Shown: one piece after another, positions 1-34,173 of the stretch
How the letters are laid out: every line of letters starts with the position of its first letter
Numbering within the stretch: position 1 is the stretch's first letter
Source of the DNA: Chitinophaga pinensis
Lineage (GTDB): Bacteria; Bacteroidota; Bacteroidia; Chitinophagales; UBA10324
DNA length: 34,173 nt
Reading direction: 5' to 3'
Assembly (NCBI GenBank): GCA_945903305.1
Contig: CAMDOA010000025.1
Location: 1-34,173 of the forward strand
Program-made: the position numbers and the translations under genes
Notes under the pieces: generated by a model
Database searches by the model: none
What the model was told of the DNA's origin: nothing
Seen by the model: only the letters and a program-made list of their open reading frames with translations

Positions 1-2101
1 TCGGAGTATTAAAAACAGTAACTGTTTGAGATGATGAATTACTGCCGGTTGCATTAGAAACCAAGAGCGAAACTGTGTGAGAACCCGCAGCAGCAAAACA
101 AACCGAACCCGGATTTTGAGATGTGGAAGCAGCAGGATTTCCGCCGGCAAAAGTCCAGCTCCAGCTTGTAGGTGTGTTGGTGCTTTGGTCAGTAAAATTG
201 ATACAGGTGTTCGGGCAAATACTATTGTCGCTGATGGTGAAAGCAGAGGTGGGTGATGTGCCAATTGAAACACAATTTATTTTTTTTGATTGTGGGCAAG
301 CACTCATATTTATTGATGAAGCAAAACCATTTCCGCACACAAGCACTTCTCCATTTTTTCCAATGGCAACATCATAAACAGTTGGAGTGGTTACTGATGT
401 AATCAAATTCAGGTTCGCATCATATTTTACAACACGATTAGTTGACCCGACATAAACATTTCCGCAACTATCAATGGCAATACCATTATTATTCGGAGCA
501 ATTCCCTGTACAAATAATGGATCAGTATATCCACCTCCCGGTATTGCCGCCTGATTAATTACAGCGCCGGTTGCAATGTTTCTTCTGAAAATTGTTTGTC
601 CGTTCATGGTGTAGATGTAATTGGAAGTGGCACGAATTACATGTTGTGGTTGAGGTGTAAACCCGTAGCTCGGACTGCTGTAGGCATAACTATACGAAGT
701 AAGCAAACGCCAGTTAATTCCAAGCGCAGTTGTTAAAGCGCCAATGGTATCGAGCGTGTGGAAATAATAATTTCCATCCGGAGAAGAACAGATAGAGCGA
801 ATTTCATTCGGGTCATTAATTAAAAAACTCGGAAGTGCATTGGCAACTTTCACACTATTAATGACACTTCCATTTGATAAATTAATATCGAATGCACGAC
901 CACTTCCGGTTGGTAATGGAAAACCAATGAGCCTGGTTCCACCGCAAATTAATTTTGTGTAATCGCAATTAAAAGCAAGCGACCAGTATTCATCTAAAAA
1001 TCCACCGCCTGTATTCCATTGAGTTACACTGGCAGTACTTACTTTTTTTATTGCTGCGGAAGAACCAATGGTGACATAACAATTTCCAACAAGGTCGGTT
1101 GCAAGCGTTCCAATCCACGCACTTGAATCGTAACCGGGTGTAATATTCGTCCACTGTATGGCACCTGCAAGATTATATTTCTGCAGTTTACAATTTGGCC
1201 AATCGCCGCCATATATATAGGCATTACCTGCGCTGTCGGTTTCTATTTCCCAAACCTTTTGAGAGTTTGGCATAGCAGGGTTTACTGTCCATGGATCAAT
1301 AATTATTTCTTGAGTGTTGTCGTAATTGTTTAATGAAAATGAAACAATGTTTTGATTCAGTGTAAACGACGAAATAATAATTGATTTTGTTGAAGCATAA
1401 AAAGTTTGTGGAGCATGGTCAGTAATTGCACCAAACAAGGTTTCAATTTTTAAATCACCGTTGTTTTGCAAAACCAGATTTTTACTTCCTGAATACTTCA
1501 TCTGAATCAAGGAAGCATCGGCACCAGGATGAATGATGAATGAATATTTAATTCCTTCAATCTGATGAAATACATATTCCACATCAATGCCGGGATATAA
1601 ATTTTTATAAGTAATTTTTTTAAAGGCAGGAATAAAATTAATATCTCTTTGATCTCCGTTTTCGATAATGGAATAGCTGAAATATTCAACGGCCTTTTCA
1701 TTGGCTATCACAACAGCATTTGGGTTTGCATTGGCCCAAACCATATTTATTACATCCGATTCAAAGTCAACATGCTTTTCTTTTTTCTCCTCTTCCATCC
1801 ATTCTTCCGCTGTTTCAAATTTTTCTTTTGCCCTTTCTTCAATCGATTCTTTTTCTTTCGGAATAATTTTTTTGAACGAATAAGTAACTCCTGCTTTCGT
1901 AAAATAAATCTTACTGGCACCATTATCTATGGCATATAAAACTGTTTCAGTTCCATCAGGAAGCTTAAACTGCCCCTTGTTTTCAATAAATACTTTGGAA
2001 GATTCAAAATTGATTTTCCAGTTGGTAATTCCGTCGCCTGCAAATGTGATTGACAAATTTGCCAATAAAAAAAAAGCGCACAGACTAAAAGTTTTTTTCA
2101 T
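1..2101 (-). CDS. Secreted DUF7948/PKD-domain protein, 3' end outside window
   Basis: The reverse strand is open for 700 codons from an ATG at 2101 to the window edge, with no stop. The protein begins with a signal peptide (lysines at 2-3, hydrophobic core at about 5-20, cleavage near Ala21). Residues 38-45 read VFIENKGQF, the N-terminal hallmark of DUF7948, a domain at the start of many Bacteroidota secreted proteins. A charged Glu/Lys-rich stretch lies at about 85-120. The middle (about 290-600) has Gly/Asp-rich repeats such as NAYIYG and GNVYVGS, suggesting a beta-propeller of the SBBP type. Residues about 625-700 form a PKD/Ig-like domain (CINFTDQST, WSWTFAGGNP, GSHTVSLLVSN). Such proteins usually end in a T9SS sorting domain, which would lie left of the window. 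The ligand or role is unknown; surface adhesion is the usual guess. The family call is confident, the function is not. Confidence 0.85.
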   Translation of the reverse strand, partial: MKKTFSLCAFFLLANLSITFAGDGITNWKINFESSKVFIENKGQFKLPDGTETVLYAIDNGASKIYFTKAGVTYSFKKIIPKEKESIEERAKEKFETAEEWMEEEKKEKHVDFESDVINMVWANANPNAVVIANEKAVEYFSYSIIENGDQRDINFIPAFKKITYKNLYPGIDVEYVFHQIEGIKYSFIIHPGADASLIQMKYSGSKNLVLQNNGDLKIETLFGAITDHAPQTFYASTKSIIISSFTLNQNIVSFSLNNYDNTQEIIIDPWTVNPAMPNSQKVWEIETDSAGNAYIYGGDWPNCKLQKYNLAGAIQWTNITPGYDSSAWIGTLATDLVGNCYVTIGSSAAIKKVSTASVTQWNTGGGFLDEYWSLAFNCDYTKLICGGTRLIGFPLPTGSGRAFDINLSNGSVINSVKVANALPSFLINDPNEIRSICSSPDGNYYFHTLDTIGALTTALGINWRLLTSYSYAYSSPSYGFTPQPQHVIRATSNYIYTMNGQTIFRRNIATGAVINQAAIPGGGYTDPLFVQGIAPNNNGIAIDSCGNVYVGSTNRVVKYDANLNLITSVTTPTVYDVAIGKNGEVLVCGNGFASSINMSACPQSKKINCVSIGTSPTSAFTISDNSICPNTCINFTDQSTNTPTSWSWTFAGGNPAASTSQNPGSVCFAAAGSHTVSLLVSNATGSNSSSQTVTVFNTP

Positions 2102-2623
2102 GATTGTGGTTTTAAAAGTTTTTGTAAAATTTCTGCGATTGAAATGTAACAAAATAATTTATAAGTAAAATAATTTATAAAATTGATTAGAAAATAAGAG
2201 CCGGAATATGAAAGAAAAAATAACGGGAATAAATTTTAGATAAGCACTATTATTTGGAATTTGTAAAGTGATTTTTTATTTATTGAAAGCAGCAAGCATC
2301 ATAATAAACATTCACAAATTAATAGACCGCTAGGGTGAAATCGGATAAGAAATAATAAGTTGTCAGATAGCATACAGATAAACGATAGGAGTGCTTCATA
2401 TATTTCGAATCTATATTTCCGCAGAAAAATTTTCGACAAGAAAAATTATTTGCTCAATTAAACGCACTGATTACCTTTACCCCATCAACCGATCTGTTCA
2501 GGTTGCTGAGTCGAAATTTTCCAAAACCGTATTTACTGCTCTAAGTTTTCCTGTTCAGGCATCTTTCTAAAATAATAATCACAAACTAAATTAACATAAA
2601 CAACATTTTTTGCTGTTGACATT
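2102..2623. other. Intergenic region between divergent PKD gene and rho
   Basis: This 522-base AT-rich stretch separates two divergently transcribed genes. I see no ORF of coding character, tRNA or stable RNA. It contains a good candidate rho promoter (2449-2479) and, after it, a roughly 138-base leader in which CTGTTCAGG occurs twice (2494-2502 and 2551-2559). The part nearest the PKD gene is a run of A/T words with no clear promoter. Confidence 0.6.
2449..2479 (+). promoter_or_regulatory. Candidate rho promoter, Bacteroidota -33/-7 type
   Basis: TTTG at 2449-2452 and TACCTTTA at 2472-2479 are separated by 19 bases. This matches the Bacteroidota housekeeping consensus TTTG-N19-TAnnTTTG except for the last base. 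Transcription would start near 2486, giving rho a long leader of about 138 bases. Bacterial rho genes are often autoregulated by termination in the leader, so the length is suggestive; that is inference. Confidence 0.5.
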
Positions 2624-4429
2624 ATGTACGACATTTTACAACTGAACGACATGCTCGTTCCCGAACTGCATGACATTGCAGAAAAATTGCAACTTGCTGA
2701 CCATAAGAAATTATCGAAACAGGATTTGATTTACAAAATCCTTGACAAGCAAGCCGTGTCACCCGAACTCGTTGGCGGAAAACCTGCCGATGCTTCTGAT
2801 GAAAAGAAGAAACGCACCCGCACTAAAAAAGAGGATGCACCTGCCGCTGAAAAACCAGTGAAGGAAAAAGAAAAAAAATCTGCTCCCGCTGAAAAGCCTG
2901 CGAAGGAAAAGAAGCACGAGAAAAGTGCTGATGAACCTGCTGCTGCTCCTTCTCAATCGCATTCACATTCGCACAAAGAGAAAAAAGAAGCGCCGCCAAA
3001 AATTGAATATCCATCAACACCATCCTACTCCGATGGAATAATTACTGTTGACCTTTCAGGTGGAACTTCATTTAATTACAATCCTGATTCGCGCCGAGAA
3101 GAACCTGTGCGTGCGTATGAAAAACCTGCGGCTCCTGTTGCAGCAACTCCTCCTCCGGTTCAACACCCCCTCGTTGCACAACCTGTTCAGCAAGCGGCAC
3201 CAAGCGCTCAACCACCAAGTCAGCCAATACAATCTGCACCTCAAGCAGCACCAACGCCTCAGCAACATCAGCAAAAATCTTTTCAGAAAAAAGAACCTGC
3301 TTTTAATGTTGACCTCGATGGAGTAGTGAGTTCAGAAGGAGTGCTGGAAATTCTGATTGATGGATATGGATTCCTTCGTTCATCTGATTACAATTATTTA
3401 TCGTCGCCCGATGATGTGTATGTTTCTCCGGCGCAAATAAAATTATTCGGAATAAGAACCGGTGATACTGTGGTGGGAACCATTGCTCCGCCGAAAGAAG
3501 GAGAAAAATATTTCAAACTAATTCGCGTGGATTGGGTGAACGGAAAAACTCCTGCCGATATCCGCGATCGAGTTCCGTTCGATTACCTGAAACCATTATT
3601 CCCCGATGAGAAATTAGATCTGTGTAACGAGCCGAATAATTATTCGTCGCGCATCATGGACTTGTTTACCCCGATAGGTAAAGGACAGCGTGGATTGATT
3701 GTGGCGCAACCGAAAACCGGTAAAACCATGTTGCTGAAGGAAGTGGCGAATGCCATTGCCAAAAATCATCCGGAAGTTTATCTCATTATTTTACTGGTGG
3801 ACGAAAGACCGGAAGAAGTAACCGACATGGAGCGCAGTGTTCGTGCCGAAGTAATTGCTTCCACTTTTGATGAACCTGCTGATAAGCATGTGAAAGTTGC
3901 TGCCATCGCATTGGAAAAAGCAAAGCGCATGGTGGAATGTGGTCACGATGTGGTGATACTTTTAGATTCCATTACCCGGTTGGCGCGTGCGCATAACACA
4001 ACTGCTCCTTCTTCCGGAAAAGTTTTATCCGGTGGTGTCGAAGCAAATGCGCTTCATAAACCAAAACAATTTTTTGGTGCTGCCCGCAATATCGAGGGTG
4101 GAGGTTCGCTCACCATTCTCGCCACGGCATTAACCGACACCGGTTCAAAGATGGATGAAGTGATTTTTGAAGAGTTTAAAGGAACCGGTAATATGGAACT
4201 GCAACTCGAGCGCAAACTATCAAACAAACGAATTTTCCCTGCCATTGATGTAATTGCTTCCAGCACCCGCCGCGAAGATTTGTTGCTCGATAAAGAAGCA
4301 TTGCAACGCATGTGGATTCTCCGCAATCACCTGGCTGATATGAATCCTGAGGAGGCAATGAAGTTTCTTTTAGACCAGATGAAGGGGACAAAAAGCAACG
4401 AAGAATTTTTAATTACCATGAATAGATAA
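2624..4429 (+). CDS. rho: Transcription termination factor Rho with long N-terminal insertion
   Basis: Rho is the hexameric RNA-dependent ATPase and helicase that ends transcription. The 601-residue protein is much longer than the E. coli form (419). Residues 1-42 form the Rho N-terminal helical domain. Residues about 50-230 are a low-complexity insertion: first Lys/Glu/Ala-rich with a HSHSHSH run, then Pro/Gln/Ala-rich. The cold-shock-like RNA-binding domain follows at about 237-310 ([12 protein letters not shown]). The ATPase core has the Walker A motif QPKTGKT (362-368), Walker B VVILLDS (443-449), and the Q-loop sequence SGGVEANAL. The ATG at 2624 begins the conserved N-terminus, so the start is secure. 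Long disordered Rho insertions are known in Bacteroidota; in Bacteroides thetaiotaomicron the insertion drives condensate formation. Rho is transcribed ahead of rpmH-rnpA, with a 73-base gap. Confidence 0.98.
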
Positions 4430-4502
4430 ATTGGATGTGGAAATGTGGGAAACTTCGCACATATTTGCGCTCCATTTTTTTGAAGGCATAAAATAAAAAG
4501 AC

Positions 4503-4661
4503 ATGAAAAGGACATATCAACCATCGAATCGTAAACGCAAAAACAAGCACGGCTTCCGCAAGCGTATGAAAAGCAATGAAGGCCAGTCAGTAATAAAAGC
4601 CCGCCGTCGTCGCGGTCGTAAAAAACTAACTGTTTCAAGCGAAAAGAAACTGAAAGGATAA
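4503..4661 (+). CDS. rpmH: 50S ribosomal protein bL34
   Basis: A 52-residue protein, very rich in Arg and Lys, starts [20 protein letters not shown] and ends in the typical basic tail ([13 protein letters not shown]). This is the universally conserved bL34 of the large ribosomal subunit, and its length is close to the family norm (44-52). It sits 11 bases before rnpA, the usual bacterial arrangement in which ribosomal protein L34 and the RNase P protein are co-transcribed. It is short enough to be missed by ORF filters. A weak -7-like CATATTTG lies at 4460-4467, about 35 bases upstream of the ATG, so a promoter separate from that of rho is possible. Confidence 0.97.
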
Positions 4662-4672
4662 AAAATAGTCCG

Positions 4673-5083
4673 ATGGCAGGCCACCGTAACATCGGCTCTG
4701 CGCAATCGCAATCGTTCAGCAAAGCAGAGCGACTAAATTCTAAAAAACTGATGGACGAACTCTTCAACAAGGGTTCGTCCTTTGTTTTGTATCCATTCAG
4801 AATATTCTGGATGAAGCATGAGCAAACCGTTCCATCAAAGGTTCAGGTGCTTATTTCTGTTCCCAAGAAAAATTTTCCACTGGCAGTTGACCGCAACAGA
4901 ATAAAACGGCTGATGCGCGAAGCTTACCGAAAAAATAAATTGCCGTTGCACGATGCAATCAATGACATAGAGAAAAATATTGCCGTCGCATTTTTATTCA
5001 CCGACCGTAAATTGCCGGAGTATAAACTGGTGGAAGAAAAAATGATTGCTGTTTTAAATCAACTATCGGTTGCGGTGAAATGA
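4673..5083 (+). CDS. rnpA: Ribonuclease P protein component
   Basis: RnpA is the small basic protein subunit that, with the RnpB RNA, removes 5' leaders from precursor tRNAs. The 136-residue product carries the family signature RNRIKRLMREAYRK at about 76-89, the RNR motif that contacts the RNA. Before it come the conserved FSKAERL (about 15-21) and the segment VLISVPKKNFPLAVDRN. The spacing behind rpmH (11 bases) supports co-transcription. In many bacteria yidD and yidC follow rnpA; here yidD is instead near 16.8 kb on the other strand. A 126-base gap follows before grpE, so this is probably the end of the rpmH-rnpA unit. Confidence 0.96.
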   Translation: MAGHRNIGSAQSQSFSKAERLNSKKLMDELFNKGSSFVLYPFRIFWMKHEQTVPSKVQVLISVPKKNFPLAVDRNRIKRLMREAYRKNKLPLHDAINDIEKNIAVAFLFTDRKLPEYKLVEEKMIAVLNQLSVAVK

Positions 5084-5145
5084 TTTCAGCAATAATTTAT
5101 GAAGATTAAAATAATTTACACACGGCACTCTTTTGTCAATTCATT

Positions 5146-5153
5146 TACATTTG
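5146..5153 (+). promoter_or_regulatory. Candidate -7 element upstream of grpE
   Basis: TACATTTG is an exact match to the Bacteroidota -7 consensus TAnnTTTG and is followed by C, as at other genes here. It lies 56 bases before the first grpE ATG. No convincing -33 TTTG is seen at the right distance, so this is a weak call. No CIRCE operator is visible nearby. Confidence 0.35.
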
Positions 5154-5209
5154 CCGGCTTTAACCGTGCCTCATTGTCATAATTTTTTTGATGGCAAATG
5201 GTTTGACAA

Positions 5210-5896
5210 ATGCACCAATCTCAAATATCAATAATGGAAAATCAGGAAAAAGACTTGCCTACCGACAATAACGACTTAAATATTCAACCATCGGCTGAAA
5301 AATCAGCAGAGGAAGTAATGAATGAAATAGAAAATGCAGCAACAGAAAATTCTTCAAACGAACCAGGCAAATCGTTTGAAGAGCTGGAAGAAAAAGCCGA
5401 AGGTTTGTTAGAAAAAATTGGTTTCGGAAAAAAAGACAAGCACAAAAAAGAAGCACAAGAGTTAAAAGTGAAACTGGAAGAAATGACCGACCGCCATCTT
5501 CGCCTGGTTGCTGATTTCGAAAACTTTAAAAAACGGAACGCTAAAGAAAGATTAGAGTGGATGAAAAATGCGGGGCAGGATATTATTCAATCCATACTAC
5601 CTACGCTTGATGATTTCAATCGTGCGATGAAGCAAATGGAAAATTCAACAGACATTGCTTCAGTAAAAGATGGTGTGCAACTCATTCACAATAAATTAAA
5701 ATCGACGCTTGAATTGCGCGGATTAAAACAATTAGAATCCATTGGTCAGGAATTTAATCCTGAAGTGCATGAAGCAATAACTGAAATTCCAGCCCCAACT
5801 GAAGACCTGAAAGGAAAAGTGGTGGATGAAATTGAAAGCGGTTATTCGCTGAACGATAAAATGATCCGATTCGCTAAAGTGATAGTTGGAAAATAA
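5210..5896 (+). CDS. grpE: Nucleotide exchange factor GrpE
   Basis: GrpE releases ADP from DnaK so that the chaperone cycle can turn over. The protein is 228 residues from this ATG; a second in-frame ATG at 5234 (MENQEKDL) has a more A-rich upstream region and may be the true start. Residues about 10-65 are acidic and probably disordered. A coiled coil follows at about 80-115 (KLEEMTDRHLRLVADFENFKKR, the GrpE hallmark), then the four-helix region and the C-terminal beta domain with the signature FNPEVHEAI and GYSLNDKMIRFAKVIVG. It precedes dnaJ by 116 bases; dnaK is not in the window. The gap to dnaJ holds a REP-like inverted repeat. Confidence 0.96.
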   Translation: MHQSQISIMENQEKDLPTDNNDLNIQPSAEKSAEEVMNEIENAATENSSNEPGKSFEELEEKAEGLLEKIGFGKKDKHKKEAQELKVKLEEMTDRHLRLVADFENFKKRNAKERLEWMKNAGQDIIQSILPTLDDFNRAMKQMENSTDIASVKDGVQLIHNKLKSTLELRGLKQLESIGQEFNPEVHEAITEIPAPTEDLKGKVVDEIESGYSLNDKMIRFAKVIVGK

Positions 5897-5923
5897 CTCT
5901 TCGGCAACTCTACAACAACTCTA

Positions 5924-5986
5924 CGACAAGCTCAGAGTGACAGTCGTCTTTTTTTTAACTTAGGCGTTGTCAGTCTGAGCTTGTCG
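5924..5986. repeat. REP-like inverted repeat between grpE and dnaJ
   Basis: The left arm CGACAAGCTCAGAGTGAC (5924-5941) and right arm GTCAGTCTGAGCTTGTCG (5969-5986) are reverse complements over 18 bases with one mismatch. The 27-base loop includes a run of eight T at 5950-5957 region. The word GAGCTTGTCG is familiar from palindromic intergenic repeats (REP-like) scattered in many bacterial genomes. The higher GC content of the arms stands out from the surrounding AT-rich gaps. The hairpin could dampen or protect the grpE-dnaJ message. Confidence 0.75.
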
Positions 5987-6012
5987 ATGACCGAATGAAC
6001 AAATAAACAGAA

Positions 6013-7197
6013 ATGGCAAAAAGAGATTACTACGAAATTTTAGGTGTCAACCGCAATGCCTCTCCCGATGAACTTAAAAAAGCTTATCGAAAGGTGGCTA
6101 TGCAGTTTCACCCCGACCGCAACCCCGGCGATAAAGAATCGGAAGAAAAATTTAAAGAAGCAGCCGAGGCTTATGATGTTTTAACTGATAAGGAAAAAAA
6201 AGATCGATACGATAGGTTTGGCCATCAGGGGATGAGTGGAAATGGCGGCGGACAAGGCGGTGGCTTTAGTGGCGGCGGCATGAACATGGAGGATATTTTC
6301 TCTCACTTCGGCGATGTGTTTGGCGGGCATGAAGGCGGAGGCGGTAGTCCGTTCGAGAGTTTCTTTTCCGGCGGTCGAAGCAGCGGCGGGCAGCGAAGCA
6401 GAGGTGTTCGCGGCGGAAATCTTCGCATTAAAATCAGTCTTACTTTAAAAGAAGTTGCTGAGGGCGCACAAAAAAAACTGAAGGTAAAAAAATATGTACA
6501 GTGCGATACCTGTCATGGTAACGGAGCAAAAGATAAATCGTCGTTCAGCACCTGTAATACTTGTAAAGGTTCAGGGCATGTTCGTCGTGTGACCAATACT
6601 ATTCTCGGGCAAATGCAAACGACTACAACTTGCCCAACTTGCAATGGCGAAGGTCAATCCATTACTGCCAAGTGTACTGCATGTAAGGGTGAAGGCCGTA
6701 TGTGGGGCGAAGAAACAATTACAGTTGACATACCTGCCGGAGTTACTGAAGGTATTCAACTCAGTATGGGCGGGCGCGGAAATGCCGGCGAGCGGGGCGG
6801 CCACAATGGCGACCTGGTAATTCAGATTGAAGAAATTCCAAGTGAAGATTTAAAGCGCGATGGCATTAATATTATTTACGACCTGCACATCAGTTTTATG
6901 GATGCCGCATTGGGAACAAGCATTGAGGTTCCAACAATAGATGGCAGAGCCAAAATAAAAATAAAACCGGGCACTCAGGCTGGCGAAATTTTTCGTCTGA
7001 AAGGGAAAGGACTTCCCAACCTGAATGCTTATGGCAAGGGCGATCAATTAATTTATGTAAACATCTGGACACCAAAAACACTTAATGGCGAAGAAGAAAA
7101 AATACTGGAGAAATTAAAAAGCCATCACAATTTTCAGCCCCATCATAATAAGAGTGAAAAATCTTTCTTCGAAAAAATGAAGGATTATTTTAATTAG
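6013..7197 (+). CDS. dnaJ: Chaperone DnaJ (class A, Hsp40)
   Basis: DnaJ delivers unfolded clients to DnaK and stimulates its ATPase. The 394-residue protein has all class A parts in order: a J domain at 1-70 with the HPD motif at 33-35; a Gly/Phe-rich linker at about 75-135; a zinc-binding domain from Cys164 with four CxxCxGxG units ([32 protein letters not shown]); and C-terminal client-binding domains that include [13 protein letters not shown] and the [10 protein letters not shown] segment. The length is normal. The start ATG at 6013 has A-rich sequence in front and gives the standard [12 protein letters not shown] beginning. Its stop codon TAG is directly followed by the purN ATG, so the two genes are probably co-transcribed and coupled. 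Confidence 0.98.
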
Positions 7198-7767
7198 ATG
7201 AAACACATCGCCATTTTCGCTTCAGGAAAAGGAAGCAATGCTCTAAAAATTTGGGAACATTTTCGCAATCATCCTGAAATAAAAGTGGTGTTGATTGTTT
7301 GTAACAATCCGAAAGCAGGAATTATTGAATTGGCTACCGATTGGAAAATTCCGGTACTGCTGATTTCAAAGGAAGACCAAGAAAATCCGGAGCATTTATT
7401 AAATGAATTACAAAAACACAAAATTGATTGGATTGTGCTTGCAGGATATTTATGGTTGATACCGGAAGCATTAATTAAAAAATTTCCAAACCGGATTATA
7501 AATATTCATCCCGCGTTGCTACCAAAATATGGAGGCAAAGGAATGTATGGAATGAAAGTGCACGAAGCAGTAAAGATCGCGAACGAAAAACAAACCGGAA
7601 TTAGCATTCACCTGATTGATGAGGAGTTTGATAAAGGAGAAATAATTTTTCAGGCAAGTGTTATGCTGGATGAAAATGACACCCCTGATTCAATAGCTGA
7701 AAAAGTTCATCAGCTCGAACACAAACATTTCGCTGAAGAAATTGAAAAAATAATATTGAAAGATTAG
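7198..7767 (+). CDS. purN: Phosphoribosylglycinamide formyltransferase
   Basis: PurN transfers a formyl group from 10-formyltetrahydrofolate to GAR, the third step of purine synthesis. The 189-residue protein starts MKHIAIFASGKGSNALKI, the usual phosphate-binding N-terminus. It has the catalytic pair in NIHPALLP (Asn102, His104) and the catalytic Asp145 within EEFDKGEI. Length matches the family (about 190-210). The ATG begins on the base after the dnaJ stop, so translation is probably coupled to a chaperone gene, an odd partnership. The other purine genes purD and purH are elsewhere in the window, in separate units. Confidence 0.96.
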   Translation: MKHIAIFASGKGSNALKIWEHFRNHPEIKVVLIVCNNPKAGIIELATDWKIPVLLISKEDQENPEHLLNELQKHKIDWIVLAGYLWLIPEALIKKFPNRIINIHPALLPKYGGKGMYGMKVHEAVKIANEKQTGISIHLIDEEFDKGEIIFQASVMLDENDTPDSIAEKVHQLEHKHFAEEIEKIILKD

Positions 7768-7828
7768 TTCGGTCAAATTGTATTTACAAATAACTTATAA
7801 CCTATAACGAATAACTAAGTAACCCCAT

Positions 7829-7836
7829 TATCTTCG
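7829..7836 (+). promoter_or_regulatory. Candidate -7 element of gcvT
   Basis: TATCTTCG followed by C differs from TAnnTTTG by one base and is nine bases before the gcvT ATG. No -33 TTG is seen at the expected spacing. The call rests mainly on the same arrangement at other genes in the window. Confidence 0.3.
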
Positions 7837-7845
7837 CCGCCACTT

Positions 7846-8931
7846 ATGATTAAAGATACACCGTTCACCCATTTTCATCTCGCGCGTGGAGCCAAGATGG
7901 CTGCTTTTGCAGGATACATCATGCCTATTTCTTACACCGGTATTAATGACGAACATTTAGCGGTTCGCAATCACACAGGAGTTTTTGATGTATCGCACAT
8001 GGGCGAATTTATTTTGAAAGGAGAAAAAGCACTCGACCTTATTCAGCGTGTAACATCGAATGATGCTGCGAAATTGACTCCTGAAAAAATTCAGTATTCA
8101 TGTTTGCCTAATGATAAAGGCGGAATTGTTGATGACCTGTTGGTGTATCGCCTCGGCGAAAAAGAATGGATGCTGGTAGTAAATGCAAGCAACATTGAAA
8201 AGGACTGGAACTGGATTTCGAAATTCAATACTGATAATGTGGAGATGCATAACATCAGCGATAAAACTGCATTACTCGCTGTGCAAGGACCTGATTCAAT
8301 AAAGGCGCTTCAAAAATTAACCGATGTAAATCTTTCCGAAATTCCTTACTACACTTTTAAGAAGTGTGTTTTTGCAGGAATAGAAAATGTATTGATATCA
8401 AATACCGGCTATACAGGCGCAGGTGGTTTTGAAATTTATTTTGAAGATTCCAATGCCGATTTAATCTGGAATAAAATTTTTGAAGCCGGAAAGGAATTCA
8501 ACATGCAACCCATTGGTTTAGCTGCGCGCGATACCCTTCGTTTGGAAATGGGATTTTGTTTGTACGGAAATGATATTGACGATACCACATCTCCTATTGA
8601 AGCCGGACTCGGGTGGATTACTAAATTCACCAAGGACTTCACAAACAGAACTGAAATTGAAGCACAAAAGAAAAATGGTGTTGCAAAAAAATTAGTTGGC
8701 TTTGAAATGATTGACCGCGGAATTCCCCGTCACGATTATTTAATTGTAAATGAAGCAGGCGAAACAATTGGAAAAGTTACAAGTGGAACTCAATCGCCAT
8801 CCCTCAGCAAAGCAATTGGAATGGGATATGTAAAAACAGAATACGCAAAAGAAGGAAGCAAAATATTCATCTCAATTCGTGATAATAAAATTACTGCGCA
8901 GGTGGTGAAATTGCCGTTCTATAAAAACTGA
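7846..8931 (+). CDS. gcvT: Aminomethyltransferase, glycine cleavage system T protein
   Basis: GcvT takes the aminomethyl group from the lipoylated H protein, releases ammonia and passes the carbon to tetrahydrofolate. The protein is 361 residues, the usual size. It starts [20 protein letters not shown] and includes [11 protein letters not shown] (about 45-55) and the folate-site [11 protein letters not shown], with the conserved Asp at 96-97. The later FEIYFE and [18 protein letters not shown] segments are family hallmarks. The C-terminal barrel ends with [20 protein letters not shown] -7-like TATCTTCG (7829-7836) lies nine bases before the ATG, so the message may have almost no leader. GcvH and GcvP are not in the window. 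Confidence 0.97.
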
Positions 8932-9000
8932 AACTGAATTCATTCAAAATGCATTTCATTTTCAAATCCCCAAATTTTCACATCTTCAAATTAGTATTCT

Positions 9001-9738
9001 GTGCCCGATAAATCATCTCTCGAAGTAATTCTCACTCCCAATCTGCTGCCGCTTTATCCATTGCAGGGGAAAGTTGTTGTAGTGATTGATGTGTTGCGTG
9101 CCACCACCACCATGACAGTTGCCCTGGACCAGGGAGCGACTAAAGTTATTCCGGTGGAGAGCATTGAAGAATGTTTATCATACAAAGACAAGCCCGATCA
9201 CATTCTTGCCGGCGAGCGCGGTGGACAAAAAGTAGAAGGATTCATGTACGGAAATTCTCCGTTCGAATACATGGATGGTGTGGTGAAAGGAAAAACACTG
9301 GTGCTTACAACCACCAACGGAACTCGCGCCATAAAAATGTCGCGCGATGCAAAAGAAATTTTAATCGGAGGGTTTTTAAATTTTTCGGCTCTTACCCGTT
9401 GGCTGCTGAATGAAAGCACCGATACTGTTTTATTATGCAGCGGCTGGCGCGACAAATTCAATCTCGAAGACACCATTTTTGCCGGAGCAATTATCAATCA
9501 CCTGAAAGAATATTTTTTGGTGGACAGTGATTCGGCCTTTGCCGCCGAAAAATTATACCTGAATTCGCGCCGAAATATGTTGCACTACATGAAACAATCA
9601 TCGCACTACAAACGGTTAGCAAAATTCGGTGTGGTGAATGACATTAAATATTGCCTACGCCCCGATTTAACCAATGTGGTTCCTATTTTAAAAGATGGTG
9701 CGTTGGTAAGAGCAGATATTTCAAAAGATATGATATGA
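9001..9738 (+). CDS. ComB-like 2-phosphosulfolactate phosphatase
   Basis: The family (ComB, PF04029) hydrolyses 2-phosphosulfolactate to sulfolactate; in methanogens this is a coenzyme M step. The 245-residue product starts at GTG and shows VVVVIDVLRATTTMTVAL (25-42), the core family motif, then LAGERGG (about 71-77), FMYGNSPFEY and the loop LTTTNGTRAI (about 102-111). Bacteria of this phylum are not known to make coenzyme M, so the substrate is uncertain; sulfolactate production for sporulation-free lineages is unexplained. The gene lies between gcvT and purD on the same strand, with gaps of 69 and 61 bases filled by AT-rich low-complexity sequence. The start could be slightly later, but no better ATG precedes the conserved region. 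Confidence 0.85.
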   Translation: MPDKSSLEVILTPNLLPLYPLQGKVVVVIDVLRATTTMTVALDQGATKVIPVESIEECLSYKDKPDHILAGERGGQKVEGFMYGNSPFEYMDGVVKGKTLVLTTTNGTRAIKMSRDAKEILIGGFLNFSALTRWLLNESTDTVLLCSGWRDKFNLEDTIFAGAIINHLKEYFLVDSDSAFAAEKLYLNSRRNMLHYMKQSSHYKRLAKFGVVNDIKYCLRPDLTNVVPILKDGALVRADISKDMI

Positions 9739-9799
9739 TGATTTCAGATTGCGGATTATTGATTGCAGATTTTAAAATTTCAATTCAGAATTTATTTTC

Positions 9800-11074
9800 A
9801 TGAACATTTTATTACTTGGTGGTGGTGGTCGCGAGCATGCTTTTGCAAGAAGCATTGCACAAAGTAAATTGTGTTCGCAATTATTTATTGCACCGGGAAA
9901 TCCGGGGACTGCACAACACGGAAAAAATATTGCTATCAGCGCAACAGATTTTGATGCAATAAAAAAATGCTGCATTGAAAATAAAATTGAACTGGTTGTG
10001 GTAGGCCCCGAAGACCCATTGGTAAATGGTATTTATGATTTTTTTATTGCCGACGGTGAACTGAAAAATATTCCGGTAATAGGACCATCAAAAGATGCTG
10101 CGCAGTTAGAAGGCAGTAAGGCATTTGCAAAAGAGTTTATGCAAAGGCATAGTATTCCAACTGCTGCTTATCAATCATTCGATGTAAACAGTTTGGAGCA
10201 AGGTGTTGAATTTATACGCACATTAATTACTCGGGTAGTATTAAAAGCAGATGGATTGGCAGCCGGAAAAGGAGTATTGATTTGCCAAACATTGGAAGAA
10301 GCCGAAGAACAATTTAAAGAAATGCTTCGAGGAAAATTTGGTGCCGCCAGCGAAAGAGTAGTGGTAGAAGAATTTTTGCATGGTATTGAAATGAGTGTTT
10401 TTGTATTGACAGATGGAACAAATTATTTATTACTGCCAACGGCAAAAGATTACAAACGGGTTGGCGAAGGCGATACCGGATTAAACACTGGAGGCATGGG
10501 TGCCATTTCTCCCGTTCCGTTTGCCGATGAGGTATTGATGAAAAAAATCTGTATCAGAATAATTCAACCGACCATTGATGGATTGCAGCAAGATAAATTA
10601 GTTTACAAGGGGTTCATTTATTTCGGATTGATGATAGTGCACGGTGAACCGCTGATGATTGAATACAACTGCCGCATGGGCGACCCCGAAACAGAAGCAG
10701 TGCTTCCAAGAATTGAATGTGATTTGGTTGAATTATTTATGGCAACTGCCAATGAAAAATTAATTGAAAAAAAGATTTTTATATCTGATAAACATGCGGC
10801 CACCGTTGTTTTAACATCGGGCGGTTATCCTGGATTATTTGAAAAAGGGAAGAAAATTACCGCCATTGAATCTGTTGAAGATTCTATTGTTTTTCAGGCA
10901 GGAACTAAAGTGAACGATGGAGAATTACAAACTGCCGGTGGCAGAGTGCTGGCTGTTACCTCTCTTGCAACAACACTTGAAGAGGCATTAAAAATTTCAA
11001 AAACCAACGCGGATAAAATTCAATTCAATAATAAATATTTTCGCACCGATATCGGGTTTGATGTTTTAAAATGA
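9800..11074 (+). CDS. purD: Phosphoribosylamine-glycine ligase (GAR synthetase)
   Basis: PurD joins glycine to phosphoribosylamine with ATP, the second step of purine synthesis. The 424-residue protein is of normal length. It has the N-terminal nucleotide-binding loop LLLGGGGREHA (4-14), the PGNPGTA segment (about 33-39), the VVGPEDPL motif (about 72-79), and the ATP-grasp core with VLKADGLAAGKGV (about 147-159) and MIEYNCRMGDPETEAVLPR, the metal-binding signature. The reaction precedes that of PurN. DedA follows after 13 bases, so the two are likely co-transcribed, although no functional link is known. Confidence 0.97.
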   Translation: MNILLLGGGGREHAFARSIAQSKLCSQLFIAPGNPGTAQHGKNIAISATDFDAIKKCCIENKIELVVVGPEDPLVNGIYDFFIADGELKNIPVIGPSKDAAQLEGSKAFAKEFMQRHSIPTAAYQSFDVNSLEQGVEFIRTLITRVVLKADGLAAGKGVLICQTLEEAEEQFKEMLRGKFGAASERVVVEEFLHGIEMSVFVLTDGTNYLLLPTAKDYKRVGEGDTGLNTGGMGAISPVPFADEVLMKKICIRIIQPTIDGLQQDKLVYKGFIYFGLMIVHGEPLMIEYNCRMGDPETEAVLPRIECDLVELFMATANEKLIEKKIFISDKHAATVVLTSGGYPGLFEKGKKITAIESVEDSIVFQAGTKVNDGELQTAGGRVLAVTSLATTLEEALKISKTNADKIQFNNKYFRTDIGFDVLK

Positions 11075-11087
11075 TAAAAAACTTTTA

Positions 11088-11732
11088 ATGGAAATTTTAC
11101 AAACACTTTTTGATTTCATACTGCACATTGATAAGCACCTTGAAATAATTATTTCGCAATACGGTACACTCACTTACCTCATTTTATTTCTGATCATTTT
11201 CGGAGAAACAGGTTTTGTAGTTACACCCTTTCTTCCCGGTGATTCATTATTGTTTGCCGCCGGAGCATTGTGTGCAAACGAAGCCACCGGCATGAATGTG
11301 TGGTTGCTTGGTGTGTTATTGTTCATTGCGGCTGTTTCGGGCAATATTGTTAACTACCAAATTGGAAGATGGATTGGACCCAAAGCTTTTGAAACCGACA
11401 AATGGTTTTTGAAAAAGAAAAACTTAGAAAACACGCAACAGTTTTTTGAAAAGTATGGAATGCAGGCAATTGTTTTCAGCCGGTTCATGCCAATTATCAG
11501 AACATTTGCGCCATTTGTTGCCGGGGTTGGTAAAATGAATTATAAAAAATTTTCGCTCTTTAATTTAGTGGGCGGGTTTTTATGGATTGTACTTTTTTTA
11601 TTCGCCGGGTTTATGTTTGGAAATGTTCCTGCTGTAAAAAATAATTTTACCATTGTGATACTTGCCATCATTTTTGTTTCACTCATTCCGGTTTTTATTG
11701 CTTTGTTAAAAGGAAGAAAAGTGAGAGTTTAA
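11088..11732 (+). CDS. DedA-family membrane protein
   Basis: DedA proteins (SNARE-associated domain, PF09335) are inner-membrane proteins; several recycle undecaprenyl phosphate or move lipids across the membrane. The 214-residue product has hydrophobic segments at about 28-48, 52-64, 72-90, 158-183 and 188-207. Family motifs are visible: FGETGFVVTPFLPGDSLLF (38-56) with the conserved Glu40, and FSRFMPIIRTFAPFVAGVGK (130-149) with its two conserved arginines. The C-terminus is basic. The gene begins 13 bases after purD. The sequence supports the family, not a particular lipid substrate. Confidence 0.9.
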   Translation: MEILQTLFDFILHIDKHLEIIISQYGTLTYLILFLIIFGETGFVVTPFLPGDSLLFAAGALCANEATGMNVWLLGVLLFIAAVSGNIVNYQIGRWIGPKAFETDKWFLKKKNLENTQQFFEKYGMQAIVFSRFMPIIRTFAPFVAGVGKMNYKKFSLFNLVGGFLWIVLFLFAGFMFGNVPAVKNNFTIVILAIIFVSLIPVFIALLKGRKVRV

Positions 11733-11758
11733 TTTTGATTTAAAATTCAGACTGATAA

Positions 11759-12328
11759 ATGAAAAACAATAAATTCAATTTACTGATAGGTATTTCCATA
11801 TGGATTATTATTCAATCCACTTCCTGTCAGAATAAAACAGAAAATAATAATCAAGAGGTTGTTTCAGCAACGGATTCTTCTGCAAAAAAACCGGTGAGCG
11901 CCAACGGGATAAACAAACCGGAGAATCCGGTAAATGATTTTGAAAACATTTTGGATCAGGCAACTATTGATACATTGAATTTTCTTTTAAATGACTTTGA
12001 CGAAAAAACAGCTGTTCAGATATTTGTTGTAACAACGGCTAATTTTTCTCCTTTTAATTCTATCGACGAATATTCTATTGATATGGGAAACAAGTGGGGA
12101 GTTGGTCTCAATGAAGTAAACAACGGAATTTTAGTTGTGGTATCATCCACTCTCAGGCAAGTAAGAATCAGTACCGGGTTGGGAATGGAACAACTTCTTG
12201 CTGATACTATTTGCAAGCAGATTGTAAATGAAAAAATGTTGCCTGAATTTAAAAAAGCCAATTATCCTCTGGGAATAAAAATGGGGGTAAAGGAAATAAT
12301 GAGACATATAATATCGCAGGCTGTATAA
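11759..12328 (+). CDS. TPM-domain lipoprotein
   Basis: The 189-residue protein has a lipoprotein signal: a hydrophobic stretch at 8-19 and the lipobox-like STSC with Cys23 as the likely lipidated residue. A low-complexity linker follows (about 24-60). Residues about 62-185 look like a TPM domain (PF04536, YgcG/TPM phosphatase type): the segments AVQIFVVTT, NKWGVG, NNGILVVVS and VRISTGLGME are typical. Related proteins include plant TLP18.3 and the YgcG family, most of unknown activity. It sits 26 bases after dedA on the same strand and converges on tsaB, with only 13 bases between the stop codons. Probably a periplasm-facing lipoprotein; function unassigned. Confidence 0.75.
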   Translation: MKNNKFNLLIGISIWIIIQSTSCQNKTENNNQEVVSATDSSAKKPVSANGINKPENPVNDFENILDQATIDTLNFLLNDFDEKTAVQIFVVTTANFSPFNSIDEYSIDMGNKWGVGLNEVNNGILVVVSSTLRQVRISTGLGMEQLLADTICKQIVNEKMLPEFKKANYPLGIKMGVKEIMRHIISQAV

Positions 12329-12341
12329 TATTATCAGGAAA

Positions 12342-13040
12342 TTATTTATTGGTTGCGAAATAAAAGGGCTTGATATAGTTAGGTTCAAAATAGGCCACAT
12401 CAACAAAATCTTTTTTGTTGAAGTTTTTTATTGCTGTTGAATGCAAATGCCTCGCTGAAGATTTATAGTGCGGGTGATATTCATGTTTTTCATTCGATAA
12501 AAAAACTTTCACCTTTTCAGCTCCGTTCCCGATAAAAGTAATCGGTAATGCAATTGAATTTATGATGGTAAGAAATTCTTCATTTAAAATCGCAGCTCGA
12601 CTGCTGATTATTGTTTCTGCTTTTTCATTCCATATTCCAAAATAAACTTCATCTCTTCTTGCATCAAATACTGCGCAAATATTTCCGGTGTGTTTTTTCT
12701 CTTCTGAATATCCTGTTGCCAATGCCTGCAATGAATCAACAGCTATCAACGGAAGTTGTGCGCCAAAACAAATTCCCTTTGCAGCACTTACACCAATTCG
12801 TAATCCGGTGTAAGAGCCAGGACCAGCGCTTACTACCACTGCATTCAATTTTTCACTGTCGCTTTGTGCTTGTCTAAAAGGCCATTTTGATTCGTTCATT
12901 ACTTCATCAACAAAAATGGTGATTAGTGTTGCGTGTTGTTGTCCATCACCATTTTCGCGAATGGCAATTATTCCGTTTTCATTTGCAGTGGCAACTGAAC
13001 AAACTGATGAAGCAGTTTCAATGAGAAGAAAATTCATCAT
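12342..13040 (-). CDS. tsaB: tRNA threonylcarbamoyladenosine modification protein TsaB
   Basis: TsaB is the non-catalytic partner of TsaD in making t6A37 of ANN-decoding tRNAs. The 232-residue protein has the ASKHA-type N-terminus FLLIETASSVCSVAT (4-18), the family sequence VVVSAGPGSYTGLRIGVSAAKGICFG (about 69-94), IAVDSLQALA and the DARRDEVYFGIW segment. Length matches the family. The ATG overlaps the TGA stop of the upstream M28 peptidase gene, which implies translational coupling. A second ATG directly follows (MMN), so the start is uncertain by one codon. Confidence 0.95.
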   Translation of the reverse strand: MMNFLLIETASSVCSVATANENGIIAIRENGDGQQHATLITIFVDEVMNESKWPFRQAQSDSEKLNAVVVSAGPGSYTGLRIGVSAAKGICFGAQLPLIAVDSLQALATGYSEEKKHTGNICAVFDARRDEVYFGIWNEKAETIISSRAAILNEEFLTIINSIALPITFIGNGAEKVKVFLSNEKHEYHPHYKSSARHLHSTAIKNFNKKDFVDVAYFEPNYIKPFYFATNK

Positions 13041-14722
13041 CAGAAAGTGGCTTTCAGTATAATTTCTTCTAAGCCGCGTTTAACAACAATAGTAGTCGTG
13101 TCGCCTTTTTTAAAGGTGGAAAGCGCTTTCATATAAACCTGAATATCAGAAATTATAAAATCGCCAATTTGAATAATGATATCGCCTTTTTGAATTCCGG
13201 CCTTGTGGGCTACCAAACCATCGCTCACGCCATCAGCACGCAAACCCACACCTTCATACATGTAATCAGGAATAATTCCGAGTTTCACTTTAAAACTTGG
13301 AGTACCTGATAAATCTTTTTCTATTGTTCTTTTAAATTCAAGCGTACCTTTTTTATCGAGCGAATCAATTATTCTTAATTCGAGTTCAAGAATTTCCACC
13401 ATTTTTTTATAATTCACTTTATCAGCATCGTCGGTGGGTTTGTGATAATCTTCATGAACCCCTGTAAAGAAATTAAGCACAGGAACATTTATGTGATAGA
13501 ACGATGTGTAATCGGTTGGGCCTGTACCGCTCTCACCCAATTTCCATTTTAAACTATCGTGCTTCATGGTTCTGATAAAATCAAACTGAGGCGAGGTGCC
13601 CATGCCGCCAATCTCCATTCCTTTTTCCGTAATATATCTTCCAATCATATCCATGTTAATCATATAATTCAAACTATTGGTATCAACGGTTGCATGTTGT
13701 GTAAAATATTTTGATCCCACTAATCCTAATTCTTCTGCCGAAAAATTAATAAAGAGGTAATTATTGTTTGCATTTTTTTGTTTTGAGAGTACTGATGCTA
13801 GTGCCATAACTCCTGCAGTTCCGCTTGCATTATCATCGGCACCGTTGTGAATGCCTGTTCCTTCACCTTTATGAAGTGAACCGCCAAATTCATTGTGACC
13901 AAGGTGATCGTAATGTGCGCCAATCACAACAGTGGTTTTTGCTTTGTTATCTATAAATGCAATAATATTATGACCGGTGATTGAAATTTTTTCGAGACTT
14001 ACATTCATTTGAATCCGGATTTTTTTTCCGGTAAAATATTTTTCGTAAGCAGTTTTTGTAACAAACACCACCGGAATGGATACCGGCGAAACATATTTTG
14101 AAAAATTTTTATCAGGGTCATTTGCATCTGCATGCGTGTTCACTATAATCACTCCCGTTGCTCCGTACTTAATTGCATTCTGAATTTTTGATTGTAAATC
14201 GAGATAGGGATAATATTTTGAATGCGGGCTTTCACCATCAGGTGATGATGATTCTATAACGAAAACAGTTCCCTCTTCTTTATTTATTTTTTCAAAATCA
14301 TTTACTTCAATCTGTGGTGCGTTAATTCCGTTACCGGCACTTTGTAAATAACCTGTTATTACTGTGCTCGCTGAAAAATTCATTGCATAATAATCTGAAT
14401 CAGGTTTTAGTAAAGCACGATTTACGCTCAATGAATTTTCGCCCGAATATTTTATACCCACATTGGTTTCGAACGGCTGCAGAAAACTACCATTACTCCC
14501 CATTGGTTGCAATCCCATCGATTTATATTTTCTGATGATGTAATCACCCGCCAAATATTCGCCCTTGCTTCCGGTTTGCCTTCCGTTCAAACTATCTGAT
14601 GAAAGAAAGTAAACATCTTTTTTCAGTTCCTCAACTGAAATTTGTTGTGCATTAGTTGTAAAGGAAAATAAAACACCAACTACCGATAAACTAAAAAGAA
14701 AATTTCTGATTTTGTTATTCAT
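13040..14722 (-). CDS. Exported M28-family zinc aminopeptidase with PDZ domain
   Basis: M28 enzymes are two-zinc aminopeptidases. The 560-residue protein has a signal peptide (cleavage near TNA-QQ, residues 23-26), a helical N-terminal region with LSSDSLNGRQTGSKGE (about 41-56), an inserted PA-like domain at about 115-235, and the M28 catalytic domain. The expected metal and catalytic residues are seen: His270 in GAHYDHLG, Asp296/297 in GADDNASG, Glu330/331 in SAEELGL, Asp358 in NMDMIGR, and a late His in HEDYHKPTDD. The C-terminal 85 residues form a PDZ domain (GVGLRADG, AGIQKGDIIIQIGD). It acts in the periplasm or outside, probably in peptide degradation. The stop overlaps the tsaB start. 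A -7-like TAAATTCG is at 14741-14748. Confidence 0.93.
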   Translation of the reverse strand: MNNKIRNFLFSLSVVGVLFSFTTNAQQISVEELKKDVYFLSSDSLNGRQTGSKGEYLAGDYIIRKYKSMGLQPMGSNGSFLQPFETNVGIKYSGENSLSVNRALLKPDSDYYAMNFSASTVITGYLQSAGNGINAPQIEVNDFEKINKEEGTVFVIESSSPDGESPHSKYYPYLDLQSKIQNAIKYGATGVIIVNTHADANDPDKNFSKYVSPVSIPVVFVTKTAYEKYFTGKKIRIQMNVSLEKISITGHNIIAFIDNKAKTTVVIGAHYDHLGHNEFGGSLHKGEGTGIHNGADDNASGTAGVMALASVLSKQKNANNNYLFINFSAEELGLVGSKYFTQHATVDTNSLNYMINMDMIGRYITEKGMEIGGMGTSPQFDFIRTMKHDSLKWKLGESGTGPTDYTSFYHINVPVLNFFTGVHEDYHKPTDDADKVNYKKMVEILELELRIIDSLDKKGTLEFKRTIEKDLSGTPSFKVKLGIIPDYMYEGVGLRADGVSDGLVAHKAGIQKGDIIIQIGDFIISDIQVYMKALSTFKKGDTTTIVVKRGLEEIILKATF

Positions 14723-14895
14723 GAAATGAAATTGAGCGTGCGAATTTAATTGAACCGCAGTAAGTATAACTGAAAGAGTTCCGAAAGATTATTTTTCGAA
14801 TATTTGATAAAACCAGAGATACATTAATGGTATTTTTCGAGGATGAAAATTTAGGATATTACCAATACTCACTTCATGAAATTCCGGAAATGGTG

Positions 14896-14936
14896 AAAAA
14901 AAAAAAAAAAGCAGCCAACAAATTTTGTTCAACTGC
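14896..14936 (-). terminator. Intrinsic terminator of the S41 protease gene
   Basis: On the reverse strand, after the S41 stop, a hairpin with GCAG/CTGC outer stem and AACAA/TTGTT inner stem (14911-14936) is followed by 15 consecutive T (14896-14910 read on the other strand as A). This is the clearest rho-independent terminator in the window. Confidence 0.75.
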
Positions 14937-14958
14937 CTTTCAATAAGTAATCTGAAAA

Positions 14959-16611
14959 TTATTTCAATTGCAATGTGGAATTGTAAAGTGAAGCATCATT
15001 TAAAATATCAATGGCTTTTAAAATTTCAGAATCGTTATTTAATGCATTCATGATTCGGCCATTCTGATAATAATATCGGCTTACTATTTCCTGCTCAAGT
15101 AATTTCACCAATTCCTCCCTGTTCTTTTGCAAATCATGTTCTTTATCGTGACTGATTTTATTTTTTATCAAATCATAATCGGCTTGAATGGACTCAAAAT
15201 ATTTTTCACTCTCTGCATTTTTCTGCAATGCTTTTAATGCATCTTCGGTTTTTGTTGAGTAATCATATTCCTTGTCTTTTAAATAGGAAACAAGTGAATT
15301 CCAGTCTTCCTCACTCAGTTTATAATCTTTAGCATTCACAATGGAATCATGCTGCTGACGATACTGAGTTGCAAAATCAAAAATCAGATTTTTCTCAATC
15401 AAACTTTTTGAAATAGGGCTGTACTTAGGTGCATCCAACAAAATATCAGGGTCAACTCCACCGCCATCATACACTGTTCTTCCAACTTTTGTTTTAAAAG
15501 GAGTTTTTAATGAGTCGGCAATTTTTCCAACACTGCCATCTTCGTTTCGATGAGCATAATCCAATGCCTGAATGCATCTTCCCGATGGAGTATAATAATG
15601 TGCTGTGGTTACTTTCAATTGTGTTCCGTAACTTAATTGTCGGGTCGATTGTACTAATCCTTTACCGTATGTTTTTTGTCCAACCACAACTCCGCGATCT
15701 AAATCCTGAAACGCGCCACTCACAATTTCAGAAGCAGATGCTGAACCGCTGTTTACTAAAATCACTACAGGAATTTTTGTATCAACGGCTTCATTCAATG
15801 CTTTGTATTCCTTATCCCATTCGGCAACTTTTCCTTTGGTGCTCACCACCATTTGACCTTTGTCAACAAACACATTTACAATGTTTACCGCTTCGTTTAA
15901 TAAGCCTCCCGGATTGCCACGCAAATCGAAAACAATTCCTTTCAAATTGTTTTTACTTTTTAAATCTTTCACCGCATCTGCCACATCTTTTCCGCACTGT
16001 TCAGTGAACTGAGATAATCTTATGTATCCGATTTCATTATTCAGCATTCCGTGATATGGAACTGAATTAATTTTTATTTCTTCTCTCGGAAATTCTTTCA
16101 GCATGGTGCTTTTATCTCCGGGGCGCTGAATCAATAATTTTATTGTAGTACCGGGCGAACCTTTTAAAACTTTACTTGCTTCGTCGGTTGTTTTTCCCTT
16201 GGTGCTTTTTCCATCTATTTCTAAAATAATATCACCGGCCATTAATCCGGCTTTGTATGCAGCGAACCCTTCGTAAGGTTCTGCCACAGCAAGATAATCT
16301 CCTGCCTTTCTTATGGTGGCGCCAATGCCTCCGTACTTTCCGGTGGTTTGAAAACGGAAACCTTCAATCTCCGCCTCAGAAATATAATTGGTAAAGGGAT
16401 CGAGCGAATTGAGCATGGCATCAATGCCCGTACGCATAAACTTCGATGGGTCAATATCATCTACATAATAAGTATTCACCTCTTTGTAAAGCGTGGCGAA
16501 AATGTCGAGGTTCTTCGAAACCTCGAACAGATTGTCGCTTACAAAAGCAAGCGGAATTAAAGCAGAGAGGGAGAGCGCAAGAATGAGTGACCATCTTTTT
16601 AGTTTGCGCAT
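14959..16611 (-). CDS. ctpA: Carboxy-terminal processing protease, S41 family
   Basis: CtpA/Prc proteases cleave C-termini of envelope proteins in the periplasm. The 550-residue protein has an N-terminal hydrophobic signal or anchor (8-24), a PDZ domain at about 85-165 (FRFQTTGKYGGIGATI, AGLMAGDIILEIDG), and the S41 core. Ser292 within SGSASASEI and Lys317 within TYGKG have the 25-residue spacing of the Prc catalytic dyad, and Gln321 is in the position of the third catalytic residue. A 110-residue helical C-terminal extension follows. The gene has its own promoter (16641-16670) and a strong terminator, so it is probably monocistronic. In some relatives of this phylum an S41 protease is found near rnpA; here the neighbour is yidD. 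Confidence 0.95.
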   Translation of the reverse strand: MRKLKRWSLILALSLSALIPLAFVSDNLFEVSKNLDIFATLYKEVNTYYVDDIDPSKFMRTGIDAMLNSLDPFTNYISEAEIEGFRFQTTGKYGGIGATIRKAGDYLAVAEPYEGFAAYKAGLMAGDIILEIDGKSTKGKTTDEASKVLKGSPGTTIKLLIQRPGDKSTMLKEFPREEIKINSVPYHGMLNNEIGYIRLSQFTEQCGKDVADAVKDLKSKNNLKGIVFDLRGNPGGLLNEAVNIVNVFVDKGQMVVSTKGKVAEWDKEYKALNEAVDTKIPVVILVNSGSASASEIVSGAFQDLDRGVVVGQKTYGKGLVQSTRQLSYGTQLKVTTAHYYTPSGRCIQALDYAHRNEDGSVGKIADSLKTPFKTKVGRTVYDGGGVDPDILLDAPKYSPISKSLIEKNLIFDFATQYRQQHDSIVNAKDYKLSEEDWNSLVSYLKDKEYDYSTKTEDALKALQKNAESEKYFESIQADYDLIKNKISHDKEHDLQKNREELVKLLEQEIVSRYYYQNGRIMNALNNDSEILKAIDILNDASLYNSTLQLK

Positions 16612-16640
16612 GTGTAGTTGGATTTTGTTTTTGTGAGTAA

Positions 16641-16670
16641 CGAAAGTATGCTATGATTTATTCTGCACAA
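16641..16670 (-). promoter_or_regulatory. Candidate promoter of the S41 protease gene
   Basis: On the reverse strand, TTG at 16670-16668 and TACTTTCG at 16648-16641 are 19 bases apart, matching TTG-N19-TAnnTTTG with one mismatch. The start codon is 29 bases beyond the -7 element, so a short leader of about 20-25 bases is expected. Confidence 0.5.
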
Positions 16671-16789
16671 TAATAAAATTTAAAGGGCGAAAGCGAAATT
16701 GAGTGATTGAGGGGGGAAACAATTCAGTATTTTAAAAATACAAAGCGTATTACTAATAACTTGTAACCAATTAATAAATAACTTTCAAT

Positions 16790-17014
16790 TCATAGAACAG
16801 GGTCATGTCCATGCCCACCCCATGGATTACATCTTGCAATTCTTTTCAGCGCCATACATCCGCCCTTGAAGGGTCCGTATTTTTTGATGGCTTCCATTCC
16901 GTATTCGCTGCAGGTAGGAGTGTAACGGCAGGCAGGCATGAGCCACGGAGAAATTACCTGCTTGTAAAACCGGATGAGGAGAATAAATAACCAACCGAAG
17001 AATTTTGAAATCAT
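16790..17014 (-). CDS. yidD: Membrane protein insertion efficiency factor YidD
   Basis: YidD is a small membrane-associated protein that helps YidC and Sec insert proteins. The 74-residue product contains the whole family signature: a hydrophobic N-terminus, then [29 protein letters not shown] (29-47), [14 protein letters not shown] and GGHGHDPV at the C-terminus, with the three conserved cysteines. It lies 34 bases after the TlpA-like gene on the same strand, so they probably share a transcript. It is not beside rpmH-rnpA, its usual position in many bacteria; those genes are about 12 kb away on the other strand. Confidence 0.95.
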
Positions 17015-17048
17015 TTAATAGAAGCTTTTAGTTGATTTAAAACAGAAA

Positions 17049-17579
17049 TCATTTCTTTCTTTTTTCCAATATTTTTTCTAATTCCAGTGCCGAAAGATTG
17101 ACACCGATTATCATTCCATTTTGGTCAATTAAAAAAGTGGTTGGTATTGAGTTGACATTAAATGTTTTTGCAACAGTGCTTTTTAAATCTATCACATGAT
17201 TAGTCCAAATCATATTATCATTCACTACGGCTTCTTTCCAGGCATCGGGATTTTTATCAACCGAAATACTGAAAATTTTAAAAGTGCCGCCGTCCTTCAT
17301 TTGGCTATGTTGGAACCTTGAATACAGATTCACCAGACTGCGGTTTTCCATTCGGCACGGGCCACACCACGAAGCCCAGAATTGCACAAGCACTATATTT
17401 TCTTTCAGCGAATAAAGTGACAGGGTGTCGTTGATTTGATTGGGTAGCCGGATATCGGGAATTATATTTCCATTGGTGAATTCGAGCCGGTGATACGAGC
17501 TATAAATCTTACTGCCAACCAATATAACTGCCGCAATAAAAAAGACAATGCCTATTAATAAAAGTGTTTTTCGATTCAT
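17049..17579 (-). CDS. TlpA/ResA-like thiol-disulfide oxidoreductase
   Basis: A 176-residue thioredoxin-fold protein held to the membrane by one N-terminal helix (residues 6-24) and facing the periplasm. It has the redox motif WCGPC (Cys72, Cys75) within QFWASWCGPCRMEN and the cis-Pro loop SIPTTFLID. TlpA/ResA proteins reduce cysteines of exported proteins, for example apocytochromes c; the partner here is unknown. An in-frame TTG at 17615 would add twelve residues, but it lies inside the likely promoter (TTTG at 17616-17613, 18 bases, TTCCTTTG at 17594-17587). The ATG at 17579 is therefore preferred, which leaves a nearly leaderless message. yidD follows at 34 bases. Confidence 0.88.
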   Translation of the reverse strand: MNRKTLLLIGIVFFIAAVILVGSKIYSSYHRLEFTNGNIIPDIRLPNQINDTLSLYSLKENIVLVQFWASWCGPCRMENRSLVNLYSRFQHSQMKDGGTFKIFSISVDKNPDAWKEAVVNDNMIWTNHVIDLKSTVAKTFNVNSIPTTFLIDQNGMIIGVNLSALELEKILEKRKK

Positions 17580-17586
17580 GTAACCG

Positions 17587-17616
17587 CAAAGGAAAATGAA
17601 ATGCGCAAACTTCAAA
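17587..17616 (-). promoter_or_regulatory. Candidate promoter of the TlpA-like gene
   Basis: On the reverse strand TTTG (17616-17613) is followed after 18 bases by TTCCTTTG (17594-17587), one mismatch from TAnnTTTG, then C. Only seven bases separate it from the ATG at 17579. It decides the start by excluding the upstream TTG. Confidence 0.5.
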
Positions 17617-17663
17617 CAACAGAATATGAAATTGCTGATTTAATTTGTGATTGAAAATAGCTG

Positions 17664-18422
17664 ATGAATTTAATTTCTCCTCCTGTTATAATTATTGGTA
17701 TGCATCGCTCTGGCACCAGTATGCTTGCTCGAATTCTTGACCGGGCTGGAATTTACATGGGGTATGATTTGACAAAAAACCATGAGTCATTGTATTTTCA
17801 AAAAATTAATGCGTCATGGATGGAAGAGGAAAAATTTACTTGGGACAATCCCGGTATTCCGCATAACGCTGATTTAAAACTTTTTAATAATTTTTCGTTT
17901 CTCAGGCATTATTCTAGAATCAAAAAGCAACCGCTAAAACCATTTTCGTTTTTAAGTTCAGATAGCTGGGGATGGAAGGATCCACGAAATACATTCACCC
18001 TTTCGCAGTGGATGAAAATATTTCCGAAAGCAAAAGTGATTCATATTTACCGGAACGGAATGGATGTGGCCATCAGTTTATACCGCCGGAATTTGAATTT
18101 TGATTACAGCGATAAATGGCATTCGGTGCGGCTCGAAAATAAATTGCAGGGGTTAAAACTCTGGGAAGAATATGCAGCGCAGGCATTTGGTTGTGATTAT
18201 TTATTTCCGGGGCAAGTGCTGCATGTGTGTTTTGAAAAATTGATTGCAGGCGATGAAATTTCTACCATGCAACTGGAATCATTCGTTCACTGCAAACTTT
18301 CTGAATTTATAAAAACTGAAATTGATGGTGAGCGAACTGCCCGGTTTAATAAGGATGAACACCTTGATTTACTGGAGTTCGCTCAGCAAAGCGATTGGAT
18401 GCATAAACTCAATTATCTCTGA
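17664..18422 (+). CDS. Sulfotransferase
   Basis: A 252-residue PAPS-dependent sulfotransferase that moves sulfate from PAPS to an acceptor, probably a glycan given its neighbours. The 5'-phosphosulfate loop is GMHRSGTS at 12-19. The segment WKDPRNTF (104-111) and the 3'-phosphate motif RNGMDVAIS (130-138), with Arg130 and Ser138 eight residues apart, are both in place. There is no signal peptide or membrane segment, so it is cytoplasmic. It is followed after three bases by a glycosyltransferase and then by a WbqC-like protein; all three are on the + strand and probably work on one surface polysaccharide. It is divergent from the TlpA-like gene, 84 bases away. The exact acceptor cannot be read from sequence. 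Confidence 0.88.
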   Translation: MNLISPPVIIIGMHRSGTSMLARILDRAGIYMGYDLTKNHESLYFQKINASWMEEEKFTWDNPGIPHNADLKLFNNFSFLRHYSRIKKQPLKPFSFLSSDSWGWKDPRNTFTLSQWMKIFPKAKVIHIYRNGMDVAISLYRRNLNFDYSDKWHSVRLENKLQGLKLWEEYAAQAFGCDYLFPGQVLHVCFEKLIAGDEISTMQLESFVHCKLSEFIKTEIDGERTARFNKDEHLDLLEFAQQSDWMHKLNYL

Positions 18423-18425
18423 GTC

Positions 18426-19691
18426 ATGAGCAGGGTTTCTAAAGCATTACTGAACTTTTATTTTCTTATTTTCTTCTGGTTTTGGTTTATTGTTATCTGG
18501 ATTTTCATTGTCGTTTTCAGAACACTGTTTTTTAAACATGTAAAAAAAATTATTAAGAAAACTTTTTTTCCTAAAAGAAAAACAAGTGTTTTTTATTTAG
18601 AAGTTTTCGGACCTGAAAGCGCCGGAAATAAATATCGTTCAAGAAAGTGGGTTGAAGTTTTAAGAGAAAATAATTTTAAAGCCAAGTCGGTTTATGTTTT
18701 CGAACATCGGGAATATCTGCAATTGACTTCGCATAAAAGTTCGATGCCTTTTTTTTTCATTGCGTTTCTCTGGTTTCGGTTTTTACATATTCTGGGTTCT
18801 GCATTTTATGATATAGTAATTGTGCGCAGGGAATTATTGCAGTTTAATGATTATGGAAATTTGTTTTTCGAAAAATTTCTTTCATCTGTTCACGATAAGC
18901 GGATTCTTGATTTTGACGATGACATTACTGCTGCTAAAAATGAACCCAGACAAATTTCTTTATTTGGAAAACTGTTGCTCGAATCGCCACGGAAATTTTC
19001 TGCTTCGTTAAAATATTATACTGCTTTTTTACCGGGTTCCCGTTACCTGAAAGATTTATTAACTGAATGGAGGCCTGAAATAAATGACTCGCAAATTTTA
19101 ATTCTGCCAACATGTGTGGACTACGAAAAATACGCACCAAAAAATTATGCTGTAATAAATCAGCAACCGGTTATTGGCTGGGTCGGCGCAAGCGGAAATC
19201 TGAAAAGTTTAATGACTGTGATTCCTGCTCTGAATAATCTGAGTCGAAAATATAATTTCAGGTTGCTCGTGATTTGCGACCATCCGCTGGAGATTGGTGC
19301 CAATTTTCCAATTGAATTTATTCGATGGAATCAGAAATATGAAGTGGAACAAATACTTTTAATCGACATTGGAATTATGCCTTTAGCCAATTCAAAAACG
19401 CAAAAAGGTAAGTGTGGTTTCAAGTTGATTCAATACATGGGTTGCGGAGTAGTGAGTATGGCTACTGCATTAACTGCAAACAATGATATTATTGATGATT
19501 GCGAAAATGGGTTTTTAATTCCACCTGATGCAGATTGGACTACTTACTTTGAAAAAATTTTCTATCTAAAAGATCAATACATGGAAATCGGAAATAAAGC
19601 TATCAAAAAAATAAAATCAGCTTATTCATTTAATAGTCAAACTAAAAATCTCGTCGGTTTTTTAAATCAAATTGAAAAAGATAATCAATAA
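18426..19691 (+). CDS. Membrane-anchored glycosyltransferase, GT4-like
   Basis: The 421-residue protein starts with a strongly hydrophobic aromatic helix at about 10-36, then a basic stretch, suggesting an inner-membrane anchor with the catalytic part in the cytoplasm. The C-terminal half has the GT-B pattern: VIGWVGASGNLKSL (about 249-262), then GIMPLANSKTQKGKCGFK (about 317-333) and QYMGCGVVSMAT, which in this phylum is the donor-binding region of group 1 glycosyltransferases. The second half of the typical EX7E motif is replaced by GKCGFKLIQYM (328-338), a common variant. It starts three bases after the sulfotransferase. The sugar and linkage are unknown. Confidence 0.82.
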   Translation: MSRVSKALLNFYFLIFFWFWFIVIWIFIVVFRTLFFKHVKKIIKKTFFPKRKTSVFYLEVFGPESAGNKYRSRKWVEVLRENNFKAKSVYVFEHREYLQLTSHKSSMPFFFIAFLWFRFLHILGSAFYDIVIVRRELLQFNDYGNLFFEKFLSSVHDKRILDFDDDITAAKNEPRQISLFGKLLLESPRKFSASLKYYTAFLPGSRYLKDLLTEWRPEINDSQILILPTCVDYEKYAPKNYAVINQQPVIGWVGASGNLKSLMTVIPALNNLSRKYNFRLLVICDHPLEIGANFPIEFIRWNQKYEVEQILLIDIGIMPLANSKTQKGKCGFKLIQYMGCGVVSMATALTANNDIIDDCENGFLIPPDADWTTYFEKIFYLKDQYMEIGNKAIKKIKSAYSFNSQTKNLVGFLNQIEKDNQ

Positions 19692-19729
19692 CCTTAACCC
19701 GAATACACTTTTCAATCAATAGATAAATT

Positions 19730-19737
19730 GATATTTG
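19730..19737 (+). promoter_or_regulatory. Weak -7-like element before the WbqC-like gene
   Basis: GATATTTG, one mismatch from TAnnTTTG, lies six bases before the ATG at 19744. No -33 element is seen. It is listed because its position matches the arrangement at other genes here. Confidence 0.25.
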
Positions 19738-19743
19738 TTCATT

Positions 19744-20451
19744 ATGCAAAAGATAATAGCCATTCATCAACCCAACTTTATTCCGTGGCTCGGATACTTT
19801 AATAAAATTTATTCGGCTGATGTATTTGTGATTCTCGATAATGTCGATTACCAGAGCGGCAATTCAAACTCCATTACCAACCGTACAAAAATTAAAACCG
19901 CACAGGGCGAATTATTTATTTCTGTTCCGGTGAAAAAAAATGCGGAGAGCAAACTGATAAAAGATATTGCGATTGACAATCAGCAGCCATGGCAAAAGAA
20001 AATGCTGAAGACCATTCAATTGAATTATTCAAAAGCAAAATTCTTTTCCGAATTTTTTCCGGTTATTGAAAATGTATTTAACACAAAACACGAATTGGTT
20101 TCTTCAATGAATGTAGACTTGATTAAACTGTTTTGTGAGAAGCTGAATATCACCACTCCAATTGTACTCGCATCGGAAATGAAATTAGCAGCTGATGAAA
20201 AGAACAACCGCATTATTGAAATTTGTAAATCACTCGGAGCAACAATTTATCAAAGCGGAAACGGCGCACGCAAGTACAACGACGAAAATTTATTTGCTGC
20301 AAATAATATTGAACTCCGTTACACTTCATTTTCTCCCGCTGAATATCCGCAGTTGTACGGAATGTTTATAAAAGGATTGAGCGTGATTGATGTGGTGATG
20401 AATTGTGGGTGGGAACAAACTGCTGCTCTGGTAAAAGGCAATCAACTATAA
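19744..20451 (+). CDS. WbqC-like family protein
   Basis: The 235-residue protein belongs to the WbqC-like family (PF08889): it begins KIIAIHQPNFIPWLGYFNKI, followed by DVFVILDNVDYQSGN and ISVPVKK, all family hallmarks. The family is found in O-antigen and other polysaccharide loci; its reaction is not established. The TTG at 19735 would add three residues, but the ATG is the better start and has a -7-like element just before it. It lies 52 bases after the glycosyltransferase and closes the glycan cassette. Its last six bases overlap the end of the convergent flavoprotein gene. Confidence 0.85.
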   Translation: MQKIIAIHQPNFIPWLGYFNKIYSADVFVILDNVDYQSGNSNSITNRTKIKTAQGELFISVPVKKNAESKLIKDIAIDNQQPWQKKMLKTIQLNYSKAKFFSEFFPVIENVFNTKHELVSSMNVDLIKLFCEKLNITTPIVLASEMKLAADEKNNRIIEICKSLGATIYQSGNGARKYNDENLFAANNIELRYTSFSPAEYPQLYGMFIKGLSVIDVVMNCGWEQTAALVKGNQL

Positions 20452-21387
20452 TTCAGCAAGCGATTTTTTCGCAGCTAAAAATTCTTCCCATATATTTTTT
20501 ACAATTTCCGCTGCGGGTTTTATTTCATGCACCTGTGCGCTCACTTGACCGATTTCCAGTTCGCCTTCTTCCAAATCGCCTTCAAACATTCCGCGCTTGG
20601 CTCGTGCGCGACCGAGAATATTTTTTAACTCATCTACACTCGCACCTTTTTGTTCCGCTTCATTTATCTGATTGAAGAATTTATTTTTTATCAACCGAAC
20701 CGGAACTACTTTTTTCATTGAGAGCATGGTTCCGCCCTCGGGAGTTTCGGTAATTATTTTTTTAAATGAATCGTGTGCTGATGATTCCACGCTTGCTGCG
20801 AAGCGTGTTCCGATTTGAACTCCATCGGCACCGAGCGCAAATGCAGCGAGCATACTTTTTCCATTGGCAATTCCTCCGGCGGCAATCACTGGAATTTTTA
20901 CAGCTTCCTTCACCAACGGAATTAAAACCATTGTGGTTGTTTCTTCTCTTCCATTGTGACCGCCTGCTTCAAAACCTTCTGCCACCACTGCATCCACTCC
21001 GGCGGCTTCAGATTTTTGCGCGAACAACGCACTGCTCACTAAATGCACCACAGTGATTCTTTTTTCTTTCAGAATGGAAGTCCAGGTTTTCGGATTACCT
21101 GCTGAAGTGAAAACGATTTTTACTCCTTCGTCAATAATTATCTGAATGTGTTTATCAATATCAGGATACAGCAACGGAACATTCACAGCAAATGGTTTTG
21201 TTGTTGCGGCTTTGCACTTTCGAATGTGTTCGCGCAGAATATCAGGATACATACTTCCCGAACCAATGATGCCGAGTGCGCCGGCATTGCTGACTGCCGA
21301 AGCCAATTCCCAACCCGAACACCAAATCATTCCAGCCTGATTGATGGGATAATTTATTCCGAAAAGTTTTGTGATTCTGTTTTGCAC
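20446..21387 (-). CDS. Nitronate monooxygenase / FabK-like flavoprotein
   Basis: A 313-residue FMN-dependent TIM-barrel protein of the 2-nitropropane dioxygenase family (PF03060). Seen are the N-terminal YPINQAGMIWCSGWELASAV (13-32), the signature VAEGFEAGGHNG (135-146) with His144, and the FMN-phosphate loops IPVIAAGGIANG (about 165-176) and GADGVQIGTRFAAS. Members act either as nitronate monooxygenases or as enoyl-ACP reductase FabK; sequence alone does not separate them here. It is 31 bases downstream of a nucleotidylyltransferase gene on the same strand. Its stop overlaps the convergent WbqC-like gene by six bases. Confidence 0.85.
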   Translation of the reverse strand: MQNRITKLFGINYPINQAGMIWCSGWELASAVSNAGALGIIGSGSMYPDILREHIRKCKAATTKPFAVNVPLLYPDIDKHIQIIIDEGVKIVFTSAGNPKTWTSILKEKRITVVHLVSSALFAQKSEAAGVDAVVAEGFEAGGHNGREETTTMVLIPLVKEAVKIPVIAAGGIANGKSMLAAFALGADGVQIGTRFAASVESSAHDSFKKIITETPEGGTMLSMKKVVPVRLIKNKFFNQINEAEQKGASVDELKNILGRARAKRGMFEGDLEEGELEIGQVSAQVHEIKPAAEIVKNIWEEFLAAKKSLAEL

Positions 21388-21418
21388 GAGCGAAATGTAG
21401 CTCAGATAATTTTTTTCT

Positions 21419-22414
21419 TCAACTCAAATCAATCTCTGTATTATCTCCAATGTTTAAACTCTGACTATGACCACGAATAAATGCGTCGCTGCCAATAACA
21501 GAACCATGCAAACTCACCGATTCTAATTGTGTGAAATTCCCAATGATACTTTCTTTAATAATTGAATTCTGAATGGTGGCATTATCGCCAACTGTAACAT
21601 TGGGTCCGATGATGCTATTTTGAATTTTACAATTTTCGCCAATAAAAACAGGATCAATAATAATTGTCCGTTCAAATTTCGGATTACGAATAGTTGCAAA
21701 TCCGGCTTTGCGTAACAGCGTAGAATTTGTTTCGAGCAACACTTCTTTTTTTCCGCAGTCGAACCAGTTGTTTAATTTGAATGGTTTGAAAGGAACGCCA
21801 ATATCAATCATGCGCATAATGGCATCAGTCAATTGAAATTCATTTTTGGTGCGCACATTATTTTTTATCAGGTAATCCAGTGAATCGTAAAGCGCAACTG
21901 TTTCATTAATTTTATACAAACCCACAAGAGCAAGATTGCTTCTTGGGATTTGCGGTTTTTCTTCCACGCGCACAATCATATCATCGTCATTCACTTCAGC
22001 CACTCCAAAACTTCTGGGGTCATCCACTTTTTTTACACCTAACAAAGAATATTCTGAATCCACAATTGATTTCATGTCGGAATCAAACACGCTGTCGCCT
22101 AAAACAATTATGACCTTTTCATTTTTATTTACAACATCATTTGTCAGCCAAATTGCGTGTCCGGTTCCTTCCCGAACTTCCTGTTCCACAAATTTCACTT
22201 TCAGATCAGGAAATTGCTTCTCTACATAATCACGAATTTTTTCACCAAGGTATCCAATCACAAAAATGTATTCTGTTACTCCCGCTTTTACTAATTCATC
22301 AATAATGAAGCTGAGAATAGGTTTTCCGGCAACCGGAATTAATGCTTTTGGTTGAGTATAAGTGTGAGGACGGAGTTTTGTGCCGGCACCGGCAACGGGT
22401 ATAATGGCTTGCAT
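21419..22414 (-). CDS. Sugar-phosphate nucleotidylyltransferase
   Basis: The 331-residue enzyme makes a nucleotide sugar from NTP and sugar 1-phosphate. The N-terminal Rossmann-like domain carries PVAGAGTKLRPHTYTQPKAL (6-25), the GxGTxLRPxTxxxPK signature with Lys in place of the usual Arg, and VREGTGHAIW and VILGDSVFD later. From about 240 a left-handed beta-helix of hexapeptide repeats begins (IGENCKIQNSIIGPNVTVGD). This layout is shared by glucose-1-phosphate thymidylyl-, uridylyl- and mannose-1-phosphate guanylyltransferases, and the specific sugar cannot be read. It may supply donors to the glycan cassette upstream, though it lies on the opposite strand beyond the NMO gene. Confidence 0.88.
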   Translation of the reverse strand: MQAIIPVAGAGTKLRPHTYTQPKALIPVAGKPILSFIIDELVKAGVTEYIFVIGYLGEKIRDYVEKQFPDLKVKFVEQEVREGTGHAIWLTNDVVNKNEKVIIVLGDSVFDSDMKSIVDSEYSLLGVKKVDDPRSFGVAEVNDDDMIVRVEEKPQIPRSNLALVGLYKINETVALYDSLDYLIKNNVRTKNEFQLTDAIMRMIDIGVPFKPFKLNNWFDCGKKEVLLETNSTLLRKAGFATIRNPKFERTIIIDPVFIGENCKIQNSIIGPNVTVGDNATIQNSIIKESIIGNFTQLESVSLHGSVIGSDAFIRGHSQSLNIGDNTEIDLS

Positions 22415-22524
22415 AGTTTATTTCAATTAAAAAATTATTGAACAGCAAATTTCAAAATAGTTTTCTGAATTCGAATGAAATTGAAATAATTAATAAAAAG
22501 AAAATGAATACCTCTGAAAACAAT

Positions 22525-22552
22525 AAAGCCACTCTTTTGAAAGAATGGCTTT
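22525..22552 (-). terminator. Probable intrinsic terminator after the GxxExxY gene
   Basis: AAAGCCACTCTT (22525-22536) pairs with AAGAATGGCTTT (22541-22552) with one internal mismatch and a four-base loop. Read on the reverse strand the hairpin is followed by TATTGTTTTC. It lies 58 bases beyond the stop of the GxxExxY gene. Confidence 0.5.
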
Positions 22553-22609
22553 GATAATTTCATTAAAGAAGTAACCTGCAAACCGATTACTGCATCTTAA
22601 TGACTGATT

Positions 22610-22996
22610 TCAAGATTCTTCTATTTCAATCTTTTCGTTCATACGAGTGCGAATCTGCATTTTCTGAGTTCCGAAATTAATGAGCATGCCCATGTCTTTT
22701 TCAGATTTTTTCAAACCATTACTGAAATGAACCATGTGCGGAACTTCTAAACGAGGCAACGCTTTTAACTCAATCATTATATTTTCAACAAAGAACTCCA
22801 TTCGGCTGGCGCCAATCTGTGCACCATCAATCATTCTTGTTTTTGCTTCCTTAGTATTGTAAGCAAGTTTAGTGGAAGCGAATTCTTTAATCATAGCCTC
22901 CTGATAATGTTTTTCAGGGAAGCCGGGACCCATGTTTTCATGCACAGTAGTAGCGCAAGCTGTAATCCTTTCTACGAGTTTCTCAAGGTCTGTCAT
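22610..22996 (-). CDS. GxxExxY protein, PD-(D/E)XK-like
   Basis: A 128-residue protein of the GxxExxY family (PF13366, PDDEXK_3). The naming motif GPGFPEKHY is at 23-31. The putative nuclease core is RMEFFVENIMIELKA (65-79): the Glu76-Leu77-Lys78 triad fits the ExK half, while the position usually held by Asp is Glu67. GMLINFG (about 103-109) is the conserved family end motif. Biological role is unknown; a nuclease is inferred from fold only. A longer frame from an ATG at 23035 would begin upstream of an exact -7 element (23022-23029), so the ATG at 22996 (MTDLEKLVERI) is preferred. It follows rlmN by 49 bases and has a terminator downstream. Confidence 0.8.
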   Translation of the reverse strand: MTDLEKLVERITACATTVHENMGPGFPEKHYQEAMIKEFASTKLAYNTKEAKTRMIDGAQIGASRMEFFVENIMIELKALPRLEVPHMVHFSNGLKKSEKDMGMLINFGTQKMQIRTRMNEKIEIEES

Positions 22997-23021
22997 AAGT
23001 GGATTTATTTTTAGAGGGACA

Positions 23022-23029
23022 CAAAAGTA
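23022..23029 (-). promoter_or_regulatory. Candidate -7 element of the GxxExxY gene
   Basis: On the reverse strand TACTTTTG matches TAnnTTTG exactly, 25 bases before the ATG at 22996. The nearest TTG (23045-23043) is only 13 bases further upstream, so the -33 half is poor. Confidence 0.35.
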
Positions 23030-23045
23030 AGTCATTTTAGTTCAA

Positions 23046-24092
23046 CTATTTCTTATTCGCTAATTGACCGCAAGCAGCATCGATATCACGACCTCTGCTC
23101 CGACGAATGGTGGTATTTACGCCATAACCTTCCAGTATGGCAGAAAATTTTTCCATCTTATCGAACGATAATCCTTTGTATGGAACTCCCTGAACCTTAT
23201 TGTATTCAATTAGATTCACATGGATTAATTGGAACTTTTTACAAAGCGTAACCAGATTTTTTGCATCTTGTAAAGAGTCATTAATACCTTCAAACAATAC
23301 ATATTCAAATGAAATACGATTGCCGGTTTTCTCCCAGAAATATTGCAATGATTCGGTTAAACTTTCTAAATTATTTTCCTGATTGATTGGCATGAGCCGG
23401 CTGCGCTTCTGATCATCAGCAGCATGTAACGAAAGAGCCAAACGAAACCGAACTTTATCGTCTGCCAGTTTCTTTATCATTTTAGAAATTCCGGCGGTGC
23501 TAACGGTTATTCTTCGCGGAGAAATTACTAAACCATCGGGCGCGCTGATTTTATCAATCGCTTTTATCACATTGCTGTAGTTCAGTAATGGTTCGCCCAT
23601 TCCCATGAAAACAATATTGGTGAGTCGGCGCTGGTGTTGTTCTTCAGAAATTTTATTCAGTTGAACTACCTGGTCAAAAATTTCGTCGTGAGTCAGGTTC
23701 CGTTCACGATCCATTAAACCGGTTGCACAAAAAGTGCAGGTTAAACTGCAACCAACCTGCGATGAAACACATGCAGTAACCCTGTCGATTGCCGGAATTA
23801 AAACCCCCTCAATAAAAAAGTTATCAGAAGTTTTAAATCGAACTTTAACCACTCCATCACTACTGCGCTGAATTGTATCAACCGTGATAGAATAGAGGTC
23901 GAAATTTTCTTTAAGTTTTTCGCGTAATTCTTTTGAAAGGTTGCTCATATCGTCAATTGACGAAGCGCCTTTTTGCCATATCCATTCCCAAACCTGTGTG
24001 GCGCGGAATGTTTTTTCTCCTTGTTCATCGAGCACCTGTTTTATTTCATCTAACGAAAGGTGGCGAAGGTTTTTTTTATCCTGTATTTTCAT
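23046..24092 (-). CDS. rlmN: Dual-specificity 23S rRNA/tRNA adenine C2-methyltransferase
   Basis: RlmN is a radical SAM enzyme that methylates A2503 of 23S rRNA and A37 of some tRNAs. The 348-residue protein has the CxxxCxxC cluster motif CSLTCTFC (Cys115, Cys119, Cys122) and the two cysteines needed for the methyl transfer cycle, Cys108 (ACVSSQVG) and Cys341 (DAACGQLA). FMGMGEPLLNY and VSTAGI are also family hallmarks. The N-terminal helical domain for RNA binding occupies 1-85. An exact -7 element TACATTTG lies eight bases before the ATG (24108-24101), implying a nearly leaderless message. The gene diverges from the amidohydrolase. Confidence 0.97.
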   Translation of the reverse strand: MKIQDKKNLRHLSLDEIKQVLDEQGEKTFRATQVWEWIWQKGASSIDDMSNLSKELREKLKENFDLYSITVDTIQRSSDGVVKVRFKTSDNFFIEGVLIPAIDRVTACVSSQVGCSLTCTFCATGLMDRERNLTHDEIFDQVVQLNKISEEQHQRRLTNIVFMGMGEPLLNYSNVIKAIDKISAPDGLVISPRRITVSTAGISKMIKKLADDKVRFRLALSLHAADDQKRSRLMPINQENNLESLTESLQYFWEKTGNRISFEYVLFEGINDSLQDAKNLVTLCKKFQLIHVNLIEYNKVQGVPYKGLSFDKMEKFSAILEGYGVNTTIRRSRGRDIDAACGQLANKK

Positions 24093-24100
24093 TGCGGCGG

Positions 24101-24108
24101 CAAATGTA
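24101..24108 (-). promoter_or_regulatory. Candidate -7 element of rlmN
   Basis: On the reverse strand TACATTTG, an exact TAnnTTTG followed by C, is eight bases before the rlmN ATG. No clear -33 TTTG is seen 17-23 bases upstream. Transcription would start within a few bases of the start codon. Confidence 0.4.
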
Positions 24109-24188
24109 AGCCATCGGTATTAGTTGATGGGTTCAGAGGTAAATTGGTTGATTTGTTCATTTATTCAAAGGTTCCTTTGTTCGTTGGT

Positions 24189-24196
24189 ATTTTTGC
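24189..24196 (+). promoter_or_regulatory. Candidate -7 element of the amidohydrolase gene
   Basis: TATTTTTG, an exact TAnnTTTG followed by C, is five bases before the ATG at 24202 and excludes the upstream TTG start at 24124. A well-placed -33 element is not seen. Confidence 0.4.
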
Positions 24197-24201
24197 CTGG
24201 A

Positions 24202-25380
24202 ATGAAAAAATATTCTGCGGATAAAATTTTTACCGGAAAGGAAGTGTTGGAGAAATCAGTGCTTATTACCGATGATGCCGGAAAAATTTTGGACATTGAT
24301 TCAATTGAAAAACATGACAGCGCTTCAATACAAAATTTTGAAGGAGCAATTTGCCCCGGATTTGTGAATGCACACTGCCATTTAGAATTATCGTACATGC
24401 GAAACCGTATTGCAAAAGGAAATGGTTTGGTTCAGTTTGTTAAAGACCTTTTGACTATCCGGAATGAAAAGTTTGAAGTTGTTCTTGAAGAAATTGAAAT
24501 TGCAAATCAGGAAATGATTCGAAGTGGAATTGTGGCTGTTGGCGATATAAGTAACGATGACCATTCACTTTTAATAAAACAACAATCAAAAATTTATTAT
24601 CACACATTTGTTGAAGCCTATGGTTTCAAACCTGAAAATGCAGAACAGTATTTCACTGATGCGAAAAAAGTTTTTTTGAAAGCCAAAGAAATGAATCTGG
24701 CTGCATCAATTACACCGCATGCGCCTTATTCGGTTCCGCCTGAATTGATGAAATTGATTTATAACTGGAAAGAAAATTACCCTGAACTTTTCAGCATTCA
24801 CAATCAGGAAACTGATGCAGAGACAAAATTCTTTTTGGATGGAACTGGAGATTTTAAAATGCTGATTAATGATTTTTTCAAATTAAATTCTTCTGAAGTA
24901 TTTCATCCATCCGGAAAACGAAGCATTGATTATTTGTTACAGTTTCTGCCAAAAGAAAAAAAGACATTGTTGGTTCACAACACATTTACAACCGAGCAGG
25001 AAATGAAAATTGTTTCTGAAGAATTTAAAAATATTTTTTGGTGCGCCTGTCCGAATGCAAATTTGTATATTGAAAATCGTTTGCCTGATTATACTATTTG
25101 GTTGCAGGTAAAGGATAAAGTCTGCATAGGTACCGATAGTCTGGCTTCAAATAATTCACTTTGCATTCTGGATGAAATAAAAACCATTCAATCAAATTTT
25201 CCGAAGATAAAAACAGAAACTTTGCTAGGTTGGGCTACAATTAATGGAGCCAAGGTTTTAGAAATTGAAAACCAATTTGGTTCAATTGAAATTGGAAAAC
25301 AGCCAGGAATAAATTTGTTAAAGGGTTTAGATGAAAACGATTTATTTACAGAAAAAACAGCGATCAGAAAAATTATATAA
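24202..25380 (+). CDS. Amidohydrolase, possibly aminodeoxyfutalosine deaminase
   Basis: A 392-residue metal-dependent hydrolase of the ATZ/TRZ group. Metal ligands and motifs are in order: NAHCHLELS (first two His), TPHAPYS, FSIHNQETD and CIGTDSLASN with the catalytic Asp. The short N-terminal beta sandwich (KKYSADKIFTGKEVL) and its C-terminal counterpart (GSIEIGKQPGINLL) are present. Relatives deaminate S-adenosylhomocysteine, guanine, chlorotriazines or aminodeoxyfutalosine (a menaquinone step). The last is plausible because some Bacteroidota use the futalosine route, but no other menaquinone gene is in the window. The start is placed at ATG 24202, since an upstream in-frame TTG at 24124 precedes the promoter-like element. 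The stop is four bases from the convergent membrane-protein gene. Confidence 0.82.
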   Translation: MKKYSADKIFTGKEVLEKSVLITDDAGKILDIDSIEKHDSASIQNFEGAICPGFVNAHCHLELSYMRNRIAKGNGLVQFVKDLLTIRNEKFEVVLEEIEIANQEMIRSGIVAVGDISNDDHSLLIKQQSKIYYHTFVEAYGFKPENAEQYFTDAKKVFLKAKEMNLAASITPHAPYSVPPELMKLIYNWKENYPELFSIHNQETDAETKFFLDGTGDFKMLINDFFKLNSSEVFHPSGKRSIDYLLQFLPKEKKTLLVHNTFTTEQEMKIVSEEFKNIFWCACPNANLYIENRLPDYTIWLQVKDKVCIGTDSLASNNSLCILDEIKTIQSNFPKIKTETLLGWATINGAKVLEIENQFGSIEIGKQPGINLLKGLDENDLFTEKTAIRKII

Positions 25381-25384
25381 TTCT

Positions 25385-26794
25385 CTACTTGTTTTCAAAA
25401 AGTATATATTCAGAAGTGTCGGTGTATGAAAAATATTTGACCGGTAAATCTGAATAAGCAAACAAACCCCATCGTGTAAAAAAAGATTTGTTTTCAACGG
25501 TTAATGATTTTAATGTTTCCAATTCATAATCAATTAAAATGCTCCGTTGATTTTGCGGGGTTTTTAATGATGAAAGCAACCAGGTTTCATAAGCAGATCC
25601 CCATGTAATGAGTAGTGTATCCATTGGAACACTGGCATCATGAATTAATAGTTTTTTATTTTTCAGATGATTTGTTTTTGCTTGAAAATTTTCCATCCAG
25701 CTAATTCGTTCACTAAACTTTTTATGGTTCAGTGTTAAATCAGCACATCGGATTAATAATCCGGGTGCAAGTATAAGAAGCAGCAAATTGTTTTTTTTTA
25801 TTGATGGAAAAACTTCAAGACTGAGTGGTATCGAAATAAAAAACCCAAGCATTAAATAATGGCTCTCCATATAAAACTTCAGATTTCCGTCGGCAAAACA
25901 GGTGTTTACCACAAATAAATAAATTACTGTGAACGAGCCAAGAAGTAATAATTTATTCCAATTTCTCTTTTTGAAATAATTGAATAGTAAAAACAGAAAA
26001 CCAATTAACCAGAAATAATAATGGATGAAAAGATAAGAGATGAAATTTTTTGTTGGAGTTAATACCAAAAAATATCGTGCTTTTTCCGGAATCATTTTGA
26101 GTAATGAAAAAGCGTTTTGATCATAATTATTACTTGTAAAAAACAGTAATTTGATTACATAAAAACCTAAGAATATAAAAAGAGCATAGAGCCAGATTAA
26201 TTGCTTGTTGGTTATCCATTTATAAATACAGAAATAGACAAAACCAATTAAAACAAGCGGATGAAAAAATGCAGCTGTAAAAATTCCAGCAAATAAAATC
26301 GGATAGAAAAGCAACAATGAAATTTGTTTTTCCCTTCCCCAATCAAGAAAGGCAAACAACAAAATACAAAAAGCTATGCCTTGTAATTGTTCGTTAGTGG
26401 TCCAGTAAAATGTATCAGAAACCATTAATGTGGCAAAAAACAAAATCAATAACCCATACTTTGGTTTTCGGAAAACAAAAACGCAAATTAGAAACACCAC
26501 GAAGTACCAGAGAATAAATGATGCCGAGTACAATCGCATAATTGTTTCCAATGAACAACCCAGCCAAACACCAGCAAGAGGAAAAACCTGGGTTACCGCT
26601 GAACCAAACCTATTAACCTGAATAGCGAGCGATTGATCTTTTATAATGTTGAACAAAATGAACGACATATCAGCAAAACAAGTGCGCTCTTTAAAAAAAA
26701 TCTGCGTAAGAATTAATAAATAAGTGAAAGCGCAGAGGCCCGAAATAATAACTAATCGATTGAATACTGTTTCTTGCGAAATTTCTTTTTGCAT
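25385..26794 (-). CDS. Polytopic membrane protein of unknown function
   Basis: I do not recognise this protein. From the ATG at 26794 it has about 469 residues. Roughly ten to twelve hydrophobic segments fill residues about 12-345, rich in Phe, Leu, Ile and Trp, followed by a soluble C-terminal part of about 110 residues. The overall shape resembles bacterial GT-C-type glycosyltransferases or polymer membrane proteins, but I see no Asp-Asp or Asp-Glu motif in the first outer loop to support that. A second ATG at 26806 would add four residues, but it lies inside a -7-like TATGTTCG (26807-26800). The gene converges on the amidohydrolase with four bases between and diverges from purH. Confidence 0.7.
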   Translation of the reverse strand: MQKEISQETVFNRLVIISGLCAFTYLLILTQIFFKERTCFADMSFILFNIIKDQSLAIQVNRFGSAVTQVFPLAGVWLGCSLETIMRLYSASFILWYFVVFLICVFVFRKPKYGLLILFFATLMVSDTFYWTTNEQLQGIAFCILLFAFLDWGREKQISLLLFYPILFAGIFTAAFFHPLVLIGFVYFCIYKWITNKQLIWLYALFIFLGFYVIKLLFFTSNNYDQNAFSLLKMIPEKARYFLVLTPTKNFISYLFIHYYFWLIGFLFLLFNYFKKRNWNKLLLLGSFTVIYLFVVNTCFADGNLKFYMESHYLMLGFFISIPLSLEVFPSIKKNNLLLLILAPGLLIRCADLTLNHKKFSERISWMENFQAKTNHLKNKKLLIHDASVPMDTLLITWGSAYETWLLSSLKTPQNQRSILIDYELETLKSLTVENKSFFTRWGLFAYSDLPVKYFSYTDTSEYILFENK

Positions 26795-26799
26795 TGGAG

Positions 26800-26807
26800 C
26801 GAACATA
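26800..26807 (-). promoter_or_regulatory. Weak -7-like element of the membrane-protein gene
   Basis: On the reverse strand TATGTTCG followed by C is one mismatch from TAnnTTTG and ends five bases before the ATG at 26794. No -33 element is seen. Confidence 0.25.
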
Positions 26808-26897
26808 CTATTCTTTCTAAATTATTTTAACCTGTATTCGATTTATAAAAATTACCAACACCTTATTTTCTTAACTGTTTCTGCTCAACTGCAACAT

Positions 26898-26905
26898 TAC
26901 ATTTG
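26898..26905 (+). promoter_or_regulatory. Candidate -7 element of purH
   Basis: TACATTTG, an exact TAnnTTTG followed by C, lies 20 bases before the purH ATG. GTTT at 26877-26880 is 17 bases further upstream and could serve as a degenerate -33. The leader would be about 14 bases. No PurR-type operator is evident. Confidence 0.45.
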
Positions 26906-26925
26906 CGACTTCTAAAAAAATTTCA

Positions 26926-28449
26926 ATGCATCAGGTTAATATAAAATCAGCACTCATTTCGGTTTATTACAAAGACAACCTGGAACCAATTATCAGAAAA
27001 CTTCATGCATGTGGAGTAAAAATGATTTCGACCGGAGGCACTTGTGATTTTATTACTGCCCTTGGAATTACCTGCGAAAAGGTAGAAAATATTACAGGTT
27101 TTCCGGCTATTTTGGGTGGAAGAGTAAAGACTTTAGACCCGCATGTATTCGGTGGAATATTAGCACGAAGAGATAACGAAGTGGATTGGGTTGAACTCGC
27201 TCAACATAAAATTGACACAATTGATTTGGTGATTGTTGATTTATATCCGTTTGAAGAAACGCTTTTGAAAACTGACGACGAAAGTGAAATTATTGAGAAG
27301 ATTGACATTGGCGGAATCAGTTTGATTCGTGCGGCGGCGAAAAATTTTAAAGATGTGTTGGTTTGTGCTTCGCAAAATGATTATCCGGCTTTGCTGGAAA
27401 TTCTCACCAATAAAAAATGCAGCAGCGAAATCAGCGACCGTCAATTTTTTGCTGCGAAAGCTTTTGCGGTAACTTCAAATTATGACACTGCCATTTTTAA
27501 TTATTTTAATTCCACCACGCAACTTCCTGTTTTTAAAAAGAGCATTCATCAATCACAGGTGTTGCGTTACGGGGAGAATCCACACCAACAAGGAATTTTT
27601 TATGGAAACTTAGATGAACTTTTAGAACAATTTCACGGCAAGGAACTTTCGTACAACAATCTGGTGGATGTGCATGCGGCCATGGAATTGATAAAAGAAT
27701 TTGATGCGCCATCATTTGCAGTTATCAAGCACACCAATTCATGTGGGGTGGCGAGTGACGAAAATTTATCGGAAGCATGGAAGAAAGCATTGGCCGGCGA
27801 CCCGGTGAGTGCCTTTGGAGGAGTGATAATCACCAACCGGAAAATGGATGAATCAACTGCAAAACTGGTGAACGAATTATTTTTGGAAATTCTGATTGCG
27901 CCGGATTATGAGGTCGCAGCATTGGAAATTCTGAAATCAAAAAAGAACAGAATCATTCTGCAACAAAAAAGAAATATTCCCGAAGGAAAACAATTCAAAA
28001 ATATTTTGAACGGAGTAATTGAGCAGGATGAAGATTCGAAAACTGATGTAGCAGCAGAGTTTAAAATAGCCACTGTAAAATCTCCGGATAAAAATCAACT
28101 AACTGATTTGGAATTTGCATCGAAAGTTTGCAAACATTTAAAATCGAACACCATCACCTTGGTGCGTAACCAGCAATTACTATCAATGGGGTGCGGACAA
28201 ACTTCAAGAGTGGATGCATTGAACCAGGCAATTGAAAAAGCTAAACAATTCGGATTCGATTTAAAAAATTCAGTGATGGCATCCGATGCATTTTTTCCGT
28301 TTCCGGATTGCGTACAAATTGCAGATGAAGCCGGAATAACTGCGGTGATTCAACCCGGCGGCTCGATAAAAGATAAAGAGAGCATTGATTATTGCAATCA
28401 GTACAACATGGCAATGGTGCTGACTGGAACCAGGCATTTTAAACATTGA
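26926..28449 (+). CDS. purH: Bifunctional AICAR transformylase / IMP cyclohydrolase
   Basis: PurH catalyses the last two steps to IMP: formylation of AICAR and ring closure. The 507-residue protein is of normal length. The N-terminal cyclohydrolase domain (1 to about 145) has MISTGGT (42-48), GFPAILGGRVKTLDPHVFGG (58-77) and DLVIVDLYPFEET. The transformylase domain has LRYGENPHQQG, the YNNLVDVHAAMELI segment, and the catalytic Lys268-His269 in VIKHTNSCGVA. SMGCGQTSRVDA and DAFFPFPDCV near the end are also diagnostic. It appears to be transcribed alone from a close promoter. With purN and purD it makes three purine genes in separate units of this window. Confidence 0.98.
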   Translation: MHQVNIKSALISVYYKDNLEPIIRKLHACGVKMISTGGTCDFITALGITCEKVENITGFPAILGGRVKTLDPHVFGGILARRDNEVDWVELAQHKIDTIDLVIVDLYPFEETLLKTDDESEIIEKIDIGGISLIRAAAKNFKDVLVCASQNDYPALLEILTNKKCSSEISDRQFFAAKAFAVTSNYDTAIFNYFNSTTQLPVFKKSIHQSQVLRYGENPHQQGIFYGNLDELLEQFHGKELSYNNLVDVHAAMELIKEFDAPSFAVIKHTNSCGVASDENLSEAWKKALAGDPVSAFGGVIITNRKMDESTAKLVNELFLEILIAPDYEVAALEILKSKKNRIILQQKRNIPEGKQFKNILNGVIEQDEDSKTDVAAEFKIATVKSPDKNQLTDLEFASKVCKHLKSNTITLVRNQQLLSMGCGQTSRVDALNQAIEKAKQFGFDLKNSVMASDAFFPFPDCVQIADEAGITAVIQPGGSIKDKESIDYCNQYNMAMVLTGTRHFKH

Positions 28450-28483
28450 GTTTCAATAAATTTTAATTCTATATTCTTTTGTG

Positions 28484-28550
28484 AATTGGAATTGTTTGTT
28501 AAATATTTCCGCAGTTCAAAAATTATTTCACGATTTCACAATTTCCAATT
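28484..28550. repeat. Imperfect inverted repeat downstream of purH
   Basis: Arms AATTGGAATTGT and ACAATTTCCAATT pair with one bulge across a 42-base AT-rich loop. Placed 34 bases after the purH stop. It resembles the arms found at two other gene ends of the window in size and in A/T word use. Confidence 0.45.
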
Positions 28551-28761
28551 GTTAACTATATAAAAGTATATCTGGAGATGAAATATTTTCAACTACATGT
28601 TCCAATAAAATCACACATTCTCAGCTCTTGAAACAGTAGAATTAATTCAAATCATTGTTTCAATGTTTTTTATAATGAACGAATATTTAAAGCAATTTGC
28701 AGAATTCCTGCATCATCGATAATCGAAATTATTTAATATAAATCTTCAAACTGTATTTGAT

Positions 28762-28769
28762 TTAATTTG
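28762..28769 (+). promoter_or_regulatory. Weak -7-like element of uvrB
   Basis: TTAATTTG followed by C, one mismatch from TAnnTTTG, ends eight bases before the uvrB ATG. No -33 element stands out. Confidence 0.25.
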
Positions 28770-28777
28770 CATACTGC

Positions 28778-30808
28778 ATGAATTTCAAACTCATTTCACC
28801 TTTTAAACCCACAGGCGATCAACCCGAAGCTATTGAACAATTAGTGCAGGGCGTAAAAAACGGCGACCATGCGCAGGTGTTGCTCGGTGTAACAGGTTCG
28901 GGAAAAACTTTTACCATTGCCAATGTGATAGAGAAACTTAATCGCCCGACATTAGTTCTCAGTCATAACAAAACATTAGTAGCACAGTTGTATGGCGAGT
29001 TCAAACAATTTTTTCCGGAGAATGCTGTCGAATACTTTGTTTCTTACTACGATTACTACCAACCGGAAGCATATATTCCTGCATCAGGTTTATACATCGA
29101 AAAAGATTTGCAGGTAAATGCTGAAGTGGAAAAGCTTCGATTAAAAACTACTACATCACTCATGAGTGGTCGAAGAGATATAATTGTTGTTGCATCTGTT
29201 TCGTGCATTTATGGAATGGGAAATCCAACCGAGTACAGTAAAAATATTATTCGTATTCAGGAGCAAGATGTAATGGGGCGCAATGGATTTCTTCATAAAT
29301 TAGTGAACAGTTTATACTCCCGCTCGACAGGTGAATTCAAGCGCGGAAATTTCAGAGTACAGGGCGATACTGTAGATGTGTTTCTTCCGTATGCTGATTA
29401 TGCTTATCGCTTTTCTTTTTTCGGCGATTTGATTGAAGAGATTTCAACTTTTGATGTAGAGACTGGAAAAAAAATCGGCACCACCGAACACGCAGCCATT
29501 TTCCCGGCTAATATGTATCTCGCTCCGCGCGATCAATTCAATATTATAATGGCCGATATTCAGGATGAAATGAAAGAGCAAAGCGATTATTTCGATTCCA
29601 TTGGAAGAACACAGGAAGCATTGCGACTTCGTGAGCGGGTAACTTTTGATTTGGAAATGATTAAGGAGCTGGGGTATTGTTCAGGCATCGAAAATTATTC
29701 TCGCTTTTTAGATCGTCGTATGCCCGGCGAACGACCATTTTGTTTGATTGATTATTTTCCGAAAGATTTTTTATTAGTAGTGGATGAAAGTCATGCTACT
29801 CTTCCTCAGGTGCGCGGTATGTATGGTGGCGACAGAAGTCGCAAACAGAATTTAGTGGAATATGGATTTCGTTTACCATCAGCAATGGATAATCGTCCGC
29901 TCAATTTTAATGAGTTTGAAAAAATGATTTCGCAGGCAATTTATGTAAGTGCCACTCCTGCTGATTATGAAATGGAACAAACCGGTGGCGCATTTGTGGA
30001 ACAGGTTGTGCGACCCACAGGTTTGCTCGAACCATCCATTGATATTCGACCAAGTTTAAATCAGGTGGATGATTTGTTGGAAGAAATTGACAATACCACA
30101 AAAAAAGGTGAGCGCACTTTAGTCACCACACTAACCAAAAGAATGGCGGAAGAGTTGAGTAAGTACATGACGCGACTCAATGTGAATTGCCGTTACATAC
30201 ATTCTGAAGTTGAAACATTGGAGCGGGTTGAAATTTTACGCGACTTGCGACTTGGTGTTTTTGATGTGTTGATTGGCGTAAATCTTTTGCGCGAAGGGTT
30301 GGATTTACCCGAAGTATCGCTCGTGGCAATAATGGATGCCGATAAAGAAGGGTTCCTGCGCAACCAACGCTCGCTCACACAAATTGCCGGTCGTGCTGCA
30401 CGAAATGCAAATGGTCGAGTGATTATGTATGCAGATACTATTACAGGAAGTATGCAACGAACCATTGATGAAACAAACCGCCGCCGCGAAAAACAAATTT
30501 CTTACAACCTCAAGCACAACATTGTGCCCATGACTATTTTAAAATCGCGTGCACAAATTCTGGATCAGAGTGCTGTGTTGCAAATCAGACCTGCCGAAGC
30601 AAACGCGTATATTGAAAATAACGAAGCATCGCTGGTTGCCGATCCGGTATTAAAATATATGAGCCGCGATCAACTGGAAAAATCAATTCGCGATACCCGA
30701 AAAAATATGGAGAAGAGTGCCAAAGATTTAGATTTTATTCAGGCAGCACGCTTTCGCGATGAAATGTATGCGCTCGATAAAATTATTAAGGACCGGTTTG
30801 AGCAATGA
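28778..30808 (+). CDS. uvrB: Excinuclease ABC subunit UvrB
   Basis: UvrB verifies DNA damage delivered by UvrA and then recruits UvrC in nucleotide excision repair. The 676-residue protein is of typical length. It has the Walker A loop GVTGSGKT (37-44), the beta-hairpin region YYDYYQPEAYIP (about 92-103) that inserts between strands, the helicase motif DESH at 336-339 followed by QVRGMYGGDRSRK, and the helicase end motifs GVNLLREGLDLPEV and QIAGRAARN. The C-terminal UVR motif for UvrC binding is at about 640-672 (IQAARFRDEMYAL). The ATG at 28778 gives the standard N-terminus (FKLISPFKPTGDQPEAI). Confidence 0.98.
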   Translation: MNFKLISPFKPTGDQPEAIEQLVQGVKNGDHAQVLLGVTGSGKTFTIANVIEKLNRPTLVLSHNKTLVAQLYGEFKQFFPENAVEYFVSYYDYYQPEAYIPASGLYIEKDLQVNAEVEKLRLKTTTSLMSGRRDIIVVASVSCIYGMGNPTEYSKNIIRIQEQDVMGRNGFLHKLVNSLYSRSTGEFKRGNFRVQGDTVDVFLPYADYAYRFSFFGDLIEEISTFDVETGKKIGTTEHAAIFPANMYLAPRDQFNIIMADIQDEMKEQSDYFDSIGRTQEALRLRERVTFDLEMIKELGYCSGIENYSRFLDRRMPGERPFCLIDYFPKDFLLVVDESHATLPQVRGMYGGDRSRKQNLVEYGFRLPSAMDNRPLNFNEFEKMISQAIYVSATPADYEMEQTGGAFVEQVVRPTGLLEPSIDIRPSLNQVDDLLEEIDNTTKKGERTLVTTLTKRMAEELSKYMTRLNVNCRYIHSEVETLERVEILRDLRLGVFDVLIGVNLLREGLDLPEVSLVAIMDADKEGFLRNQRSLTQIAGRAARNANGRVIMYADTITGSMQRTIDETNRRREKQISYNLKHNIVPMTILKSRAQILDQSAVLQIRPAEANAYIENNEASLVADPVLKYMSRDQLEKSIRDTRKNMEKSAKDLDFIQAARFRDEMYALDKIIKDRFEQ

Positions 30809-30899
30809 GGCAATTAAAAAAATATGTTTTTCTTCAATACATTTCCATTTTCAGAAAACTATTGCGCAATCATTAATCCCACCAAAATAATTTTAACTG

Positions 30900-32204
30900 A
30901 TGGAAAATAATTCAAGAAGAAATTTTATACGCAATGCAGCACTCACATCAGCTGCAGGAATCACACTGCCATCATTTTTGCAAAAAGCAAAAGCAGAAGA
31001 AGTAATCGGCAAACTGAAAAATTTCAATCACACATCCGCAATAGATGCGGCGATGGATGAAGATTACTGGCGCCAGATTCGACTCGCCTATTCTGTTTCG
31101 CCCTCTATTATAAATCTGAACAATGGTGGTGTGAGCCCTTCGCCCATTATTGTGCAAGACATGCTCGACAAATACAATCGCATGGCGTGCGAAACACCAA
31201 CCTACTACATGTGGCGTGTGATGGATATGGGTCGTGAACCACTGCGCGAAAATCTGGCAAACCTCGCCGGAGTTTCTCCTGAAGAAATAGCAATCAACAG
31301 AAATGCAAGCGAAGCACTGGAGACTGCCATCTTCGGAATTAATCTTTCAGCAGGTGATGAAGTGATATTGTGCAAGCAGGATTACCCGAACATGATGAAT
31401 GCTTGGCGGCAGCGCGAGAAGCGTGAAGGAATAAAACTCGTATGGCTCGATTTGATTTTACCACAGGAGAATGACGAGTACTTCACTAAAATTTATGCTG
31501 ATGCGGTGACTAACAAAACAAAAGTGATGCACCTCACGCACTGCATCAACTGGAGCGGGCAATTTATTCCGGTTCGAAAAATCACGGATGTTGTACGCGC
31601 AAAAAATGCGGCGGTGGAATTTGTGTGCGACTCAGCTCACAGTTTCTGTCACATTGATTTTAAAATTCAGGACCTTGGAGTTGACTACTGGGGAACTGCC
31701 CTGCACAAGTGGTTGTGCGCGCCCATTGGCTCCGGTATGTTGTGGGTGAAAAAAGAAAAGATAAAAACACTGTGGCCATTATTCGCAAATGATAAACCTA
31801 ATAGTGAAGACATCCGCAAGTTTGAATCACTCGGTACTCGCAGTTTTCCCATTGAGCAATCAATCGGTTATGCCATTGAGTTTCACAATGCCATCGGCAT
31901 TCAGAAAAAACAAACGCGACTTATGTACCTGAAAAATTACTGGTACGAAAAAGTTAAAGACCTTCCGAAAGTGAAACTATATACTTCAATGAAGCCGGAG
32001 TACGGTTGCGGCATCGGCACTTTTTATATTGAAGGCATGGAGTTAAACGCTATTAACGATGTGCTTTTTAATAAGTATAAAATTCATACGGTGAACATCG
32101 AGTACGAACATTTTAAACATGTGCGAGTAACACCCAATGTATATACTCAACTTTATGAACTGGATAAATTTGTAAAAGCGATAACTGAAATGGCAAAGGC
32201 TTGA
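30900..32204 (+). CDS. Tat-exported class V aminotransferase-like PLP enzyme
   Basis: A 434-residue PLP enzyme of the aminotransferase class V / isopenicillin N epimerase-like group. Residues 5-24 form a twin-arginine signal (SRRNFIRNAALTSAAG), so the folded, cofactor-loaded enzyme is probably exported. The PLP lysine is Lys270 in GTALHKWLCAP; the Asp and His of VCDSAHSF (about 247-254) should bind the cofactor ring. NRNASEALETAI (about 137-148) is the phosphate-binding region. Family members epimerise or desulfurate amino acids; the substrate is unknown. It stands alone, 91 bases after uvrB, and is followed by an inverted repeat. Confidence 0.87.
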   Translation: MENNSRRNFIRNAALTSAAGITLPSFLQKAKAEEVIGKLKNFNHTSAIDAAMDEDYWRQIRLAYSVSPSIINLNNGGVSPSPIIVQDMLDKYNRMACETPTYYMWRVMDMGREPLRENLANLAGVSPEEIAINRNASEALETAIFGINLSAGDEVILCKQDYPNMMNAWRQREKREGIKLVWLDLILPQENDEYFTKIYADAVTNKTKVMHLTHCINWSGQFIPVRKITDVVRAKNAAVEFVCDSAHSFCHIDFKIQDLGVDYWGTALHKWLCAPIGSGMLWVKKEKIKTLWPLFANDKPNSEDIRKFESLGTRSFPIEQSIGYAIEFHNAIGIQKKQTRLMYLKNYWYEKVKDLPKVKLYTSMKPEYGCGIGTFYIEGMELNAINDVLFNKYKIHTVNIEYEHFKHVRVTPNVYTQLYELDKFVKAITEMAKA

Positions 32205-32210
32205 TTTCGA

Positions 32211-32250
32211 GATTTGAAATTGAGATATAAATCATTCTTGATTTCAAATC
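32211..32250. repeat. Inverted repeat after the class V aminotransferase gene
   Basis: GATTTGAAAT (32211-32220) and ATTTCAAATC (32241-32250) are exact reverse complements with 20 bases between; G-T pairs could lengthen the stem inward. It begins seven bases after the stop codon. There is no T-run after it, so it is not a standard intrinsic terminator. Confidence 0.5.
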
Positions 32251-32337
32251 GGGTAAGAAAATAATGTTATCGAAATAATATTCTCATTGCTTAAATTTTA
32301 CAACAAGAATGCAGCGAATAATTTTTTTTATCGTCGT

Positions 32338-32748
32338 ATGAAAAAGATGAAAAATATTTTTTCGAAATTCTTACTATTTCTTATTGCAATAATATTGTTT
32401 GCTATAATAATGAGCTGTGAAAAACAGAAATGTAAGAATATTAAGTGGTATAATGTTTCGATAGCTGCAAATAATTCATCAGTAAAAACGAATGAAAAAC
32501 TTCAGCTTACTGTAATCTACAACACTTCAAATTCGCGTGGAAGCGTTCACCATTTTGAGGATGAAAAAAGCGGGAATACGATTCGAATAAAAACCTTTGA
32601 AGATACAGAACCATGTAATATTTGTACGCAAGTGGTTGCTTTGAAGCAAGCAATTTATTATTTCAAAGAAAAAAAATCAGGAGTTTATTATCTGGAATTT
32701 CAAAACCCAGAAAATATATCTATTTGGGATACAGTATATGTGAATTGA
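32338..32748 (+). CDS. Small hypothetical lipoprotein
   Basis: I do not recognise this protein. From the ATG at 32338 it has 136 residues. A hydrophobic helix at about 8-25 ends in IIMSC, with Cys27 as the likely lipidation site. The mature part looks like a small beta-rich domain (KLQLTVIYNTS, GVYYLEFQNPE, SIWDTVYVN), with Cys30 and a CNIC pair near the middle that could form disulfides or bind metal. A TTG start at 32287 would add an implausible 17-residue basic extension before the signal; ATG 32347 is also possible. Likely anchored to the inner or outer membrane, facing the periplasm. It has no close partner: gaps are 133 bases upstream and 58 downstream. Confidence 0.65.
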   Translation: MKKMKNIFSKFLLFLIAIILFAIIMSCEKQKCKNIKWYNVSIAANNSSVKTNEKLQLTVIYNTSNSRGSVHHFEDEKSGNTIRIKTFEDTEPCNICTQVVALKQAIYYFKEKKSGVYYLEFQNPENISIWDTVYVN

Positions 32749-32771
32749 AATAATAACAACATTTATATTTC

Positions 32772-32802
32772 TTGCTACTTGATTTAGCTTGCCACACATT
32801 TG
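32772..32802 (+). promoter_or_regulatory. Candidate promoter of the saccharopine-dehydrogenase-like gene
   Basis: TTG at 32772-32774 and CACATTTG at 32795-32802 (one mismatch from TAnnTTTG, followed by C) are 20 bases apart. Only four bases separate it from the ATG at 32807. The element covers the TTG at 32789, which rules that out as the start. Confidence 0.5.
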
Positions 32803-32806
32803 CGAA

Positions 32807-33937
32807 ATGAAAAAAATTGTAATACTCGGAGCAGGAATGGTTGGCCGCACCATTGCGAAAGATTTGGCAGCAGATTATAAAGTGTTGTCGGCTGACATCA
32901 GCGACGAAAGTTTATCGCTACTTAAAAACACGGCGAACATTCAAACACAAAAATCAAATCTTGCTGATGAAAATGAAATCGAAAAATTAATTGCCGATGC
33001 TGATTGTGTGGTGGGTGCAGTTCCGGGCTTCATGGGTTTTGAAACGCTGAAAACTATTCTCAAAAACAAAAAGCAGGTAGTTGATATATCATTCTTCCCA
33101 GAGGATGCTTTTTTGTTAGATGACTTGGCAAAACAAAATATTGTAACAGCCATAGTTGATTGTGGTGTGGCACCGGGTATGGATAATATTATTCTCGGTT
33201 ATCACAACCAACGAATGAAGATTGAAAATTTTGAATGCCTGGTTGGTGGTTTGCCATTCGAACGAAAATTACCCTTTCAATACAAAGCACCTTTTTCTCC
33301 AATTGATGTAATAGAAGAATACACTCGCCCTGCTCGATTGGTGGAGAATTTTGAAATAATTACACGACCTGCACTAACCGAACCAGAATTCATTCACTTC
33401 GAAAACATCGGCACACTCGAATCATTTAACTCAGATGGCTTGCGCAGCATTCTGAAAACAATGAAAATTAAAAACATGAAAGAAAAAACATTGCGCTATC
33501 CTGGTCATAGGCAGGCAATGGAACAATTACGCGATATGGGATTTTTCAGCGAAGAAGAAATTTTGGTGAAAGGAAAAACAATTCGGCCGATTGATGTGGC
33601 CGCTGCGGTTATGTTGCCAAAATGGAAGTATCAAACAGGTGAAGAAGAATTTACCGTGATGCGGGTAATTGTGGAAGGAAATGAAAACGGAAAAGCAATC
33701 CGATACACTTACGATTTGTTTGATCAATACGATAAGGAAACTCAAACATCATCCATGGCGCGAACGACAGGTTTCACTTGTACTGCTGCTGTAAGATTAT
33801 TATTGGAAAAAAAGTATTCACGAACAGGAATTAATCCACCTGAATATTTAGGCGAAGAAGAAACTAATTTTCATTACCTACTCGATGAATTGAAAAAAAG
33901 AAAGGTGATTTATAAAATGAAAAAAGAGAACTTGTGA
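32807..33937 (+). CDS. Saccharopine dehydrogenase-like oxidoreductase
   Basis: The 376-residue protein has an N-terminal Rossmann fold (KKIVILGAGMVGRTIAKDL, residues 2-20) for NAD(P), and the segments DADCVVGAVPGFMG (about 62-75), VVDISFFPED and VDCGVAPGMDNI, which are typical of saccharopine dehydrogenase-like and lysine 6-dehydrogenase enzymes (PF03435). The C-terminal catalytic half includes LRYPGHRQAMEQLRDMGFF. The family acts in lysine breakdown or related amine chemistry; the substrate cannot be read from sequence. The start is set at ATG 32807, just after a promoter-like element. The end is followed by a long inverted repeat shared with the convergent T9SS cargo gene. Confidence 0.85.
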   Translation: MKKIVILGAGMVGRTIAKDLAADYKVLSADISDESLSLLKNTANIQTQKSNLADENEIEKLIADADCVVGAVPGFMGFETLKTILKNKKQVVDISFFPEDAFLLDDLAKQNIVTAIVDCGVAPGMDNIILGYHNQRMKIENFECLVGGLPFERKLPFQYKAPFSPIDVIEEYTRPARLVENFEIITRPALTEPEFIHFENIGTLESFNSDGLRSILKTMKIKNMKEKTLRYPGHRQAMEQLRDMGFFSEEEILVKGKTIRPIDVAAAVMLPKWKYQTGEEEFTVMRVIVEGNENGKAIRYTYDLFDQYDKETQTSSMARTTGFTCTAAVRLLLEKKYSRTGINPPEYLGEEETNFHYLLDELKKRKVIYKMKKENL

Positions 33938-34002
33938 TTTTAGAATTGTGAATTAATATTTTAATACCGTCGTCTTTATTAAAATCTTAATTCTAAAATC
34001 AC
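33934..34002. repeat. Long imperfect inverted repeat between convergent genes
   Basis: GTGATTTTAGAATT (33934-33947) and AATTCTAAAATCAC (33989-34002) are exact reverse complements over 14 bases, 41 bases apart. The inner parts also pair partly (ATTTTAATA words), so one long AT-rich hairpin is possible. The left arm begins inside the stop codon of the upstream gene. It may be a two-way terminator. Confidence 0.55.
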
Positions 34003-34014
34003 AATTCTGAAATT

Positions 34015-34173
34015 TTATTTCTGGATAATCAATCGCTTCGTTAATGTCAGCTCTTCGTTATTTAACACCACTTCATACAAACCATCAGCAATATTTTCAA
34101 GAAGTATTTTTTGTGATGAAGCATTTTTACCTGCCGCAATTGAAGAATTATAAACTAACTGACCAACGATATT
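34015..34173 (-). CDS. C-terminal T9SS sorting domain of a secreted protein, 5' part outside window
   Basis: The reverse strand is open from the window edge to a TAA at 34017-34015, giving the last 52 residues of a protein. They read as a type A sorting domain of the type IX secretion system (Por secretion tail): NIVGQLVYNSS, then ILLENIADGLYEVVLNN, then LTLTKRLIIQK just before the stop. The pattern G-x-Y plus a KxxIxK-type end is diagnostic. The cargo protein lies to the right of the window, and its function is not visible. The domain is cut off after outer-membrane passage and exchanged for a lipid-linked anchor. Confidence 0.85.
   Translation of the reverse strand, partial: NIVGQLVYNSSIAAGKNASSQKILLENIADGLYEVVLNNEELTLTKRLIIQK

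Follow-up and report, generated by a model that had tools for sequence, protein, structure and literature searches.

A TGTC-tagged, head-to-head hairpin pair between grpE and dnaJ of Chitinophaga pinensis and the likely link of its repeat family to small GIY-YIG nucleases

The window analysed here is a stretch of 34,173 nucleotides from Chitinophaga pinensis (contig CAMDOA010000025.1, positions 1–34,173). On its forward strand grpE (positions 5210–5896; Pfam GrpE, 141 bits) is followed by dnaJ (positions 6013–7197; Pfam DnaJ, DnaJ_C and DnaJ_CXXCXGXG), and the gap between these two Pfam-confirmed genes holds a long palindrome at 5924–5986, as the initial annotation had stated. That annotation described an 18-base inverted repeat with one mismatch and a T-rich loop; we measured 19-nt arms (5924–5942 and 5968–5986) that are 95% complementary and 25 nt apart, and the spacer between them (5943–5967) is indeed T-rich. 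The RNA fold of 5915–5995 was calculated at -39.3 kcal/mol, whereas 200 dinucleotide-shuffled sequences averaged -17.9 (sd 3.26) and none of them folded as well (z = -6.56). An intrinsic terminator, that is a GC-rich hairpin with a T run, was considered and rejected, as a scan allowing loops of 3–8 only gave no terminator-like site in 5700–6300 and no T run was seen by eye 3' of the palindrome stem. Two weak matches to microRNA families in Rfam lay far under the cut-offs and were taken as chance.

Alignment of 18 units from this genome showed that the palindrome is a head-to-head pair of units of the form TGTCA-NN-CT-GAGCTTGTCGA-AG-NN. Unit A lies on the minus strand at 5914–5943 with its head (TGTC) at the inner end (covariance model, 41.4 bits, E 1.7e-6), and unit B lies head-to-head with it on the plus strand at 5967–5996 (39.4 bits, E 5.5e-6); both were among the units on which the model was trained. 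Counted over the 34-kb window only, the 12-base word does not rise above chance (two matches at up to two mismatches, with as many in 32 of 100 shuffles). In the complete 3.12-Mb genome, the core GAGCTTGTCGA has 17 exact occurrences against one for the reversed control, so the arm word recurs as had been claimed. The 14-base arm end, with at most one mismatch, was found at seven places in the genome, two of which are the palindrome's own arms, and the reversed control at none. The covariance model R1, trained on the 18 units, gave at least 41 matches at E ≤ 1 and at least 32 at E ≤ 0.01, all counts being lower bounds; 18 of the latter 32 are circular because R1 was trained on these very units, and the other 14 are new. 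Among the 32 matches there were five head-to-head pairs, the grpE-dnaJ pair being one of them, and no tail-to-tail pair within 100 bp. Elsewhere in the genome an open frame contains two units separated by 105 bp (L012, G000:C10:25520-25654), both of which code for VTLSLSKS in an apparent signal peptide, and one further unit (L020, about 1150–1210) has a loop lengthened by an insert between TGTCACACTGA and AGCTTGTCGAAGTGT.

The stem of the repeat family covaries. In the 18-unit alignment both stem sides were changed in 20 cells, a value reached by none of 500 shuffles, which gave 6.4; two of the five covariation measures were unexceptional, being equalled or exceeded in 46 and 95 of the 500. 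A larger set consisted of 160 distinct units from fetched loci, chosen solely by GTC plus the loop, so that the constancy of the loop is set by the selection. Stem pair 2 was Watson-Crick in 154 of the 160 (54 expected), pair 3 in 151 (41 expected) and pair 4 in 152 (129 expected); pairs 1 and 5 showed no pairing excess, pair 1 being Watson-Crick in 92, which is at chance level. At pair 3 each of the four Watson-Crick types is represented, and pair 2 is C-G, T-A or G-C. The tag base before GTC (GTC itself being the selection rule) was T in 152 units and C in five, and the base 3' of the stem showed no preference. The REP-like, dispersed character that had been proposed for the palindrome is thus backed by core recurrence, model matches and stem covariation alike, and the palindrome is one copy of a scattered REP-like hairpin repeat.

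Relatives in the phylum and the genus were examined for the repeat. In the phylum sample, 27 of 247 genomes, this one included, had R1 matches at E ≤ 1e-4, with per-genome counts that are lower bounds. Within the genus (E ≤ 0.01) the species studied here had at least 32 units, G001 at least 6, G002 at least 108, G003 at least 11, G004 at least 44 and G005 at least 45, and alternating unit arrays were present in G002. The grpE-dnaJ pair itself was carried by this species and, in changed form, by its congener G005; it was absent from the gap in four of the six genus species examined, which implies gain in one lineage or loss in others. The gap is AT-rich and 123 and 129 nt long in G004 and G002, respectively, and 5 nt in G003 and G001, and in G014, from another genus of the same family, it holds a loop-bearing unit that lacks the tag. 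A clean empty or filled site was sought at grpE-dnaJ and five other loci, and no precise scar was found; the difference between L038 and L103 resembles a tandem duplication, and the alignments of L046 and L050 were poor. Comparison of orthologous units between congeners showed them at unchanged positions, and no movement was seen. The AT-rich gaps of G004 and G002 (L061, L062) contain another repeat, of the AGTACTTGTATTTACT type, and a long, imperfect AT-rich inverted repeat lies near the contig end of the present window (33923–34020).

These distributions bear on the possibility that the palindrome is a local regulatory hairpin which sets the level of grpE or dnaJ mRNA and is kept for that role; the initial annotation had offered a structure that may set the dnaJ:grpE ratio. 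When transcribed, the pair would form a strong RNA hairpin that lacks a terminator-like tail and separates two genes of the same direction, and it might conceivably influence expression; the very stable fold at this position and the occurrence of the pair, although altered, in G005 speak for such a role. Since the TGTCA unit is found at many unrelated places, the pair is missing from the gap in most of the genus species examined and the terminator scan (loops of 3–8 only) and the inspection for a T run were both negative, we consider this explanation improbable.

The initial annotation had also suggested that the element is moved by a RAYT, a Y1 tyrosine transposase. The search that it proposed yielded two RAYT-type genes in this genome (L027 and L028), at 66–68 bits and hence under the model cut-off of 80, and there is in addition one IS200-type gene (L008). 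RAYT-type matches were moreover obtained in 23 of the 24 unit-bearing genomes searched, and the head-to-head pairs look like REPINs. Because the arm recurs and RAYT-type genes exist, the suggestion does not fall on a single-copy arm or on a genome devoid of such genes; their presence alone is no link to the repeat. No unit was found near either RAYT-type gene or the IS200-type gene of this genome, and by eye each of the three has other repeats alongside. Among 31 RAYT-type loci fetched from unit-bearing genomes (L028 included, all at correct positions), one had a unit within 300 bp and none had any of the four loop types described below within 400 bp. GTAG REPs and REPINs resemble the present system in that inverted pairs of tagged hairpins stand beside a matching, co-varying enzyme gene. 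They differ from it in the 5' tag, which is GTAG or GTGG and not TGTC, in the enzyme class, and in that the RAYT gene is flanked by its repeat. Movement by a RAYT is accordingly unsupported, and a classical REPIN appears highly improbable here. The IS200-type gene (L008:1100-1930) has CCGACTTTAGTCGG-type repeats upstream, which constitute a separate repeat family.

A different enzyme class emerged from the congener G002, in which a nine-unit cluster surrounds a 101-aa GIY-YIG gene (L119:1936-2238; Pfam, 70 bits). A Pfam GIY-YIG search of 59 genomes gave 30 loci, seven of which, among the matches listed, had units within 300 bp of the gene, and covariance-model matches agreed with the unit placement at these 30 loci. 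With 60 more stretches added, 126 GIY-YIG frames were scored. The resulting tree split deeply in two. In the first group, 34 of 46 rows lay near tRNA genes; in the second, which holds all eight unit-flanked rows, this was true of 1 of 59. Two or more C/TGTC-tagged hairpins were present within 300 bp of 20 of 59 non-tRNA, non-tandem nuclease genes (about 1% in shuffles), compared with 1 of 39 tRNA-class genes and none of the 25 dnaJ loci used as controls. The TGTCA unit itself lay within 300 bp of 9 of the 59 non-tRNA nuclease genes, none of the 39 tRNA-class genes and 2 of the 25 dnaJ loci, namely L060 (the orthologous pair) and L066. The comparison of 9 of 59 nuclease genes with 1 of 30 RAYT loci, a set in which the window of L320 is misplaced, was not significant (p 0.15). 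The panel comprised frames of 60 to 220 aa with flanks of at least 150 bp, after removal of the duplicate L155 and, for the 59, of tandem genes; rows outside 70–170 or 75–175 aa and repeated proteins were dropped from the trees. In the unit-rich genomes G117, G086 and G273 no units were found at the nuclease genes examined, among the matches listed. The unit-rich congeners G004 and G005 gave weak matches to the G002 protein, located at tRNA genes with no unit close by; these tRNA-locus genes (L157 in G005, L160 in G004) were considered as partners of the repeat and rejected. Small GIY-YIG genes at tRNA loci form a separate clade (L157, L147, L150, L182, L183, L185, L186, L208–L211), often arranged in tandem together with repeated fragments of tRNA, which resembles homing into such loci.

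Next, loci were collected by protein similarity. Fifteen nucleases were scanned against named genomes and the best 80 of 539 relatives were kept, mostly from Bacteroidota, with a few from Nitrospinaceae, Nitrospirae, Ignavibacteriae, Eremiobacterota and Peribacteraceae. The query alignment holds eight unit-flanked nucleases, and these loci are not independent of the first panel; L280 and L127 are apparently the same locus. There were 113 units in the 47,169 bp within 300 bp of the nuclease genes, compared with 8 in the 137,785 bp at 900–1800 bp, and units stood on both sides of the gene at 21 loci and on one side at 11. The T1 loop, whose unit was fixed before the named loci were looked at, was present no more than 400 bp away at 32 of the 80 loci and at 1.4–1.8 kb at 1 of 80. 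When four loop motifs (T1–T4) were considered, 76 of 80 loci had one near the nuclease and 5 of 80 farther out, a count that is partly post hoc because T2–T4 were written after seeing the named loci. These results provide strong evidence that the units are placed beside GIY-YIG nuclease genes in relatives. It is also evident that nuclease subclade matches loop type: a tree of 98 nucleases required 12 changes of loop label, compared with 49.7 when labels were shuffled (0 of 200 as low), although such trees use roughly 100 columns and the clustering is inflated by related rows. More than one loop type was seen at 3 of the 98 loci. The nuclease alignment has invariant Y, G, R, H and E columns, which we take to be the catalytic residues of GIY-YIG enzymes.

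A similar placement was seen in further replicons. A tblastn search of a plasmid collection with nuclease L193 gave 33 records, and in 12 regions that were read, tagged hairpins lay within 450 bp of the gene at 11 (43 hairpins in 10.8 kb), the Rhizobium tumorigenes locus having none; the outer 500 bp per locus contained 8 in 6 kb, at 6 of the 12 loci. A gonococcal protein shares 65% identity with L193 across 86 aa, and its gene has CGTCATTCCCGCGCAGGCGGGAAT-type (dRS3-like) hairpins on both sides. The enzymes linked to the repeat in relatives are likely to be small GIY-YIG nucleases and not RAYTs.

In the present genome, no small GIY-YIG gene was found and nothing matched the G002 nuclease protein. 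Two GIY-YIG matches occur in frames of 615 and 462 aa, which from their size would be UvrC and a fusion protein. As the assembly consists of 138 contigs, a nuclease gene may lie in a gap; given that no small GIY-YIG gene was found, the grpE-dnaJ copy is probably immobile and probably inert now.

We propose, with a probability of roughly 0.7, that the palindrome is a TGTCA-tagged head-to-head pair whose unit most likely serves a single subclade of small GIY-YIG nucleases as its site. The unit would act as a single-strand hairpin with an unpaired TGTC tag, a short stem and the 11-nt loop GAGC(C/T)TGTCGA, and nearly any complementary bases may be allowed at the two middle stem pairs. One subclade would read the tag, the stem shape and the loop letters, probably in single-stranded DNA, and neighbouring subclades would go with other loops. 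The nuclease would presumably cut the unit, and cutting together with host repair would spread it; GIY-YIG enzymes hydrolyse DNA and, to our knowledge, are not known to rejoin it, so that spread would need host repair. In this species and in G005, the grpE-dnaJ gap has either acquired the pair or retained it. More generally, C/TGTC REPs across bacteria might represent a second REP world beside that of GTAG and RAYT, made up of miniature elements. GIY-YIG nucleases that read the loop would cut the hairpins in single-stranded form and host repair would copy the unit, which would spread it; subclade and loop would co-evolve and amount to a specificity code that can be read. This wider proposal is a tentative one, to which we give somewhat less than even credence.

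Alternatively, the nucleases could, instead of spreading the repeats, treat them as dispersed marks for cutting and thereby restrict how single-stranded DNA is taken up or recombined, the copies arising via rare duplication or recombination. That repeats persist in genomes for which the search gave no small nuclease gene would agree with this, as would the Neisseria Ssn nuclease, which reportedly modulates transformation, whereas the range of copy numbers within the genus (from at least 6 to at least 108) and the presence or absence of the pair at the same gap suggest turnover. We regard cutting marks as a possible explanation, though one less likely than not.

A 2025 paper on the Ssn family is said to describe site-specific, single-stranded GIY-YIG nucleases with their Neisseria repeat, and reportedly pairs such nucleases with repeats in Neisseria and beyond. 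That family resembles the present system in reportedly consisting of small GIY-YIG proteins with their own repeats, and the gonococcal homolog lies among dRS3-like hairpins; a small GIY-YIG gene close to the repeat was seen in relatives, while none was found in this genome. If so, the TGTCA system would be a Bacteroidota variant of a known nuclease-repeat pairing. Should that paper cover the general pairing, what is added here is the tie to Bacteroidota REP pairs, the stem covariation and the loop code. The dependence of loop type on nuclease subclade is open to testing with oligonucleotides, and a set of nucleases matched to likely sites is on offer. With a candidate enzyme class, the cause of the spread can be put to the test.

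Published repeats with a similar tag are the CGTC REPs (Di Nocera et al. 2013, PMC3733652). They share with the TGTCA unit a C/TGTC tag outside the stem at one end, a hairpin, an intergenic location and the lack of a transposase link, and head-to-head dimers predominate, in line with the five such pairs and no tail-to-tail pair in this genome. They have stems of 8–9 bp, A-T first pairs, loops of 4–5 nt and a CCA-like tail (PMC3733652), as opposed to the 5-bp variable stem, the constant 11-nt loop and the absence of tail preference seen here; on stem, loop and tail the TGTCA unit therefore falls outside all four published CGTC families, as far as these are described there. CGTC repeats are stated not to be associated with transposase genes, their mover being left open, and Neisseria CGTC-1 is equated with dRS3 (Di Nocera et al. 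2013, PMC3733652). The GIY-YIG link thus offers a candidate enzyme class for CGTC repeats said to lack a transposase. Among the matches listed, our literature search gave no publication linking these repeats to GIY-YIG genes: the string GIY does not occur in the available text of PMC3733652, GIY-YIG is not mentioned in that of PMC6006769, nor GIY in that of PMC12306157; PMC1564403 was consulted as well.

The closest solved relatives of the G002 nuclease were the UPF0213 proteins BH0048 (1zg2, E 1.4e-12) and EF2693 (1ywl, E 3.4e-9), which are named hypothetical proteins in the PDB and for which we know of no repeat link. In a phage collection, 24 records contained distant relatives of the L129 nuclease. 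Finally, nuclease-hairpin cassettes were observed between sufB and sufC in Azospirillum (L336) and between an MmeI-type enzyme and the DISARM gene drmA in Planktothrix (L338).
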